Assembly (NCBI GenBank): GCA_022826125.1
Contig: JAJDVM010000231.1
Coordinates: 1 to 64,000, forward strand
Origin: Defluviicoccus sp.
Lineage (GTDB): Bacteria > Pseudomonadota > Alphaproteobacteria > MPNO01
Direction of reading: 5' to 3'
DNA: 64,000 nucleotides
Under the pieces are notes generated by a model. The model made no database searches, was not told the origin of the DNA, and saw nothing but the letters and a program-made list of their open reading frames with translations. Positions 1 through 64,000 of the stretch are shown here, piece by piece. The position numbers and the translations under genes are program-made. Position 1 is the first letter of the stretch; every line of letters begins with the position of its first letter.

Positions 1-279
1 GGACCGGACACATGGCCGGCATGCCAGCAGGCCGCCCGGCAGTATCGCGAACACGCGGACGGCATGACCGCACCATCGGCGGCACTGCAACCCGGCGCGG
101 CCCACGGATGGCGCGTCGACGGCGGCCTCCAACCCGGCCCCGACCGGGACGGGCAGGTCTTCGCGTTGTTCGGCCGGCGCCCGGACGTCATCGGCTGGGC
201 CGCAACCGTCGACGGCCGTCCGAGCCCGGACCTCCTCCCCAGGGTCCGACATTTCCAGCCGGATGAACCCGGGCGATAA
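1..279 (+). CDS. C-terminal end of an unrecognised protein (partial)
   Basis: An open frame enters from the left edge and stops at 277-279, giving 92 residues without a start codon in the window; an internal ATG at 64 could give a 71-residue product. The peptide is rich in Gly, Pro, Asp and Arg with no motif I recognise. It converges with the primase-helicase gene, leaving only 13 bases between the two stops. It may be the true tail of an upstream gene or just an open frame in GC-rich DNA. Confidence 0.35.
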   Translation, partial: GPDTWPACQQAARQYREHADGMTAPSAALQPGAAHGWRVDGGLQPGPDRDGQVFALFGRRPDVIGWAATVDGRPSPDLLPRVRHFQPDEPGR

Positions 280-292
280 CGCTCACCGGTAT

Positions 293-2881
293 TCACACCG
301 ACTGGCTCAATGAAGAACCGTCGTTCCCGGGATATTCGACGGCGTAGCCCAGGCTCTCGTATCCCTTGACGCGTCTTGCGCTCATGCGTCGGAGCGCCGG
401 CACGGCATCGTCGACATAGTCGTAGACCAGCGCCTCGCGCTTTTCGGGATGCAGCCGGTGCAGGCGGCCGACATATTGGGCGAGCGTGCCGCGCCAGGAG
501 ATCGGCATCGCGAGCATCAACGTGTCCAGCCGGGCGTCGTCGAACCCCTCCCCTGCATACCGCCCGGTGGCGACCAGCACCCGCTCCTCGCGGTCCGGGA
601 TTTCTTCCAGAAGCTGCCGCATCTCGCGCAGCCGCCGCGTACCCAGCCCTCCCCGAAGAAGCACCACGTTGCGCGCGAAGCGCCCGAGCCGGTCGGCGAA
701 ATACTCCGCATGGGCGGCGCGCTCGGTGAGCAGGATCGGAGAGCGTCCCTCCTCCAGTGCCGCCAGCACATCCTCGAATATCAGCGTGTTGCGCGCCTCG
801 TCCTCCGCCAAGGCCCCGTAGATCTGCTGGATCGGCGTGCGTTCTCCGTCCATCCCGTCGGGAAGCCGGAACGCGGTCGGTCGCAGCACCGCCCGGTGGA
901 GGAACGGCCGGCGCCGCGCTTCCGCCTTGGCCCCCGCACGAAAGCGGACCGGGCCGCACTGCATGAAGACGATCGGGTGGTGGCCGTCCCGGCGCGTGAC
1001 CGTGGCGGACAGGCCGAGAACGTATTTCGCCTTCGAGCGGCGAGCCACCGCCTCGAAGCTTACGGCGGAGAGATGATGGCATTCATCGACCACAAGATGT
1101 CCGTAATCGGCGACGATGTCGTTCACCGTCCCCTTCCGCACCAGGCTCTGGATCGTGGCGATATCGACGATACCGCCGGGTTTGCGCCGCCCGCCCCCGA
1201 TCCGTCCGATCGAGGAGGGCGGGAGATCGAGGAACGCGCGGAGTCTCGCCGCCCACTGGTCCAGCAGCTGTCGGCGGTGGACCAGAACCAGCGTGTTGAC
1301 GCCGCGCGCGGCGATCGCCGAGGCGGCGACCACGGTCTTGCCGAAACCGGTCGCCGCGGCGAGCACGCCGATCTCGTCCGCCAGCAACGCGCCGGCGGCC
1401 TTCTCCTGTTCGCCGCTCAGCCTGCCGAGAAAAGCGGTGTCGATGGTCCGCCCGGAATTGCGCTCGTCGCACAGATCGAGCTCGATACCGAGTTCGCCAA
1501 ACAGGTTTTCCATCTCCGTTTGGCAGCCGCGCGGCAGCGCGACATGGTGCGACAGCAACTCGGCGCAGGCGATAATGCGGGGGATGCCGAAGGTCGAACG
1601 CCGCATCGCCTGTGCACGGTAGAATTCCGGGTTCTGAAAGGCTGCAAGTCGCACCAGACGGTCGACCAGGGCCGGCGGCAGCCCGGCACGGGGGATGTAG
1701 AGCTGGTCGCCCAGCACCGCATCGACCCGCGCCGGCAGCGGCCCGGTGACCGGAAGCGGTGGCCGGCACCGCGACGGCGGCGCTGTCCAGGGTGTCTCGT
1801 CTTCCACAGCACCGGACTCCGATCCGAGGTCGTCCTGCGGAAGGCGGAGCCCGACGATACGCCCCTGACGGGCGGCGTCATCGACGATCGCCTCCGTCTC
1901 ACCCGGCGTGAGGCGACGCAGCGCGGACAGGAACGCCCATTGGTCGTCGTACGGCTCAAACGCTTCGTCGATGAAGACACTGTTGCCGCTCTCGCGCGGT
2001 ACGCCCTGCAGGGGCAACGCGATCAGATTGCCGAAACCGCCGTCGGGCACCGTGTCCTGGCTGGGGAACAACCGGTCGTAGGATCGGAATCCGATATCGG
2101 GGTTGCGTACCGTGACTTCGGTGAGAAGATGCGATCCTAGGCGCCGGGCGAGAAGCGCGGGTATCGGCTCCGTAAAGAAGACCCAGACATGACCGCCATG
2201 GCCCGAGCGCGAACGCTCCAGCGCCGCCGGCACGCCCTTCGATCGGCAGGCCGCGAGGAACGCCGCGGCATCCACCTGCCATCGGTCCTTGTCGAAGTCC
2301 GCAGCAAGAAACCGGCAGGTGCCATCGAGCAGCAATGGGTAGATCCCGACGGTCGTGCGGCCGCGCAGGTGATCGGCGATCGCCGCGTCGCCCAGCGCGA
2401 AGAAATCCCGATTGGGACAGGCGCCGCACCCGATCTTCGGCTTGCCGCAGATGTTGGGCTTCCACTCGTTGGCGCATACCGGCGCGTATCCCGCCTTGCC
2501 GGTGCGGGGGTTCTCCCAGCGCTTCGCGAACACGTCGTCGCGGCCGCGGAAGAGCGAGCGGAACAGCGTTATCTTGTCCGCGGCCGGAGAGCCGCCGGTT
2601 ATCGGGCCGGCGGGCGGACCGCCCCCTGGCGCGGCCTCCATGGCACTCTCGATCTCGTCGAGTTGCCTCTCGAGCCTGGCTCTTTCCTCCGCGAGTCGAG
2701 CCAGGCGCGCACGAATTCTCCCGGCCTTGTGTCCCCCCGTGCCCCGACTTGCCGCGGCGACGTCCGGCTCCGTTGCCGCAGGACGGGGCTTCCCGCCCTG
2801 GAGGCGAGCCGCCTCGTGAACCGACAGATCGGAGCGCGCGGTCGTCGAGCCCGGGCCGTTGCCGATCCTTGCGGACATCAT
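293..2881 (-). CDS. AEP primase fused to SF2 helicase (TOTE-conflict type)
   Basis: This 862-residue protein joins an archaeo-eukaryotic primase-like domain to a superfamily 2 helicase. Residues about 110-345 form the primase part: a Cys cluster (about C136, C145, C152, C155), the DFDKD acidic motif at 195-199, SGHGGHVW at 226-233 and RLFPSQD at 270-276. The helicase follows with Walker A ATGFGKT (about 510-516), DECH (599-602), SAT (625-627) and motif VI QYVGRLHR (about 802-809). Residues 50-82 look coiled-coil. Families with this architecture are catalogued as TOTE conflict-system primases, thought to act against invading DNA. The start at 2881 is chosen because it makes an ATGA overlap with the upstream HEAT gene; a start 19 codons earlier is possible. 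All helicase motifs look intact. The antiviral role is inferred from family and context. Confidence 0.85.
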   Translation of the reverse strand: MMSARIGNGPGSTTARSDLSVHEAARLQGGKPRPAATEPDVAAASRGTGGHKAGRIRARLARLAEERARLERQLDEIESAMEAAPGGGPPAGPITGGSPAADKITLFRSLFRGRDDVFAKRWENPRTGKAGYAPVCANEWKPNICGKPKIGCGACPNRDFFALGDAAIADHLRGRTTVGIYPLLLDGTCRFLAADFDKDRWQVDAAAFLAACRSKGVPAALERSRSGHGGHVWVFFTEPIPALLARRLGSHLLTEVTVRNPDIGFRSYDRLFPSQDTVPDGGFGNLIALPLQGVPRESGNSVFIDEAFEPYDDQWAFLSALRRLTPGETEAIVDDAARQGRIVGLRLPQDDLGSESGAVEDETPWTAPPSRCRPPLPVTGPLPARVDAVLGDQLYIPRAGLPPALVDRLVRLAAFQNPEFYRAQAMRRSTFGIPRIIACAELLSHHVALPRGCQTEMENLFGELGIELDLCDERNSGRTIDTAFLGRLSGEQEKAAGALLADEIGVLAAATGFGKTVVAASAIAARGVNTLVLVHRRQLLDQWAARLRAFLDLPPSSIGRIGGGRRKPGGIVDIATIQSLVRKGTVNDIVADYGHLVVDECHHLSAVSFEAVARRSKAKYVLGLSATVTRRDGHHPIVFMQCGPVRFRAGAKAEARRRPFLHRAVLRPTAFRLPDGMDGERTPIQQIYGALAEDEARNTLIFEDVLAALEEGRSPILLTERAAHAEYFADRLGRFARNVVLLRGGLGTRRLREMRQLLEEIPDREERVLVATGRYAGEGFDDARLDTLMLAMPISWRGTLAQYVGRLHRLHPEKREALVYDYVDDAVPALRRMSARRVKGYESLGYAVEYPGNDGSSLSQSV

Positions 2882-3720
2882 GTCCCGGTGGAAACCTCTC
2901 GCTCCAGTCTCCGGGCAAGCCGCGCTGCCCTCGGGCATTCCATATCGCGGAGGACATCGATCACGGTGCCGACGAGCGCCGGGTTTCCGGCGACGCAGCG
3001 TCCAAGATGGACGATCGTGTCCTCATCCGGGATCGCCGCCAAGGCGTGGATCAACGCCTTCTCGGGAGACCGTTGGAGCTCTTCGAGCAGCGTCTTCCTC
3101 GCCTCCGCATGTCCGCGATGGGCCAGCATGATCGCCGCCGTGCGGCGGATTTCCGGCGTTCGGTCGAAGAGTCCCATGCGCAGCCTTTCGGCGGGAACCC
3201 TGGCCCTGTCCGCGAGGGCGAAGGCGCAGCCACGCACCGTCGCATCCGCGTGGTCCAGAAGCGGGGCCACGAACCACGTCGGCAGGGCAAGGCCCGCGCG
3301 CGCAGCCGCTTGCAGCGCGACCGGAAAGGTTGAAGCGGGCAGGTTCCGCAACAGAATCCGACGGAGGGTGGCGCGCGCCTCTGAGCTGTCCAGTTGCGTC
3401 AGCGTCTCAAGGACCGCGATCTGCTCGGCAAGCGGTTTCTCGATGCCGAAGCCGGCGAAGCGTCGCCACAGAGCCTCCAGCGCCGGCACCGCTCCTCCGA
3501 ACGACCGGACGGCGATCTCCGAACAGACGGTCCTTACGTCCGTCGGACCCACGTCTTCAAGCAGAGCGATCAGGGTTTCGTCGTCGAGCGTGTCGACCTG
3601 AGGGATGATGGTCCGCGCAGGCTCCGACGGACGACGCGAAACATCGTCTCGGCCGCGCCCGTCGAACAGATCGGGCTGGTATTGTGCAGACGCGCGTCCC
3701 GCGGATGGCCGAGTGTCCAT
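2878..3720 (-). CDS. HEAT-repeat-like protein, partner of primase-helicase
   Basis: This 280-residue protein is made almost wholly of amphipathic helical pairs with the HEAT-like pattern (for example TVRGCAFALADRARV and EIRRTAAIMLAHRGHAEAR), preceded by a roughly 45-residue flexible N-terminus containing QPDLFDG. HEAT arrays are usually protein- or nucleic-acid-binding scaffolds; no catalytic motif is visible. Its TGA overlaps the ATG of the primase-helicase (ATGA at 2878-2881), so the two are very likely one translationally coupled operon and may act as a complex. The ATG at 3720 has no strong Shine-Dalgarno. Upstream lies an integrase remnant whose frame reads through into this gene in another frame. 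The exact function is unknown. Confidence 0.7.
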   Translation of the reverse strand: MDTRPSAGRASAQYQPDLFDGRGRDDVSRRPSEPARTIIPQVDTLDDETLIALLEDVGPTDVRTVCSEIAVRSFGGAVPALEALWRRFAGFGIEKPLAEQIAVLETLTQLDSSEARATLRRILLRNLPASTFPVALQAAARAGLALPTWFVAPLLDHADATVRGCAFALADRARVPAERLRMGLFDRTPEIRRTAAIMLAHRGHAEARKTLLEELQRSPEKALIHALAAIPDEDTIVHLGRCVAGNPALVGTVIDVLRDMECPRAARLARRLEREVSTGT

Positions 3721-3977
3721 CGGTGAAGCATACCGTCCGTCGGACTCACGGGGTAGCCGGGATGACGAAAACCGGAAGTCTCGATCGCCGGGGATCGCCG
3801 GTTCGGACCAAAAGTGGAGCGGCCGTTTCCGGCCATATCCCCTCGCTGCGCAGTCGATCTGATGTCGGGATCGGAATCGTTTGCCTCAGCGACCTTGTTC
3901 TGTCGAGACGCTCCGTCCGCTGGGGTTTCCAATCCACGCTGCCGATCGGGAAACCCGTTGGCAGACGGCCGTTCTAC

Positions 3978-4223
3978 CAGCCCGATCAAATCCGCGACCG
4001 CCTGCCCAACTCTCTCTGCAGCCCTTTCGATGTCTCGGTCTCCCAGATGAGCGTATCTGAGCGTCATGCCGGTATCGGCATGTCCAAGCAGGCGCGAGAC
4101 CACCGGCACCGGCACGCCGTTCATCACCGCGTGGCTCGCGTGCGTGTGGCGGAGATCGTGAAGGCGTACATCCTCGATGCCCGCCTCCTTCCGGACCCGA
4201 TACCAGAGATTGAGATCGCCGCC
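3978..4223 (-). pseudogene. Tyrosine recombinase C-terminal fragment
   Basis: About 82 codons match the C-terminal catalytic end of the intact integrase at 6234-7379: RLHDLRHTHASHAV, VPVVSRLLGH, MTLRYAHLGDRDIE and AAERVGQ are all present. The HxxR box and the GH...Y box survive, but the N-terminal domain and the first catalytic Arg region are gone. The fragment has lost the stop codon used by the intact copy, so its frame runs on to about 3570. It lies in the same orientation as the intact copy and is similar at DNA level, so the two could act as direct repeats in recombination. Confidence 0.85.
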
Positions 4224-4228
4224 GCGGG

Positions 4229-4483
4229 GTGCCGAATCCGCGGGACAGCCGACGCGGCGTGTTCGTCGCCTTGTTGAAATGGCGTCGACGGCGGCTCTTG
4301 AGGTACCTGTTCCGACTTTGCCTTCTGAGCGTCGTGCTCGGCGGGGTGCTTGTTGCGATTTGGCGGCAAACGGAAATCAGAAGGCTGGTGTTCGACGCCA
4401 CGCTGGAATTGGGAATCGGACGATGCGAGCTGTACCTGGACAGGAAACGCAACCTCGTGGATTGGAAGTGCTATCGCAGATAG
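4229..4483 (+). CDS. Possible small single-pass membrane protein
   Basis: An 84-residue frame starts at GTG 4229; an in-frame GTG at 4259 would give 74 residues. A basic stretch (KWRRRRLLR) is followed by a hydrophobic segment LFRLCLLSVVLGGVLVAIW that could be one transmembrane helix with the N-terminus inside, then a soluble tail with two Cys. No family is recognised. It lies opposite and beside the broken integrase end, so it could also be a chance frame. Confidence 0.35.
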   Translation: MPNPRDSRRGVFVALLKWRRRRLLRYLFRLCLLSVVLGGVLVAIWRQTEIRRLVFDATLELGIGRCELYLDRKRNLVDWKCYRR

Positions 4484-4647
4484 GCTCTGCCCTCCTGCGT
4501 CGTGCTTTCCGGTGACGCCGTGCTTGGGTCAGGTGTTGCCCGGGACCGGGGAAGCGGCTGCGTCCCCTCCGGGTCCAGCCCGACGGCGCGCGGTCCCGGG
4601 AAGCTCCGCGCACGACGCGACGGTGGGATCCTCGAACCATCCGGCCT

Positions 4648-5367
4648 TCATCGATCCAGGTGCCGGATGGAACCGAGATCCCAAACCATCTTCTCCACTC
4701 TCTCCCTGTCCGGCATCGACGCCAGGGCCGGATCGGGTTCGCCCTCGCCACGGAGCCGGCGCCAGAAAGCCTTGGGGCCGAACGCCATCACTGCTTCCCC
4801 GTCCCAATGGTGTTCCGCCTCGTGCGAACGGTCCCAGCGGTCGGCGATGACCAGCGCGCCGCGAACCGGAATGGAGCTGTCGAGATGGCGCCGGACCCGG
4901 CGGACGTTTCGCGCCACCTGTCGCAACGCGAGACGAAACCGTCGCTTGCTCAGCCATCTCGATTTGGTTTCCACCACCCAGATGGCGGACGGGGTCATCA
5001 CCACGTGATCGACGTTGCCCGACCCGCCAAGGGCTTCCTTCACATCGTGAGCGAACGCGCAACCGGGCCGTGAGAGAGCATGTTCGACCAAGTCTCCAAC
5101 GAGGCGCTCCCCCTGCAGCCCACGTCCCCAGGTCGCATCGATCCGTCGGAGGATCAGGTAGAAGATGCAAAGCGACAGGGCCACTGCGACCAGGGCCGCA
5201 GCCGACCAGCGGGTGCCGGATTCGCCGTCGAAGAACTCGAGGCCCCGGATCGCGAACCCCAGGCTGAAGCCGGCGAGAGCCATAAAGAACATGGCGGCGG
5301 ATGCGCCACGGTACAGGATCTCGGCCTGGAGCCAGTTTCCAGCCGAATTCTTCCGTCCCCTCGACAT
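4648..5367 (-). CDS. Membrane-anchored NERD-domain protein
   Basis: This 239-residue protein has two predicted transmembrane helices (about 22-40 and 55-74) followed by a NERD (nuclease-related) domain at about 80-190. The nuclease-like signature is visible: GLQGE near 83-87, NVDHVV at 118-123 and VVETKS at 131-136, giving the D...ExK arrangement of PD-(D/E)xK folds. NERD domains are found in proteins thought to process DNA, often on plasmids and mobile elements. The start at 5367 is set by GGAGG ten bases upstream and by the start of the hydrophobic region. It lies between a broken and an intact integrase, so it is probably cargo of the mobile region. Nuclease activity is inferred. Confidence 0.75.
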   Translation of the reverse strand: MSRGRKNSAGNWLQAEILYRGASAAMFFMALAGFSLGFAIRGLEFFDGESGTRWSAAALVAVALSLCIFYLILRRIDATWGRGLQGERLVGDLVEHALSRPGCAFAHDVKEALGGSGNVDHVVMTPSAIWVVETKSRWLSKRRFRLALRQVARNVRRVRRHLDSSIPVRGALVIADRWDRSHEAEHHWDGEAVMAFGPKAFWRRLRGEGEPDPALASMPDRERVEKMVWDLGSIRHLDR

Positions 5368-5619
5368 GTTCCGGTAATCCTCCGCTCGGTCCGCTCTTCC
5401 GTTACGGTCTCGGTCGACCATACGGCGTCGGGCGGTTCGGCGGCAACCCGCGGCTTCGGCCAGGGTGGTATGCCGGAGTCCCAAATCATGACGGCGCTCG
5501 AAGCCCAGTTGGGTATCAGCTTCACGGCGACCGAGGAGAGGGGCGCCAGCGGCGGCAGGCCGGCCTTCGGAGGTCGGGCCGCCGGTCAAGCTTCGACGGC
5601 AGGGTGGAGCCGCCGCTGA

Positions 5620-6195
5620 CGGCAGCGGTTCCCCATGCCGCGCTACACCATCGCCACCGAGGGCGGCGGCAGTGTGACGCCTAAGGCCGAGATCGGCGGC
5701 GGCATCGCCTGGACCGATCCGACGATCGGGCTCTCGCCCGACCTCTCGGGCCGGACACTGATCGCGCACGGCAACGACGATCTGGAGGACCGGGGCTTCG
5801 CCGCCTCGCTCGCCTTCGATCCGAACCCTGGCACCGAGCGCGGGGCGTCGCTCTCGCTCACCCAGGACTGGGGCGGATCGGCGCGGGCCGGTCTCGACGC
5901 GCTGTTCGCGACCGGCCCGCTGGCCGACCGTACCGGTATCGGCGAGGCGGAGAGCCGCTGGCGGGCGGAGGCGGCCTGGAGCTTCCCGGCCTTCTCGGGA
6001 CGCTTCACCGGCAGCCCGCATGTCGGGCTGGGGCTTGCCACGGGCGCGCGCGGCTACACGCTCGGCTGGCGGCTCTCGCCGGCGGCCAATGACAACGTGC
6101 CCGATCTCTCCTTCGGCGTGAAGGGGACACGGCGCGAGGGCGACCGTGCCGAGCCCGCGCACGATGTGCGCCTCGGAGCCACCATGGGATGGTGA
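5620..6195 (+). pseudogene. Stranded C-terminal beta-barrel fragment
   Basis: About 190 codons, with the first ATG at 5635, encode a protein made of short alternating strands ending in Trp, with segments such as DRGFAASLAFDPNP, LSLTQDWGG and GSPHVGLGLATGARGYTLGW. This resembles the last part of the outer-membrane barrel in large alphaproteobacterial autotransporter or cadherin-like surface proteins. An in-frame TGA at 5617 blocks extension upstream, and there is no signal peptide, passenger or start region, so it is probably a decayed gene tail moved here with the mobile region. A free-standing expressed product seems unlikely. Confidence 0.65.
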
Positions 6196-6233
6196 GGCGG
6201 CGGGCCGGCAGGGGCGATGGGCAGCGCGGCGGT

Positions 6234-7379
6234 CTACAACCCTATTTTCGCCGCGATTTCCTGCCCGACCCTTTCCGCCGCCGCCTCGATGTCCCTGTCC
6301 CCGAGATGGGCGTAGCGCATGGTCATCTTGACGTTGGAATGCCCGAGCAGGCGCGAGACCACCGGCACCGGCACGCCGTTCATCACCGCGTGGCTGGCCA
6401 GCGTGTGCCGGAGGTCGTGAAGCCTGACGTCCTCGATGCCCGCCTCGCTCCGGACCCGGTACCAGAGCTCGATGTCGTGGTGGCGCGGCCGGGACGGATC
6501 GCGCGGGGACGGAAACACGAACGGGCTTTCCCCTCTCGGCTGGCGGTCGAGAACTTGCCGTGCCTGAGAATTCAGCGGAACCGTTCGCGGCCCGGTCTTG
6601 CCATCGGCCAACATCAACACGTCGCCCTGGACCTCCGACCAGCGCAGCCGGACGATTTCGCCCCTGCGGCAGCCGGTCAGAAGCAGAAGACGGATGATAT
6701 CGGCCTGGGGGCGGCTGCTCTTGCGGGTCTGGCGGTCCAGCACCCGGTGCAGACGGCCGATTTCCTCGCGCGACAGGAAACGCGTGAGCTTGGGACGCCG
6801 GTTCTTCTTCACGCCCCGCGTCGGATTGGTCTCGATATAACCGCGGGCGATCGCGAAATTCATGATCTGCCGGAGAATGCTCAAGGTGCGGTTGGCGCCG
6901 CCCGGCGAGGTCCGGCTGTACGCATCGAACCAGCGCCCGACCTCCTCCGGGGCGATGCGGTCAAGAGGCTTGGACCCGAAGGCCGGCAGGACCCAACGAT
7001 CGAGCACGATCCGGGCCTTTACCTTTGTCGACGGCTTGTAGCGATCGAAATGCGCCTCCTTCCAGGGTCCCTCGACGAAATCGCGGAACAGCGGCATATC
7101 CCGTTTCCGATCGCCGGCTTCCTCGGGATCGGGATTCGCCTTTCGCGCATGGCATTCCCGGCGGACCTCGTCGATGCCCTTCGTCGACACCGGCCCGAGC
7201 GAAATGCGTCGCGACCCGCCGAGAGACTGCCGCAACAGGATATAGCTCTTCCCGCCGGTCGGTCTCACCCGCACGCCGAGACCGGAGACGGCGCTGTCCC
7301 AGACGGTATACTCCTGCTCGCGGGTTCGGAGACGGGCGATGGCGGCGTCGGTGAGACGCCTGCGTTCCTTCCCGGCCAT
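6234..7379 (-). CDS. Tyrosine-type recombinase/integrase
   Basis: This 381-residue integrase has an N-terminal arm-binding region (about 1-90), a core-binding SAM-like domain (about 95-185) and a catalytic domain. The catalytic residues are visible: Arg in TGCRRGEIVRLRW, the HxxR box in RLHDLRHTLASHAV, and His plus Tyr in LLGHSNVKMTMRYAHL. It should cut and rejoin DNA at attachment sites to insert or excise an element. It is the second gene of a tandem pair, three bases after the other recombinase. A fragment of a close relative lies at 3978-4223 and a relic of a third at 56081-56227. Confidence 0.93.
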   Translation of the reverse strand: MAGKERRRLTDAAIARLRTREQEYTVWDSAVSGLGVRVRPTGGKSYILLRQSLGGSRRISLGPVSTKGIDEVRRECHARKANPDPEEAGDRKRDMPLFRDFVEGPWKEAHFDRYKPSTKVKARIVLDRWVLPAFGSKPLDRIAPEEVGRWFDAYSRTSPGGANRTLSILRQIMNFAIARGYIETNPTRGVKKNRRPKLTRFLSREEIGRLHRVLDRQTRKSSRPQADIIRLLLLTGCRRGEIVRLRWSEVQGDVLMLADGKTGPRTVPLNSQARQVLDRQPRGESPFVFPSPRDPSRPRHHDIELWYRVRSEAGIEDVRLHDLRHTLASHAVMNGVPVPVVSRLLGHSNVKMTMRYAHLGDRDIEAAAERVGQEIAAKIGL

Positions 7380-7382
7380 CGG

Positions 7383-8504
7383 TCAGTTCCCCAGGATCGC
7401 GCCGAGCGTCTCCGCGGCCTCCAGCGCGGCCGCGTCGGCGGGATGCGTGTATTTGAGGGTGGTTTCGGGATTGGCGTGTCCGAGCAGCCGCCCGATGACG
7501 AGGACCGTTTCGCCCTGCCCGAGCGCGATGCTGGCGTGCGTGTGCCTGAGATCGTGAAGCCGCACATCCTCCAGGTCCGCCTCGGCGCGGAGCCGCCGCC
7601 AGAAGCGCTCGAGCCAGTACGCGCTCACGGGGCGGTCACCGGCTGTCCCCTGAAATACCCAGCGGCCGGTCCGCTCGAGCGAATCGAGGACCCGCCTCGC
7701 CGGGTCCGACAGCCATACGGTGCGTGGACCGGTTTTCGAATCGCGGAGGAAGACATGGCCTTCGCGGTAGTCGGACCAGCGCAAGCCCAGGATCTCCCCC
7801 TTGCGGCATCCGGTCAGCAGAAGAAGGCGGATGGCGGCGACCTGCCGCGCGTTCCGTTGGGAACATGCCGACAGTTTCCGGGACAGCCGGCGTATCTCCT
7901 CATCGGACAGAAAGCGCTCGCGGCCCTTGCGGCGGTAGCGCCGGATGCCTCCGCAGGGGTTGGAGCCCTCCGGTCGCAGGCCCATCGCCTCGGCCTCCTT
8001 CATGATCACCGACAGCACGGGCATCGACCGGTCGGCGGCAACCGGCGTCGCGTGCAGGGATGCGAACCAGCTCCGCACCTCGCGACGGTCGATGTCGGAG
8101 ACCGGGCGTCCCGCGAAATACGGCAGGAGCTGGTTCTTCAGGTAGTAGCGGTTGACCTTCAGCGTCCTCGGTTTCCAGAGCCGTTGGTATCGTTCGAGTA
8201 CGGTCTCGGCGACGGCCTCGAAGAGGGTCTCGTCGGGTCGAGGAAGCGCGCGCTCGCCACGCCGGATCGCGGCCAGCGTCTCGACGGCATGGAATCGCGC
8301 CTCCTTCACGCTCAGTGTCTCGACATCGCCGACGATCTTCCAGACGCGCTTTCCGCGATGCTGGCAATGGACGAAGAAACGCTTGCCGCCCGAGGGCAGC
8401 ACCCGGACGCCGAAGCCCTTCAACCTGGCGTCACGAACATCGTAGGAGGACTTGCGGGGTCTGAGGGCGGTTACGCGGGCATCGGTGAGGTTGGTCCTGG
8501 GCAT
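7383..8504 (-). CDS. Tyrosine-type recombinase/integrase (first of tandem pair)
   Basis: This 373-residue integrase has the same domain order as its neighbour but a clearly different sequence. Catalytic residues are present: Arg in TGCRKGEILGLRW, RLHDLRHTHAS, and LLGHANPETTLKYTHP with the nucleophile Tyr. The N-terminal arm domain (about 1-80) begins LTDARVTALRP. Only three bases separate its stop from the next recombinase's start, so both are probably made from one transcript and may act together on one element. The gene starts about 100 bp from the broken alcohol dehydrogenase, the usual position of an integrase next to its attachment site. Confidence 0.93.
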   Translation of the reverse strand: MPRTNLTDARVTALRPRKSSYDVRDARLKGFGVRVLPSGGKRFFVHCQHRGKRVWKIVGDVETLSVKEARFHAVETLAAIRRGERALPRPDETLFEAVAETVLERYQRLWKPRTLKVNRYYLKNQLLPYFAGRPVSDIDRREVRSWFASLHATPVAADRSMPVLSVIMKEAEAMGLRPEGSNPCGGIRRYRRKGRERFLSDEEIRRLSRKLSACSQRNARQVAAIRLLLLTGCRKGEILGLRWSDYREGHVFLRDSKTGPRTVWLSDPARRVLDSLERTGRWVFQGTAGDRPVSAYWLERFWRRLRAEADLEDVRLHDLRHTHASIALGQGETVLVIGRLLGHANPETTLKYTHPADAAALEAAETLGAILGN

Positions 8505-8600
8505 TTCCGTCTCCCGGTTGCGGTTGCAGACCGGGGAACGAACGGTTGCGCGATCCGTGCCCCAGTTGCAGAATTCGGGAGAGAAAAACGACCCTGTATC

Positions 8601-8623
8601 AACTAGTTAGCACCGAAAGGTGC
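8601..8623. other. Dyads at the island/chromosome junction (candidate att core)
   Basis: Where the alcohol dehydrogenase frame breaks off there are two adjacent palindromes: AACTAGTT at 8601-8608 and GCACC-GAAA-GGTGC at 8610-8623. The TAG that ends the truncated gene lies in the first one. Being next to the integrase pair and a broken gene makes this a candidate recombination site. No second copy is visible in the window, so the other end of the element would have to lie left of position 1. This is inference from context. Confidence 0.4.
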
Positions 8624-9331
8624 GTCGATGGTGTGATCGGCGCCGAGCGCCTCGGCGAGGCGGAGCTTGTAGGCGCTCCGCGAGGTGCCGGTGACGATGA
8701 CGGTTCTCGCGCCGGCCTCGCGCGCGGCCACCACCGCGCCCAGCCCGCGCTGGCCGTGGCCCAGGATCAGCACGGTGTCGCCCATCGTCGTCTCCGGCAC
8801 GTGCACCGCCCAGCGGATCCCCGCCGCGATGGGCTGGTAGAGAAGCGCCAGCGCGAGCGGCATGGTCTCCGGGACCTTGTGCAGCATGGTGCGCTCGTGC
8901 AGGTGGATGTATTCGCTGTAGCCGCCCCACAGCCCGTGGCCCACGTCGCGTGGGGTGTAGCCGTAGCAGGGCGGCGCGCCCGGCGGCATCAGCGCCCGGC
9001 AGTTATGGTAGGCGCCGCCGAGGCAGAGCTCGCACCGCCCGCAGGAGAGATGCGGTTCGAGCGCCACCCGGTCGCCGACCGCGACGCCCCAGGAGCGCGC
9101 CGCCTCCTTCCCGATCTCCGCGATGCGCCCGACCGGCTCGTGCCCCGGGATGACGGGATAGCGCATGATGCCCTTGGCGGCGAAGTTGCCGCGATACTGC
9201 TCGACGTCGGAGCCGCAGAGGCCGCACGCCTCGACCCGGAGCAGCGCTTCCTTGGGACCGACCGGCGGCACCTCGTGCTCGTCCGGCTCGATCCGCCGGT
9301 CCGCGACCTGGACCATGACCCTGGATTTCAT
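8603..9331 (-). pseudogene. Zinc alcohol dehydrogenase, C-terminally truncated
   Basis: The 242-residue product starts as a medium-chain dehydrogenase: GHEPVGRIAEIG, the structural zinc cluster CGRCELCLGGAYHNC, and the Rossmann signature VLILGHGQRGLGAVVAAREAG. The family is normally about 340-350 residues, but this frame ends just after the third Rossmann strand at DHTIDAPFGAN. Roughly 100 C-terminal residues are missing, exactly where the integrase region begins. The start overlaps the higA stop (ATGA at 9328-9331). The catalytic-zinc half is present but the dinucleotide fold is incomplete, so activity is doubtful. Insertion of the neighbouring element is the simplest explanation. Confidence 0.85.
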
Positions 9332-9624
9332 GCCGCGTCCGCCGGCCGCACGCGTCTGGCGATCTCCGCTCCGCGGTCCCGTTCGACCCGCGCGATGTCG
9401 TACTGGCTCTGGAGACCGATCCAGAACGAGGCGCCGTTGCCGAAATAAAGGCCGAGGCGCACCGCCGTGTCGGCGGTGATCGAGCGGCGGCCGTTGAGAA
9501 TGTCCGTCACCCGGCCCGACGGAACGCCGATATCGAGCGCCAGCCGGTTGGCGCTCAAGCTCCTCGCCTCAAGCTCGCGCTTCAGCAATCGTCCGGGATG
9601 CGAAATCGGGAGCATGGCCTTCAT
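9328..9624 (-). CDS. higA: HigA-type antitoxin (XRE family)
   Basis: This 98-residue protein has the HigA layout: HPGRLLKRELEARSLSANRLALDIGV leads into a helix-turn-helix with VPSGRVTDILNGRRSI, then LGLYFGNGASFWIGLQSQYD. It should bind and neutralise the HigB toxin and repress the operon through its HTH. The ATG at 9624 overlaps the higB stop (ATGA), and its own TGA overlaps the ATG of the truncated dehydrogenase, so three frames are chained by 4-bp overlaps. An upstream start at 9717 is less likely because of this coupling. Confidence 0.92.
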   Translation of the reverse strand: MKAMLPISHPGRLLKRELEARSLSANRLALDIGVPSGRVTDILNGRRSITADTAVRLGLYFGNGASFWIGLQSQYDIARVERDRGAEIARRVRPADAA

Positions 9625-9908
9625 CCCCTGTGGTAGTCGACGATCTCGACATCGTAGGCGTGACCCGCCCGGAACTCGAAACAGATCCGCCAGGGTTCGT
9701 TCACCGTCATCGCCCACTGACCCGACCGCGTCCCCTTGAGCTTGTGCAGTCCAACGCTCTTGAGCGGGCTCAGGTTGCGGGGCGTGTTGGCGGCATTGAG
9801 GGCGAGCAACAAGTCGATGGCGGCCTCGAAATCCAAGCCGCGAAACCGGTTCGGCGTCTCGCCTTCCCAGACCTTTCGGCTGGCTGCATTGCGCCAGGAA
9901 CGGATCAC
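9621..9908 (-). CDS. higB: HigB-type toxin (RelE/ParE fold mRNA interferase)
   Basis: The 95-residue protein starts with GTG at 9908. It matches the HigB family in size and pattern: IRSWRNAASRKVWEGE, a central LDFEAAIDLLLALNAA helix, the GLHKLKGTRSGQWAM segment and the strand WRICFEFRAGHAYDVEIVDYH at the end. HigB toxins cleave mRNA on the ribosome. The toxin-first order, with higA overlapping by four bases, is typical of higBA. The 154-bp gap to the divergent M24 gene should hold the autoregulated promoter. Confidence 0.92.
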   Translation of the reverse strand: MIRSWRNAASRKVWEGETPNRFRGLDFEAAIDLLLALNAANTPRNLSPLKSVGLHKLKGTRSGQWAMTVNEPWRICFEFRAGHAYDVEIVDYHRG

Positions 9909-10062
9909 GGCAAAAACGTACTACGCAAGCCGATGGAACACAACATCACATCGTGTGCGAGGCCGGCTATCCGCGACACTGGACTTCACGCGCCGCTTCC
10001 GGGACTGCCGGAACGGAGCCTATCGGCTGGCGGGAACGGCAACAAGAAAGCACAATCGGACG

Positions 10063-11247
10063 ATGGAGACCGTATCGCTGCCCCGGCTCAGCCTCGCCGA
10101 ACGCGACCGCCGCTATGCCGCGGTGCGCGCGGCGATGGCGGAGAACGGGCTCGATTGCATCGTCGCGCCCGAGAACACGGGCGAGTGGGACGCCTGCCAG
10201 CCGGACGTGCGCTACCTGACGACGATCGGCGGCGGCGGCACGGCGGCGGCCGCGGTCTTCCCGGCAGACGGCGAGCCCGCCGCGATCGTCCGCGAGCCCC
10301 GGCGGGTCGAATTCTGGCGGGCGGCGCAGGACTGGGTCTCCGACATCCGCGCGACCCGCGAGGGGCGCTGGGGCGAGGCGATGGCGGCCGCGCTCGCCGA
10401 CCGTTGCCGCGGACGGGCGCGGATCGGCATCGCCGGGCTGGAAGGCGTGCTGCGGTTCCCCGACGGCACGGTGTCGTCCGGCGAGCTGCGCGTGCTCGAG
10501 TCGGCATTTCCCGAAGCCGAATTCGTCGACGCGACCGCGCTGATGCACGACATCCGGCAGATCAAGAGCGCGGAAGAGATCGCGCTGATCGAGCGCGCGC
10601 AGGTCTGCGCCGATGCGATAAGCGAAGCGGTGTTCGAACACGCCCGGCCGGGCGCGACCGAGCATGAGCTCTACGCCGAAATGACGGCGGCCCACATCCG
10701 GAGCGGCGGCGAAATGCCGGCCATGCTGCTGATCGGCATCGGCAAGGCGCCCAACCAGACATTTCTGATGCCGACCTTCCGCGCGCTCGAGCAAGGCGAC
10801 ATTCTGATCTGCGAGTCCGAGATCAAATTTGCCGGCTACATGGCGCAAAATGTCGAGTCGGTGTCGCTCGGCGCGCCCGGTGCCGACTACGAATGTCTAT
10901 TCGATGCCTCGCTCTCCTGCTTCGAAATGCTGATGGGCGCGATCCGGCCCGGCGTCCCCTATGCCGAGCTGATCCGCCTGTGGGGCGCGCACATGGAGGA
11001 GCGCGGGCTGAGGGCGGCGCCGACCATGGGGCACGGGGTCGGGCTCGGCCAGGACGGGCCGACCACGCGGCCGGGCGGCGACGCGCAGGGCCGCGTCGTC
11101 ACGGCCGGGCATTGCCTCATTCTCAAGCCGTGGGCGACGTCGGCGGACGGTGAGCGCGCGATCCGCGCCGGCAACACGGTCGTCGTGGAAAAGGACGGCG
11201 CGCGCCGGCTCGGCCGCCTGCCGATGGCGTTCCGCGCGCTGGGCTGA
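10063..11247 (+). CDS. M24-fold (creatinase/prolidase-like) protein lacking metal ligands
   Basis: This 394-residue protein has the two-domain creatinase/Xaa-Pro-peptidase layout: an N-terminal domain to about 160 and a pita-bread domain from RQIKSAEEIALIERA (165-179) to the end. The first two metal Asp positions of metallopeptidases fall in ESEIKFAGY (251-259), which has no Asp. GHGVG (323-327) keeps the His, but the usual EPG site reads KPW (355-357). It is therefore probably a metal-independent hydrolase like creatinase, or a non-peptidase. The ATG at 10063 begins the conserved region. It sits next to the dioxygenase genes and converges with them by four bases, which hints at a role in small C-N compound metabolism. 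Confidence 0.8.
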   Translation: METVSLPRLSLAERDRRYAAVRAAMAENGLDCIVAPENTGEWDACQPDVRYLTTIGGGGTAAAAVFPADGEPAAIVREPRRVEFWRAAQDWVSDIRATREGRWGEAMAAALADRCRGRARIGIAGLEGVLRFPDGTVSSGELRVLESAFPEAEFVDATALMHDIRQIKSAEEIALIERAQVCADAISEAVFEHARPGATEHELYAEMTAAHIRSGGEMPAMLLIGIGKAPNQTFLMPTFRALEQGDILICESEIKFAGYMAQNVESVSLGAPGADYECLFDASLSCFEMLMGAIRPGVPYAELIRLWGAHMEERGLRAAPTMGHGVGLGQDGPTTRPGGDAQGRVVTAGHCLILKPWATSADGERAIRAGNTVVVEKDGARRLGRLPMAFRALG

Positions 11248-11251
11248 GTCG

Positions 11252-11752
11252 TCAGATGTTGAAAATGTCGATCGGCCCGACGATCCGGTCGTCGAGCACG
11301 TAGACCGTCTTGCGCGCGATCGCGAGCCCGGCGTCGGTCCGCCTGAGCGTGTAGGCATAACGACCGGCGCGGAGGATCGGCGGGTCGGTGCGGCGGAAGC
11401 TGTTGACCAGCCACGTGGCGGAGACCTCGATGTCCGCACCGCCGGTCTCCGCCGCCCGGACGTTGCCGACGACGTGGGCGGTGTGGGGGAGCGGCGCATT
11501 GGCGAAGGAGTCCCGCCCTTCGATCCGGAAGATGCGCGCTTCCAGACCCGCCCGGTCGAGATAGATCAGGCTGACGTCGTTGTCGGGGTCCTCACTGAAC
11601 CCCTCCTCGCCCGCGATCGCCGGCGCCCAGAACACGGCGTCCCCGGTGTAGAGCGCCAGCCAGGCCTCCCATTCCCGATTGTCGAGGTGCCAGGCCTCGC
11701 GGTAGAGGAGATCGGCGGCCTCGGCCGTCAGCGCCGCGTCGAATCCGGTCAC
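11252..11752 (-). CDS. Ring-hydroxylating dioxygenase, small (beta) subunit
   Basis: The 166-residue product matches the beta subunit of Rieske dioxygenases: AADLLYREAWHLDNREWEAWLALYTGD near the start, an NTF2-like cone fold, and a C-terminus TVYVLDDRIVGPIDIFNI. The beta subunit is structural in the alpha3beta3 enzyme. I chose GTG at 11752 because it overlaps the alpha-subunit stop as GTGA and gives the usual length; longer upstream starts would run inside the alpha gene. The pair has no reductase or ferredoxin next to it, so electrons must come from proteins encoded elsewhere. Confidence 0.88.
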   Translation of the reverse strand: MTGFDAALTAEAADLLYREAWHLDNREWEAWLALYTGDAVFWAPAIAGEEGFSEDPDNDVSLIYLDRAGLEARIFRIEGRDSFANAPLPHTAHVVGNVRAAETGGADIEVSATWLVNSFRRTDPPILRAGRYAYTLRRTDAGLAIARKTVYVLDDRIVGPIDIFNI

Positions 11753-13077
11753 GGACCGTCCATCCGGCGCCGCCATTCGCGCCAGAAGGCGTAGAACGGC
11801 GTCTCGCTCTCGCGCCCGGGGTTGCTGTAGAGCGGCCGGGCGCCGAGCTCGCGCGCGGCCTCGTCGGCGCCCTCGACCATCGTCGCGTAACCCAGCGCGA
11901 GGTCGTTCCACGCCTCGCCGCCGGCCGCGAGCGAACCGTCATGGGCGACCTCCATCGCGCGCACGTCGTCCGGCACGGCGAGGCTGGAGGGGAGGAAGAA
12001 ATCCTCGTATTTGCGGATCCGCGCGCGCCGCGCGGCCGCGCTCTCGCCCCTGGGCGCGAGGCACCAGGTATCGATCTCGGTGAGGTCGACGGCGATCGGC
12101 CGCCACAGCCGGACGCAGGTTGAGGCGACGTCGTTGAGGAAGAAATTGGGGAAGATCGTCACCGTGCGGCCGCGGTCGATCATCCAGCGCGCCTTGCCCT
12201 CGCCGAAGCGGGTGGTAATCGCGTCCCGCGCCTCGTTCAGCGGGGCGGATTCGGGCGATCCCCGGTCCGACCAGTTGATCATGTGCCCGTTGCCCATGTC
12301 GTAGCCGCCCGAGGAGATGCTCTCGAGATCGAGGATGCGGCTCGCCTCGGTCCTCGCGCGGGCATCGTCCGCCCCGCCCGCGAGCGCCTCGCGCTGGCGG
12401 ACCGTGTGGGCAAAGTTCCGGTGCACCGTGGCGACGTGATAGCCGTCGGTCGAGTTCTCGGTCTGGAGCTTCCAGTTGGCCCGCATGACGTAGGTGCTCT
12501 CGCCCTTCAGCACCTCCATGCCGTCTTCCGACTGGTCGGCCATCAGATCGATGAACGGCCGGGCGCCGCCGAGGAAGGTCTCGAGGTCCTCTACATCCGG
12601 GTCCAAAGAGGCAAAGACGAAGCCGCGATAGGCCGCGACCCGGGGGACGGGCTTGAGATCGGTCCCGAGCCTCTCCAGCGCCTCCCGGCTGTAGCCCGTA
12701 TCGCGGCCCCGCACCCGGATGCACCTGCCGTCGGCGTTGAAGGCCCAGCCGTGATAGCGGCAGGTGATGGTGGGCTGAACGCCCGACCGGCCGCGCGTCA
12801 GCATCGAGCCCCGATGCGGACACGAATCGTGGAAGCAGCGGATCTCGCCGTCGAGCCCGCGGATCGCGAACACCGGGTAGCGCCCGATGCAGCCGCGGAC
12901 GTATTGGCCGCGCTCGCGGAGCTGGCTGTCGTGGCAGATATAGATCCAGCAGCGCTGGAAGATGCGCTCCATCTCGCGCTCGAACAGGTCCGGCTCGACG
13001 AACGCGCCGCGCCTGACCCGGAATATGCCGTCCCCGGGGCGGTCGTCGACGAAGGCGCGTGCGGAAATCCCGGTCAT
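11749..13077 (-). CDS. Ring-hydroxylating dioxygenase, large (alpha) subunit
   Basis: This is a 442-residue Rieske oxygenase alpha subunit of the benzoate/toluate dioxygenase type. The [2Fe-2S] ligands are C86-P-H88 and C106-RY-H109 in CPHRGSML and TCRYHGW. The mononuclear iron site is D211-GYHVATVH with H214 and H219. It should add O2 across an aromatic ring, giving a cis-diol, often with loss of a carboxyl group. ATG 13077 is used; a TTG 13 codons earlier (13116) is possible, and neither has a clear Shine-Dalgarno. The substrate cannot be read from sequence. The two UbiD decarboxylases transcribed in the opposite direction suggest an aromatic-acid pathway. Confidence 0.9.
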   Translation of the reverse strand: MTGISARAFVDDRPGDGIFRVRRGAFVEPDLFEREMERIFQRCWIYICHDSQLRERGQYVRGCIGRYPVFAIRGLDGEIRCFHDSCPHRGSMLTRGRSGVQPTITCRYHGWAFNADGRCIRVRGRDTGYSREALERLGTDLKPVPRVAAYRGFVFASLDPDVEDLETFLGGARPFIDLMADQSEDGMEVLKGESTYVMRANWKLQTENSTDGYHVATVHRNFAHTVRQREALAGGADDARARTEASRILDLESISSGGYDMGNGHMINWSDRGSPESAPLNEARDAITTRFGEGKARWMIDRGRTVTIFPNFFLNDVASTCVRLWRPIAVDLTEIDTWCLAPRGESAAARRARIRKYEDFFLPSSLAVPDDVRAMEVAHDGSLAAGGEAWNDLALGYATMVEGADEAARELGARPLYSNPGRESETPFYAFWREWRRRMDGP

Positions 13078-13136
13078 CGCGGGCGCGATGGTCCGGCCCG
13101 CCGCTTTCGCTGTCAACCGGACGGAGTGGCGGGCGT

Positions 13137-13243
13137 CCTTCGATACGCGGCTTCGCCGCTACTCAGGATGAGGGGAGGCGGGAGCGGCCAACGACAAAAC
13201 CCTCACCCCATCCCGAGCAGGCGCGAAGCACCGTATCGAGGGG
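13137..13243. repeat. Interspersed palindromic repeat, copy A
   Basis: Two inverted arms, 13137-13173 and 13201-13243, each run from a CGATACG end to a GATGAGG-type inner end, with about 27 bp between. The left arm carries GCGGCTTCGCCGC with TACTCAGG; the right arm is a diverged version. It lies in the divergent gap between the dioxygenase and the first UbiD gene. Related copies are at 16450, 19070 and 30960. RNA from it would fold into a long hairpin. Confidence 0.85.
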
Positions 13244-13324
13244 CGGGGCGCTGCCGCCGCCAACTGGACGGGGCGGGCGGCGTGACTAAGATGCGCCGCG
13301 GTTTCTCACGAGAAGGACAGGCGC

Positions 13325-14857
13325 GTGACTCAAAGCGGCGGGGCCGCCGGCGCCCGAAAGCCGGTCGCGTTCGGCGACATGCGCGGCTGGATCGAGGCGC
13401 TGCGCGGGGTGGGAGAGCTGCGCGAGATCGACGCCGAGGTCGACTGGGACGTCGAGCTCGGCACGATCTACCGCATGGCGCAGGGGAAGGGCGACCGTCC
13501 GGCATTCCTGTTCAAGAACATCAAGGATTACAACGGCGCGGACGCGCGTTGCCGCGAGATATTCGTCGGCGGGCAGGGCGCCTATTCGCGCCTCGCCATG
13601 ATGTTCGGCCTGCCGCGGGACACGCCGGTCCGGGATCTGGTGTGGATCTGCCGCACCATCTTCAACGAACGCATCCCGCCAGTGACGGTCGACACCGGCC
13701 CGGTGAAGGAGAACGTCATCGCCGGCGACGACATCGATCTGCTCTCCTTCCCGGTGCCCAAGTGGAACCGGCTCGACGGCGGGCGCTACGTGCTGACCTA
13801 TGCCGGCTGCGTGACCAAGGACCCGGACACCGGACTGCACAATGTCGGCATCTATCGCGGCATGGTGGGCGGCAGGGACACGATCCCGGTGCTGATGTGG
13901 CGGGCCCAGCACTGGGGCGGGCATTTCACCAAGTACGAGGCCAGGGGCGAGAAGATGCCGGTCGCCTTCGTGCTGGGCTGGGAGCCCTCGCTGGGCTTCA
14001 CCGCCGGCGCGCCGGTGCCGCGCGACATCTCGGAATACGACGTGATGGGCGCGATCAGGGGCGCGCCCGTGGAGCTCGTCCCCTGCGAGACGGTGCCGCT
14101 GATGGTGCCGGCCAGCGCCGAGATCGTCATCGAGGGCTGGATCGATCCCGACCCCGCGACCTTCACGGAAGAGGGGCCGTACGCCGAGTTCACCGGCTAC
14201 TACGCGACCGAGAGGACGCCCAAGCACACCGCCAAGGTGACCTGCATCACCCACCGCGACGATCCGATCTTCCGCGGCACGGTCGAGGGGGCCCTCTCCT
14301 ACAGCTACGCCGAGAACGCGATCATGAGCTCGGTCCAGCGCTCCGCGACGGCGTGGAACGCGTTGGAACGGGCGGGCGTGCCGGGCGTCACCGACGTGTT
14401 CGGAATGCCGATCCATGCCGGCGTCAACATGGCGGTCCAGATCCGCCAGACCTATCGCGGCCAGGCCAAGCAGGTGGCGGCGGCGCTCTGGGGCGATTCC
14501 TCGTCGCACGTGCGCTACAAGCACGTCATCGTCGTGGACGACGACATCGACATCCACGACTACGCGGCGATCGACTGGGCGCTCGCCTGGCGGGTCAACG
14601 CGGGCGAGGGCGACATCGTGATCTTTCCCGCGACCTGGGGCGCCGGGCTCGACCCGTCGGTGCGCCGCCGCGACGCCGACGTGCACCTGTTCGGCACCGG
14701 CAAGTGGCACCGGGTGCTGATCGACGCGACGATCAATCTCGACTACCCGCCCGAGCGCGACGGAAGCCGCTACCCGCCGACGGTCGAGCCGATGGAAGAG
14801 GACAAGCAGGCCGCGCTCGCGCGCTGGTCGGCGCTCGGCCTCGACGATCTCAGATAA
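13325..14857 (+). CDS. UbiD-family prenyl-FMN decarboxylase 1
   Basis: The 510-residue protein belongs to the UbiD family of reversible (de)carboxylases that use prenylated FMN. The catalytic Glu pair is in EGPYAE and the Arg in GIYRG; SEYDVMGAIRG and RQTYRGQAKQ are further family blocks. It starts at GTG 13325 behind AAGGA. The gene is followed 32 bp later by a second UbiD gene with the same blocks, so they form an operon and probably a tandem duplication. UbiX, which makes prenyl-FMN, is not in this window. Substrates are likely unsaturated or aromatic carboxylic acids, but cannot be named. Confidence 0.92.
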   Translation: MTQSGGAAGARKPVAFGDMRGWIEALRGVGELREIDAEVDWDVELGTIYRMAQGKGDRPAFLFKNIKDYNGADARCREIFVGGQGAYSRLAMMFGLPRDTPVRDLVWICRTIFNERIPPVTVDTGPVKENVIAGDDIDLLSFPVPKWNRLDGGRYVLTYAGCVTKDPDTGLHNVGIYRGMVGGRDTIPVLMWRAQHWGGHFTKYEARGEKMPVAFVLGWEPSLGFTAGAPVPRDISEYDVMGAIRGAPVELVPCETVPLMVPASAEIVIEGWIDPDPATFTEEGPYAEFTGYYATERTPKHTAKVTCITHRDDPIFRGTVEGALSYSYAENAIMSSVQRSATAWNALERAGVPGVTDVFGMPIHAGVNMAVQIRQTYRGQAKQVAAALWGDSSSHVRYKHVIVVDDDIDIHDYAAIDWALAWRVNAGEGDIVIFPATWGAGLDPSVRRRDADVHLFGTGKWHRVLIDATINLDYPPERDGSRYPPTVEPMEEDKQAALARWSALGLDDLR

Positions 14858-14889
14858 CCTAGTTTCGGATCTAAAGGGAGTAATTTGCG

Positions 14890-16431
14890 ATGGACCAGCC
14901 CGAAGGTCTTTCCAACCGCCTGCAGCCGCGCCAGTTCGGCGACCTGCGGGGCTGGATCGAGGCGCTCGACATCGCGGGCGAGCTTCAGCGCGTCGGCGCG
15001 AAGGTGGACTGGGACTGCGAGCTCGGCACCGTCGCGCGCAAGACCTTCGGGACCGGGCACGGACCGGCACTCCTGTTCGACAATATCGAGGGCTACGGTC
15101 CGGACGACGACGTATGGTCGCGCGCGGTCTTCACCGGCGGGCTCTCCAACTATTCCAGGGTCGGGATGATGCTCGGCCTGCCGCAGGACGCGCCGGTCCG
15201 CGACCTCGTGCTGGCCACCCGGCACTATCTCCAGCAGCGCGTGCCGCCGACCGAGGTCAAGACCGGCAAGGTCAAGGAGAACGTCGTCACCGGGGACGAC
15301 ATCGACATCTACAAGGTGCCGGTGCCGCGCTGGCACCGCGAGGACGGCGGGCGCTACATCAACACCTATTCGGCGACGGTGACCATGGACCCCGACACCG
15401 GGGTCCACAATATCGGCATCTATCGCGGCATGCTGGGCCAGAAGGACACGCTGCCGGTGCTCTTGTGGCGGGCGCAGAACTGGGGCGTCCATTTCCAGAA
15501 ATGGGAGGACCGGGGGATGAAGATGCCGGTCGCCCATGTCTACGGTTGGGAGCCGGCTATGCCCTACTGCGCCTCGGCGCCGGTGCCGACGGGGGTCTCG
15601 GAATACGACGTGATGGGCGCGATCCGGGGCGAGCCGGTGCCGCTGGTCAAGTGCGAGACCTCGGACCTGATGGTGCCGGCGGACGCCGAGATGGTGATCG
15701 AGGGCTATATCGACCCCGACCCGGCGACCTTCGAGCAGGAGGGGCCGTTCGGCGAGTACACCGGCTATTTCGGCGGCGACCAGGGGCCCAAGCACGTCAC
15801 CAAGGTGACCTGCGTCACCTACCGCGACGGCTCGATCCATCGCGGCACGCTGGAGGGCACACTGCCCAAGATGCTGAACGAGAACTCGATCACCTCTTCG
15901 ATCCAGCGCGCCGGCGTCGCCTGGAACGTGCTCGAGCGCGCGGGCGTGCCCGGAATCACCGACGTGCACTGCTCGCCGGCCAATAACGGCACCACGCTGA
16001 TGATCCAGATGCGCCAGACCTATCGCGGCCAGGCCAAGCAGGCGGCGGCGGCGATCTGGGGCTCGAATGCCTCCCATCTCCGCTACAAGAACATCTGGGT
16101 GGTCGACGAGGACATCGACATCCACGACTACGGCGCGCTCGACTGGGCGTTCGCCTACCGGGTCAACGCGGCCGAGGACGACATCGTGATGTTCCCGGGC
16201 TCGTGGGGCTCGCTGCTCGACCCCTCGACCCGCCTCAAGGACCGCGACCCGATGCTCTACGGCACCGGCAAATGGTGCCGCGTGCTGATCGACGCCACGG
16301 TCAACCTCGACTTCGAGCCGGAGGAAGCCTATGGCGGCGAGCGCTACCCGCCGATGGTCACCCCCCACGACGTGGACATGGACCTCGTCAACAGCCGCTG
16401 GGAAGAGTACGGCTTCGATCCGGAGGGGTGA
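14890..16431 (+). CDS. UbiD-family prenyl-FMN decarboxylase 2
   Basis: The 513-residue paralogue of the preceding gene has ATG 14890 behind AAAGGGAG. Catalytic residues are kept: EGPFGE (two Glu) and GIYRG (Arg). It shares long stretches with UbiD 1, such as SEYDVMGAIRG, RQTYRGQAKQ and DIDIHDY, along its whole length. Two full-length copies in one operon could act on different substrates or form a mixed oligomer; the sequence does not decide. Copy B of the palindromic repeat lies directly after the stop and may end the transcript. Confidence 0.92.
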   Translation: MDQPEGLSNRLQPRQFGDLRGWIEALDIAGELQRVGAKVDWDCELGTVARKTFGTGHGPALLFDNIEGYGPDDDVWSRAVFTGGLSNYSRVGMMLGLPQDAPVRDLVLATRHYLQQRVPPTEVKTGKVKENVVTGDDIDIYKVPVPRWHREDGGRYINTYSATVTMDPDTGVHNIGIYRGMLGQKDTLPVLLWRAQNWGVHFQKWEDRGMKMPVAHVYGWEPAMPYCASAPVPTGVSEYDVMGAIRGEPVPLVKCETSDLMVPADAEMVIEGYIDPDPATFEQEGPFGEYTGYFGGDQGPKHVTKVTCVTYRDGSIHRGTLEGTLPKMLNENSITSSIQRAGVAWNVLERAGVPGITDVHCSPANNGTTLMIQMRQTYRGQAKQAAAAIWGSNASHLRYKNIWVVDEDIDIHDYGALDWAFAYRVNAAEDDIVMFPGSWGSLLDPSTRLKDRDPMLYGTGKWCRVLIDATVNLDFEPEEAYGGERYPPMVTPHDVDMDLVNSRWEEYGFDPEG

Positions 16432-16449
16432 GGTCCGGGGTGGGGGCGT

Positions 16450-16543
16450 CCCTCGATACGGCGCTGGCGCGCCTACTCGGGATGAGGATTTAATTCAAGA
16501 ACCTCCTCACCCTGAATAGGCGCGTCAGCGCCGTATCGAAGGG
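16450..16543. repeat. Interspersed palindromic repeat, copy B
   Basis: Both arms (16450-16487 and 16505-16543) are of the type with a CGATACGGCGCTGGCGCG core and TACTCGGGATGAGG at the inner end, separated by an AT-rich 17 bp. It fills the gap between two convergent genes (UbiD 2 and tadA), where it could act as a bidirectional terminator. Confidence 0.88.
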
Positions 16544-16547
16544 CGCC

Positions 16548-17006
16548 CTACCGCCGCTCGCGGAAGAAATCCCGCAACAGCGCCGCCGACCGGCTTTCGC
16601 CGATGCCGCCATAGATTTCGGGGCAGTGGTGGCAGGACGGGCGGTCGAAGATCCGTGCGCCGTTCTCGACCCCGCCGCCCTTCGGGTCGGGGGCGCCGAA
16701 ATAGAGCCGGCGGATGCGCGCGAACGAGATTGCCTGAGCGCACATCGGGCAGGGCTCCAGTGTGACGTAGAGATCGCAGCCGGTGAGCCGCGACCGGCCG
16801 AGCCGCCGGGCGGCGCTTCGGATCGCCAGCATCTCCGCGTGGGCGGTGGGATCGGCGTCCCGCTCGGTGCGGTTCATGGCCTCGGCCAGCACCTCGCCGG
16901 ATTCCGCCTCGACGATCACCGCGCCCACCGGCACCTCACCCGCCTCGCGGGCCTCCTCGGCCAGCGCCAGCGCGCGGTCCATCCAGCTTTGCCCGGACCC
17001 GGTCAT
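16548..17006 (-). CDS. tadA: tRNA adenosine(34) deaminase
   Basis: The 152-residue protein has the cytidine/deoxycytidylate deaminase zinc site: HAE at 56-58 and PCPMC with C86 and C89, plus the TadA-typical AMNRTERDADPTAHAEM segment. It converts the wobble adenosine of tRNA-Arg(ACG) to inosine, an essential step in most bacteria. ATG 17006 gives the normal length. It is divergent from the C26 amidotransferase gene 93 bp away, and repeat copy B lies just past its stop. Confidence 0.93.
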   Translation of the reverse strand: MTGSGQSWMDRALALAEEAREAGEVPVGAVIVEAESGEVLAEAMNRTERDADPTAHAEMLAIRSAARRLGRSRLTGCDLYVTLEPCPMCAQAISFARIRRLYFGAPDPKGGGVENGARIFDRPSCHHCPEIYGGIGESRSAALLRDFFRERR

Positions 17007-17099
17007 CGCCGAACCATCCGGCGCGGCCGGCGAAGGGTCAAGCCGGCGATTCGAAGGAGACGGCGGCGCGAGAACCCGGATCGGTCTAGAGTGCGCATC

Positions 17100-17822
17100 A
17101 TGAAGCGCCCCCTGATCGGACTCACCCTCGATTCGGAGCCCGCCGGCGGTTACTCGAACCTGCCGTGGTACGCGATCCGGGAGAACTATTGCGGCGCGGT
17201 GACCCGGGCGGGCGGGCTTCCGCTCCTGCTGCCGCACGAGCCGGAGCACGCGGCGGCCTATCTCGATCGCGTCGACGGGCTGATCGTCACCGGCGGCGCG
17301 TTCGACGTCGACCCGGCGCTGTTCGGCGCCGAGACCCGGCATTCCTCGGTGACGACCAAGGACCGGCGCACCGAATTCGAGAAATCGGCGACCGAAGGCG
17401 CGCTGGAGCGCGACATGCCGGTGCTCGGCATCTGCGGCGGGCAGCAGCTTCTCAACGTCGTCCTCGGCGGCACGCTGATCCAGCATATCCCGGACGAGGT
17501 CGAGGGCGCGCTGGCGCACGAGCAGCCGAACCCGCGCACCGAGCCGGGCCACACGGTCGCCGTCGCGCCGGACAGCCTGCTCCACAGGATCGTCGGCGCG
17601 ACCGAGATGGCGGTCAACAGCGCCCATCATCAGGCGGCGCTCGACGTCGGCGACGGCGTGGTGGTCGACGCGGTGGCTCCGGACGGGGTGATCGAGGGGA
17701 TCGAGAGCACGCGGCACCGGTTCTGTCTTGGCGTACAATGGCACCCCGAATACGGGATCGACCGGGGGGATGCCAGGATCTTCGAAGCCTTCGTCGAGGC
17801 GTGCCGCGAAGGCGCCGGCTGA
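17100..17822 (+). CDS. Class I amidotransferase-like (C26) gamma-glutamyl hydrolase
   Basis: This 240-residue protein has the peptidase C26 fold: nucleophile Cys112 in GICGGQQLLNV, with His and Glu in GVQWHPEYG. The closest described role is hydrolysis of gamma-glutamyl-GABA (PuuD) or similar gamma-glutamyl amides in polyamine breakdown. No other putrescine-pathway gene is nearby, so the substrate is open. Its 3' end overlaps the start region of the pseudouridine synthase by 53 bp if that gene starts at 17770. Confidence 0.88.
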   Translation: MKRPLIGLTLDSEPAGGYSNLPWYAIRENYCGAVTRAGGLPLLLPHEPEHAAAYLDRVDGLIVTGGAFDVDPALFGAETRHSSVTTKDRRTEFEKSATEGALERDMPVLGICGGQQLLNVVLGGTLIQHIPDEVEGALAHEQPNPRTEPGHTVAVAPDSLLHRIVGATEMAVNSAHHQAALDVGDGVVVDAVAPDGVIEGIESTRHRFCLGVQWHPEYGIDRGDARIFEAFVEACREGAG

Positions 17823-18552
17823 ATCGAGCCGCGCCGGCGAGCGGATCGCCAAGTATCTCGCGCGGGCCGGCCTCTGCTCGCGCCGCGAGGCCGAGCGCTG
17901 GATCGCCGCCGGGCGCGTCGCGGTGGACGGCGCGGTGCTCGACACGCCGGCCGCGCTGGTCGATGAACGAAGCGCCGTCACGGTGGACGGCAAGCCGGTC
18001 GGACCGCCCGACCGGCGGCGCGTCTGGCGCTATCACAAGCCGCGCGGGCTGATCTGCACCAACGCCGACCCGCAGGGCAGGCCGACCGTGTTCGATTCGC
18101 TGCCCGCCGGACTGCCGCGCGTGGTGTCGGTGGGCCGGCTCGACATCAATTCGGAGGGGCTTCTCCTGCTCACCAACGACGGCGGGATCGCCGGCTCGCT
18201 GGAACGCGGCGACTGGACCCGACGCTATCGGGTGCGCGCGTTCGGCCAAGTCGACGAGGGTCGGCTCGCAAGGCTCGCGGACGGCGCGGTGGTGGACGGC
18301 GTCGCCTACGGTCCGATCAAGGTGCGTGTCGACAGGATGGAGGGGCGCAACGCCTGGCTCACGGTCAGCCTCACCGAGGGCCGCAACCGCGAGATCAAGC
18401 GGGTGTTCGAGAGCCTCGGCCTCGCGGTCAATCGCCTGATCCGGACCGGTTACGGACCCTTCCTGCTCGGCGGGCTGGCCCGCGGCGCGGTCGATGAGGT
18501 GAAGGAAAAGGTGCTCGGGGAACAGCTCGGCCGTGCGGATCGTCGGCGGTAG
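17770..18552 (+). CDS. rRNA pseudouridine synthase (RluB/RsuA family)
   Basis: The 260-residue protein has an N-terminal S4 RNA-binding domain (RIAKYLARAGLCSRREAERWI) and a pseudouridine synthase domain with the catalytic Asp in GRLDINSEGLLLLTND. EGRNREIKRVFESLGL is the other family signature. It modifies uridine in rRNA, probably 23S as for RluB. ATG 17770 is taken as start; an ATG at 17728 adds 14 residues. The gene overlaps rsmD by 20 bp, so two rRNA-modifying enzymes are coupled. Confidence 0.9.
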   Translation: MPGSSKPSSRRAAKAPAESSRAGERIAKYLARAGLCSRREAERWIAAGRVAVDGAVLDTPAALVDERSAVTVDGKPVGPPDRRRVWRYHKPRGLICTNADPQGRPTVFDSLPAGLPRVVSVGRLDINSEGLLLLTNDGGIAGSLERGDWTRRYRVRAFGQVDEGRLARLADGAVVDGVAYGPIKVRVDRMEGRNAWLTVSLTEGRNREIKRVFESLGLAVNRLIRTGYGPFLLGGLARGAVDEVKEKVLGEQLGRADRRR

Positions 18553-19096
18553 GCATCGGGGGCGCCGTCTCGCCGCGCCCGGGGGAAGAACGATCCGGCC
18601 GTCCAGCGACCGGCTGCGCGAAGCGCTGTTCAACATCCTCGCCCACGGGGATTTTGCGGACATGGAGGGCGCCCACGTGCTCGACGCCTTCGCCGGTACC
18701 GGCGCGTTCGGGCTGGAGGCCTTGTCCCGCGGCGCCGCGCGGGCGACCTTCATCGACCGCGACATTTCCTGGGTCCGGCGCAACGCGGAGCAGCTGGGCG
18801 AGGTCGGCGCGGTGCCGATCGCGGGCGACGTGCTGTCTCCGCCGCGGACGGAGGAGCCGGCGCGGATCGCCTTTCTGGACCCGCCCTACGGTCTCGGGCT
18901 CGCCGCGCCGGCGCTCGGCGCGCTGCGGACCGCCGGGTGGATCGGCCCGGCCACCTGCGCGGTCGTCGAGATCGGACGCGGCGAGACGCTGGACGCGCCG
19001 GGCTTCTCCACGGTGAGGCAGCGCGACTACGGCGCCGCGCGGCTCCTGTTCCTTGAAGCGCGGGACCCGCCCTTCGATACGCCGCATCCCGAGTAG
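18533..19096 (+). CDS. rsmD: 16S rRNA (guanine966-N2)-methyltransferase
   Basis: The 187-residue product starts with GTG 18533 inside the upstream pseudouridine synthase gene. The hallmarks are MRIVGGRHRGRRL at the start, the SAM-binding DAFAGTGAFG (51-60) and the catalytic DPPY (116-119). It methylates G966 of 16S rRNA. The last codons (DPPFDTPHPE) and the TAG stop lie inside palindromic repeat copy C, so the repeat supplies the C-terminus. The ancestral stop may have been removed when the repeat inserted or rearranged. Confidence 0.92.
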   Translation: MRIVGGRHRGRRLAAPGGRTIRPSSDRLREALFNILAHGDFADMEGAHVLDAFAGTGAFGLEALSRGAARATFIDRDISWVRRNAEQLGEVGAVPIAGDVLSPPRTEEPARIAFLDPPYGLGLAAPALGALRTAGWIGPATCAVVEIGRGETLDAPGFSTVRQRDYGAARLLFLEARDPPFDTPHPE

Positions 19097-19120
19097 GCGC
19101 GCCAGCGCCGTATCGTGGGA
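19070..19120. repeat. Interspersed palindromic repeat, copy C (shortened)
   Basis: A short piece of the left arm (CCTTCGATACG) is joined directly to a right arm running from GCATCCCGAGTAGG to GCGCCGTATCG, with the middle of the element missing. It overlaps the rsmD 3' end, giving that gene its stop codon, and sits in the convergent gap before the cyclodeaminase-like gene. Confidence 0.8.
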
Positions 19121-19131
19121 CGCGCCGCCAG

Positions 19132-20121
19132 TCACCGCAGGCGAGGCGGGACGCGGACCCTTTCGGGCACCTTCGTGCCCAGCCCTCCGGCCTCCGCGCG
19201 GGCCAGGATCTCGATGCCGAGGGCGAGATCGGACATGCCCATGCCGACCGCCTTGAACAGGGTGAGGTCGCAGCTTTCCGGGCGGCCCGCGTCCTCGGCG
19301 ATGAGACGGGAGATCGGACGCACAGCGTCCCAGCCGGCATCGTCCCCGCCGAAGCGCTCGCGGAACTCGGCCGACAGCGCGCGGACGCCGTCCAGCGTGT
19401 CGACGGCGATGACGCCGCAGCGCTCGAACACGTCCTGGGCGAACTCGACCCGGACCGGCACGATCGCCCCCATCGCGTTGAGATGGGCGCCGGGCGCGAT
19501 CATCGCGGCGGAAAGGAACGGTTCGGTCGCGTTGGTGATCGCGGTGACGACGGGGGCGTCCGCGACCGCCTCCCGGACGCTCGCGGCCGGTTGGGCGCTT
19601 ATCCCAAGCTCGTCCTCGATCCGCGCGGCCAGCGCGGCGCGCGCCTCGGCGCGGCGGCTGTAGACCCGGATCTCCTCGATGTCCCTCACGGCGGCGCAGG
19701 CCGCGGCGTTGGGGAGCGCCTGCTTGCCGGTGCCGATCAGGGCGAGGCGGCGCGCATCGTCGGGCGCGAGTCGCCGGGTCCCGACGCCGGTCATGGCGGC
19801 GGTGCGCATCTGGCCCAGCGCGGTCGCCTCGATCACGGCGCGCAAACGCCCGTCCTCCAGCGAGAACAGGATCAGCACGGTCTGCGATTTGCCGCCCACG
19901 TTGACCCAGGTCTTGGTGCCGCAGATCCCGGCGCCGGCGATCGAGGCGCCGATCGCGTGCATCGCGTCGTTGGCGGCGACCATCAGATGGGTCTTGGGAA
20001 GGTTGGCAGCGGCGCCCCCGGCCTCCATCGCGAGGATTCGTTCGAGCGCGCCGATCGCATCGGGCAGCGAAATCGTCGCGGTCACCTCGGCCTCGGTAAT
20101 CCAGATCGGAGCGTCGCTCAT
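19132..20121 (-). CDS. Ornithine cyclodeaminase/mu-crystallin family enzyme
   Basis: This 329-residue protein has the OCD fold: substrate-domain residues in KTWVNVGGKSQTVLILF and ALGQMRTAAMTGVG, and the NAD(H)-binding LALIGTGKQALPNAAA with IRVYSRR. Family members range from ornithine cyclodeaminase to imine reductases and N-methylalanine or opine-type dehydrogenases. Nothing nearby fixes the substrate, although a TTT transporter starts 174 bp away on the other strand. ATG 20121 is chosen because the conserved N-terminus begins there; upstream frame is low-complexity. Confidence 0.85.
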   Translation of the reverse strand: MSDAPIWITEAEVTATISLPDAIGALERILAMEAGGAAANLPKTHLMVAANDAMHAIGASIAGAGICGTKTWVNVGGKSQTVLILFSLEDGRLRAVIEATALGQMRTAAMTGVGTRRLAPDDARRLALIGTGKQALPNAAACAAVRDIEEIRVYSRRAEARAALAARIEDELGISAQPAASVREAVADAPVVTAITNATEPFLSAAMIAPGAHLNAMGAIVPVRVEFAQDVFERCGVIAVDTLDGVRALSAEFRERFGGDDAGWDAVRPISRLIAEDAGRPESCDLTLFKAVGMGMSDLALGIEILARAEAGGLGTKVPERVRVPPRLR

Positions 20122-20294
20122 GCGGTTTTCCCGGCCACCCTGTCGCGGCGGCGAGTCTAGCCCATCGGGCCGCCGCGAGTCGGGCGGCTTCGTTGCGTCG
20201 AGATTGCGCGCCCGCCGGAGGCGCTTCATAGTTCCCGCTGCGCCGGGCCGGGCGGCCCGCGCGCGGCACGTCAAGAACCGAAAAGGGGGAGACC

Positions 20295-21287
20295 GTGAAA
20301 CACATAGGCAAGACAGCAGCCATGGCCGCGGGCCTGGCGATGGCGGCCGGCGCCGGCACGCTCGGCGTGTCGCCGGACGCGGCGGCGGCGTGGAAGCCGA
20401 AGAAACCCGTCGAATTCGTCATCATGGCGGGCAAGGGCGGCGGCGCCGACCGGCTCGCCCGCTTCATCCAGGGCATCATCAAGAAGAACAAGCTCGCCGC
20501 GCTGCCCCTGGTGCCGATCAACAAGGGCGGCGGGTCGGGGGCGGAAGCGCTCCGCTACCTCAAGGACAAGCAGGGCGACCCGCACGTGATCATGGCGACG
20601 CTCAACAGCTACTACACCACCCCGCTGCGCAACCCGGGGCTCGGCGTCGACATTTCCAAGTTCACCCCGATCGCGCGGCTCGCCGAGGACACGTTCCAGC
20701 TCTGGGTCCACTCCGACACCAAGATCATGTCGGTCAAGGACTACGTGGCCGCGGTGAAGAAAGCCGGTCCCAAGAACTGGAAGATGGGCGGCACCGGCAA
20801 GGGCCAGGAGGACTCGCTGGTCACCGCGATGCTGGAGGGCGCCTACGGGATCAAGGTGACATACGTTCCGTTCAAGGGCGGAGGAACGGTCGCCAAGCAG
20901 CTGATCGGCAAGCACATCAACTCGACGGTCAACAACCCGTCCGAGCAGATCGGCTTCTGGAAGGCCGGAAAGTCGCGGGCGCTCGCGACCTTCACGCCGA
21001 AACGGCTGAAGGCGTTCCCGGACGTTCCGACCTTCGCGGAGCTCGGACAGAACCTGTCCTATTTCATGCAGCGTAGCGTGGTCGCCCCGGGCGGCATCCC
21101 GGCGGACGCGGAGGCCTATTACGTCGACCTGTTCGACAAGGTCTACAAGTCCGAGGACTGGCAGAACTACCTGACGAGCAAGGGGCTTCTGCCCGGCTGG
21201 CTGACCGGCAAGGCGCTCCAGGACTATTTCGTCAAGGAGCGCGAGGCGCATCGCAAGCTGCTGATGTCGATGGGCGAGATCAAGTAG
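20295..21287 (+). CDS. tctC: TTT transporter substrate-binding protein (TctC family)
   Basis: The 330-residue periplasmic binding protein starts with GTG 20295 behind GGGGGAGA. A signal peptide of about 32 residues ends near AAAAW. The mature part has the TctC pattern: PVEFVIMAGKGGGADRLARF, a central GTGKGQEDSLV and VPFKGGGTVAKQLIGKH. It captures a carboxylate and delivers it to TctAB. The first gene of tctCBA, it is separated from tctB by a strong hairpin, which probably allows more binding protein than membrane protein to be made. Confidence 0.9.
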   Translation: MKHIGKTAAMAAGLAMAAGAGTLGVSPDAAAAWKPKKPVEFVIMAGKGGGADRLARFIQGIIKKNKLAALPLVPINKGGGSGAEALRYLKDKQGDPHVIMATLNSYYTTPLRNPGLGVDISKFTPIARLAEDTFQLWVHSDTKIMSVKDYVAAVKKAGPKNWKMGGTGKGQEDSLVTAMLEGAYGIKVTYVPFKGGGTVAKQLIGKHINSTVNNPSEQIGFWKAGKSRALATFTPKRLKAFPDVPTFAELGQNLSYFMQRSVVAPGGIPADAEAYYVDLFDKVYKSEDWQNYLTSKGLLPGWLTGKALQDYFVKEREAHRKLLMSMGEIK

Positions 21288-21302
21288 CGGACGCTTCGAG
21301 AC

Positions 21303-21329
21303 CCGGCCCGACGCCCGTCGTCGGGCCGG
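21303..21329. terminator. Stem-loop between tctC and tctB
   Basis: A perfect 11-bp inverted repeat, CCGGCCCGACG (21303-21313) and CGTCGGGCCGG (21319-21329), with a 5-nt loop CCCGT. There is no T-run, so it is more likely a transcript-stabilising or attenuating hairpin than a full terminator. Such hairpins after binding-protein genes keep their mRNA level above that of downstream permease genes. Confidence 0.7.
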
Positions 21330-21366
21330 ACCCGCTCATCCTTCTCCGGCAAAGGAGCCGCCCCCG

Positions 21367-21864
21367 ATGCGTCGCGCGGAGCTCGTCATGGCCTTGGTCA
21401 TGGCGGCGTTCTCGCTCTACATCATGTGGAAATCGACCGAGCTGCCGGTCGGCTGGATCGAGGGCGAGGGGCCCGGCGGCGGCGCCTTCCCGTTCTGGCT
21501 CGCCGCGGGGATGCTGGTCTGCTGCGGCTGGATCGTGCTCCGCTGGGCGCGGCGCCAGAGCCCGCCGTCGCGCTCCGAAGAGCCCTATATGGACCGCACC
21601 GCGCTCCGGGTGTTCGCCATCGGCGCCGGCTCGCTCCTGGTGATGATCGGGCTGATCCACATCGTCGGCGTCTATGTGGTGATCCCGCTCTATCTGATCT
21701 TCTACATGCGGGGCATTGGCCACCACGCCTGGTCGGTGACCGCTCCGCTCGCGCTCGCGATGCCGGTGGCGACCTTCCTGTTCTTCGAGATCGCGCTCAA
21801 GATCACGCTCCCCAAGGGATATACGGAGCCCGCCTTCTACCCGCTTTACGAGATGCTTCTCTGA
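21367..21864 (+). CDS. tctB: TTT transporter small membrane subunit (TctB family)
   Basis: The 165-residue protein has about four hydrophobic segments: near 6-20, 36-50, 78-105 and 113-135. It has the TctB-like motif GGGAFPFWLAAGMLVCCGWIV. It pairs with the large TctA subunit to form the sodium- or proton-driven tricarboxylate-type importer. Its TGA overlaps the ATG of tctA (TGATG), so the two are translationally coupled. Confidence 0.88.
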   Translation: MRRAELVMALVMAAFSLYIMWKSTELPVGWIEGEGPGGGAFPFWLAAGMLVCCGWIVLRWARRQSPPSRSEEPYMDRTALRVFAIGAGSLLVMIGLIHIVGVYVVIPLYLIFYMRGIGHHAWSVTAPLALAMPVATFLFFEIALKITLPKGYTEPAFYPLYEMLL

Positions 21865-23372
21865 TGGAGATCCTGGGGCTTCTCCTCGAGGGCTTCGCGG
21901 TCGCGCTCGAGCCGATCAACCTCGCCCTCATCGTGGGCGGCTGCATCGCCGGCCTGTTCATCGGCGCGATGCCGGGGCTGGGATCGGTCAACGGGGTGGC
22001 GATCCTGCTGCCGATGACCTTCCTGGTGCCGCCGACCTCGGCGATCATCTTTCTCGGCTCGCTTTACTACGGCGCCATGTACGGCGGCGCGATCAGCTCG
22101 ATCATGCTGGGCATCCCGGGCGCCTCGACGGCGGTGGCGACGACCTTCGACGGCCGCCCGATGGCGCTCCAGGGCAAGGCGGACCGGGCGCTGGTGGCGG
22201 CGGCGACCGCGTCCTTCGTCGGCGGGACCATCTCGGTCGTCCTGTTCACCCTGTTCGCGCCGCCGCTGGCCGACTTCGCGCTCGCCTTCGGACCGCCTGA
22301 GGAGTTCGCCCTCCTGATGCTCGCCTTCGCCACCTTCATCGGGCTCGGCGGCGACGATATCCCCAAGACCCTCTTCTCGATCTTCATCGGGCTGATGCTC
22401 TCGGCCGTCGGGCTCGACATCGTCAGCGGCAACCCCCGTCTGATCTTCCTCGACCTTCCGGGCTTCTATCACGGGATCAACTTCCTGGTATTGGCGATCG
22501 GCATCTACGGAATCGGCGAGATCCTGTGGACCGTCGAGACTACGCAGGGCGAGATGGTGGTGAGTCGCGCCGCGGTGACGATCCGGGGCGTCGGCCGCGC
22601 GCTCGCCGATCTCAGGCACAATATCCGCTCGATGCTGATGGGCTCCTTCCTCGGCTATTTCGTCGGCATCCTGCCGGCCGCGGGCGCCACGCCGGGCTCG
22701 CTGATGGCCTATGGCGTCGCGCGCACGATGTCGAAGAGCCCGGAGACCTACGGCAAGGGCAATGTCGACGGCGTGGTCGCGCCGGAATCCGCCAACAACG
22801 CGGCCAGCACGGGCTCGATGCTGCCGATGCTGACGCTGGGCATCCCGGGCTCGCCCACCACCGCGATCCTGCTCGGCGGCATGGTGATCTGGGGCCTTGA
22901 GCCGGGGCCGATGCTGTTCATCGAGCACAAGGAGTTCGTCTGGGGGCTGATCGCCAGCCTCTATGCGGCGAACCTGTTCGCGCTGCTGATAAACATCGCC
23001 TTCATCCCGGCCTTCCTGATGGTGCTCAGGATGCCGTTCACCATCCTCGCGCCGGTCATCTTCATCCTCTGCGTGGTGGGCGGCTACGCCCCGACGCAGG
23101 ACATGCACGACGTGTGGCTGATGCTGATCTTCGGCGTCATGGGCTATCTGATGCGAAAGCTCGACTACCCGCTGGCGCCCGCCGTGCTGGCGATCGTGCT
23201 CGGGCCGCTCGCCGAGGCCTCGGTGCGCCAGTCGCTGATCATGGCGCACGGCTCGTTCGGCATCTTCTTCGAGCGCCCGATCTCGGCGATCATCATGGCG
23301 ATCGCCATCGGGCTGTTCGCCTGGCCCTTGATCGCGGCGATCCGGCGGCGCGTGTCCCGGCAAGGGACGTGA
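21864..23372 (+). CDS. tctA: TTT transporter large membrane subunit (TctA family)
   Basis: The 502-residue, strongly hydrophobic protein has about 11-12 transmembrane helices. The TctA signatures are GAMPGLGSVNGVAILLP near residue 37, MLGIPGASTAVATTFDG near 85, ILPAAGATPGSLMAY and the second LTLGIPGSPTTAILLGGM repeat. It is the transport channel of the tripartite tricarboxylate family. The cargo could be any di- or tricarboxylate or aromatic acid; the surrounding catabolic genes favour an aromatic acid but do not prove it. Confidence 0.92.
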   Translation: MEILGLLLEGFAVALEPINLALIVGGCIAGLFIGAMPGLGSVNGVAILLPMTFLVPPTSAIIFLGSLYYGAMYGGAISSIMLGIPGASTAVATTFDGRPMALQGKADRALVAAATASFVGGTISVVLFTLFAPPLADFALAFGPPEEFALLMLAFATFIGLGGDDIPKTLFSIFIGLMLSAVGLDIVSGNPRLIFLDLPGFYHGINFLVLAIGIYGIGEILWTVETTQGEMVVSRAAVTIRGVGRALADLRHNIRSMLMGSFLGYFVGILPAAGATPGSLMAYGVARTMSKSPETYGKGNVDGVVAPESANNAASTGSMLPMLTLGIPGSPTTAILLGGMVIWGLEPGPMLFIEHKEFVWGLIASLYAANLFALLINIAFIPAFLMVLRMPFTILAPVIFILCVVGGYAPTQDMHDVWLMLIFGVMGYLMRKLDYPLAPAVLAIVLGPLAEASVRQSLIMAHGSFGIFFERPISAIIMAIAIGLFAWPLIAAIRRRVSRQGT

Positions 23373-23488
23373 CGCTTGATTTCACCCCACGGTTGGGCAA
23401 CGATCCGATCGTCGATACGCGTGAATGGCGGGGCGTGACGGGCCGGCAGCGCGACCAGTTCAATAGAGCGGAATAGAGAGGTCTCGAA

Positions 23489-23782
23489 ATGGCTGTAAGG
23501 GTAATTACCGAGGTCCAGGCAAAACCCGGCACCGGAGACGAGGTGGTCGCGTTCTTCCGGTCGATCCTGGCCGAGACGCGCGCTTACGAGGGCTGCACGA
23601 GCGTCGACACGGTGCAGAACCGCGACGACGCCGACAACGTGCTGCTGGTGGCACAGTGGGAGTCGCACGAGCAGTACGACAAGTATCTGGCCTGGCAGCG
23701 GGAGAGGGGCACCAGCGACCGGCTCAAGGCGCTCCTCGCCGGGTCGCCGACCATCCGCCATTTCGACGTGACCGACGCCTGA
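23489..23782 (+). CDS. ABM-domain (quinol monooxygenase-like) protein
   Basis: The 97-residue protein has the ferredoxin-like fold of the antibiotic biosynthesis monooxygenase family: VRVITEVQAKPGTGDEVVAF, EGCTSVDTVQ and VLLVAQWESHEQYDKYL. Members act as cofactor-free oxygenases on quinols or simply as small stress proteins. It follows the tct genes by about 115 bp and precedes the sugar-acid kinase. The ATG at 23489 has AGAGAGG upstream. Confidence 0.85.
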   Translation: MAVRVITEVQAKPGTGDEVVAFFRSILAETRAYEGCTSVDTVQNRDDADNVLLVAQWESHEQYDKYLAWQRERGTSDRLKALLAGSPTIRHFDVTDA

Positions 23783-23869
23783 GCCGCGACCGGCGGAGAG
23801 GCGATCCCAACGCGGTCCTTGCCGGTTCCTACCCGGGACGAAGACGAAACCGAGCGCCGGAGACCGGAC

Positions 23870-24781
23870 ATGTTTCCGGCGGTACTGCACCTGCTCGCCA
23901 TCGGGGAAGTCATGGCCGAGATCCGGCGGGAACCGACCGCCGGGTTCCGCGTCGGGTTTGCCGGCGATACGTTCAACACGGCGGTCTATTGCGCGAGGGA
24001 ATTCGGCCCATCGGCCCGCATCGGCTATTGCACGCGCGTCGGCCGCGATCCCCTGTCCAGGGCTTTCCTGAGCGCGGCCGGGGACGAGGGTATCGACGTT
24101 TCGCAAGTCGGGTCGGACGATGAGCGCAATATCGGCATTTATGCGGTGTCGACCGACGACGCGGGCGAACGCAGCTTCCACTATTGGCGCGGCGACTCTG
24201 CGGCGCGCGGTCTGTTCGCATCCGGCGAAACCCTCGCTTCCCTGCCGACGGCGAGCGTGGTCTATCTCTCGGGCATCACACTGGCCATCATGGAATCTTC
24301 GGCGCGCGGGCGCCTCGTCGCGCATTTGCGCGACCTGCGCGGGCGCGACGCGTGCCATGTCGCCTTCGACTCGAACTACCGGCCGCGACTCTGGGAGGAC
24401 GCGGAGACCGCGCGCCGTACGGTCGGCGAAATGTGGCGGGTCGCCGACATCGCACTGCCCTCGCTCGACGACGAGATCGCCCTGTTCGGCGATGCGGACG
24501 AGGAGGCCGTAATCGCGCGGTTCGCCGCCTCGGACTGGCGAGCCTGCGCCATCAAGCGGGGGGCGCGCGGCCCGGTGTCGCCGCGCCTCGCCCGCGACGC
24601 GCATCCCGAATTCGCCCCGGCGCCCGACGTCGTCGATACGACCGCGGCCGGCGACAGTTTCAACGGCGGTTACCTGGCGGCATTGCTTCGCGGCGAGGAC
24701 GAAAGGCGATGCCTCGCGGCCGGGCACGATATCGCTTCCCGGGTGGTCGGCGCGCCGGGAGCGTTGATTGAGCGCGGCTGA
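23870..24781 (+). CDS. kdgK: PfkB-family sugar kinase, probable 2-keto-3-deoxygluconate kinase
   Basis: The 303-residue ribokinase-family protein has the N-terminal LLAIGEVMAEIRREP, sugar-binding FAGDTFNTAVYCARE and the catalytic-base/anion-hole motif DTTAAGDSFNGGYLAALL. The immediately following KDPG aldolase gene makes 2-keto-3-deoxygluconate the most likely substrate, giving the lower half of a sugar-acid Entner-Doudoroff route. ATG 23870 is used; a TTG 17 codons upstream lies in non-conserved sequence. Confidence 0.88.
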   Translation: MFPAVLHLLAIGEVMAEIRREPTAGFRVGFAGDTFNTAVYCAREFGPSARIGYCTRVGRDPLSRAFLSAAGDEGIDVSQVGSDDERNIGIYAVSTDDAGERSFHYWRGDSAARGLFASGETLASLPTASVVYLSGITLAIMESSARGRLVAHLRDLRGRDACHVAFDSNYRPRLWEDAETARRTVGEMWRVADIALPSLDDEIALFGDADEEAVIARFAASDWRACAIKRGARGPVSPRLARDAHPEFAPAPDVVDTTAAGDSFNGGYLAALLRGEDERRCLAAGHDIASRVVGAPGALIERG

Positions 24782-24823
24782 GGCGCCTGTCCGGCCGTGC
24801 AAACCCGATCCGGATCGGAAACC

Positions 24824-25471
24824 ATGACCGACAATCTATCGAACGTCCTGGCGCGGCTGGGCGAGACGAGGGTGCTGCCCGTCGTGGAGCTGGACACCAG
24901 CGAAGCCGCCTTGCCCCTCGCGAGGGCGCTGATGGCGGGCGGGCTGCCCGTGGCCGAAATCACCTTCCGGTCGGAAGCGGCGGCGGCTTCCATCGGGATC
25001 CTGCGCGAGCGGTTTCCGGAAATGCTGGTCGGCGCCGGGACCGTTCTCGACATCGAGCAGGTGGAGTTGGCATATGGGGCCGGCAGCCAGTTCGCCGTCA
25101 CGCCCGGTTTCAATCCGGCGGTCGTCCAGGCGTGCGTCGAGACGGGTTTGCCCATCCTGCCCGGGATCAACAATCCCACGGGCGTCGAACAGGCGATGGG
25201 CTTCGGTCTCGACGCGGTCAAGTTCTTTCCCGCCGAGGCCAGCGGCGGCGTGCGGTTCCTGAAAGCGTTGTCCGGCCCCTACCCCTCCATGCGGTTCGTG
25301 CCGACCGGCGGCATCGCCCCGGACAACCTCGGAAGCTACCTGGCGCTGCCCAACGTTCTCGCGTGCGGCGGGAGCTGGATGGTCAGTCCCGCTCTCGTTC
25401 GGGCATCCGGGTTCGACGAAATCGCGCGCCTTGCCGGCGAAGCGGTCGCGCTGGCAGCCCGCAACGCTTGA
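24824..25471 (+). CDS. eda: KDPG/KHG aldolase
   Basis: The 215-residue class I aldolase has catalytic Glu in VAEITFRSEAA and the Schiff-base Lys in DAVKFFPAEASGG; VGAGTVLD and FVPTGGIAPDN are further family blocks. It cleaves 2-keto-3-deoxy-6-phosphogluconate to pyruvate and glyceraldehyde-3-phosphate. It starts 42 bp after the kinase stop and is probably cotranscribed with it, completing a two-step pathway from KDG. Confidence 0.93.
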   Translation: MTDNLSNVLARLGETRVLPVVELDTSEAALPLARALMAGGLPVAEITFRSEAAAASIGILRERFPEMLVGAGTVLDIEQVELAYGAGSQFAVTPGFNPAVVQACVETGLPILPGINNPTGVEQAMGFGLDAVKFFPAEASGGVRFLKALSGPYPSMRFVPTGGIAPDNLGSYLALPNVLACGGSWMVSPALVRASGFDEIARLAGEAVALAARNA

Positions 25472-25577
25472 TCTGCCCTCGCCGATACCGGCCGGCCGGC
25501 ATGGCTGGAAAACCGTCCATGCACTAACATCCGAAGCGGATCGGCCGCCGGGCGCGGGCCGCGGGAGAGCGCCGAAC

Positions 25578-27149
25578 ATGCTGAATAGTCTGCGGAACGA
25601 AAAGCGGCCTCCTTACCCGCGCGAGACCTTTTCGGCCGACCTGAAGGCCGGAATCATCCTCGTGGCGTCCTACGTGCCGACCACCATGGCCCTCGGCGTC
25701 ATTTCCGGCATGGGACCCCTCGCGGGTCTGTGGTGCGGCGTCATCGTCGGGATCGTCGCGGCCGTGTGCGGCGGCACGCGCGCGATGGTGAGCGGACCCA
25801 GCGCCGTGCTCGCGGTGATTACCGCGACGCTGCTCACGGGCGATGAGCTGAGTCTACCGGAATTCGCGGTCATCATCGTCATGGCCGGCGCCATCCAGAT
25901 CGTGCTCGGGCTCGCAGGCGTCGGCCGCTTCGTCTCCTACATGCCGCACATCGTGCTTACGGGGTTCATGTCGGGGATCGGGGTGCTGCTCCTCTGGTCG
26001 CAGGCCGAGAAGCTGTTTCGCCTCGGCACGAGCGACCTCGTCCTCGCGGCCATTTGCCTGGCGGTGTTCGTCGCCTGGCCGGCCCGTATCGGCAAATTCG
26101 TCCCCGCTGCGCTTGCGGCGGTCGGGATCGGTTGGGTCGTGTCGCTCTTCATACCCGATACCCACCAGTTGGGCCCCGTCCCGGTCGGGCTGCCGATCCC
26201 GGTGATCGAGCTTCCGTCGCTCGACTTCCTGCCGAAAGCCGTCGGGCCGGCGGTGCTGATCGCCCTCATCAGCTCCGTCTACACCCTGATGTGGTCGCTC
26301 ATCGCCGATACCTTCACCGGCTCCCGGCACAACCCGAACCGCGAGTTGTTCGGCGTCGGCCTGGGAAACCTCGCGGCGGGGATCGCCGGGGTCATGCCCG
26401 GGGGCGGGACCATAGCGACCATGACGGCGCGCCGCTTCGGCGGCAAGACGGTCGTCGCCGGCATCGTCTGCGCGATCATCGTCGCGGCGCTCATCCTGGG
26501 TCTCGGCCCCTACGTGGCCCCGCTGCCGCTGGCGGCGTTCTCCGCGATCGTCATGCTTGTCGGCTGGCGGATGATCGAGTTCTCGTTCCTGAGGAAGATC
26601 CCCCGGATGGACCCGAGACATTCCGCCGTCATGCTGCTGGTCATGGCGGTGACTATCTTCGTGGATCCTGTCTTCGCGATCATATTCGGGGTTATTGCTG
26701 CCAACGTCGTGAACGCCGCCCGGCTGGAGTCGCTGGAGCTCGACAGCGTGATCTCGACGCCGCTTCTCGACAGAACCTTCAGCGCGGAGGCGCCGGACGA
26801 TTTCACGGCACGAATAGGGCTGGTGGCCTTTCGCGGCTCCTTCACGGTGTCGTCCTCGCGCAAGCTGATCGCCCTGATCGGCGCGGACATCCGCGACCAC
26901 GATGTCGTGATCTTCGACCTTTCCAGGGCCACCCACATCGACGACAGCGCCGCTCACCTGCTGGCCCAGGTCATCGACCGCGCGAAGCAGACCCGCACCG
27001 AGATCGTCGTCTGCGGCCTCAACGACAGTATCCGCGGCCCCCTTTTCGCCTTCGACGTCCTCGACCGGATCCCGGACGACCGGATCGCGGAGACCGAGGA
27101 GGAGGCCAGGGCCCTCGCCTGGTCCCTCCTGACGGAATCGGACTGCTGA
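25578..27149 (+). CDS. SulP-family anion transporter with STAS domain
   Basis: The 523-residue protein has the SulP layout: FSADLKAGIILVASYVPTTMALG at the start, about 10-12 transmembrane helices to residue 400, and a cytoplasmic STAS domain at about 415-520 with DVVIFDLSRATHIDDSAAHLL. The family carries sulfate, bicarbonate or dicarboxylates. The motif MPGGGTIATMTARR matches the conserved region after TM8. It follows eda by 106 bp on the same strand. The substrate is not clear. Confidence 0.9.
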   Translation: MLNSLRNEKRPPYPRETFSADLKAGIILVASYVPTTMALGVISGMGPLAGLWCGVIVGIVAAVCGGTRAMVSGPSAVLAVITATLLTGDELSLPEFAVIIVMAGAIQIVLGLAGVGRFVSYMPHIVLTGFMSGIGVLLLWSQAEKLFRLGTSDLVLAAICLAVFVAWPARIGKFVPAALAAVGIGWVVSLFIPDTHQLGPVPVGLPIPVIELPSLDFLPKAVGPAVLIALISSVYTLMWSLIADTFTGSRHNPNRELFGVGLGNLAAGIAGVMPGGGTIATMTARRFGGKTVVAGIVCAIIVAALILGLGPYVAPLPLAAFSAIVMLVGWRMIEFSFLRKIPRMDPRHSAVMLLVMAVTIFVDPVFAIIFGVIAANVVNAARLESLELDSVISTPLLDRTFSAEAPDDFTARIGLVAFRGSFTVSSSRKLIALIGADIRDHDVVIFDLSRATHIDDSAAHLLAQVIDRAKQTRTEIVVCGLNDSIRGPLFAFDVLDRIPDDRIAETEEEARALAWSLLTESDC

Positions 27150-27180
27150 CGCCGGGGGAATGGCCCGAGGCGTATCCGCT

Positions 27181-29334
27181 TCAGGTCAGCGCGGCGGCGC
27201 GCACCGCGTCGGGGGTGAAGGGGATCCGCCTCAGCCTCAACCCGGTCGCCGCATGGACCGCGTTGGCGATGGCGGCGGCGGTGGGACCGGCGGTGGCCTC
27301 GCCGGCGCCGAGAAACGGCTCACGCCCCGGGTCGACCAGGACGGTTTCGAACTCCGGCACGTTGTCGAAGCCGAGGATCGGGTATGAATCCCAGTCGCGG
27401 CTGGTAATGCCGCCGCCATCGAACGTGACCGCCTCGTGCAGGGTCCAGCTCGCCGCCTGGATCGCCCCGCCCTCGAGCTGAGCCGCGAAGCCGGCGCGGT
27501 CGACGATCTCCCCGGCGTCGGCGGCTATGGCGCAGCGCTCCAGCCGGATCTCCGCGGAATCCGTCACCGAGACCTCCATGACGACGGCGGCGTAGGCGGC
27601 AATGTTCTTGTAGCGGGAGAACGCGATCCCACGCCCGCGCCCCTCCGGGCAGTCCGCGCCCGCCGGGGGGAGGCGCTCGGCCGCCGCCTCTATGACCGCC
27701 CGGGCGCGCGGGTCGGACAGGTGATCGAGGCGGAAGGCGACCGGATCGACGCCCGCCGTCCCGGCGAGCTCGTCCATGAAGGATTCGATGGCGAAGACGT
27801 TGGCGTAGGCGCCGAGCGAGCGCAGGGCCGAGACGCGGAGCGGCATGCCGCGCACCAGATGCTTGACCAGCCGCTTCCCCGGCAGGTCGTAGAGCGGATC
27901 GAGATTGCGGTGGATGCCGATATGCGGCCCCATCGCGGGGCCCATGACCGGCGGGGTCAGCGGATCGGCGAGGAAACGCGTGGAGAGCAGGCGCGCCGGA
28001 CCGACCTTGTCGGGTCCCGAGCGCGGCCGCATCATGAAGGTGTCGCCGAAGCTCTCATGCGACCAGACGGCGATCTTTCCGTCCGCGTTCAGGCTCGCCC
28101 GCAGATCCGTCGACATGCAGGTCCCGTAAGGCTCCCATGCGTGCTCTTCCTCGCGCGTCCATTTGAGCAGCACCGGCCGGCCGGGGATCGCGCGGGCCAC
28201 GATCGCCGCGTCGAGCGCGGCATCGTCGGCGCCGTTATGGCCGTAGCAGCCGGCTCCCGGGGCGTGGACGATGCGGATTTCGTCGGGCGCCATGTCGAAG
28301 GTCTCGGCGAGCGCGGCGCGCAGGAAATAAATCCCCTGGCTGTGCGAGAAGACGGTGAGCCGTCCGTCGGCGGATTCCGCCATCGCGGCGGAGGGGCCGA
28401 GCGAGGCGTGCATCTGGTAGGGCCGCTCGTAGCGCGCTTCCAGCGTGACCGTGGCGCCTTCCGGCGGATCGCCGAGCGGCGGTACCGGGGCCTCGACCGG
28501 CGCGCCGTCGACGACGGGAAGGCTGACCCGTTCGTTGGCGCGCAGGCTGTCATAGATGTCGCGCGACGGAAGCCCGTCGCCCTTGTCCCACACGATCGCG
28601 GCCGCGAGGCGTTCGGCAGCCTTTACCGCGCGATATTCGTCGTCAGCGGCCACGGCGAGGAAGCTGCCGTCGCGCACCACCTGAACGCCTTCCCCGCTGA
28701 GTCGGCTGAGCACCGTCGGATCGAGTCCGGCGAACCGGGCATGGTAATGCGGCGGGCGCACCACCCGCGCGTGCAGCATGCCGGGGAGCGTCATATCGTG
28801 GAGGAAGTACGGCCGGCCGCGGACGATATCCTCCATGTCCCGCGCCACCGCCGCGCCGCCGACATGGCGCAGCGCCTCGCGCGGTTTGAGCGGCGCGTCC
28901 GGGTCGATGTCGATCCCGAAAGGCTTGCCCTCCGCGAGTTCCCAATAGCTGGTCGTCCGGTTGGTGGCGCGCGAATGGATCCTCCCGTCGTCGACCTCCA
29001 GCGTGGCGGGATCGACATCGAGCGCCCGCGCGGCGCGTTCCAGCAGGTGACGCCGGGCGGTCGCGGCCGCCAGCCGAACGGCATGCCCGGTCTGGGTCAT
29101 CGAGTAGCTGCCCGACGTGATCCCTTCGTCGGGGGAAAGCCCGGTCTCGGTGCGCACCGTCTCCACCCGGGCGGGGTCGATGTCGAGCTCGTCGGCCACC
29201 AGCATCGCCACCGCGGTCGATATCCGCTGCCCGATATCCACCTTGCCGCTGCGGACGACGACGGTCTCGCCGGCACCGATGGCGAGCCACCGGTCGAGCG
29301 CGGGGTTGTTGGCGATGCTCGGGTTAGACGCCAT
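27181..29334 (-). CDS. Molybdenum hydroxylase large subunit (xanthine oxidase family, IorB-like)
   Basis: The 717-residue molybdopterin-binding subunit belongs to the two-subunit branch of the xanthine oxidase family (isoquinoline 1-oxidoreductase or nicotinate dehydrogenase type). The conserved catalytic Glu is in FLGAGEATAGP; substrate and pterin contacts are in GAGCYGHNGADDAALDAA and PVLLKWTREEEHAWEPYG. It hydroxylates a carbon next to ring nitrogen or oxidises an aldehyde, with water as oxygen source. The gene overlaps the [2Fe-2S] subunit gene by 11 bp. No FAD subunit is present, so electrons probably go to a cytochrome or other carrier. There is no twin-arginine signal at the N-terminus. 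Confidence 0.9.
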   Translation of the reverse strand: MASNPSIANNPALDRWLAIGAGETVVVRSGKVDIGQRISTAVAMLVADELDIDPARVETVRTETGLSPDEGITSGSYSMTQTGHAVRLAAATARRHLLERAARALDVDPATLEVDDGRIHSRATNRTTSYWELAEGKPFGIDIDPDAPLKPREALRHVGGAAVARDMEDIVRGRPYFLHDMTLPGMLHARVVRPPHYHARFAGLDPTVLSRLSGEGVQVVRDGSFLAVAADDEYRAVKAAERLAAAIVWDKGDGLPSRDIYDSLRANERVSLPVVDGAPVEAPVPPLGDPPEGATVTLEARYERPYQMHASLGPSAAMAESADGRLTVFSHSQGIYFLRAALAETFDMAPDEIRIVHAPGAGCYGHNGADDAALDAAIVARAIPGRPVLLKWTREEEHAWEPYGTCMSTDLRASLNADGKIAVWSHESFGDTFMMRPRSGPDKVGPARLLSTRFLADPLTPPVMGPAMGPHIGIHRNLDPLYDLPGKRLVKHLVRGMPLRVSALRSLGAYANVFAIESFMDELAGTAGVDPVAFRLDHLSDPRARAVIEAAAERLPPAGADCPEGRGRGIAFSRYKNIAAYAAVVMEVSVTDSAEIRLERCAIAADAGEIVDRAGFAAQLEGGAIQAASWTLHEAVTFDGGGITSRDWDSYPILGFDNVPEFETVLVDPGREPFLGAGEATAGPTAAAIANAVHAATGLRLRRIPFTPDAVRAAALT

Positions 29335-29797
29335 CGGAGCCCTCGGCGAGGAGACGATCGATGGCTCTCAGCACGTCCGGATGCGCGCCGCAGCGGCAGA
29401 GATGTCCGTCGAGCGCCTCGATCGCCCCGGTCCGGTCGGGATCGGGGGCAGTCTCCAGGTAATTGGCGACCGCGACGACCAGGCCGCTCGTGCAATAGCC
29501 GCACTGCGCGGCGTTTTCTTCGAGAAACGCGCGCTGCACGGGGCCGAGCTCGCCGTTGTCGCCGAGCCCCTCGACGGTGACGATCTCGCTGCCCTCGAAT
29601 TCGGACACGGCGCGGACGCAGCTCAACACCTTCTCGCCGTCGGCGATCACCGCGCAGGCGCCGCATTGCTCCAGCCCGCATCCGAGCTTGGCGCCCATCA
29701 GCCCGAGCCGGTTGCGCAGCACGTAGATCAGAGGCGTATCGGCGTCCGCCTCGACCTCGCGGACCGCTCCGTTGACCGTCAGGGCGAGCCTGGCCAC
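29324..29797 (-). CDS. Molybdenum hydroxylase [2Fe-2S] subunit (IorA-like)
   Basis: The 157-residue protein has the eight Cys of the two-cluster small subunit: C40, C45, C48 and C60 for the plant-ferredoxin cluster, then C99, C102, C134 and C136 (CGYC and CRCG) for the second. GTG 29797 is chosen; it begins where the conserved LALTVNG starts and lies two bases after the stop of the Rieske gene. It passes electrons from the molybdenum subunit. The gene order Rieske oxygenase, small subunit, large subunit forms one tight operon. Confidence 0.92.
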   Translation of the reverse strand: MARLALTVNGAVREVEADADTPLIYVLRNRLGLMGAKLGCGLEQCGACAVIADGEKVLSCVRAVSEFEGSEIVTVEGLGDNGELGPVQRAFLEENAAQCGYCTSGLVVAVANYLETAPDPDRTGAIEALDGHLCRCGAHPDVLRAIDRLLAEGSDGV

Positions 29798-29799
29798 CG

Positions 29800-30861
29800 T
29801 CAGGCCGCCGCGCTCACGCGGGCCCGCTCCTCGGCGATCAGGCGGTCGTGCAGCTTGCGCGCGGCGAGCTGGCCGGCGTCGGCGTTCACGTCGATCTTCC
29901 ACGCGTCGGCGCGCCCGTTCATCGATTTCTGCTGCGCCTCCAGCGCCGTGAAGTCCTCGACATAGGCGCCCGAGATCGCGCCCTGAAGCCAATCCGCCAT
30001 CGCGGAGTCGCGGGTGAAGTTGTTGGGGAACATCCAGTAATAGACCGAGCGCGTCTCGTCGATCGGGGTCAGCGTGATCGCGATCCGCGCCTCGGCGGCC
30101 CGGGCACGGTCGCCTTCCGGAGCGCCGGTGCCGGTCAGGGCCGCGCCGACATCGAGCAGCGTGTGCGACGGCGGGAAGTAGTGGACGATCTGCCAGCGGT
30201 CGGCGCGTCTGATCTCGGGCGGAGCATCGCCCCAGAGCGCCTTGCTCCACAGCACGCCGGGATCCTCGCCGATCATCCAGCGCTCGATGGAGACCGAGGA
30301 GTCGGTGCGGACGGTCCTCATCGGGTTGTCGGTTATCGAATCCGCGGCCAGCGTCGACTGGTGGATGTAGATCTCGTGCGTGAGGTCGAGCAGGTTGTCG
30401 ATCGACAGCATGTAATGACAGCCGACCTCCGCCGCGCCGCCGATGGTCTGCGCCCCGGGCGGCGCCCAGGCAGGATCGGCATTCCAGCGATAGTCCGGAA
30501 TCGTCGCCTCGTCCGCGAGGGCGGGATCGCCCGGCCAGATCCAGACGAAGCCGTGCCGCTCGACCGCCGGATAGGACCGGACCGCCGCTCCCGGCGGGAT
30601 CGTCGACTGGCCGGGAACCGCGACGCAGGCGCCGGAGGCATCGAATTCGAGCCCGTGGTAGCCGCAGCGGATGCGGTCGCCGAGATTGACGCCGAGCGAG
30701 AGCGGCAGGTAGCGGTGGCAGCACCGGTCGGCGAGCGCCGCGGGCGCTCCGTCCGAAGTCCGGAACAGCACGACCGGTTCCTTGCAGATCGTCCGCGCCG
30801 CCAGCTCCTCGCCGAGATCGCGCGCGAGCGCCGCGACATACCAGGCGTTAAGCAGGAACAT
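29800..30861 (-). CDS. VanA-like Rieske oxygenase 1
   Basis: The 353-residue protein is a single-subunit-type Rieske oxygenase of the vanillate demethylase/carbazole group. Rieske ligands are C47, H49, C66 and H69 (RCCHRYLPL, RCGYHG); iron ligands are H162 and H167 in DLTHEIYIH. ATG 30861 has a strong GGAGGAAGGA upstream. Family members remove O- or N-methyl groups, releasing formaldehyde, or hydroxylate rings. The downstream genes are the molybdenum hydroxylase subunits. No reductase gene is seen in the window. It resembles Rieske oxygenase 2 throughout (GQSTIPPGA, GTGAPEGDR). Confidence 0.9.
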   Translation of the reverse strand: MFLLNAWYVAALARDLGEELAARTICKEPVVLFRTSDGAPAALADRCCHRYLPLSLGVNLGDRIRCGYHGLEFDASGACVAVPGQSTIPPGAAVRSYPAVERHGFVWIWPGDPALADEATIPDYRWNADPAWAPPGAQTIGGAAEVGCHYMLSIDNLLDLTHEIYIHQSTLAADSITDNPMRTVRTDSSVSIERWMIGEDPGVLWSKALWGDAPPEIRRADRWQIVHYFPPSHTLLDVGAALTGTGAPEGDRARAAEARIAITLTPIDETRSVYYWMFPNNFTRDSAMADWLQGAISGAYVEDFTALEAQQKSMNGRADAWKIDVNADAGQLAARKLHDRLIAEERARVSAAA

Positions 30862-30959
30862 GTCTCGTCCTTCCTCCGTGGCCCGCCGATTCTGTCCCTT
30901 CAGGCCAGGCGCGCACAACCCCGTTGGCACATCGTCGCTCTTAACACGGGAGGGCGCGT

Positions 30960-31062
30960 CCCTCGATACGGCGCTGGCGCGCCTACTCGGGATGAGGGGG
31001 GTTTTCGGCCGCCCACAACCTCTCCCTCATCCTGAGTAGCGGCGAAGCCGCGTATCGAAGGA
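30960..31062. repeat. Interspersed palindromic repeat, copy D
   Basis: The left arm (30960-30997) is of the GGCGCTGGCGCGCC type and the right arm (31025-31062) of the GCGGCGAAGCCGC type, so this copy is a hybrid of the two arm variants. It sits in the divergent gap between Rieske oxygenase 1 and the amidohydrolase. Confidence 0.87.
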
Positions 31063-31136
31063 TCGCCTCCGCTCAGGTGTTGCTCACGCCGGCGCATCCG
31101 CAGATCCTGCGGTGTTTTCCACTGCGGGACCCGACG

Positions 31137-32819
31137 ATGGCCGAACCCGATCTCATCCTCCACAACGGACGGGTGCTCACCCTCGATCCGGCGCGGCCGG
31201 AGGCAGAGGCGTTCGCGGTCCGGGGCGGGCGGATCGAAGCGGTCGGCGCCTCGGCCGGGATGTTGCGCAACCGCGGGCGGGAAACCCGCATTCTCGACGC
31301 GGGCGGCCGCACGGTGACGCCCGGCATCTTCGACGCCCATCCGCACATGGACCGCGAGGGGCTGAAAGCCCGCGGCGGAATCCCGATCGAGAGCCTCGCC
31401 TCGGTCGCGGAGATCGTCGAGGTCGTGCGCGAGGCGGCGGCGCGGACGCCTCCCGGCGAATGGATCGTGCTCATGCCGATGGAGCTCGCGCCCAAGCACG
31501 GCATGCCGCGCTACGTCAGCGAGCCGGACCAGCTCGCGGAAGGCCGGTTTCCCGACCGGCACGACCTCGACGCCGCCGCGCCCGACAATCCGGTCCTGAT
31601 CCGGAGCATCTGGGGCTGGTGGGGCGTGCCGCCTTTCCCGTCGGTCGCCAACTCGGCCGCGCTCGCACTCGCCGGCATCGACCGCGACACCCGGGCGCCG
31701 CACGGAACCGGGATCGAGCGCGACGCTTCCGGCGAGCCCACCGGGGTGATGCGCGAGACCAACCGCGCGCCGATCCTCGAATACACCCTGTTCGGCTGCC
31801 TGCCGCGCTTCACCTTCGAGGATCGGCTTGAGGCGGCCCGGACTTCCCCCCGCCTCTACAACGCAGCGGGCACGACGGCGGGCTATGAGGGCCACGGCCT
31901 GACTCCCGCGATCGTCGAGAGCTACCGCCGGGCGGACGAGGCAGGCGATCTCACCGTCCGCCTCGCGACCACCCTCAGCGTGCCGAGCGCAGCGATCGAC
32001 GACCGCGGCGTGGGCGATTACCTGCGCTCCTGGGCGGACCGGATCGCGGCGCCGGGGGAACGCCGGGGGAATCTCACGACGGATGGGATCTGTCTCGATT
32101 TCGGCGATCCGAACGTCGCCCGCATCATCGCGGCCGGCTATCCGTACGAGCAATGGGCCGGGCATTTCTACCAGTCGGTCGCCTTCGACCGGCTGGTCGA
32201 GATCGCCACCCTCGCCGCCGGACTCGGTATCCGGCTCGCCTGCATCGCCTACGACATCGAGTCGCTGCTGCGTGCCTATGAGGCGGTCGACGACAAGGTT
32301 CCGATCGCGGGCAAGCGATGGGTGATCATGCATCTGTCGCGGGCGACGGACGACCAGCTGCGGCGGATCGAGGCGCTCGGCCTTATCGTCACGATCACCC
32401 CCAATTTCATGTACCACGCGGCGACCCGCCTCGGGCTCGCCGAGCTCGGCGCCGAAGGGACGCCGATCCGCCGCGTGCTGGACGCCGGCATTCCGGTCGC
32501 GCTGTCGTCGGACAACGTGCCGGTGTCGATGTTCTGGGCGATGTGGTCGGCCCTGACCCGCTACGCGGCCGACCTGGATGCGCGCCTGGGGGAAAGCTTC
32601 CTCACCCGCGAGGAGGCGCTGCGGCTGATGACCCGGACTGGCCCCATGCTCACCTGGGACGAGGACCGGCGCGGCGCGATCGCCCCGGGCATGGATGCCG
32701 ATTTCGCGATCCTCGACCGCGACCCGCTGACCTGCCCGGAGGACGAGATCAGGGAAACGCGCCCGCTCCGCACCTTCCTCGCCGGCGACGAGGTCTATTC
32801 GGCCGCCGATGCCGAATAG
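31137..32819 (+). CDS. Amidohydrolase family 3 (YtcJ-like) enzyme
   Basis: The 560-residue protein has the amidohydrolase N-terminal sandwich (LILHNGRVLTLDP) and metal His pair in GIFDAHPHM (H68, H70). Later blocks include HLSRATDDQL, VALSSDNVPVS and the C-terminal PGMDADFAILDRDPL. It would hydrolyse an amide, imide or ester bond in a small molecule. ATG 31137 begins the conserved part. The 3' end overlaps the tail of Rieske oxygenase 2 by 25 bp on the opposite strand. Lying between two Rieske oxygenases, it plausibly acts in the same catabolic pathway, for instance on a ring-cleavage product or amide substrate. Confidence 0.85.
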   Translation: MAEPDLILHNGRVLTLDPARPEAEAFAVRGGRIEAVGASAGMLRNRGRETRILDAGGRTVTPGIFDAHPHMDREGLKARGGIPIESLASVAEIVEVVREAAARTPPGEWIVLMPMELAPKHGMPRYVSEPDQLAEGRFPDRHDLDAAAPDNPVLIRSIWGWWGVPPFPSVANSAALALAGIDRDTRAPHGTGIERDASGEPTGVMRETNRAPILEYTLFGCLPRFTFEDRLEAARTSPRLYNAAGTTAGYEGHGLTPAIVESYRRADEAGDLTVRLATTLSVPSAAIDDRGVGDYLRSWADRIAAPGERRGNLTTDGICLDFGDPNVARIIAAGYPYEQWAGHFYQSVAFDRLVEIATLAAGLGIRLACIAYDIESLLRAYEAVDDKVPIAGKRWVIMHLSRATDDQLRRIEALGLIVTITPNFMYHAATRLGLAELGAEGTPIRRVLDAGIPVALSSDNVPVSMFWAMWSALTRYAADLDARLGESFLTREEALRLMTRTGPMLTWDEDRRGAIAPGMDADFAILDRDPLTCPEDEIRETRPLRTFLAGDEVYSAADAE

Positions 32820-33835
32820 GCCGCGGTTTCTCCCTCGATCAGGCTTGCCAGCAGCCGGCGGGCCTGGATCGTGGGCTTGTCGGCGTTGACGTCGATCTGG
32901 ACCGCGCCGGGTCGCGCGTCGATCCCGCGCTGCTGCGCCTCCACCGCGTCGACATCCTCCCGGAAGGTCTGGTGGACGCCGGGGTGGAGGCGGGTGTCGA
33001 GATCGCCGTCGTCCAGCCGGTAGTTGCGCGCGAACAGCCAGAAATAGTGGCAGGACGACTCGCCCTCCGGCGTCGAGAAATGCGACGTCCGGTTGGTGAT
33101 GCCGCGGCTTCGGTCGCCCTCGGGCGCGCCGGTGCCGGCCTCCGCCGCACCGATGTCGAAGATGCAGCCGGTGGGCGGCACGAAGGTCGCCAGGATCCAG
33201 CGGTCGACCGGCCCCGCGAACCCGCCGGCAACCTTCCAGATCGGCGGCGCCTCGACGCCGAGCAGCCAGCGCGAGATCGCGATCCGCCCGTCCTTGCGTT
33301 CGACCTCCGGCGGGGTGGCCTGGACGGCGTCGCTGCCGAGCGTGTCGGGATGGACGTAGGTCACATGCGTCGCATCGAGTTGGATGTCGGTCAGGAGCCG
33401 GTATTCGGCCGCGACCGGGTGATAGTCGCCGGTCGTCCGCCAGTCCGGACCGTCGTTCCAGAAGAGATCCGGGATCGCCGTCTCGTCGGCGCGGGCGGGA
33501 TCGCCCATCCATATCCAGATCCAGCGATGCCGCTCGCGGACCGGGAAGCTCCGCACCCGGGCGCCCGGCGGGATCGTCGACTGGCCAGGCACCAGGATGC
33601 AGGTCCCGGCGGGGTCGAAGGTCAGACCGTGATAGCCGCACTGGAGATTGTCGCCCTGCACGCTCCCCATCGAGAGCGGCAGGTTGCGGTGGCAGCAGCG
33701 GTCCTCCAGCGCGACCGGGGTTCCATCCTCGCGGCGGTAGAGCACCACCGGCTGGCCGAGAAACGTTCGCGCCAGCGGCTCGCGTCCGACCTCGCGGTCC
33801 CAGGCCGCGACATACCAGCAATCGCGCAGATACAT
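32795..33835 (-). CDS. VanA-like Rieske oxygenase 2
   Basis: The 346-residue paralogue of Rieske oxygenase 1 has the same ligands: C47, H49, C66 and H69, and iron ligands H157 and H162 in DATHVTYVH. VPGQSTIPPGARVRSFPV and IFDIGAAEAGTGAPEGDR are shared blocks. Its start is 11 bp from the stop of the formate dehydrogenase alpha gene on the same strand, so it is likely the third gene of that operon. A demethylating oxygenase cotranscribed with formate dehydrogenase makes sense if formaldehyde is released and oxidised to formate; this is inference. Confidence 0.9.
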   Translation of the reverse strand: MYLRDCWYVAAWDREVGREPLARTFLGQPVVLYRREDGTPVALEDRCCHRNLPLSMGSVQGDNLQCGYHGLTFDPAGTCILVPGQSTIPPGARVRSFPVRERHRWIWIWMGDPARADETAIPDLFWNDGPDWRTTGDYHPVAAEYRLLTDIQLDATHVTYVHPDTLGSDAVQATPPEVERKDGRIAISRWLLGVEAPPIWKVAGGFAGPVDRWILATFVPPTGCIFDIGAAEAGTGAPEGDRSRGITNRTSHFSTPEGESSCHYFWLFARNYRLDDGDLDTRLHPGVHQTFREDVDAVEAQQRGIDARPGAVQIDVNADKPTIQARRLLASLIEGETAAYSASAAE

Positions 33836-33846
33836 GGCGCTCTCCG

Positions 33847-36630
33847 TCAGGCCACCGCGGGCTCGTTGGTCGGCACCGCCTCGACCCGGGCGGCGCAGAA
33901 CTTGAACTCGGGAATCTTGCCGAACGGGTCGAGCGCGTCGTTGGTCAGCAGGTTGGCCGCGGCCTCGGTGAAGCAGAACGGGATGAACACCACCCCGCTC
34001 GGCACGTCCCTGTCCACCCGGCCGATCAGCTCGATCGCCCCGCGCCTCGTCTCGACCCGGATCCGGGCGCCCGGAGAGAGCCCGAGCCGGTCGAGGTCGG
34101 CCGGTGCGAGATGGGCGATCGCCTCGGGCTCGATGGCGTCGAGCACGCCGGCGCGCCGGGTCATCGCGCCGGTATGCCAGTGCTCCAGCACGCGGCCCGT
34201 GGTCAGGATCATCGGGAAGTCCGCATCGGGCACCTCGTCCGGCGGCGACACCGACGCGGGCACGAACTTGCCGCGCCCGCTGGCGGTCGGGAAGCCGTCG
34301 CCGAAGATCACGTCGTCGCCCGGCACGTCGAACGAGGCGACGGGGTAGGTGACCGAGTCCTCGCGCTCGAGCCGCTCCCAGGAAATGCCGTTGAGCGAGG
34401 GCATCAGCTCGTGCATCTCGGCGAACACGTCGGCCGGGCCGTCATAGGACCAGTCGAGGCCGAGGCGGCGCGCGATTTCCTGCACGATCCAAAGATCCTG
34501 CCTTGCCTCGCCCGGCATGGGCAGCGCGGCGCGGCCGATCTGCACCTGGCGGTTGGTGTTGGTGTAGGAGCCGTCCTTCTCGGGGAAGGCGGATGCCGGC
34601 AGCAGCACGTCGGCGAAATAGGCGGTCTCGGTCAGGAACAGCTCCTGCACGACGAGATGATCCAGCATCGCGAGCGCCTCGCGGGCGTGGCCGACGTCGG
34701 GATCGGACATCGCCGGGTTCTCGCCCATGATGTACATGCTGCGGATCTCGCCAGCGTGGATCGCGTTCATGATCTCGACCACGGTGAGCCCGCGATTCGG
34801 GTCGAGCGAGGTCTTCCACGCGGTCTCGAAGGTCTCGCGGATGTCGTCCCCCGCGACCGAGCGGTAGTCGGGGTAGAACATCGGGATCAGCCCGACATCC
34901 GACGCGCCCTGCACGTTGTTCTGCCCGCGCAAAGGGTGCAGCCCGGTGCCGGGCCTTCCGACCTGGCCGGTCATCAGCGCGAGCGAGATGAGGCAGCGCG
35001 CGTTGTCGGTGCCGTGGACGTGCTGCGAGATGCCCATGCCCCAGAAGACGATCGAGGCCGGCGCGGTCGCGTATTTGCGCGCGACCGTGCGGATGGTCCC
35101 GGCGTCGATGCCGCAGATCGGCGCCATCTCCTCGGGCGTGAAAGGCTCGATATGGGCCTTCAGCGCCTCGAACCCCTCGGTGTGGCGCTCGATATAGTCC
35201 GGATCGTGCAGCCCCTCGGCGACGATGACGTTCATGATCGCGTTCAAGAGCGCGACGTCGGTGCCGGGCTTGAACTGGAGCATGTGCGTCGCGTGCCGGC
35301 TGAGCGCCTGGCCGCGCGGGTCCATGACGATCAGGGTCTTGCCGACCTGGGCCGCGTTCTTGAAGAACGTCGCCGCGACCGGGTGGTTCACCGTCGGGTT
35401 GGCGCCGATGACGATGATTACGTCCGAATTGGCGCATTCGAAGAACGGCGCGGTGACGGCGCCCGAGTTGATGGTCTCCATCAGCGCCGCGACCGACGAG
35501 GCGTGGCAGAGCCTGGTGCAGTGATCGACGTTGTTGGTCCCGAAGCCTGCCCGCACCAGCTTCTGGAACAGATAGGCCTCCTCGTTCGAGCCCTTGGCCG
35601 AGCCGAACCCGGCGAGCGCGTTGCCGCCCTGGGTGTCGCGGATGCGGGCGAGACCGGCCGCGGCGGCGTCGAGCGCCTCCTCCCAGCTCGCTTCGCGGAA
35701 CAGCGCCAGCGGGTTCGCCGGGTCGAGGCTTTCGAGGTCGTCCTTGCCGACGCCCTCCCTCCGGATCATCGGCGTGAGGATGCGCTGCGGATGGTGCACG
35801 TAGTCGAACCCGAACCGGCCCTTGACGCACAGCCTGCCGTGATTGGCCGGGCCGTCCCGCCCCTCGACCTTGACCAGCCGGTCGTCCTTGATGTGGTAGG
35901 TGAGCTGGCAGCCGACGCCGCAATAGGGACACAGGCTGTCGACCGTGCGGTCGGGCGTGACGGCGCCGGGGCCGTCCTCCTTCATCATCGCCGCCGGCAT
36001 CAACGCACCGGTCGGACAGGCCTGGACGCATTCGCCGCAGGCTACGCAGGTACTGTCGCCCATCGGGTCGTCGAAATCGAAGACGATCTTGGCGTGGCTG
36101 CCACGATGGGCCATGCCGATCACGTCGTTGACCTGGACCTCGCGGCAGGCCCGGACGCAGAGCGTGCAGTTGATGCAGGCATCCAGGTTGACCGCCATCG
36201 CCGGGTGGCTCGGATCGGCGTCGGGCGCCGCCTTGCGACCGAAGCGGCTGTCCGAGACGCCGATCCGGTCGGCCCACTGCCACAGGCTGGAGTCCGCGTC
36301 GTGAGCTTCCTCGCGCCCGGGCTGGTCGGCGATCAGGAGCTCGAACACCATGCGCCGCGCCGAGGCCGCGCGTTCGGAGGCGGTGTCGACGGTCATGCCC
36401 TCGCTCGGCATGCGGATGCAGGACGCGGCGAGCACGCGTTCGCCCTCGATCTCGACCATGCAGGCGCGGCAATTCCCGTCGGCGCGGTAGTCCGGCTCGG
36501 GCGAGTAGCAGAGATGGGGGATCTCGATACCGAGACGTCGCGCGACCTGCCATATCGTCTCGCCCGGCTGGGCGGTGACGGTCTCCCCGTCGAGGGTGAA
36601 AACGACCCCGGCTTCCTGATCCTTCGGCAT
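33847..36630 (-). CDS. NAD-dependent formate dehydrogenase, alpha (Mo/W) subunit
   Basis: The 927-residue catalytic subunit has, in order: a [2Fe-2S] ferredoxin domain (C41, C54, C57, C71), a His/Cys-type cluster region, two [4Fe-4S] clusters (C152-C162, C195-C205), a further [4Fe-4S] (C234, C237, C241, C269) and the bis-pterin Mo/W domain. The metal ligand is Cys375 in RLCHASS, where some relatives have selenocysteine. Formate is oxidised to CO2. The next gene upstream, three bases away, is the NuoEF-like beta subunit, as in the two-subunit FDH1 of methylotrophs. The maturation factor FdhD is not in the window. Confidence 0.94.
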   Translation of the reverse strand: MPKDQEAGVVFTLDGETVTAQPGETIWQVARRLGIEIPHLCYSPEPDYRADGNCRACMVEIEGERVLAASCIRMPSEGMTVDTASERAASARRMVFELLIADQPGREEAHDADSSLWQWADRIGVSDSRFGRKAAPDADPSHPAMAVNLDACINCTLCVRACREVQVNDVIGMAHRGSHAKIVFDFDDPMGDSTCVACGECVQACPTGALMPAAMMKEDGPGAVTPDRTVDSLCPYCGVGCQLTYHIKDDRLVKVEGRDGPANHGRLCVKGRFGFDYVHHPQRILTPMIRREGVGKDDLESLDPANPLALFREASWEEALDAAAAGLARIRDTQGGNALAGFGSAKGSNEEAYLFQKLVRAGFGTNNVDHCTRLCHASSVAALMETINSGAVTAPFFECANSDVIIVIGANPTVNHPVAATFFKNAAQVGKTLIVMDPRGQALSRHATHMLQFKPGTDVALLNAIMNVIVAEGLHDPDYIERHTEGFEALKAHIEPFTPEEMAPICGIDAGTIRTVARKYATAPASIVFWGMGISQHVHGTDNARCLISLALMTGQVGRPGTGLHPLRGQNNVQGASDVGLIPMFYPDYRSVAGDDIRETFETAWKTSLDPNRGLTVVEIMNAIHAGEIRSMYIMGENPAMSDPDVGHAREALAMLDHLVVQELFLTETAYFADVLLPASAFPEKDGSYTNTNRQVQIGRAALPMPGEARQDLWIVQEIARRLGLDWSYDGPADVFAEMHELMPSLNGISWERLEREDSVTYPVASFDVPGDDVIFGDGFPTASGRGKFVPASVSPPDEVPDADFPMILTTGRVLEHWHTGAMTRRAGVLDAIEPEAIAHLAPADLDRLGLSPGARIRVETRRGAIELIGRVDRDVPSGVVFIPFCFTEAAANLLTNDALDPFGKIPEFKFCAARVEAVPTNEPAVA

Positions 36631-36633
36631 GGC

Positions 36634-38343
36634 CTATCCGTCCGGTATGTCCTGGGGGAAATGCTTGAGCGCCGACAGCAGCCCGTTGGGCGCGGCCTGG
36701 CCGAGTCCGCAGATCGAGGCGTCGATCATCGCCCGGCTCAGCTCCCGCAGCAACGCCTCGTCCCATTTCGGCCGGCGCATCAGACCGACCGATTTCTCGC
36801 ATCCGGCGCGGCAGGGGGTGCACTGGCCGCAGCTCTCGTCCTCGAAGAAACGCATCAGGTTGAGCGCCGCGTCCGCCGCCGAGTCTCGGTCCGAAAGCAC
36901 GATCACCGCCGCCGACCCGATCAGGCAGCCATGCTCCTCGAGGGTGCCGAAGTCGAGCGGGATGTCCGCCATGCTCGCAGGCAGGATGCCGCCGGAGGCG
37001 CCGCCCGGCAGGTAGCCCTTGAAACGGTGGCCGTCCTCCATCCCGCCGCAATATTCGTCGATCAGCTCCCGCGCAGTGATTCCGGCCTCGGCGATCTTGA
37101 CCCCGGGCTCCCTCACCCGGCCGGAGACGGAGAAGGTGCGAAGCCCCTTGCGCCCGTTGCGGCCCTTGCCGGCGAACCAGTCCGCGCCGTTCGCGAGGAT
37201 GTCGCGCACCCAGTAGAGCGTCTCGACGTTGTTGATCAGCGTCGGTTTGCCGAACAGCCCGACCTGGGCGGGGAAGGGCGGCTTGTGCCGGGGCAGGCCG
37301 CGCTTGCCCTCGATGCTTTCGAGCATCGCCGATTCCTCGCCGCAGATATAGGCGCCCGCGCCCCGCCTGAGCACGATCGAGCCCGGACGGGCGATCCCTT
37401 CGCGCTCCAGACGGTCGATCTCCCGGATCAGGATCTCGCGCGCGACCGGGTATTCGTCGCGCAAGTAGATGTAGGTCTCTTCCGCCTCGACCGCCCAGTC
37501 GGCGATCAGCATGCCTTCGAGGAAACGGTGCGGATCGGTCTCCAGGAAGTAGCGGTCCTTGAAGGTGCCCGGCTCGCCCTCGTCCGCATTCACCGCGAGG
37601 TAGCGCGGGCGCGGCTCGGCGCGAACGAAGGTCCATTTCCGCCCGGTGGGGAAACCGGCGCCGCCGAGCCCGCGCAGGCTCGAGTCCTCGAGCGCCTCGA
37701 TCACGCTCTCCATGGACCGGGTGCCGTCGCGGCACTCCCCGAGCAGCGCGTAGCCGCCACCCGCCACGTAGTCGTCGAACCCGACATATTCCTGAATCTC
37801 GGGCTCGGTCCTGCCGTCGGCGATGGCGGCAGCGATCCGTTCCGGCGTCACGTCCGACATCTGGTTGTGGCCAACCTCGGCCGCCGGCGCGCGGTCGCAG
37901 GCGCCGATGCAGGGCGCGCGGACGATCCGGACTCCCTCGCCGACGCTCTTCACCAGGGACTCGATCAGCGCTTCCGCGCCCATCATCTCGCAGGTGAGCG
38001 AGTCGCAGACCCTGACCGTGAGGGGCGGCGGGCGCGGGTCGTCGTCGCCCAGCACGTCGAAATGGGCGTAGAACGTCGCGACCTCGTAGACCTCGGTGAG
38101 GGAGAGTTTCATCTCGTCCGCCAGCGCCGCCATGTCGTCCGGTGCGAGGCAGCCTTGTGAATCCTGGATCAGATGCAGGTGCTCGATCAGGAGGTCGCGC
38201 CGCCGTGGCAGGCCGCCGAGCAGCGCGCGCACCCGTCCGGCTGCCGCCGGGTCGACCTGGCGTCCCTTGGTCTGGGGCCGCGCCCGGGTTCGCGCCGAAC
38301 CGGGATGCCCATATGCGCGAACCACCCGCGCGCCTTCCGCCAT
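36634..38343 (-). CDS. NAD-dependent formate dehydrogenase, beta subunit (NuoE-NuoF fusion)
   Basis: The 569-residue protein fuses a NuoE-like thioredoxin-fold [2Fe-2S] domain (C113, C118, C145, C149) to a NuoF-like NAD/FMN module with GLGGAGFPTGRKW, RGAGAYICGEESAMLESIEG and the [4Fe-4S] motif ESCGQCTPCRAGC. It takes electrons from the alpha subunit and reduces NAD+. Length and fusion match the beta subunit of methylobacterial FDH1. It is the first gene of the minus-strand operon fdh beta, fdh alpha, Rieske oxygenase 2. The start at 38343 precedes some 35 non-conserved residues, so the true start could be slightly downstream. Confidence 0.93.
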   Translation of the reverse strand: MAEGARVVRAYGHPGSARTRARPQTKGRQVDPAAAGRVRALLGGLPRRRDLLIEHLHLIQDSQGCLAPDDMAALADEMKLSLTEVYEVATFYAHFDVLGDDDPRPPPLTVRVCDSLTCEMMGAEALIESLVKSVGEGVRIVRAPCIGACDRAPAAEVGHNQMSDVTPERIAAAIADGRTEPEIQEYVGFDDYVAGGGYALLGECRDGTRSMESVIEALEDSSLRGLGGAGFPTGRKWTFVRAEPRPRYLAVNADEGEPGTFKDRYFLETDPHRFLEGMLIADWAVEAEETYIYLRDEYPVAREILIREIDRLEREGIARPGSIVLRRGAGAYICGEESAMLESIEGKRGLPRHKPPFPAQVGLFGKPTLINNVETLYWVRDILANGADWFAGKGRNGRKGLRTFSVSGRVREPGVKIAEAGITARELIDEYCGGMEDGHRFKGYLPGGASGGILPASMADIPLDFGTLEEHGCLIGSAAVIVLSDRDSAADAALNLMRFFEDESCGQCTPCRAGCEKSVGLMRRPKWDEALLRELSRAMIDASICGLGQAAPNGLLSALKHFPQDIPDG

Positions 38344-38453
38344 GACTTCGTCGGGCTCCCCAAGCTGCCAACCTGTTGTGCGGGGAACCTAGCGGTTCGT
38401 ACGGGTCGCCGTCAAAATATCGGGGAATACGTGCTATGCACCGCCGCCGGCAA

Positions 38454-38624
38454 TTATGCGCCGCTGCCGATAGGGCGACCGATGTGGGCTTCGACCAACT
38501 CCCTGAGGGCTTCCAGGCCTCCTGCCGCTCTCTCGATGGCCGATCTCAGCTTCCGGTCGTGCCCCGGGCGGAATTTCCGGCCCGGGGTCACCGCCTCACC
38601 GCAGCCGCACAAGCACGGTTTCAT
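38454..38624 (-). CDS. 56-residue Cys-rich small protein
   Basis: A short frame from ATG 38624 to TAA 38454 encodes 56 residues beginning MKPCLCGCGE, followed by GRKFRPGHDRKLRSAIERA and a helical tail. The CxCxC cluster (C4, C6, C8) with His22 in the PGHD box looks like a small metal-binding knuckle; peptides of this pattern occur as unnamed mini-proteins in bacteria, but no function is known to me. It lies 69 bp downstream of the PIN gene on the same strand and is probably in its operon. The start region also overlaps the stop of a 26-codon frame that I did not call. Confidence 0.55.
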   Translation of the reverse strand: MKPCLCGCGEAVTPGRKFRPGHDRKLRSAIERAAGGLEALRELVEAHIGRPIGSGA

Positions 38625-38693
38625 TGGTCGATATCCACGTCAGCGTTGCGGGCAGCCTCGGCGAGGCGGTGACGCTGGGGTTCGGTTTTGAGG

Positions 38694-39146
38694 TCATTCA
38701 AGGTCCAACTCCGGCTCCGGTACGCTCGGCTCTTCGATCACCAGCGAGTCGCCCGCCTGTGTGCTCTTGCCTATCAGCGCCCTATCGAAGGTATTGAGCA
38801 CGTCGGCTTTCGCCGCGATCGCTGAGGCCACATGACCGGCGTCCTTCGGGGCAATTCCATGATCCCAGACCAGATCTCGTGCCGATTCGGCAATGCGGCG
38901 CGTTAGGGTGATCGTGTGGATGAACTTCTTGGCAAAGAGGGCTTCGACCTTGGCGCGCCGCTCTTCCGGAAGCGCGTCCTTGGGCCGTAGCATCAGGACT
39001 TCCGCGATGGTGAGAGCGCTGGTGACGATCTCTAATTCGCCGCGCTCGCAGAGGGTCAGGACATCGCCGCACTTATCGGCCTTGTCCGGCTCCTCTTGCA
39101 GCCGGCCGAGAAAACAGTCCGAGTCCCAATACCTACGCTCGACCAT
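38694..39146 (-). CDS. PIN-domain protein (VapC-like toxin candidate)
   Basis: The 150-residue protein has a PIN-nuclease pattern: Asp8 in YWDSDCFLGRL, an acidic residue in SALTIAEVLML, and the pair KDAGHVASAIAAKADVL plus NTFDRAL. PIN toxins cleave RNA with a Mg-bound acidic cluster. ATG 39146 is used because it makes a TGATG overlap with the stop of the 222-residue gene; a TTG one codon earlier is ignored. No classical VapB antitoxin precedes it; the upstream coupled protein may take that role, or this is an RNase with another purpose. Confidence 0.8.
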   Translation of the reverse strand: MVERRYWDSDCFLGRLQEEPDKADKCGDVLTLCERGELEIVTSALTIAEVLMLRPKDALPEERRAKVEALFAKKFIHTITLTRRIAESARDLVWDHGIAPKDAGHVASAIAAKADVLNTFDRALIGKSTQAGDSLVIEEPSVPEPELDLE

Positions 39147-39814
39147 CAATCCGTAGAGAGAAGCCCGCGAAATTCCCCTATGGGTGTCTCGTCGTACGGA
39201 AAGAGCTCGACCTGTTCGGCTCTGATGCTCAGCGGATGGCCCTCCGCGTCATAATGGATCAGGCCATGCGCCGCCACGCGCTTGGTCCACATCTCCTGCA
39301 TTGACGCCACGAGCGCATCGGGGACGGTGCAGCGCACGCCGGTATCCCAAATCGGCTCATAGATCGTGAAGTGCGGCCCGCCCCTGTTGCTCAGGGTGGA
39401 AAGTTCTCCTTCGATGGTTCCGTATTCGTGGAAGGGCTCAGGCGGTTCCGTCTCGACCTCCTGCAACAGGTCGTTGCGGTTGTCTCCTGCCCATAGCTGC
39501 GTGTCCTCCACGGGAAGCCTAGACAATTCCCGGAATCGTCGCCTTACCCTGGGTGGTGGACGCTGGATCATGGCGAGAACGCTTCGTGCGACATCGATCG
39601 CGGTGTCCCGACCGACTTCGGCTCTCAGGACTTGACTGCCTTTCCCGACGGAAACCTCCCATCCGACCGCCCTTGCATCCGATCTCGCCTCCCGCGCGAG
39701 ATCGGCCAAAATGTCGGTGAAGGTGCGCACCGCCCTGAGAAACACTTGGGCCGGCACTTTGTCCGGCCCGAGTTTCAAGATCAATACAGGGCGGACCTCC
39801 TCGCCCTTCGTCAT
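39146..39814 (-). CDS. Unrecognised 222-residue protein coupled to PIN gene
   Basis: I do not recognise a family. The product starts MTKGEEVRPVLILKLGPDKVP, has a helical stretch AQVFLRAVRTFTDILADLAREA, a glycine-containing strand VSVGKGSQVLRAEVG, and a C-terminal half rich in strands (FTIYEPIWDTGVRCTVPD, LSIRAEQVELFPY). There is no signal peptide or membrane segment. Its stop overlaps the PIN start, so the two are made together. Possible roles are antitoxin-like partner or RNA-guide/adaptor for the PIN nuclease; neither is proven. ATG 39814 is preceded by GAGGACC. Confidence 0.65.
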   Translation of the reverse strand: MTKGEEVRPVLILKLGPDKVPAQVFLRAVRTFTDILADLAREARSDARAVGWEVSVGKGSQVLRAEVGRDTAIDVARSVLAMIQRPPPRVRRRFRELSRLPVEDTQLWAGDNRNDLLQEVETEPPEPFHEYGTIEGELSTLSNRGGPHFTIYEPIWDTGVRCTVPDALVASMQEMWTKRVAAHGLIHYDAEGHPLSIRAEQVELFPYDETPIGEFRGLLSTD

Positions 39815-39926
39815 CGCGTGGTCCTCCAGCCTACGCGACGATGCTACGCCAGAGAGGAGACCCGGTAAAGCAAGACTCAGCCAAGGGTTGCCGGCGAAAG
39901 GGTGGGCGCCGGCGTCCGGGGCCCGT

Positions 39927-40100
39927 TCACGGAAGCGCGACAACGACCTCCAGTGCAACGACCTCGGTGTTGATGAGGAGCTTGCCCGCGTGCTCGAAAT
40001 TGACCGTCACGCGGGCGCCGTCGACCGACTGGACCTGGCCGAGACCCCAGTCCGGCTGCCCCGGGTGGCGCACGCGCATACCGGGCGCCAGCTCACTCAT
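39927..40100 (-). CDS. DUF3553 small protein
   Basis: A 57-residue protein runs from ATG 40100 to TGA 39927. It contains the DUF3553 pattern: APGMRVRHPGQPDWGLGQVQ, then VTVNFEHAGKLLINTEVVAL. This is a small beta-barrel-like domain resembling the CarD/UvrD-tail type and common in Alphaproteobacteria; its function is not established. It overlaps the end of trmJ by eight bases and is probably coupled to it. Its short length makes it easy to miss in automatic calling. Confidence 0.88.
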   Translation of the reverse strand: MSELAPGMRVRHPGQPDWGLGQVQSVDGARVTVNFEHAGKLLINTEVVALEVVVALP

Positions 40101-40890
40101 CGCCGGCGGTCTCCCCTGCGCGCCTGCCGGTCAGCCCGGCGACGATGCCCCTGAGGGTGCGCACCTCCTGGTCGGTCAGGTCCGCGCGGGTGAAGATGTT
40201 GCGGATGTTGCGCACCATGCGCGGCCGCTTGTCGGGCGGGTAGAGAAACCCGCAATTGTCGAGCTCGGCCTCGAGATGGGCGAACAGGTCCTGTATCTCC
40301 TGCTGGGTGGCGGCCTGGGCGCCCTTTCGGACAAGCCGGCCGTCCCCCTCCTCGAGCGCCGGGTCGGCCTGGAACCATTCGTAGCCGATCAGCAGCACGG
40401 CCTGGGCGAGGTTGATCGAGGAATAGGCCGGGTTGGCCGGCACGATCACCAGCGCCTCGGCGCGCGCCGCGTCGTCGTTGTGGAGCCCGCTCTTCTCGCG
40501 ACCGAACAGGAGGGCCGCGCGTTCGCCCCTGTTATGGAATTGGCGCAGCCGGCGGGCCGCCGCGCGCGGGGTGAGCACCGGCTTCACCATGTCGCGCACC
40601 CGCGCGGTGGTGGCGAGCACGTGGCGGATGTCGCCGATCGCCTCCTCGGTCGTCGGAAACACACTTGCTTCGTCGAGTACGGCCTCGGCCCCGGACGCGG
40701 TATTGATCGCCTTCTGGTTGGGCCAGTCGCCGCGCGGCGACACGAGGCGCATGTCGGTCAGCCCGAAATTGAGCATCGCACGCGCCGCCGCGCCGATGTT
40801 CTCGCCGAGCTGCGGCTCGACCAGGACCACCGCGGGCGCGCCGGAATCGGCCGAGGAGACCGCGCGGCGGCTGCGGTCGGTGCCCGCCAT
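40093..40890 (-). CDS. trmJ: tRNA 2'-O-methyltransferase, SpoU/TrmJ family
   Basis: The 265-residue SPOUT methyltransferase has motif 1 LVEPQLGENIGAAARAMLNF, motif 2 AALLFGREKSGLHNDD and motif 3 VPANPAYSSINLAQAVLLIG, with a C-terminal helical extension (about 185-255) like TrmJ. TrmJ methylates the ribose at position 32 of tRNAs. Its ATG overlaps the cimA stop (TGATG), and the DUF3553 gene overlaps its end. Confidence 0.9.
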   Translation of the reverse strand: MAGTDRSRRAVSSADSGAPAVVLVEPQLGENIGAAARAMLNFGLTDMRLVSPRGDWPNQKAINTASGAEAVLDEASVFPTTEEAIGDIRHVLATTARVRDMVKPVLTPRAAARRLRQFHNRGERAALLFGREKSGLHNDDAARAEALVIVPANPAYSSINLAQAVLLIGYEWFQADPALEEGDGRLVRKGAQAATQQEIQDLFAHLEAELDNCGFLYPPDKRPRMVRNIRNIFTRADLTDQEVRTLRGIVAGLTGRRAGETAGDE

Positions 40891-42485
40891 CAGGCGGCGC
40901 CGACGCCGTCGCGCATCAGCTTGTAGGTGATCGAGTCGTTGAGCGCGTTGAAGGAGGCGTCGATCACGTTGGTCGAAACGCCGACCGCGGCCCAGTTCTC
41001 GCCGTCGTCGTCCGCGCTCTCGATCATCACCCGCGTGACCGCCGCGGTGCCGTCGCCGGGGGTCAGGATGCGCACCTTGTAGTCGACCAGCCGGAGCGCG
41101 CCGAGCCCGGGATAGAACGGGATCAGCACCTTGCGCAGCGCGCCGTCGAGCGCGTTGACCGGCCCGTTCCCCTCGGCCACCGCCATGTGGCGGGCGTTCC
41201 CCATATCCACCTTGACCGTGGCCTCGGACAGGGTGATCAGCTCGCCGCGCGCGTTCCAGCGCCGCTCGTCGAAGACCCGGAAACTGTGCAGCCGGAAGAA
41301 CTCGGGCACCGAACCCAGCGTGCGCCGCGCCAGCAACTCGAAGCTCGCGCCGGCCCCGTCATAGGCGTAGCCCTCGAACTCGCGCCGCTTCACCTCTTCC
41401 AGCAGGCGCGGCAGCTTGGGGTTCTTCGGGTCGATGTCGAGCCCGATCTTGCGGAACCGGGCGAGGATGTTGGACCGCCCGGCCTGGTCGGAGACCACGA
41501 TCTGGCGCTCGTTGCCGACCAGCGCCGGGTCGATGTGCTCGTAGGTCCGGGGATCCTTCTCGATCGCGGACACGTGCAGCCCGCCCTTGTGAGCGAAGGC
41601 GGACGCGCCGACATAGGCCGCGTTGCGCAGCGGCGGCCGGTTGAGCCGCTCGTCGACCAACCGCGAGACCGGGGTGAGCTCGGCGAGCCCTCCCTCGTCG
41701 ATCCCGGTCTCGTAGCCCATCTTGAGCACCAGGCTCGGGATCAGCGAGATCAGGTTGGCGTTGCCGCAGCGCTCGCCGAGCCCGTTGAGCGTGCCCTGGA
41801 CCTGGCGGGCGCCGGCGCGCACGGCGGCCAAGCTGTTGGCGACCGCGTTCTCGGTGTCGTTGTGGCAGTGGATGCCGAGCGCGCCGCCGGGGATATGGTC
41901 CGCCACCTCGCCCACGATCCGCTCGACCTCGTGCGGCAGCGTGCCCCCGTTGGTGTCGCACAGCACCACCCACCGTGCGCCCGCCTCGTGGGCGGCCTTC
42001 ACGCAGGCGAGCGCGAAGTCGGGGTTCGCCTTGTAGCCGTCGAAGAAATGCTCGGCGTCGAACATCGCCTCGTCCTTCGCCGCCGCGAGATGGGCGATCG
42101 ACTCGGCGATCATCGTGACGTTCTCGTCCAGCGACACGCCGAGCGCCTGCTCGACGTGGAAATCCCAGGTCTTGCCGACGATGCAGACGGCCGGCGCCTT
42201 CGCGTTCGCCAGCGCCGCCAGCCCCGGGTCGTTCTCGGCGCTGCGGCCCGGCCGCCGCGTCATCCCGAAGGCGGTGAATTTCGCCTTGGCGAGTGCCGGC
42301 GGCTCCGCGAAGAACGCATCGTCGGTCGGGTTGGCGCCCGGCCAGCCGCCCTCCACGTAGTCGATGCCGAGCCGGTCGAGCGCGCGCGCCACCGCGGCCT
42401 TGTCGGCGACGCCGAAATCGACGCCCTGCGTCTGCGCGCCGTCGCGCAGGGTCGAATCGAAAAGCCAGATACGTTCGCCGCTCAT
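40890..42485 (-). CDS. cimA: (R)-citramalate synthase
   Basis: The 531-residue protein has the HMG-CoA lyase-like catalytic domain with FDSTLRDGAQTQGVDF and GIHCHNDTENAVANS, followed by a LeuA-type C-terminal regulatory domain (about 400-525). CimA joins pyruvate and acetyl-CoA to citramalate for isoleucine synthesis. Length and the TLRDGAQTQG motif separate it from isopropylmalate synthase. ATG 42485 overlaps the cysS stop (ATGA); an upstream start in the same frame is unlikely. Confidence 0.92.
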   Translation of the reverse strand: MSGERIWLFDSTLRDGAQTQGVDFGVADKAAVARALDRLGIDYVEGGWPGANPTDDAFFAEPPALAKAKFTAFGMTRRPGRSAENDPGLAALANAKAPAVCIVGKTWDFHVEQALGVSLDENVTMIAESIAHLAAAKDEAMFDAEHFFDGYKANPDFALACVKAAHEAGARWVVLCDTNGGTLPHEVERIVGEVADHIPGGALGIHCHNDTENAVANSLAAVRAGARQVQGTLNGLGERCGNANLISLIPSLVLKMGYETGIDEGGLAELTPVSRLVDERLNRPPLRNAAYVGASAFAHKGGLHVSAIEKDPRTYEHIDPALVGNERQIVVSDQAGRSNILARFRKIGLDIDPKNPKLPRLLEEVKRREFEGYAYDGAGASFELLARRTLGSVPEFFRLHSFRVFDERRWNARGELITLSEATVKVDMGNARHMAVAEGNGPVNALDGALRKVLIPFYPGLGALRLVDYKVRILTPGDGTAAVTRVMIESADDDGENWAAVGVSTNVIDASFNALNDSITYKLMRDGVGAA

Positions 42486-43855
42486 GCCCGCCGCCATTCG
42501 CTGGTGCCGTCGGGGCGGTCCTCGACGACCACGTTGTGGATGCTCATCAGCTCATCCCTGATCCGGTCCGCCTCCGCGAAGTCCCTCTCCGTGCGCGCCC
42601 GGCACCGCGCGGCGACCAGAATCTCGATCGTGTCCTCGCCGCCCTCGCCCTTGAGCCAGCTCCCCGGATCCTGCGCGAGCAGCCCCGTCAGCTCGCCCGC
42701 GAACAGGAGGCCCGCCTTGGCGCGCGCCCGCTCCTCATCGGAGCCGCCGCGGTTGAGCTGGCCTGCAAGCGCGTGCATCTCGGCCAGCGCCTTCGGCGTG
42801 TTGAGATCGTCCGAAAGCGCCTCGATCACCGGTCCGGCGGCGTCGGCGTCGGACTCCGCCTTGACCTCGCTCGCGCTGGCAAGTGCCGTGTAGAGACGGT
42901 CGAGCGCGCTCTTCGCCCGGTCGAGCCCGTCGAGCGAGAAATCGAGCGGCTGGCGGTACTGCGCGGTGAGCAGGGCAAGCCGGATCGCCTCGCCCGGCGC
43001 GCGGTCGAGCAGGTCGTGGACGGTGTGAAAATTGCCGAGCGACTTCGACATCTTCTCGCCATCCACGGTGACGTAGCCGTTATGCATCCAGAGATTGACG
43101 AACTTCCCGCCGTGGGCGCAGGTCGACTGGGCGATCTCGTTCTCGTGGTGCGGGAAGATCAGGTCCTGCCCGCCGCCGTGGATGTCGAAGGTCTCGCCGA
43201 GATGCTTCCTCGACATCGCCGAGCATTCGAGATGCCAGCCGGGCCGGCCGTACCCCCACGGGCTGCCCCAGCCGGGCTGGTCGGCATCCGACGGCTTCCA
43301 CAGCACGAAATCCGCCGGGTCGCGCTTGTAGGGCGCGATTTCCACCCTGGCACCGGCGATCAGCTCGTCCCGTCCGTGGCGGGACAGCCTGCCGTAATCG
43401 GCCATCGTCGCGACCGAGAACAGCACGTGTCCCTCGGCCCCGTAGGCGTGCCCCTTCCCGATCAGCCGTCCGATCATCGCGATCATCTCGGCAATGTGAT
43501 CCGTCGCCCTCGGCTCGACATCTGGCGGCAGCGCGCCGAGCGCCGCCATGTCGTCGCGGAAGACCTGCGAATACCGCCCGGTGATTGCGTCGATCGGCTC
43601 GCCGGAGGCGCGCGCGGCCTCGATGATCTTGTCGTCCACGTCGGTGATGTTGCGGACGTAGGTCACGGACCCCTCGCCATGGACGTGGCGCAGCAGCCGG
43701 TAGAGCACGTCGAAGACCACGACGGGGCGCGCATTGCCGATATGGGCGTAGTCGTAGACCGTCGGTCCGCAGACATACATGCGGACATTGCCGGGATCGA
43801 TGGGCTCGAACCGTTTCTTGCTCCGGCTCAGCGTGTTGTAGAGCGAGATCGCCAT
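42482..43855 (-). CDS. cysS: Cysteinyl-tRNA synthetase
   Basis: The 457-residue class I synthetase has the zinc-binding Cys in MYVCGPTVYDYAHIGNAR (HIGH box AHIG), LECSAMS, the HHENEIAQS zinc His and the KMSKS loop in GEKMSKSLGN. It charges tRNA-Cys. The length is normal. It lies between nadE (14 bp upstream) and cimA (4-bp overlap) in a long minus-strand operon. Confidence 0.96.
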   Translation of the reverse strand: MAISLYNTLSRSKKRFEPIDPGNVRMYVCGPTVYDYAHIGNARPVVVFDVLYRLLRHVHGEGSVTYVRNITDVDDKIIEAARASGEPIDAITGRYSQVFRDDMAALGALPPDVEPRATDHIAEMIAMIGRLIGKGHAYGAEGHVLFSVATMADYGRLSRHGRDELIAGARVEIAPYKRDPADFVLWKPSDADQPGWGSPWGYGRPGWHLECSAMSRKHLGETFDIHGGGQDLIFPHHENEIAQSTCAHGGKFVNLWMHNGYVTVDGEKMSKSLGNFHTVHDLLDRAPGEAIRLALLTAQYRQPLDFSLDGLDRAKSALDRLYTALASASEVKAESDADAAGPVIEALSDDLNTPKALAEMHALAGQLNRGGSDEERARAKAGLLFAGELTGLLAQDPGSWLKGEGGEDTIEILVAARCRARTERDFAEADRIRDELMSIHNVVVEDRPDGTSEWRRA

Positions 43856-43869
43856 CGTTGCGCGCCGGC

Positions 43870-45531
43870 TCAGTCCCGGCCCCGGAAGGCGTTGACGATG
43901 GGATAGCGGCGGTCGCGGCCGAACGACCGGCGGGTGATCTTGACCCCGGGCGGCGCCTGGCGGCGCTTGTACTCGGCGCCGAGCAGCATCCGCCAGACCC
44001 TGAGCACCAGCGCCCGGTCGAACCCCTCGTCGACCACCGCGTCGACGCCCATGTCGCGCTCGACCAGCCCGTCGAGGATGCGATCCAGCGTGTCGTAGGG
44101 CGGCAGCGTGTCGTCGTCGCGCTGGTCGGGCTTGAGCTCGGCGGAGGGCGGCTTGACGATGACGCGCTCGGGGATCGCCCGACCCTCCGGCCCGAGCATC
44201 CTCGGCAATAAATTCTCGTTGCGCCAGCGGGCGAGCGCGAAGACAGTCGTCTTGTAGACGTCCTTGAGCACCGAATAGCCGCCGCACATGTCGCCGTAGA
44301 GCGTGGCGTATCCGACCGACATCTCCGACTTGTTGCCGGTCGAGAGCACCATGTTGCCGGTCTTGTTGGAGAGCGCCATCAGGGCCATGCCGCGCGAGCG
44401 CGCCTGGATGTTCTCTTCCGTCGTGTCGGCCTCTGCGTTGCCGAACAGCGGGCTCAGCATGGTGTCGAAGGCGCCCATCGCAAGCTCGATCGAGACCTCG
44501 TCGAGGGCGACGCCGAGCAGCCGCGCGGTCCCGGCGGCGTCCTCCAGGCTCTCGATCGAGGTGTAGGGCGAGGGCATCATCACGCAGCGCACGCGCTCCG
44601 GTCCGAGCGCGTCGGCCGCGACCGCGGCTGTGAGCGCCGAATCGATGCCGCCCGACAGACCGATGATGACGCCCGGGAACCCGTTCTTGGTCACGTAGTC
44701 GCGCAAGCCCAGCGTCATCGCCTCGTAGATCGCGGCCAGCCCATCCGGCGGGGGGTGGCGCTCGGCGGTGTCGCAGAGCCAGGCGCCGTTCTCCCGCCGC
44801 CAGGAGGTCGGCAGGATTTCCTCGCGCCAGCTCGGCGCTTGCCCCTTAAGCGCGGCGTCGGCGTCGAGCACGAAGGAGCTTCCGTCGAACACCAGCTCGT
44901 CCTGCCCGCCGACCTGGTTGACGTAGACGATGGGCAGGCGGGATTCGGTGACCCGCGCAACCGCGAGGTTGAGGCGCTCATCCGCCTTGTCGACCTCGAA
45001 GGGCGATCCGTTGATGACGATCAGGATTTCGGCGCCCGACTCCTCGAGGCACTCGGTCACCTCGTCGGTCCACATGTCCTCGCAGATCATCACGCCCAGC
45101 CGCACGCCGCGGAAATTGACCGGGCCGGGCAGCGGCCCGGGGGAGAACACGCGCTTCTCGTCGAAGACGCCGTAATTGGGGAGGTCGTATTTGCGCCGGA
45201 CATCGGCGATCCTGCCGCCGTCGAGGAGGACCGCGGCGTTGTAGACCGACCCGTTCTCGGTCCATGGCGCGCCGACCAGGAGTCCGGGCCCGCCATCGGC
45301 AGTTTCGGCAGCCAACGTGTCCAGTTCGCGATGCACGGTCTCCTGAAAGGACGGCCGCACGACGAGATCCTCGGGCGGGTAGCCGGAAAGCGCGAGTTCG
45401 GAAGCGACCGCTAGGTCGGCGCCGAGCCGGGCCGCCTCGTCGCGGGCCTCCCGCAAGCGCGCAGCGTTCCCGATCACGTCGCCCACGGTCGGGTTGAGTT
45501 GCGCGAGGGCGATGCTGAGCGCGTCGGTCAT
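43870..45531 (-). CDS. nadE: Glutamine-dependent NAD+ synthase
   Basis: The 553-residue protein has an N-terminal nitrilase-type glutaminase domain (about 1-260) with ASELALSGYPPEDL, the Lys in VRRKYDLPNYGVFDE and nucleophile Cys in GVMICEDMW, then an NAD synthetase domain with the PP-loop GLSGGIDSALTAAV. It amidates deamido-NAD with ammonia from glutamine. ATG 45531 begins the conserved region. It sits 31 bp after the DAHP synthase gene. Confidence 0.96.
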   Translation of the reverse strand: MTDALSIALAQLNPTVGDVIGNAARLREARDEAARLGADLAVASELALSGYPPEDLVVRPSFQETVHRELDTLAAETADGGPGLLVGAPWTENGSVYNAAVLLDGGRIADVRRKYDLPNYGVFDEKRVFSPGPLPGPVNFRGVRLGVMICEDMWTDEVTECLEESGAEILIVINGSPFEVDKADERLNLAVARVTESRLPIVYVNQVGGQDELVFDGSSFVLDADAALKGQAPSWREEILPTSWRRENGAWLCDTAERHPPPDGLAAIYEAMTLGLRDYVTKNGFPGVIIGLSGGIDSALTAAVAADALGPERVRCVMMPSPYTSIESLEDAAGTARLLGVALDEVSIELAMGAFDTMLSPLFGNAEADTTEENIQARSRGMALMALSNKTGNMVLSTGNKSEMSVGYATLYGDMCGGYSVLKDVYKTTVFALARWRNENLLPRMLGPEGRAIPERVIVKPPSAELKPDQRDDDTLPPYDTLDRILDGLVERDMGVDAVVDEGFDRALVLRVWRMLLGAEYKRRQAPPGVKITRRSFGRDRRYPIVNAFRGRD

Positions 45532-45562
45532 CTCGACTCCGCCGGGGGCAGCGGCGCCCGGC

Positions 45563-46954
45563 CTATTCGGCCGCGGCGCCGGATCGGGCGTTGCCGTTGA
45601 TCCTGTCGCGCTCGGCCTTGAGCGCCTCGGCGACTTCGAAGGCAAGCTCGAGCGACTGGCTCGCATTCAGCCGCGGGTCGCAATGGGTGTGGTAGCGGTC
45701 GGCGAGATTGGCCTCGGTCACCGCACGCGCCCCGCCGATGCATTCGGTGACGTTCTGACCCGTCAGCTCGACATGGATGCCGCCCGGATGGGCGCCCTCG
45801 GCGCGAAGAATGGCGAAGAAGTCGCGCACCTCGGAGAGAACCGCCTCGAGACGCCGGGTCTTGTAACCGTTCTGCGCCTTGATCGTGTTGCCGTGCATCG
45901 GATCGCAGGCCCAGACCACGCTCCGTCCCGACTCGTTGACCGCGCGGACCAGCGGCGGCAAAAGCTCGGCCACCTTGTCGGCGCCCATGCGCGCATAGAG
46001 GGTGAGCCGGCCGGGCGTGTCGTCGGGGTTGAGACGGTCGATCAGGCGCAGGAGATCGTCGGCCTCCGAGCTCGGACCGACCTTGAGCCCGATCGGGTTG
46101 GCGACGCCACGCAGGAATTCGACATGCGCGCCGTCGAGCTGGCGCGTCCGGTCGCCGATCCATAGCAGATGGGCGGAGGTGTCGTACCAGTCGCCGGTCG
46201 TGGAATCGACCCGGGTCATCGCCTCCTCGTAACCCAGCAGCAGCGCCTCGTGCGAGGTGTAGAGCTCGGTCTCGCGGATGTGGGGAACGGTCTCCGACGT
46301 TATTCCGCAGGCCTCCATGAAACGCAGCGCCTCGTCGATCCGGTCGGCGAGATCGGCGTAGCGCGCGGCCTCCGGCCCGGCGGAGACGAAGTCGAGGTTC
46401 CACCGGTGGACCTGGTGCAGGTCGGCATAGCCGCCCTGGGCGAAGGCGCGCAGCAGGTTGAGCGTCGCCGCCGACTGGTTGTAGGCGCGCACCATGCGTC
46501 GCGGCTCGGGCGTCCGGGCGCCGGCGTCGAACGGCATGTCGTTGATCATGTCGCCGCGGTAGCTCGGCAGCTCGACTCCGTCGACGGTCTCGAAATCGGC
46601 CGAGCGCGGCTTGGCGAACTGGCCCGCGAGACGCCCCACCTTCACCACCGGGCGTCCGCCGCCGAAGATCAGCACCACCGCCATCTGCAAGATCACGCGG
46701 AAGGTGTCGCGGATGTTGTCGGGGTGGAACTCGGCGAAGCTCTCCGCGCAGTCGCCGCCCTGCAGCAGGAATGCGTTGCCCGCCGCCACTTCGGCGAGCT
46801 GCGCCCGAAGGCGCCTCGCCTCGCCGGCGAAGACCAGCGGCGGATAGCCGCGCAGCCGGTCCTCAGCCTCGGCCAGCGCCTCGGCGTCGGGATAGTCGGG
46901 AACCTGGCGGATCGGCTTCGACCGCCAGCCGTCTGGGGTCCACTCCCCGCTCAT
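45563..46954 (-). CDS. Class II DAHP synthase
   Basis: The 463-residue protein is a plant/actinobacterial-type 3-deoxy-7-phosphoheptulonate synthase: [38 protein letters not shown] and [18 protein letters not shown]. It condenses phosphoenolpyruvate and erythrose-4-phosphate, the first step of the shikimate pathway. ATG 46954 is chosen as it starts the conserved [13 protein letters not shown] block. It is the first gene of the minus-strand housekeeping run; the 236 bp upstream contain no gene that I can see. Confidence 0.95.
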
Positions 46955-47190
46955 CGCGCGGCACTCCCGGTCTCGAATCGTCTTCGGAAGGGCCGCCCTA
47001 TACGCGAACCCCGCCGAAATTGCCAGCAAATCGTCGGCCGTTCAAACGGTGAGCCGGACGGCGCGTGGCCGAGGGATCGTCAGCCAGACCCAACAGCCGT
47101 GTCGGATGCCGCCTGTTCCGGCGCTCCGAAGGTCGCCAGACCGTCGACCGAGCGGTCGTGTCCCGGACGCGGTGCAGAAGGTTTCGGCAC

Positions 47191-48387
47191 CTAAAACGCT
47201 CGCGACTCAACGCCCGTCGAGCCATACAGCCAATCCAGCGCGTCGTACCATTGTTCGGTTGTGCGGGAACGGATGTAGGCGTTGCGCAGGGCGGAGTGCG
47301 GGCCGGTGGGGTGGTACAGATGATCGCCAAGAGCGCGCGACTGGATCTGGATCCGCGCGGTGCGCAACAGGCGTTGCTCATTGTAAAGCGGCAGGACTGC
47401 ATCGAGGTCGCCTCCCCCCGCCTCCATCAAGTGCGCCAGGCAGACGCCGTCTTCTATCGCCATGCAGGCACCCTGAGCCATGTACTGCATGGTGGGATGC
47501 GCTGCGTCGCCGAGCAGCGCGACGCGCCTGTCGACCCAGTCGCTCACCGGCTCACGATCGCACAACACCCAGTATTTCCAGTTGTCGCCGTGATCGATGA
47601 TTTGCAGTGCGTTGGGGTGGACATGCTTGAAGCCTTCACGCACCTCATCATGCGTAATCGGCACACCCGCTGCCGGTTCCGTCGCGCCGTTGTGGCAGGT
47701 GATGACGAGGTTGAATGCTCTCCAGCCGTTCAGCGGGTAGTGGACCAGATGCACCTTTGGCGCGGCCCACAAAGTGGCTGCATTCCAGCGCAGGTCTTCG
47801 GGCATCCGCTCGATCGGGATGACCGATCGGTAGGTCGTGTGGCCGGAAACACGGGGCGGATCGTCGTCGATCATCTGCTTTCGGACTTTGGACCATAGAC
47901 CGTCCGCCCCGATCAGCGCCCTGCCGGTAACTCGCTCGCCTGCCGCCAGTATTGCGGTTGCGGTCGCGCCGTTCTGGATATAGCCCACCACCTCTGCCGA
48001 TGTGCGTATATCGATCAGGTCGCTGTCCCGGCAGCCCTGGAGCAACACGCCATGCAGATCCCCCCGATGGGCGACGGCATAGGGATTGCCGAAGCGTGCG
48101 CGGAAGGCTTCGTCCAGCGGAATGTTGGTGATCTCTTCGCCATCCATCGCATCCATCAGACGCAAGCTGTCGATGTAGACTGCCATGCTGCGGGCCGTCT
48201 CTCCGATACCCAGAAAGTCGAAGACATGGAACGCGTTGGGGCCAAGCTGGATACCGGCACCGATTTCGCCGAGTTCAGGCGCCCGCTCCAGGACCAGGGA
48301 CCTGAACCCCTTCTGCGCCAGTCCCAGTGCCGCCGCCAACCCGCCTATACCCCCGCCCGCGATGAGGATGGGGTGATCGTTGGCCAT
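47191..48387 (-). CDS. FAD-dependent aromatic hydroxylase (3-hydroxybenzoate 6-hydroxylase-like)
   Basis: The 398-residue group A flavoprotein monooxygenase has the FAD motifs LIAGGGIGGLAAALGLAQKG (8-27), GADGLWSKVR and LLGDAAHPTMQYMAQGA. Its closest described types are 3-hydroxybenzoate 6-hydroxylase and salicylate hydroxylase; the exact substrate is not set by sequence. ATG 48387 has AGGAG upstream. It is divergent from a MarR regulator and is led by a near-consensus promoter overlapped by a palindromic operator, so it is very probably induced by its aromatic substrate through that regulator. Confidence 0.9.
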   Translation of the reverse strand: MANDHPILIAGGGIGGLAAALGLAQKGFRSLVLERAPELGEIGAGIQLGPNAFHVFDFLGIGETARSMAVYIDSLRLMDAMDGEEITNIPLDEAFRARFGNPYAVAHRGDLHGVLLQGCRDSDLIDIRTSAEVVGYIQNGATATAILAAGERVTGRALIGADGLWSKVRKQMIDDDPPRVSGHTTYRSVIPIERMPEDLRWNAATLWAAPKVHLVHYPLNGWRAFNLVITCHNGATEPAAGVPITHDEVREGFKHVHPNALQIIDHGDNWKYWVLCDREPVSDWVDRRVALLGDAAHPTMQYMAQGACMAIEDGVCLAHLMEAGGGDLDAVLPLYNEQRLLRTARIQIQSRALGDHLYHPTGPHSALRNAYIRSRTTEQWYDALDWLYGSTGVESRAF

Positions 48388-48482
48388 GTTGCTGTCTCCT
48401 GTCCCGCCCCGCCGGGCAGCTTGGGGCGAAGGCGATGCAAGGGCCGCGAACGTGAGCGCGATCGCCGCTGCATCTATTGGGT

Positions 48483-48511
48483 AGTATACTTATTATAAGT
48501 ATACTTGTCAA
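48483..48511 (-). promoter_or_regulatory. Promoter with overlapping MarR-type operator
   Basis: On the minus strand TTGACA (48511-48506) is followed after exactly 17 bp by TATACT (48488-48483), a near-perfect sigma70 promoter facing the FAD hydroxylase. The spacer and -10 are a perfect 11-bp inverted repeat with one central base: AGTATACTTAT (48483-48493) and ATAAGTATACT (48495-48505). A second small dyad ACTTG-T-CAAGT covers 48503-48513, over the -35. A MarR dimer bound here would block RNA polymerase. The block is strikingly AT-rich against its surroundings. Confidence 0.85.
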
Positions 48512-48553
48512 GTACACGGCGACATGGCACCCTGAAATCCGCTTCCGAGGCCG

Positions 48554-49024
48554 ATGCGCGGGACCATGCTTGAAATTCACGCCATGCCCGGACACCTGAT
48601 CCGGCGGCTGAATCAGATTTCTGTTGCGATGTTCGCCCAACGGGTCGCCGCGGCCGACATCGACATCACCCAGGTCCAGTTCGCCGCCATGAGCGCCATC
48701 GCACCGAACGAGGGCCTGGACCAAGCGCGTCTCGCCGGGCTGATCGCCTATGATCGGGTCACCATGGGCGGTGTCGTCGACCGGCTGGTCGAGAAAGGCT
48801 TCGTGGTGAAGACCGTCAATCCGAAAGACCGCCGGGCGCACCAATTGCGTCTGACGCCGCTCGGTCGGAAATTGCTCGAGCGCCTGACGCCGATTGTACG
48901 CGAAGTTCAGGAGAGTCTTCTGGCTCCCCTCCCGTCCGGCGAACGGGAAGCCTTTGTGGCATCGCTCATCGACCTTACGGATGCCGGCAACGAACGCAGC
49001 CGCGCTCCAATGCGCACGGCCTGA
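48554..49024 (+). CDS. MarR-family transcriptional regulator
   Basis: The 156-residue protein has the winged-helix MarR pattern: LDQARLAGLIAYDRVTMGGVVDRLVEKGFV (recognition helix region) and wing KTVNPKDRRAHQLRLTPLG. ATG 48554 has GAGG eight bases upstream; an ATG four codons later is possible. It reads away from the FAD hydroxylase and should bind the palindrome 49-71 bp upstream of its own start, repressing the hydroxylase and perhaps itself until an aromatic ligand is bound. Confidence 0.93.
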   Translation: MRGTMLEIHAMPGHLIRRLNQISVAMFAQRVAAADIDITQVQFAAMSAIAPNEGLDQARLAGLIAYDRVTMGGVVDRLVEKGFVVKTVNPKDRRAHQLRLTPLGRKLLERLTPIVREVQESLLAPLPSGEREAFVASLIDLTDAGNERSRAPMRTA

Positions 49025-49102
49025 TCCCGATGGCTGGATGCGTCGATTTCCAAGCCCGTCTCGACATAGAAGATCAGTTAAGGAAACTCTCCGGCTCGCC
49101 GC

Positions 49103-49329
49103 TCACTTTTCGTCGATTTCGTGAATCCGGCCGCGGAGTCGGTCGAAATAATCCCCGTCGGCGGCGATTCCACCCCTTCCAGGAGCAGGCCGCGCAGGCG
49201 CTGACGGTCGCGATCCTTGCGGATCAGGTCGCGGACGTACTCGCTCGACGAAGCGTAACCCCGTGTGGTCACCTGATCGTCGACGAAGGACGTGAGAGAA
49301 TTTGGCAAAGCGACCTTCATCGTGGTCAT
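49103..49329 (-). pseudogene. ParD-like antitoxin relic with frameshift
   Basis: From ATG 49329 the frame encodes a ribbon-helix-helix antitoxin of the ParD type: MKVALPNSLTSFVDDQV, TRGYASSSEYVRDLIRKD, LRGLLLEGVESPPTG. After that the family's usual C-terminus (DYFDRLRGRIHEIDEK) is found in the next frame, ending at 49103, while the original frame runs on to 49078 with unrelated residues. A one-base indel near 49155 therefore seems to have broken it. No intact ParE toxin follows; only a short stretch reading IFYVETGLEI near 49070-49040 recalls a ParE end. Confidence 0.65.
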
Positions 49330-49394
49330 GGCGCGCCGCGACCAGTGTTGGCAAAGTTCGGCAATATCCGCTCTTGTCGCGTCGTTACCGTCCG

Positions 49395-50771
49395 CTACTC
49401 CGCCGCCTGCGCCTCGGGCTCGGGGACGGGGGTGCGCATGGTGACGAACTCCTCGGCCGCGGTCGGGTGGATCCCGACGGTGGCGTCGAACTGCGCCTTG
49501 GTGGCGCCGCATTTGAGCGCGATGCCGAGACCCTGGGTGATCTCCGCCGCGTCCGGGCCCACCATGTGGCAGCCGACCACCCGGTCGGAAGCGCGGTCGA
49601 CGACGAGCTTCATCATCGTGCGGTCCCCGGCCTGCGTCAGCGTGTGCTTGAGCGGCCGGAACGCCTCGCGGTAGACGTCGACGGCGCCGTAGCGCTCCCT
49701 CGCCTGCTCCTCGGTCAGCCCGACCGTCCCGACATTGGGGTTGGAGAAGACCGCCGTCGCGACGTCGGCGTAATCCATCCGGAGGTCCTTGCCGTCGTAT
49801 AGGTTGGCGGCGAGCACCATTGCCTCGGCGATGGCGACGGGGGTGAGCTGCAGCCGGTCGGTCACATCGCCCAGCGCGTAGATGTTGTCGACGCTGGTCC
49901 GGAACCGGTCGTCGACCACGATCGCGCCGTTATCGCGCATCTCGACGCCGACCGCTTCCAGCCCCATGTCGGCCACGTTGGGCGCCCGGCCGATCGCGTA
50001 GAGGACCTGGTCGACGACGACCGTCTCGCCGGTCGAAAGCGCCACGGCGAGCCCCTCGCCGATCCGATCGATCCGCTCGATGGTGGTCCGCCAGCGGATG
50101 TCGACGCCCTTCTTTTGCATCTCCTCGGCGAGATGAGTGCGAATGTCGACGTCGAAGCCGCGCATGAAGAGCGGGCCGCGATAGGCCTGGATCACCTCGG
50201 ACCCGTAGCCGTTGAAGATACCGGCGAACTCGACCGCGATGTAGCCGCCGCCCACGATCAGCACGCGGTCGGGCCGGTCCTCGAGGTAGAACGCCTCCTC
50301 GGAGGTGATCGCCAGTTCCCCGCCCGGGATGCCGGGCCGCTGCGGCCGGCCGCCGGTCGCGACCAGCACCGTTTCCGCGGTGACCCGCTCGCCGCCGACG
50401 TCGAGCGTGTGCGCGTCGACCAGCCGCGCGCGGCGCTCATGAATGCGGACGCCGTTGTTGCCGAGGATGCGCCGGTAGATGCCGTTGAGCCGCTCGATCT
50501 CCTTGTTCTTGTTGGCGATCAGGGTCGGCCAGTGAAGGGCCGGCTCGGCGAAGGTCAGACCGAACGCCGCGGCGTCGCCGGCGTCCTCACGGTAATGCGC
50601 CCCGTAGGCGAAGAGCTTCTTCGGGATGCAGCCGACATTGACGCAGGTGCCGCCCATGAAGCGTTCCTCGGCGACCGCCACCCGCGCGCCGTAGGACGCC
50701 GACATGCGCGCCGCCCGGACCCCGCCCGAGCCCGCGCCGATAACGAAGAGATCGTAGTCGTAACCAGCCAT
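49395..50771 (-). CDS. gor: Glutathione-disulfide reductase
   Basis: The 458-residue pyridine nucleotide-disulfide oxidoreductase has FAD-binding VIGAGSGGVRAARMSA, the redox disulfide GGTCVNVGCIPKK, NADPH-binding VLIVGGGYIAVEFAGI and the C-terminal His-Glu in GIHPTAAEEFVTM. It reduces oxidised glutathione with NADPH. ATG 50771 has GGAGGTG in a good position, but that site lies in the stem of a hairpin (50773-50796), which could limit translation. Confidence 0.94.
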   Translation of the reverse strand: MAGYDYDLFVIGAGSGGVRAARMSASYGARVAVAEERFMGGTCVNVGCIPKKLFAYGAHYREDAGDAAAFGLTFAEPALHWPTLIANKNKEIERLNGIYRRILGNNGVRIHERRARLVDAHTLDVGGERVTAETVLVATGGRPQRPGIPGGELAITSEEAFYLEDRPDRVLIVGGGYIAVEFAGIFNGYGSEVIQAYRGPLFMRGFDVDIRTHLAEEMQKKGVDIRWRTTIERIDRIGEGLAVALSTGETVVVDQVLYAIGRAPNVADMGLEAVGVEMRDNGAIVVDDRFRTSVDNIYALGDVTDRLQLTPVAIAEAMVLAANLYDGKDLRMDYADVATAVFSNPNVGTVGLTEEQARERYGAVDVYREAFRPLKHTLTQAGDRTMMKLVVDRASDRVVGCHMVGPDAAEITQGLGIALKCGATKAQFDATVGIHPTAAEEFVTMRTPVPEPEAQAAE

Positions 50772-50772
50772 G

Positions 50773-50796
50773 CGCACCTCCGCCCGGAGAGGTGCG
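50773..50796 (-). promoter_or_regulatory. Hairpin burying the gor ribosome-binding site
   Basis: On the minus strand, CGCACCTC (50796-50789), an 8-nt loop and GAGGTGCG (50780-50773) form a perfect, GC-rich 8-bp stem ending two bases before the gor start codon. The 3' arm contains the GGAGGTG Shine-Dalgarno. Such a structure could act as a translational switch or thermometer; no ligand or regulator is evident. Confidence 0.6.
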
Positions 50797-50974
50797 TCAG
50801 CGAAGCGGGGATGTCAACGGCGGGCACTCCGCGGTCTATCCATCACGGCCCCTTCCATTCTTCATGCCCGGAACACTGTCACCCATCTATCCGGTCCGTA
50901 GTGTAACCCTTCTATCCGGTTGCTCAGGTGGCCGACCCTGATTCCGGTCGAAAAATGCGTTAGGCTGGACGGCG

Positions 50975-52420
50975 ATGGCCTTCGACGATCTCAGGGACTA
51001 TTTCGCCGTGCTGGAGCAGCGGGGGCTGTTGCGCCGGGTGCGGGAAACCGTCGATCCGGAATGGGAGATCGGCTGTCTGGTCAAGTGGGCGTTCCAGAGC
51101 CTGCCGGAGGACCGGCGCTTCGGGTTGTTCTTCGAGTCCGTCGCGGGCAGCGGAATCCCGGCGGCGACTGGCGCGCTCGGCGCCTCGACCGAGTCCTATG
51201 CCACCGCGCTCGGCGTCGCGCCGGAGGATATCAACGCCAAATGGGAGCGCGCGCTTCGCAACCCGGTGCCGCCGGCGCGGACCGCGAACGCCCCCTGCCA
51301 GGAAATCGTGCGGGAGGGCGCGGCGGCCGATCTCGGCCTGCTGCCGATCCCGGTCTGGACGCCGGGCAAGGATGCCGGGCGTTACATCACCACGATCGTC
51401 GTCACGAGCGACGCCGATACGGGGGTCCAGAACCACGGCGTCTACCGGACCCTCGTCGCCGGCCGCGACCGGCTGGTGTGCAACCTCTCGCCCGGACGGC
51501 AGGGGCGGCTTTGCTGCGAGAGCCATCACAAGCTCGGCCGGCCGGCGCCCATCGCCTTCGTCATCGGCGCCGAGCCCGCCGTCTACTTTGCGTCGGTCAC
51601 CAACTTTCCCATCGGCGTCGACGAGGCGGCGCTCGCCGGCGGGCTCAAGGAGGCGCCGGTGGAGACGGTGCGCGCGCGGACCGTCGAGCTCGACGTGCCG
51701 GCCCGCTCGGAGATCGTGATCGAGGGTCTGGTCTACCCGGGCGAGGTGGCGAAGGAGGGGCCGTTCGGTGAGTTCGCCGGCTATATGGGGCCGGTTTCCG
51801 ACCGGCCGGTCGTGCGGGTCACCGCGATTACCCACCGCCGGGACCCGATCTATTACGGCATCGCCAGCCAGATGCCGCCGAGCGAGAGCACGCTGATGCA
51901 AAGCCTCACCAACGCGGGCGCGCTGCGCAAGGTGCTGCGCCACGACCTCGGGGAGCGCGGCGTTGACGATGTCCACATCGACCTCACCTTCGGCGGGCTG
52001 CTGGCGCATGCGATCGTGGCGATGCGCCCGCGCGTCGCCGGCGACGCGCAGCGGATCGGGCGGATCGTCGCCGCCATCGCGCCGGTCAAGCGGGTTACCG
52101 TCGTGGACAGCAATGTCGACATCCGCGACCCGCTCCATCTCGACTGGGCGATGAACGCCCATTTCGACCCGGCGCGCGATACCGTGCTGATCGATAACGT
52201 GTTCGTGCCGATGTACATGGACCCCTCGGTGCGGGTGCGCGGCGGAAACACCGACCCCGGGAGCAAGATCGTCGTCGACGCGACCCGCAGCATCGACGCG
52301 GGCGAGCTGTCGCTTCCGGCGCGGCCGCTGATGGAGAAGGCGCTCGACAGCTGGCGCAAGGCCGGGCTTCCCGAGTTCGAGATACCGAAGCGCCTCGCTT
52401 ACCGGCTCGACGACGCGTGA
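50975..52420 (+). CDS. UbiD-family prenyl-FMN decarboxylase 3
   Basis: The 481-residue UbiD enzyme has EGPFGE with both catalytic Glu and the Arg in GVYRTLV. It is clearly more distant from UbiD 1 and 2: the N-terminus FDDLRDYFAVLEQRGLLRRV and length match the 4-hydroxy-3-polyprenylbenzoate/phenylphosphate-type branch. The start at ATG 50975 begins the conserved part. It converges with the biotin carboxyltransferase gene 27 bp away. Substrate unknown; it may act on an aromatic acid made elsewhere in the region. Confidence 0.92.
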   Translation: MAFDDLRDYFAVLEQRGLLRRVRETVDPEWEIGCLVKWAFQSLPEDRRFGLFFESVAGSGIPAATGALGASTESYATALGVAPEDINAKWERALRNPVPPARTANAPCQEIVREGAAADLGLLPIPVWTPGKDAGRYITTIVVTSDADTGVQNHGVYRTLVAGRDRLVCNLSPGRQGRLCCESHHKLGRPAPIAFVIGAEPAVYFASVTNFPIGVDEAALAGGLKEAPVETVRARTVELDVPARSEIVIEGLVYPGEVAKEGPFGEFAGYMGPVSDRPVVRVTAITHRRDPIYYGIASQMPPSESTLMQSLTNAGALRKVLRHDLGERGVDDVHIDLTFGGLLAHAIVAMRPRVAGDAQRIGRIVAAIAPVKRVTVVDSNVDIRDPLHLDWAMNAHFDPARDTVLIDNVFVPMYMDPSVRVRGGNTDPGSKIVVDATRSIDAGELSLPARPLMEKALDSWRKAGLPEFEIPKRLAYRLDDA

Positions 52421-52447
52421 GGCGGGAGCGGCCGCGTCCCGAGGACG

Positions 52448-53908
52448 TCAACGCGCACCCCGCTCCAGCCGCAGTTTCAGCCCCGGCCGCTCCACCGCGA
52501 TCAGGGCCCTGTCGTCGCGTTGCGCAAGGCGGTCGACGAGGTCGACCACCGGGTGGCGGCCGCTCGGATAGGGCACGGGCGGGCCGGCCTTGCGCTGAGC
52601 CTCGACCGCGTCGGCGCCGAATAGCCAGCGCAGCATCATGTCCTCGTCCGTGACGCCCTTGCCGCCGAAGCGCTCGCGCAGATCGTCCAACGTGGGTTCC
52701 GGCCCGTCGCCGCGCCGGACCTCCTCGGTGCGCCTGCGCTCCAGGATGCGCCGGCGGATGTCGGGGTCCATCGCCTCGATCGCGGTCCCGCCGTAATAGC
52801 CGAGCGCGTATTCGATGACCTGGTCGGTGACCTCGCGGTAGCGCTCGCCGGCGATCACGTTGATCGCCGCCTGGCTGCCGACGAACTGCGAGAGCGGCGT
52901 CACCATGACCGGATAGCCGAGCTCGGCGCGCACCCGGACGGTCTCCTCCAGCGTGTCGGCCAGCCGGTCCTCCATCCCCACCTTGCGGAGCTGGAAGGCG
53001 AGGTTGGAGATCATCCCGCCGGGCACCTGGTGGCGGTGCTGGCCGGCGTCGAACGCGACCGGCCGGCCGACGGGGAAGCCTTCCCGCTTCGCCACCGTCT
53101 CGAAATGGGCCGAGACGGGCCTGAGCGACTCGAGATCGAGATCGGGTTCGTGGCCGAGCGCGCTCGCGTTCGCCGCGACGTCGAAGACCGACGGGTTCGA
53201 CGAGCCGTCCGACAGCGGCGGCAGCGCGGCGTTGACGATCGTCATCCCGCCCTCGATCGCCGCCAGGCAGCAATGGGGGCCGAGCCCGGTGGTGCAGTGG
53301 GTGTGGAACTCGACGGGCGTCGCGCCCGCGTTCTCCAGCATGACGGGGACCAGCGCCTTCGTGCGCTCGGGCGTCAAGAGCCCGCCCGGGTCCTTGAAGC
53401 AGAGCCGGTAGACGCCGAGCGAGGCGGCCTGGCGACAGCGTTCCGCGTAGTAGGCGTCGGTATGGACCGGCGAGATCGAGTAGACCAGGTTGAGGATCAC
53501 GCGGAGCCTGGCGGCGTGCGCCGCGTCGACCCGTCGCTTCCAGCCCGCGTATTCGTTCCACGGATCGGAAATCCGCACCTCGGCGATGCCGTTCCGCGCG
53601 GCGAGTTTGAGGAACAGCGCGAACGCCTCGGGCGGCTCGTACTCGAAGGTCGCGATGCGCCCCGCGATCAGGCGGAGCGGGGTGTCGGGCGCGCGCTCGG
53701 CCGCCATGCGCATGCGCTCGAACGGGTCGTCCTTCAGGTCGCGGACCGCCTTTCCCATCTGGCCGTCGGACAGGATTTCGATCGCGTCGAACCCGGCGCG
53801 GTCGAGCGCCCCGACGGCGGGGAGCATCATCCCGGTGGTCATCCCGGACGCCCAGAGGCTCAGATGCCCGTCGCGGATGGTGGTGTCGACGAAGCGGATC
53901 GCTACCAT
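52448..53908 (-). CDS. Biotin-dependent carboxyltransferase (pyruvate/oxaloacetate carboxylase-like)
   Basis: The 486-residue protein has the TIM-barrel carboxyltransferase of pyruvate carboxylase and oxaloacetate decarboxylase alpha: metal-binding Asp in VDTTIRDGHLSLW, HTHC metal His pair in VEFHTHCTTGLGPH, and the carboxy-Lys in LCFKDPGGLLTPERTK. A PYC_OADA-type domain follows (about 300-450). It would move CO2 between biotin and a 2-oxo acid or similar acceptor. The biotin carrier gene lies three bases upstream, but no biotin carboxylase gene is present in the window. Confidence 0.88.
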   Translation of the reverse strand: MVAIRFVDTTIRDGHLSLWASGMTTGMMLPAVGALDRAGFDAIEILSDGQMGKAVRDLKDDPFERMRMAAERAPDTPLRLIAGRIATFEYEPPEAFALFLKLAARNGIAEVRISDPWNEYAGWKRRVDAAHAARLRVILNLVYSISPVHTDAYYAERCRQAASLGVYRLCFKDPGGLLTPERTKALVPVMLENAGATPVEFHTHCTTGLGPHCCLAAIEGGMTIVNAALPPLSDGSSNPSVFDVAANASALGHEPDLDLESLRPVSAHFETVAKREGFPVGRPVAFDAGQHRHQVPGGMISNLAFQLRKVGMEDRLADTLEETVRVRAELGYPVMVTPLSQFVGSQAAINVIAGERYREVTDQVIEYALGYYGGTAIEAMDPDIRRRILERRRTEEVRRGDGPEPTLDDLRERFGGKGVTDEDMMLRWLFGADAVEAQRKAGPPVPYPSGRHPVVDLVDRLAQRDDRALIAVERPGLKLRLERGAR

Positions 53909-53911
53909 GGG

Positions 53912-54370
53912 CTACCCCCCGTCCGGGCGGATCAGGAACAGGGGCTCGCCGTACTCGACCCCCTGGGCGTCGCCCGCAAGCACCTCCTCGATCGTGCCGG
54001 CGAGGCCGGCGGTCACGGCGGTGAAGACCTTCATCACCTCGATCAGCCCGACCGTGGTGTCGGGCTCGACCCTGTCGCCCGGGCTCACGAAGGGCGGCGC
54101 GCCGGGCTGGGGCGCGGGGTAGAAGGTGCCGACCATGGGCGCCGGGATCGCGGCGAGACCGTCCGGGATGTCGCGGCGCTTGCGGGCGGCGGGGGCGGGC
54201 CCCGGATCCGGCGCGGGTGCGGCGGAGGCGGGGGCGCGGGCTGGCGCCGCGGCGACCGACGTCTTGCCGACCGTGAGCTTGAGGCCGCGATACTCGATCT
54301 CGAAATAGTCGAATTTCGACTTGTCGATCAGATCGAGGATCTCGCGCACGTCCTCGTCGGTCAGCTCCAT
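53912..54370 (-). CDS. Biotin carboxyl carrier protein
   Basis: The 152-residue protein has an N-terminal helical region (LTDEDVREILDLIDKS), an Ala/Pro-rich linker (about 38-65) and a C-terminal biotinyl domain with the biotin Lys114 in LIEVMKVFTAV. It resembles AccB but pairs here with a carboxyltransferase of the pyruvate/oxaloacetate type. It precedes that gene by three bases and follows the LLM gene by nine bases on the same strand, so the three are one operon. Confidence 0.9.
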   Translation of the reverse strand: MELTDEDVREILDLIDKSKFDYFEIEYRGLKLTVGKTSVAAAPARAPASAAPAPDPGPAPAARKRRDIPDGLAAIPAPMVGTFYPAPQPGAPPFVSPGDRVEPDTTVGLIEVMKVFTAVTAGLAGTIEEVLAGDAQGVEYGEPLFLIRPDGG

Positions 54371-54379
54371 CGCGCGTCC

Positions 54380-55420
54380 CTACAGCACCTCTTCGGCAAG
54401 CACGCGGAGCGCCGCCGCGTCCGAGCGGTTGGCGATCAGGGTCGATACGTGGCCCTTCGCCGCCGCATCCTTCCACACCGAAAGCCGCTCGCGGATCCGC
54501 TCGCGCGGGCCGACCAGCGCGATGTCGTCGACGAAGGAATCCGGGATCGCGGCCGCCGCCTCCTTGCGCTTGCCGCCGAGGAACAGATCCTGCACCTCGG
54601 ACGCCGCGTCGGGATAGCCGAGCCGGACGGCGTAGTCGTTGTAGAAATTCTTCTCGCGCGCGCCCATCCCGCCGACATAGAGCGCGAGGTGCCGCTTGAC
54701 CTCCATACGGCAGGCGTCGAGATCGTCGCCGACATGGACCGGGACGAAGGGCGCGATCTCGAAATCGGCGAGACCCTTGCCGCCGCCGGCCGCCGCGAAG
54801 CCCTCGTTCAGCGGCCCCTCGAACAGGTCGAAGCGCTCGGGGTTCATGAAGACCGGGAAGAACCCGTCGGCGATCTCGGCGGCGGTGCGCACGCCGGCCG
54901 GGGTGAACGCGCCGGTGAAGATCTTCAGCCCCGGCTTCGCGTGCAGGATACTCTTGAGCGGGCGGCCGAGCCCGGTGATGCCGGGGCCGGCGGCGGGGAC
55001 GGTGTAGTGCTCGCCCTCGTGCGTCAGCGCTTCCTCGCGGGCGAGGATCTTGCGGATGATCGCGATGTATTCGCGGGTCCGGGTCAGCGGCTTGCCGTAG
55101 GGCACGCCGTACCAGCCCTCGATCACCTGCGGCCCGGACGGGCCGATGCCGAGCACGAAGCGGTCGCCGGAGAGCGCCTGGAGCGTCATGGCGGCCATCG
55201 CGGCGGCGGTCGGCGTCCGTGCGCCCATCTGGATGATCGCCGTGCCGACGGTAATCCGCTCGGTGTGAGCGAGCGCCCAGGCCGCCGGGGTCAGCGCGTC
55301 GGAGCCGTAGGCCTCCGAGGTCCAGACGGAATCGTAGCCAAGGCTCTCGATCTCCTTGAGCTCTTCCGGCGGCACCGAGAAGCTGGAGCCCGAATAGCCG
55401 ATGGTCACGCCGATCTTCAT
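54380..55420 (-). CDS. LLM-class flavin-dependent oxidoreductase
   Basis: The 346-residue luciferase-like protein has the TIM-barrel pattern: KIGVTIGYSGS, ELKEIESLGYDSVWTSEAYGSDA, the ITVGTAIIQMGARTP strand and GDRFVLGIGPSGPQVIEGWYG. Members use FMN or F420 to oxidise diverse substrates; the cofactor cannot be assigned here. ATG 55420 has GGAGGGACATC upstream. It heads the operon with the biotin carrier and carboxyltransferase genes and is divergent from the VOC gene. Confidence 0.9.
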   Translation of the reverse strand: MKIGVTIGYSGSSFSVPPEELKEIESLGYDSVWTSEAYGSDALTPAAWALAHTERITVGTAIIQMGARTPTAAAMAAMTLQALSGDRFVLGIGPSGPQVIEGWYGVPYGKPLTRTREYIAIIRKILAREEALTHEGEHYTVPAAGPGITGLGRPLKSILHAKPGLKIFTGAFTPAGVRTAAEIADGFFPVFMNPERFDLFEGPLNEGFAAAGGGKGLADFEIAPFVPVHVGDDLDACRMEVKRHLALYVGGMGAREKNFYNDYAVRLGYPDAASEVQDLFLGGKRKEAAAAIPDSFVDDIALVGPRERIRERLSVWKDAAAKGHVSTLIANRSDAAALRVLAEEVL

Positions 55421-55552
55421 GATGTCCCTCCGCTCGCGCCATTGCCCGGTTGCATAGCGGCTGCGGGCGGTCGCGGGCAAGTCCGCTTCCCGTTGCGGCG
55501 CGCCCCCGCATGGGCCAAAATCGCCGCACGCAACCAGCCGGGGAGCGGATCG

Positions 55553-56014
55553 ATGGCCAAGCTGCGCCACGTCGCGATTCAGGTGCCGGACCTCGAGAAG
55601 GCCGCGCAATTCTACGAGAGCGTTTTCGAGATGGAGCGGGTCTGCCGCGGCGACACGCCGTTCGGCAACGTGATCATGCTGTCGGACGGGACGATCAATC
55701 TCGCCCTCCTCAACTTCCCGGAAGGGACCAAGGGGCTGATCAACGGCCCGGACTGGGCCGGGATGCATCATGTCGGCTTCGTGGTGGACGACGCCGAGGC
55801 GACGGCGAAGAAGATCGAGGAGGCCGGCGGGTCCTATTACTACACGCTCGAAGGCGACTATGAGGGCCTCCAGGCGGAGGAAAAGTACAAGGACATCAAC
55901 GGGGTCGTCTTCGACATCTCCGAGCACGGCTGGGCCACCGAGCCGGTCGGCCGGCTGCGCAAGGAGAAGGAGCAGCGGGAGGCAAGGGCGAAGGAGACCG
56001 TCCCGGCCGAATAG
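55553..56014 (+). CDS. VOC-family (glyoxalase-like) protein
   Basis: The 153-residue protein has two beta-alpha-beta-beta-beta units: LRHVAIQVPDLEKAAQFYESVF with metal-type His6 and MHHVGFVVDDAEATAKKIEEAGG with a His near residue 73, then VVFDISEHGW. This fits an extradiol dioxygenase/glyoxalase superfamily member. It reads away from the LLM gene, with 132 bp between. The charged C-terminal tail is lysine- and glutamate-rich. Substrate unknown. Confidence 0.87.
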   Translation: MAKLRHVAIQVPDLEKAAQFYESVFEMERVCRGDTPFGNVIMLSDGTINLALLNFPEGTKGLINGPDWAGMHHVGFVVDDAEATAKKIEEAGGSYYYTLEGDYEGLQAEEKYKDINGVVFDISEHGWATEPVGRLRKEKEQREARAKETVPAE

Positions 56015-56080
56015 CGGGCGGTTTCAGGCGCCTCCTCCGCGGGGCACCGCCGGCCCCCATGTCCCGGGCTCCTGCCCGGC

Positions 56081-56227
56081 GAGGTTGAAGCGGACCGCCG
56101 CTCGCACGGCCTCTGTCGCACGCGCGCCGGCCACGCGGCGATGAACGACCTGCCGCTGCCGGCCGTCTCCCGCTTGTTGGGCCATTCCAATGTGCTCATG
56201 ACGCCGCGCTACGCTCACCTCGGGTAG
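56081..56227 (+). pseudogene. Tyrosine recombinase relic
   Basis: A frame ending in TAG encodes about 48 residues that align with the integrase catalytic end: RRSHGLCRTRAGHA, then LPAVSRLLGHSNVLM and PRYAHLG. Compared with the intact copy at 6234-7379 (LHDLRHTLASHA), the catalytic HxxR has become HGLC, so the Arg is lost, and a stop falls within the conserved GDRDIE tail. It is a dead remnant in the opposite orientation to the intact genes. Confidence 0.75.
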
Positions 56228-56537
56228 CGCGAGGTCGAGGATCTGCGCGGGGGAATCGAAATCCGGCATTCCCGATCGGCTCACGTTCGATGTGCGTGGC
56301 GCCGGCGTCGAGAGCATCGGGCTCCAGAACGGTCTCGACATGCGGAACGGGTATCCATTTTGCCGAATTCAGCATTTTACAAGCGGTCCGCGTGCCGTCA
56401 GATGCATGACCTGCCTTCACGCGGTGACGCGTGCGGCCGGCGGCGGCCGGCGCGGTTCGACGGAGGAGCGGAACGATGGCGGCGACGGTCTCCCGGACCC
56501 CGGGTGCGGCGCCGGCCGCGGCGCGTGACGGCGGTGG

Positions 56538-56747
56538 ATGCAATGCGGTGTCTCCGGCGGCATGAACGGCGCGCGGTCTTTCCTCAGGCTGTTGACCCGA
56601 CTGGAGCGGTTGCTTTGGCTGGAGACCCTGGCCGCGCGCCGGACGCCGCTTACCGACGAGCAAATGCGGCTCCTCGCGAGCTGGCGACATTCCAGCGGCT
56701 GGCGGCGCTGGCTCCGAGCGTTGGGTCGGGCCGGGCGTGGGCGGTGA
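56538..56747 (+). CDS. Possible small basic protein
   Basis: A 69-residue frame, or 61 residues from the ATG at 56562, reads MNGARSFLRLLTRLERLLWL and continues with LTDEQMRLLASWRHSSGWRRWL. It is rich in Arg, Leu and Trp and could form amphipathic helices. No family is recognised and no clear Shine-Dalgarno is seen, so it may be a chance frame. Confidence 0.3.
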   Translation: MQCGVSGGMNGARSFLRLLTRLERLLWLETLAARRTPLTDEQMRLLASWRHSSGWRRWLRALGRAGRGR

Positions 56748-56922
56748 CATGGCCCCGTGACGATCGGGCCGGGCGCTACGCTTCCGTCTAAGCGGACACG
56801 CTCTGGCTACCGCGACCCGCATTGCGATTACATTTTCGATATGCCACTGTCAGGAACGGTAATCGCCCTACCCCACGGCGCGGGAGCTGCTGAACCGGAC
56901 CGCATCGCCCATAGCGGACGGC

Positions 56923-58518
56923 ATGAAAAGCGCGAACGTGAAAGATGTCCTGAAGTTCCAGCGGATGGTTCGCGACGGCCGGATGGGCCGCCGCGATTTC
57001 CTCGCGGCAATGAGCGCGCTCGGCATCGCCGGCCCGGCCGCGACGGGTTTCCTGCACGCGTCCGGCGCGCTCGCCGCGACACCGCGCAAGGGCGGGACGG
57101 CGCGCTTCGCCAACTACATTCACGGGTCCGACGACCAGATGGACCCGATCGTCTTCAGCTCGGGCGTCGACTACACGCGCGGCAGGGCCACCTATAACGG
57201 CCTTATCCAGATGCGCGACAATCTGGTGCTGGCACCCGAGCTGGCCGAGGAATGGTCGGCCAACCGCGATGCCACCGAATACGCCTTCAAGATCCGCAAG
57301 GGCGTGGTGTTCCACGACGGCTCGCCGCTGACCGCCGACGATATCGTCTGGAGCATGAACCGCCATCTCGGCGAGGATTCGCCGTCGGTCGCCAAGGCGC
57401 TCTTCCAGTCGGTGCAGGAGTGGAAGAAGGTGGACGGGCAGACCGTCAAGGCCATCCTGAAGACCCCGGATTCCGACCTTCCCGCGAAGCTCACCGAAAA
57501 GCAGGCGAAGATCGCCAAGATGGGCACGGAGGACTTCAAGAAGGGCAACGGCACCGGCCCGTTCATCCTCGAGTCCTTCGAGGCCGGCGTGCGCTCCACC
57601 CATGTGCGCAATCCCAATTACTGGCGGGACGGAGCGAACTTCGAGGCCCTGGAGATCACGGCCATCACCGACCCGTTGGCGCGGGCCAACGCGCTGATCG
57701 CCGGCGATGTGGAGCTCATCAACCAGGTCGATTCCAAGAGCATCCCCCGCGTCGAGCAGGCGGACGGCGTGCGTGTGATCTCGACGCCCACCAGCGCCTA
57801 TACCGGCATCTGCATCCTGAAGAACACCGCGCCCGGCGAGAATGACGACTTCGTCAAGGGCATGCAGTACATCCAGGACCGCGAACGCATCGTGCGCTCG
57901 ATCCTCAAGGGCCACGGCACGGTCGGCAACGACCACCCGGTCGGGCCTGCCTTCGGTCCGGACCATTGCGCCGAGCTGGCGCAACGACCGTTCGACCCGG
58001 ACAAGGCGAAGTTCCATCTGGAGAGGTCCGGCATCACGTCGGCCGAACTCCATGTCGCGCCGGTCCGCCTCGGCATCGAGGAGATCTGCCTCCTGATGCA
58101 GGCCAATCTCAAGAAGATCGGCTTCGACCTCAGGATCAAGAAGGTGCCGACGGACGGCTACTGGGGCGCGGTGTGGATGAAGGAGCCGATGAATGTCGTC
58201 TCCTGGAACATGCGCCCGACCGCCAACGCGCAAATGGCCATCCAGTTCGCGCCCGGCGCCGCCTGGAACGACACCTTCTGGAACAATGAGCGGATGGGAG
58301 AGCTGCTGACGGCCCAGCTCGCAGAAACCGACCCGGCCAAGCGCCACGGCATGCTCTGCGAAATGCAGACCCTCATCCACAATGGCAGCGGCATGGTGAT
58401 CCCCTGCCATGTGAACGAGGTGGACGGCGCCAGCAACAAGATCCAGGGCATCCCGAACGTGCCGTTCGGCTCGCTCGGGGCCTATGAGTGGATCGAGTTC
58501 GCCTGGATGGACGAGTGA
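56923..58518 (+). CDS. Peptide-type ABC importer, substrate-binding protein (family 5)
   Basis: The 531-residue periplasmic protein begins with a twin-arginine signal: RRDF at 23-26, a hydrophobic stretch and a probable cleavage near ALA at 50-52. The mature part matches family 5 binding proteins: LAPELAEEWSANRDATEYAF, VVFHDGSPLTADDIVWSMNR and LEITAITDPLARANALIAGDV. The ligand may be a peptide, opine, nickel chelate or other small solute. It leads the importer operon; a strong hairpin separates it from the permease genes. Confidence 0.92.
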   Translation: MKSANVKDVLKFQRMVRDGRMGRRDFLAAMSALGIAGPAATGFLHASGALAATPRKGGTARFANYIHGSDDQMDPIVFSSGVDYTRGRATYNGLIQMRDNLVLAPELAEEWSANRDATEYAFKIRKGVVFHDGSPLTADDIVWSMNRHLGEDSPSVAKALFQSVQEWKKVDGQTVKAILKTPDSDLPAKLTEKQAKIAKMGTEDFKKGNGTGPFILESFEAGVRSTHVRNPNYWRDGANFEALEITAITDPLARANALIAGDVELINQVDSKSIPRVEQADGVRVISTPTSAYTGICILKNTAPGENDDFVKGMQYIQDRERIVRSILKGHGTVGNDHPVGPAFGPDHCAELAQRPFDPDKAKFHLERSGITSAELHVAPVRLGIEEICLLMQANLKKIGFDLRIKKVPTDGYWGAVWMKEPMNVVSWNMRPTANAQMAIQFAPGAAWNDTFWNNERMGELLTAQLAETDPAKRHGMLCEMQTLIHNGSGMVIPCHVNEVDGASNKIQGIPNVPFGSLGAYEWIEFAWMDE

Positions 58519-58547
58519 GTCCGGCCGTGCCGTCGACCGGATGAAAG

Positions 58548-58577
58548 AGGCCCGCGCGGTTTCCGCCGCGCGGGCCT
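58548..58577. terminator. Strong hairpin after substrate-binding protein gene
   Basis: A perfect 12-bp inverted repeat, AGGCCCGCGCGG (58548-58559) and CCGCGCGGGCCT (58566-58577), with a 6-nt loop TTTCCG, is followed by TTCCTT. It looks like a leaky intrinsic terminator or stabiliser that keeps binding-protein mRNA more abundant than that of the following permease genes, parallel to the hairpin after tctC. Confidence 0.8.
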
Positions 58578-58637
58578 TTCCTTCCGACAGCCGCCGTCCG
58601 GCCGACGCATGGCGACCCGTTCCGGATCGTCCACAGA

Positions 58638-59609
58638 ATGACATTGCTGAACGCGATACTGCGCCGGACCGGCCTCGGCATCGCGACGCTGTTCGTCGTG
58701 TCGGTGCTGATCTTCATCGGCACCAGCATTCTGCCGGGCGATGTCGCCAACATCATCCTCGGCCAGATGGCGACGCCGGAATCCCTGGCGGCGCTGCGCG
58801 CCAAGCTCGGCCTGGACGAGCCTGCGCATGTCCGGTACTGGATCTGGCTGAGCGACCTGCTGACGGGGGACCTCGGTTTCTCGAAGGCCGGCGCCGGCGC
58901 CGGGACCATCGGCACGCCGATCTCCGAGATGCTCATGCCCCGCCTGGTCAATACCCTCAGGCTGGCCGGCGTGGTTGCGGCGATCGCGGTGCCCTTTGCG
59001 GTGACGGTCGGGCTGCTGGCCGCCATGTATCCCGGCACGAAGCTCGACCGGGCGGTCACCTTCACGACGCTCGGGCTCATTTCGGTGCCGGAGTTCCTCG
59101 TCGCCACCCTGCTGGTTCTGATCGTGGCGGTCCAGCTCGGCTGGCTGCCCGCCACCGCCTATATCAGCGGGCAGGAGACCGGCCTGAAACTGCTCCGCGC
59201 CCTGGCGATGCCGGCGCTCACACTCGTCATCGTCGCCTCCTCGCAGATCATGCGCATGACCAGGGCCACGGTGCTCAATGTCATGAGCTCGCCCTATATC
59301 GAAATGGCGATCCTGAAGGGCGTGCCGCGCAAGCGGATCATCCTCCGCCACGCGCTGCTCAACGCCGTCGGGCCCATCGCGAACGTCATCGCGCTCAACC
59401 TCGCCTATCTCGTGAGCGGCGTGGTCATCGTCGAGACGGTGTTCGCCTATCCGGGACTGGCGAAGCTGATGATCGATGCCGTGCAGACGCGGGACCTGCC
59501 GCTGGTGCAGGCCTGCGCCATGATCTTCTGCGCCACTTATGTCGTGCTGATCTTCGTCGCGGACATGGTGTCCATCCTGTCGAACCCGAGACTTCGGCAT
59601 CCGAAATAG
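58638..59609 (+). CDS. Peptide-type ABC importer permease 1 (DppB family)
   Basis: The 323-residue permease has the DppB N-terminus (LNAILRRTGLGIATLFVVSVLIF), about six transmembrane helices and the EAA-like loop ILKGVPRKRIILRHALLNAVGP that contacts the ATPase. It forms half of the channel. It follows the hairpin by about 60 bp and is 11 bp upstream of the second permease. Confidence 0.93.
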   Translation: MTLLNAILRRTGLGIATLFVVSVLIFIGTSILPGDVANIILGQMATPESLAALRAKLGLDEPAHVRYWIWLSDLLTGDLGFSKAGAGAGTIGTPISEMLMPRLVNTLRLAGVVAAIAVPFAVTVGLLAAMYPGTKLDRAVTFTTLGLISVPEFLVATLLVLIVAVQLGWLPATAYISGQETGLKLLRALAMPALTLVIVASSQIMRMTRATVLNVMSSPYIEMAILKGVPRKRIILRHALLNAVGPIANVIALNLAYLVSGVVIVETVFAYPGLAKLMIDAVQTRDLPLVQACAMIFCATYVVLIFVADMVSILSNPRLRHPK

Positions 59610-59620
59610 GGGTATCGCGC

Positions 59621-60556
59621 ATGGCCGAGAACATCGACAGGACCGATACCGGGACGGCCTTCGAGGAACTGCCGGATGCGCCGCCGCGGCGCCGGCTCAG
59701 GCTTTCCTGGAGCGGCAAGCTCGGCGTTTGCGTCGTCGCGTTCTGGATGGCCATCGTGTTCATCGGCCCGTCGGTCTCGCCCTATCACGAGGCCGACATC
59801 CTGGACGAGGCGCTGTTCATCGTGCCGGGCAGCGACAATCCCTATCCCGAGACCGACTACCAGCCGCCGAGCGACATCGCGTGGCTCGGCACCGACTATC
59901 TGGGCCGCGATATCCTGTCCCGCACGCTGTACGGCGCGCGCACGACCATCGGCATCTCGCTCGCCTCGACCCTGCTCGCCTATCTCGTCGGGGTCACGCT
60001 CGGCATCGCGGCAGCCGTCGGCGGGACCGTCATGGACTCCTCGTTGAGCCGCCTGAACGACGCGATCCTCTCGATTCCGAGCATCATGCTGGCCCTTGTG
60101 GTCATCGCCGCCATCGGCAGCACCATCCCCATCCTGATCGTGCTGACCGGCCTCATATACGCCTCCACCGTGTTCCGGATTGCGCGGTCGCTCGGGCTGG
60201 ACGTGAAGGTCAGCGACTTCGTCGAGGCGGCGCGGGTGCGCGGCGAGGGCCTGTGGTGGATCGTCACCCGCGAGATCCTGCCCAATGTCGCCATGCCGAT
60301 GGCGACCGATTTCGGGCTGCGCTTCGTCTATGTGATCCTGTTCATTTCCAGCCTGAGCTTCCTCGGCCTCGGCGTGCAGCCGCCGCAGTCGGACTGGGGC
60401 AGCATGGTCCGCGAGAACCTTTCCGGGCTGCCCTACGGCGCCGTCGCGCCGCTGGTGCCGGCGCTCGCCATCGCCACGCTCACCATCGCCATCAACCTCA
60501 TCGTGGACGATGTGTCCGCCCATGCCGGCGGGCGGCTGGCCAAGAGGATGATCTGA
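59621..60556 (+). CDS. Peptide-type ABC importer permease 2 (DppC family)
   Basis: The 311-residue permease has the DppC signatures: LGTDYLGRDILSRTLYGARTTIGISL after the first helix, and the EAA loop FVEAARVRGEGLWWIVTREILPN. About six transmembrane helices. Its TGA overlaps the ATG of the ATPase gene (TGATG). Confidence 0.93.
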   Translation: MAENIDRTDTGTAFEELPDAPPRRRLRLSWSGKLGVCVVAFWMAIVFIGPSVSPYHEADILDEALFIVPGSDNPYPETDYQPPSDIAWLGTDYLGRDILSRTLYGARTTIGISLASTLLAYLVGVTLGIAAAVGGTVMDSSLSRLNDAILSIPSIMLALVVIAAIGSTIPILIVLTGLIYASTVFRIARSLGLDVKVSDFVEAARVRGEGLWWIVTREILPNVAMPMATDFGLRFVYVILFISSLSFLGLGVQPPQSDWGSMVRENLSGLPYGAVAPLVPALAIATLTIAINLIVDDVSAHAGGRLAKRMI

Positions 60557-62385
60557 TGCCTGCGCTTCTCGAAGTCGACGGCCTGAACATCGATGCGCGC
60601 AGGGACGATGGCGGCCTGACGCCCATCGTGAAGAATGCGAGCTTTACCGTGGGGCGAGGCGAGGTCGTCGCGCTGATCGGGGAGTCGGGCTCCGGGAAGA
60701 CGACCATCGCCCTCTCGGCGCTCGGATACTCGAAGCCCGGCCTGGAGTTCACCGGCGGCGAGGTGCGCCTGGACGGGCGCGACGTGATCTCGATGCCCCC
60801 CGACGAGAAGCGCGACATGCGCGGCCAGCGCGTCGCCTATCTCGCCCAGAGCGCGGCCGCCACCTTCAATCCGGCGCTGACCATCGGCGAGCAGGTGACG
60901 GAGTCCCCCGTGCTGCATGGCCAGATGAGCCGCGAGGAAGCGGAGGAGCGGGCGGAGGAGCTGTACCGGGCGCTGGAACTGCCGGACCCGGACCGTCTCG
61001 GCAGGCGCTACCCCCACCAGGTTTCGGGCGGGCAGCTGCAGCGCCTGATGGCGGCCATGGCGCTCTGCGGCAAGCCTGACCTGTTGATCCTGGATGAGCC
61101 GACCACGGCCCTCGACGTCACGACCCAGATCGAGGTGCTCAAGGCGTTCAAGTCGGTTATCCAGCGGGAGGGAGCGGCGGCGCTCTACGTCACGCACGAT
61201 CTCTCCGTGGTCGCGCAGATCGCCGACCGCATCGTCGTGCTCTATGCGGGCGACATCCTGGAACACGGGGACGCCGACCAGGTCATCAACCGGCCCTCCC
61301 ACGACTATACGCGGCGCCTGATGGCGGCGGTGCGGCCGCCTCCGGCGGCGGGGCAGGGCGATGCCGCCCTGGCGGAGCATTTGCGCGAGAGCCCGGCCCT
61401 GGAAGTCCGGGACGTCGATGCGGGCTACGGCAGGCGGATGGACGGCTCGGTAACCGTCAAGGTGCTTCGGGACGTGAACCTGAGCGTGCAGCGGGGGCAT
61501 ACGGTCGGGATCATCGGCGAGTCGGGCTGCGGCAAGTCCACTTTGGCGCGGGTCATGTCGGGCCTGCTGCCCGCGACCGAGGGAGAGATATTGCTGGACG
61601 GGCAGACGCTCCAGCCCGGCCTCCAGCAACGGGCCCGCAGCGAGCTGCAGAAGATCCAGTTCGTGTTCCAGATGGCCGATGTCGCGCTCAATCCGTGCCA
61701 GAGGATCGGCGGCATTCTCGGCCGCCCGCTCGAGTTCTATTTCGGACTGAGGGGGAAGGAAAAGAGGCAGCGCGTCAGCGAGCTGCTGCAGATGGTGGAG
61801 TTGCCGCCGGAGTTCGCCGGGCGTTATCCGGAGGAGCTTTCCGGCGGGCAGAAGCAGCGGGTCAACCTCGCCCGCGCGCTCGCGGCATCGCCGGAAGTGC
61901 TGCTCTGCGACGAGGTGATTTCCGCGCTCGACACCATCGTCGGCGCCAATGTCATCGAGCTCCTCAAGCGGCTCAGGCGGCAGAGCGGCGTCTCCTTCGT
62001 GTTCATCAGCCACGACCTGTCCACCGTCGCGTCCTTCGCCGACGACATCGTCGTGCTCTATGCCGGGCGCGTCGTGGAGCAGGGGCCGACCGACCGGGTC
62101 CTCTCGCCCCCCTACCACCCCTATACGCGGCTGCTGATCGCCTCGGTGCCGGAACTGCGCATCGGCTGGCTGGAAGAGACGATGGCGAGCCAGGAGGCGC
62201 AGGCGGGCATCGACCGTACCGTCACCATGACCGATACGGGCTGCCCGTTCTTCGACCGCTGCCCGATCGCGATCGAGGGCACCTGCGACCGCGAGACGCC
62301 TCCCGTCCGGCGTCTGGGCGGCAGGCACGCCATCGAGTGCCATCGAAGCGAAGCGGAATTCCTGGAGGGAACGGCGCCGGCCTGA
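60556..62385 (+). CDS. Peptide-type ABC importer, fused double ATPase (DppD-DppF)
   Basis: The 609-residue protein has two complete nucleotide-binding domains. NBD1 (about 1-265) has Walker A GESGSGKTT, signature VSGGQLQR and Walker B LLILDEPTTALD. NBD2 (about 280-560) has GESGCGKST, LSGGQKQR and VLLCDEVISALD. A C-terminal Cys-rich OppD-like tail (CPFFDRCPIAIEGTC) follows. In many relatives the two domains are separate genes. With the binding protein and two permeases, this completes an importer. Confidence 0.94.
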   Translation: MPALLEVDGLNIDARRDDGGLTPIVKNASFTVGRGEVVALIGESGSGKTTIALSALGYSKPGLEFTGGEVRLDGRDVISMPPDEKRDMRGQRVAYLAQSAAATFNPALTIGEQVTESPVLHGQMSREEAEERAEELYRALELPDPDRLGRRYPHQVSGGQLQRLMAAMALCGKPDLLILDEPTTALDVTTQIEVLKAFKSVIQREGAAALYVTHDLSVVAQIADRIVVLYAGDILEHGDADQVINRPSHDYTRRLMAAVRPPPAAGQGDAALAEHLRESPALEVRDVDAGYGRRMDGSVTVKVLRDVNLSVQRGHTVGIIGESGCGKSTLARVMSGLLPATEGEILLDGQTLQPGLQQRARSELQKIQFVFQMADVALNPCQRIGGILGRPLEFYFGLRGKEKRQRVSELLQMVELPPEFAGRYPEELSGGQKQRVNLARALAASPEVLLCDEVISALDTIVGANVIELLKRLRRQSGVSFVFISHDLSTVASFADDIVVLYAGRVVEQGPTDRVLSPPYHPYTRLLIASVPELRIGWLEETMASQEAQAGIDRTVTMTDTGCPFFDRCPIAIEGTCDRETPPVRRLGGRHAIECHRSEAEFLEGTAPA

Positions 62386-62417
62386 CCGGCTCCGGTGCCG
62401 GCGGGTCGGAGAGGAAG

Positions 62418-63542
62418 TTGTACCAGGTGCTGGACCTGTTGCTTCGCTCCCGGCGGCGGCCGCGCCGGCGGCTGCCCAATTCCGACATCGCCGCCGCGGG
62501 GCGGGGCCTGGCCGTTCTGGCCGCCTATCTCGCCGCCATAACGGTCAGCCATACGCTGGCCATGATGGCGTTCGAGGGCCTGGAAGTCGGCGATGCGGCC
62601 TGGCTCACGGCGACCACGATGACCACCGTCGGCTACGGCGACCTGTCGGCCTCGACGGCGGCGGGCCGTTGGTCCACCGTCATCCTGGTCTATGCGGGCG
62701 GCGTATTCGCCCTGGGCAAGGGAGCGGCGGACTATTTCGAGTATCGGGCGAACAGGCGCGCGCTCAGGACGCGCGGCCTCTGGAGGTGGCGGTTGAAGGA
62801 CCATGTGTTGATCGTCAATGCGCCGAGCGCGGGCGCGGACCCCTATTTCGAAACGCTGCTGCGGCAGTTCCGGGAGACCGGCTGGGGGCGGAAGCGGGAT
62901 GTCCTGATTCTCTCGACCTGCTGGCCGGACGGGCTCCCCGAGAGCCTCGCCCGCCTGGGCGTGGTCCATGTTCACGGCCGGGCCGCATCGGACGAGAAAT
63001 TGGAAGACGCCGGGGCGGCGGACGCCGCGGCGGTGGTGGTGCTCGCCGGCGACGAGAAGGACGCCGCATCGGACGGAACGGCCTTCGACCTCGTGCACAG
63101 GCTGGCCGGAATGGGCGCGAAGGGACGCATTGCCGTGGAATGCGTGGATGACCGGAACCGGGACCGGCTGCGCGACGCCGGCGCCTCGACGGTCATGCGG
63201 CCCATGCGCGGCTATCCCGAGATGCTGGTCCGGGCGCTGATCGCGCCCGGCTCGGAAGCCATCATCGAGGACCTGTTCACGCCCCGCGGCGACGAATGCT
63301 TGCGCTACGAGGTCCCTGTCGCCGGCATCCCCTGGGGCCGTCTGGCCGCCCGGCTGGTCTCCGCCGGCGCGGGCACGGCGCTTGCCTATGCCGGCGCGGA
63401 CGACGGCGAGGTGGTCGTCAATCCGCGGCCCGACCGCGTGGTGTTTGCGTCGGCGCTCTTTCTGATGGTCAAGGAGGGGCACGAGCCGGCTGCGGACACG
63501 CTCCGGCGGCTGATCCGCGAGGAAGGCGACGGTTCGGCGTAA
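62418..63542 (+). CDS. Two-TM potassium-channel-like protein with TrkA-N domain
   Basis: The 374-residue protein has a first helix (about 27-50), a pore loop with the K+ filter TVGYGD (70-75) and a second helix (about 84-102), followed by a Rossmann-type TrkA-N/RCK region (about 115-260) and a C-terminal domain. The layout is like prokaryotic K+ channels gated by RCK domains. I chose TTG 62418 because GGAGAGGA lies just upstream; no ATG precedes the first helix closely. It is 32 bp after the ABC ATPase and may be cotranscribed with it, although a functional link is unclear. Confidence 0.83.
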   Translation: MYQVLDLLLRSRRRPRRRLPNSDIAAAGRGLAVLAAYLAAITVSHTLAMMAFEGLEVGDAAWLTATTMTTVGYGDLSASTAAGRWSTVILVYAGGVFALGKGAADYFEYRANRRALRTRGLWRWRLKDHVLIVNAPSAGADPYFETLLRQFRETGWGRKRDVLILSTCWPDGLPESLARLGVVHVHGRAASDEKLEDAGAADAAAVVVLAGDEKDAASDGTAFDLVHRLAGMGAKGRIAVECVDDRNRDRLRDAGASTVMRPMRGYPEMLVRALIAPGSEAIIEDLFTPRGDECLRYEVPVAGIPWGRLAARLVSAGAGTALAYAGADDGEVVVNPRPDRVVFASALFLMVKEGHEPAADTLRRLIREEGDGSA

Positions 63543-63571
63543 CTGCCGGCGCTAATTTGCGCTCCTTGACC

Positions 63572-64000
63572 TCATGCCTCGTCCCGTTCGGCCCGGCGTG
63601 ACAGAAGCCGGCGAACCTCACCTGGCCTGACCGCGCCGAGGCCGAGAGCCGCGAGAAGGAAGACCGCGAGGCCGCCGCCGCAAAGCGCAGCCAGCGCCGC
63701 AATTCGTTTGGCCTCCCCGCCGGCGAGCCAGGCGCCGGCTGCCTCCAGCCCGGCGACAAGCGCCGCCGCCATGACGACCGCAGCGACGGCCGAGCGCGGC
63801 AGCCGCTGGATGAGGCGCATGTCTGCCCGGCAGTGGTCCTGCCGGCGCAGCATGGTCCAGAGCAGGGCGGCATTGGCCCAGGCGGCCGCGCTCGTCGCCG
63901 CCGCGATCCCGACATGCCCGACGACACGGAAGAGCGCGAGGCTGAGGCCGGTATTGAGCACAACGACGATGACGGTGATCCGGAAGGGTGTGCGCATGTC
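63572..64000 (-). CDS. murJ: Lipid II flippase MurJ, C-terminal part (partial)
   Basis: The frame enters from the right edge and encodes the last 143 residues of a MurJ/MviN protein: DMRTPFRITVIVVVLNTGLS, GHVGIAAATSAAAWANAALL and further hydrophobic helices to a basic tail RRLLSRRAERDEA. MurJ flips the peptidoglycan precursor lipid II across the membrane. The start codon lies outside the window. It converges with the channel gene, 29 bp apart. Confidence 0.85.
   Translation of the reverse strand, partial: DMRTPFRITVIVVVLNTGLSLALFRVVGHVGIAAATSAAAWANAALLWTMLRRQDHCRADMRLIQRLPRSAVAAVVMAAALVAGLEAAGAWLAGGEAKRIAALAALCGGGLAVFLLAALGLGAVRPGEVRRLLSRRAERDEA

Follow-up and report, generated by a model that had tools for sequence, protein, structure and literature searches.

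The window, a stretch of 64,000 nucleotides from a contig of Defluviicoccus sp. (JAJDVM010000231.1), carries three small genes, which encode a 222-aa protein, a PIN nuclease and a 56-aa C-x-C-x-C protein, together with the remnants of a transposase gene and of a small ORF (Table 1).

Table 1. Positions of the genes, remnants and insertion in the window
Feature	Coordinates	Strand	Remarks
222-aa protein gene	39146..39814	-	putative antitoxin; ferredoxin-like domain and OB-fold (model)
PIN nuclease gene	38694..39146	-	VapC-like putative RNase toxin; D8, E49, D102, D121 present
56-aa C-x-C-x-C protein gene	38454..38624	-	within insertion, outside 222-PIN module
Transposase 3'-end relic (IS1595-type)	39844..39873	-	reads LLYRVSSLA-stop
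Truncated 'DEDE' small ORF remnant	38621..38704	-	NDLKTEPQRHRLAEAARNADVDIDQ-stop; weak profile match
Whole insertion	38421..39923	n/a	against empty site in congeners (blastn and junction reading, G001, G002, G003)

The 222-aa gene, whose ATG is preceded by a GGAGG ribosome-binding site, stops with the TGA at 39148-39146, and the ATG of the PIN gene starts from 39146, one base being shared (TGATG). All three genes are on the minus strand. The coordinates and the overlap agree with those given in a first-pass annotation of this DNA, which had described the genes as a compact insertion between housekeeping and catabolic genes. The description as an insertion is borne out by the congeners. The insertion point lies just after a DUF3553 gene; this gene and one for a SpoU-type methylase form one flank, genes for NADH/formate dehydrogenase subunits form the other, and three congeners have the same flanks without the inserted genes. 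In one of them (G001) the flanks match the window at 90% on either side, through position 38420 and from 39924 onwards, and since they abut there with only about 19 bases between them, the intervening segment of the window is an insertion of 1503 bp. Two congeners (G003 and G004) have copies of the 222-PIN pair of their own elsewhere in the genome, with about 50% identity in the 222 protein and 59-71% in PIN, and the pair has therefore probably arrived more than once. Comparison with relatives that keep the gene order shows purifying selection on both genes, dN/dS being about 0.09-0.2 where dS is measurable. The open reading frames are not products of chance, because the relatives of 222 and PIN keep their order at low dN/dS and the 56-aa protein has relatives, 54-64% identical, on three alphaproteobacterial plasmids (Gemmobacter, Martelella and Roseinatronobacter).

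The PIN protein matches the Pfam PIN family at 5e-10, and the four catalytic acids listed in Table 1 are invariant in 12 PIN sequences. A search of PDB sequences with this protein gave no match, and its predicted structure (pLDDT 87) matches mainly VapC entries in the PDB (VapC20, VapBC11, VapBC15, FitAB), so that the protein may be described as a VapC-like putative RNase toxin. The 222-aa protein had been called unrecognised, and it is indeed without a family match in Pfam, NCBIfam and PADLOC (none above noise in the last); family searches found no RHH, AbrB, HTH or Phd domain in it and no known VapB type. Its model, which is of moderate confidence (pLDDT 79, pTM 0.52), has an N-terminal alpha/beta, ferredoxin-like domain and a C-terminal beta-beta-beta-alpha-beta-beta barrel of the OB-fold type. 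The nearest solved structures to this model are mostly OB-folds (SSB, RecG, the LysRS anticodon domain, ExoVII), none of them below 1e-3. A PDB sequence match of the 222 protein to a designed bundle at 0.006 was set aside. The members of the 222 family are 222-290 aa long, which is larger than usual for antitoxins.

The origin of the pair can be read from intact relatives. Alphaproteobacteria contain intact elements of about 2.7 kb in which the gene order is transposase, 222, PIN and a small ORF whose acidic product has a (D/E)DD(E) motif, here called the DEDE ORF, which sits between PIN and the second repeat. Terminal inverted repeats containing ACTTGACAAACC bound the elements L010/L018 (a Defluviicoccus MAG), L011 and L022 (Aliiroseovarius), each flanked by an 8-base target duplication, which is TACGGTTA in L018/L010, AAATATTT in L011, where 2699 bp lie between the matched repeat motifs, and CAAAACTG in L022; a target duplication of 8 bp is the rule in the IS1595 family (PMC8101967). 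The transposases of L010 and L011 match PF12762 (DDE_Tnp_IS1595) at 1e-35 and 2e-32 and the zinc ribbon PF12760 at 6e-10 and 7e-12, and that of L018 matches the NCBIfam IS1595 model (NF033547) at 2e-55. With their DDE domain, N-terminal zinc ribbon, inverted repeats and 8-bp duplications, these relatives are IS1595-family transposons. The same four genes are found in L030 and on the Methylobacterium plasmid pMOC1, where the RefSeq annotation independently names a transposase and, for the PIN protein, a "VapC family toxin".

By inspection, the left terminal repeat holds a TTGACA followed about 17 bases on by -10-like sequences (L018 2940, L011 7792 on the minus strand, L022 2482). Since these sequences are promoter-like, the whole operon could be transcribed from the end of the element, and the promoter of the operon is probably located within the terminal repeat. 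Two plasmid-borne elements were also observed in which the slot of the pair is differently filled. On Pseudosulfitobacter plasmid P1 (L065 3443-5289), matching terminal repeats enclose a transposase (65.6% identical) and a DEDE ORF, the 222-PIN pair being absent. On Mesorhizobium plasmid pB1-1-8 (L067 3451-6834), an element of the same type with terminal repeats has other cargo in the slot, namely an unannotated 162-aa ORF which is unrelated to 222-PIN and has no Pfam match, after which come the DEDE ORF and more small ORFs. Because the DEDE ORF is kept by both of these elements, it looks like the constant companion of the transposase, and 222-PIN like optional cargo.

The copy in the window is a relic of such an element. 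Directly before the 222 gene lie what were the last codons of the transposase, their counterpart in the intact element L010 being LLYRDSSMG; about 27 of 34 bases there agree with the 3' end of the intact L010 gene, and the transposase ends at the same position in L008, L009, L010, L011 and L013. The DEDE remnant has the expected position after PIN, and its profile match is weak, with E 2e-4 when this one sequence was searched. Because only the last transposase codons are left and no terminal repeat is found in the window at up to 4 mismatches, the insertion is a decayed IS1595-family (ISXO2-like) transposon in which the 222-PIN cargo is intact. This status of the pair as transposon cargo was missed by the first-pass annotation.

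Decay of the transposase beside an intact 222 gene is also found elsewhere: 8-64 codons of it are left in the window, L016, L017 (22 codons), L019 (54), L021 and L044 (59). PIN is intact in all of these except L021 (genome G312), where a nonsense codon is present and the locus runs across a contig break. Between L016 and L019, neither of which has a working transposase, 222 shows a dN/dS of 0.17 and PIN one of 0.09 at dS of 1.1-1.4, values of which some of the underlying history may predate the decay of the transposase. In viral contigs from IMG/VR (L044 2040-3480 and L045 3780-5193), a decayed IS1595 element with 222 and PIN both intact lies between phage-like replication genes, so that the pair can ride into phages. 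Searches of plasmids and phages with the window 222 protein gave no match, nor did a search of plasmids with that of L011, and one plasmid was matched by that of L022.

The linkage of the two genes is tight. Among 385 genomes of the class, 222 occurs in 6 and close relatives of PIN in 6, with both in 5 (hypergeometric 5e-10). The first-pass annotation had named a wide occurrence of the 222-residue gene without PIN as evidence that would speak against its proposal; what is found is a rare gene, next to which a PIN gene or PIN remnant stands in nearly all loci, with one clear exception (G091). The pair as a whole is rare and patchy, being present in about 1-2% of genomes in the class and the phylum. 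The two genes overlap by 1-4 bases in the window, L016-L019, L011, L014 and L044.

Loss within the pair is one-sided. The 222 gene is intact while PIN is broken or missing in five genomes (a TAG codon in G350, a TGA codon in G312, a frameshift in G648, a truncation in G018 and absence in G091). The counts are small, and some of the frameshifts may be errors of assembly, since several of the genomes are MAGs. A 222 protein served as the query by which most loci were discovered, and loci with PIN alone are therefore under-sampled except in the searches that started from PIN; these yielded 13 genomes, 9 with an intact PIN and 4 with a broken one. A 222-family gene is directly upstream in 9/9 of the genomes with intact PIN, including very divergent partners in G011 and in G483, which lies outside the class, and no intact PIN without 222 was seen among the 13. 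The only locus without 222 (G210) has a PIN gene with a frameshift and a stop. Because PIN breaks beside an intact 222 and is never seen intact alone, the losses follow the pattern expected of a toxin that needs its antidote.

The reading that we regard as probable is that the two genes form a transposon-borne toxin-antitoxin pair, in which 222 restrains a VapC-like PIN RNase and which outlives the transposase. The 222 protein, encoded upstream and translationally coupled, would bind the PIN RNase and restrain it; if 222 fell short or the pair were lost, free PIN would cleave cellular RNA and growth would stop. Such action would stabilize the element, and addiction of this kind would account for a pair that outlives its transposase. 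The earlier suggestion of a new module resembling toxin-antitoxin systems is thus well supported for the pair, given the linkage, the overlap, the one-sided loss and a PIN active site that is complete. It falls for the proposed third member, the 56-aa protein, since the third cargo gene of the intact transposons is a different small ORF, the DEDE ORF.

A further-reaching proposal, to which we give a smaller though appreciable chance, is that 222 represents a new antitoxin class, in which an OB-fold protein of the nucleic-acid-binding type would control a VapC-like RNase, spread by way of the IS1595 cargo slot and possibly free the RNase on meeting foreign nucleic acid from a phage or a rival transposon.

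It is rather unlikely that the pair serves immunity against phages or between elements, in which PIN would be freed for abortive infection once 222 sensed a phage protein or foreign nucleic acid. Among viral models four pass 1e-3 against the 222 model, and the best of these phage proteins is a DUF6575 protein (5.8e-7). DUF6575 is named among new anti-phage defence domains and is reported from a defence system of E. coli that was identified by experiment (PMC9519451), and the pair is present in the element relic within the viral contig L044. Against this, the match, which covers a two-domain protein, has a low TM (0.32) and is not accompanied by any sequence match: the DUF6575 profile found none of seven 222-family members at E up to 10, a DUF6575 search of the genome itself and of controls gave no match, and PADLOC returned nothing above noise. 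The likeness, one of predicted structure, is taken as a lead only.

We consider it similarly unlikely that the pair is an accessory of transposition, in which 222 and PIN would process the RNA of the transposon or a transposition intermediate and so tune transposase expression. Such a role would suit genes that share an operon with the transposase behind the promoter-like box of the left terminal repeat, but many loci keep the pair without a transposase, and because the Pseudosulfitobacter and Mesorhizobium elements do without the pair or carry other cargo, it looks dispensable for transposition. Very improbable is a domesticated host pair for RNA processing, a ribonuclease whose specificity subunit has an OB-fold: PIN with an OB-fold protein as RNA-binding subunit would plausibly make an RNase, and the pair is kept under purifying selection, but it is rare and patchy, PIN has been lost repeatedly, and the pair lies at different sites in congeners and is absent from two of them.

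The first-pass reading of a three-gene module, with the 56-aa protein as functional partner, is strongly disfavoured. That gene is co-directional with the pair, and its start falls within the stop codon of the truncated DEDE ORF, but it accompanies the pair only in the window: none of the other 222-PIN loci examined contains it, nor do 40 related genomes, and its relatives lie in unrelated neighbourhoods. The protein gave only weak matches to PHROG families of unknown function, and no match in a viral scan or a PDB sequence search. By its sequence relatives it is a real small gene and a bystander to the 222-PIN module. On Martelella plasmid pMM259 (L062 3001-5294), an unannotated relative of it lies directly before a DUF262 gene.

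The preferred reading, a transposon-borne toxin-antitoxin pair, has parallels in known systems. With type II VapBC systems the pair shares the PIN RNase fold, the four acidic residues, a partner gene that is upstream and overlapping, and an association with mobile DNA; it differs in that VapBC antitoxins are small DNA-binding proteins of the RHH, AbrB, HTH or Phd type, whereas the partner here is a protein of 222-290 aa with a predicted ferredoxin-like domain and OB-fold, which by this predicted fold would lie outside every known VapB class. Toxin-antitoxin pairs, including ones with PIN and PIN_3 toxins, are known as cargo of Tn3-family transposons (PMC7157771). Those elements likewise carry a pair with a PIN toxin, but their antitoxins are RHH_6, Phd, AbrB, HTH, ParD and MNT (PMC7157771) and the carrier here belongs to another family; membership among them would call for a Tn3 transposase and resolvase, and the transposase of the intact relatives is of the IS1595 family instead. 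With IS1595-family insertion sequences the carrier shares the DDE_Tnp_IS1595 transposase with its zinc ribbon, the 8-bp duplications and the optional cargo. To judge from the title of Siguier et al. 2009 (via PMC5704250), this family includes cargo-carrying members, tISCpe8 and MTnSag1 being examples; no report of 222-PIN cargo in IS1595 elements was found in the papers searched, and Siguier et al. 2009 or ISfinder may list such cargo.

If the preferred reading is correct, the range of transposon-borne toxin-antitoxin cargo would extend from the Tn3 family to the small elements of the IS1595 family, and PIN toxins would have a new type of partner. The decayed copies would then also provide a natural record for testing addiction, in which the pair persists as the transposase and the ends decay, and in which any loss of one member of the pair falls on the toxin.
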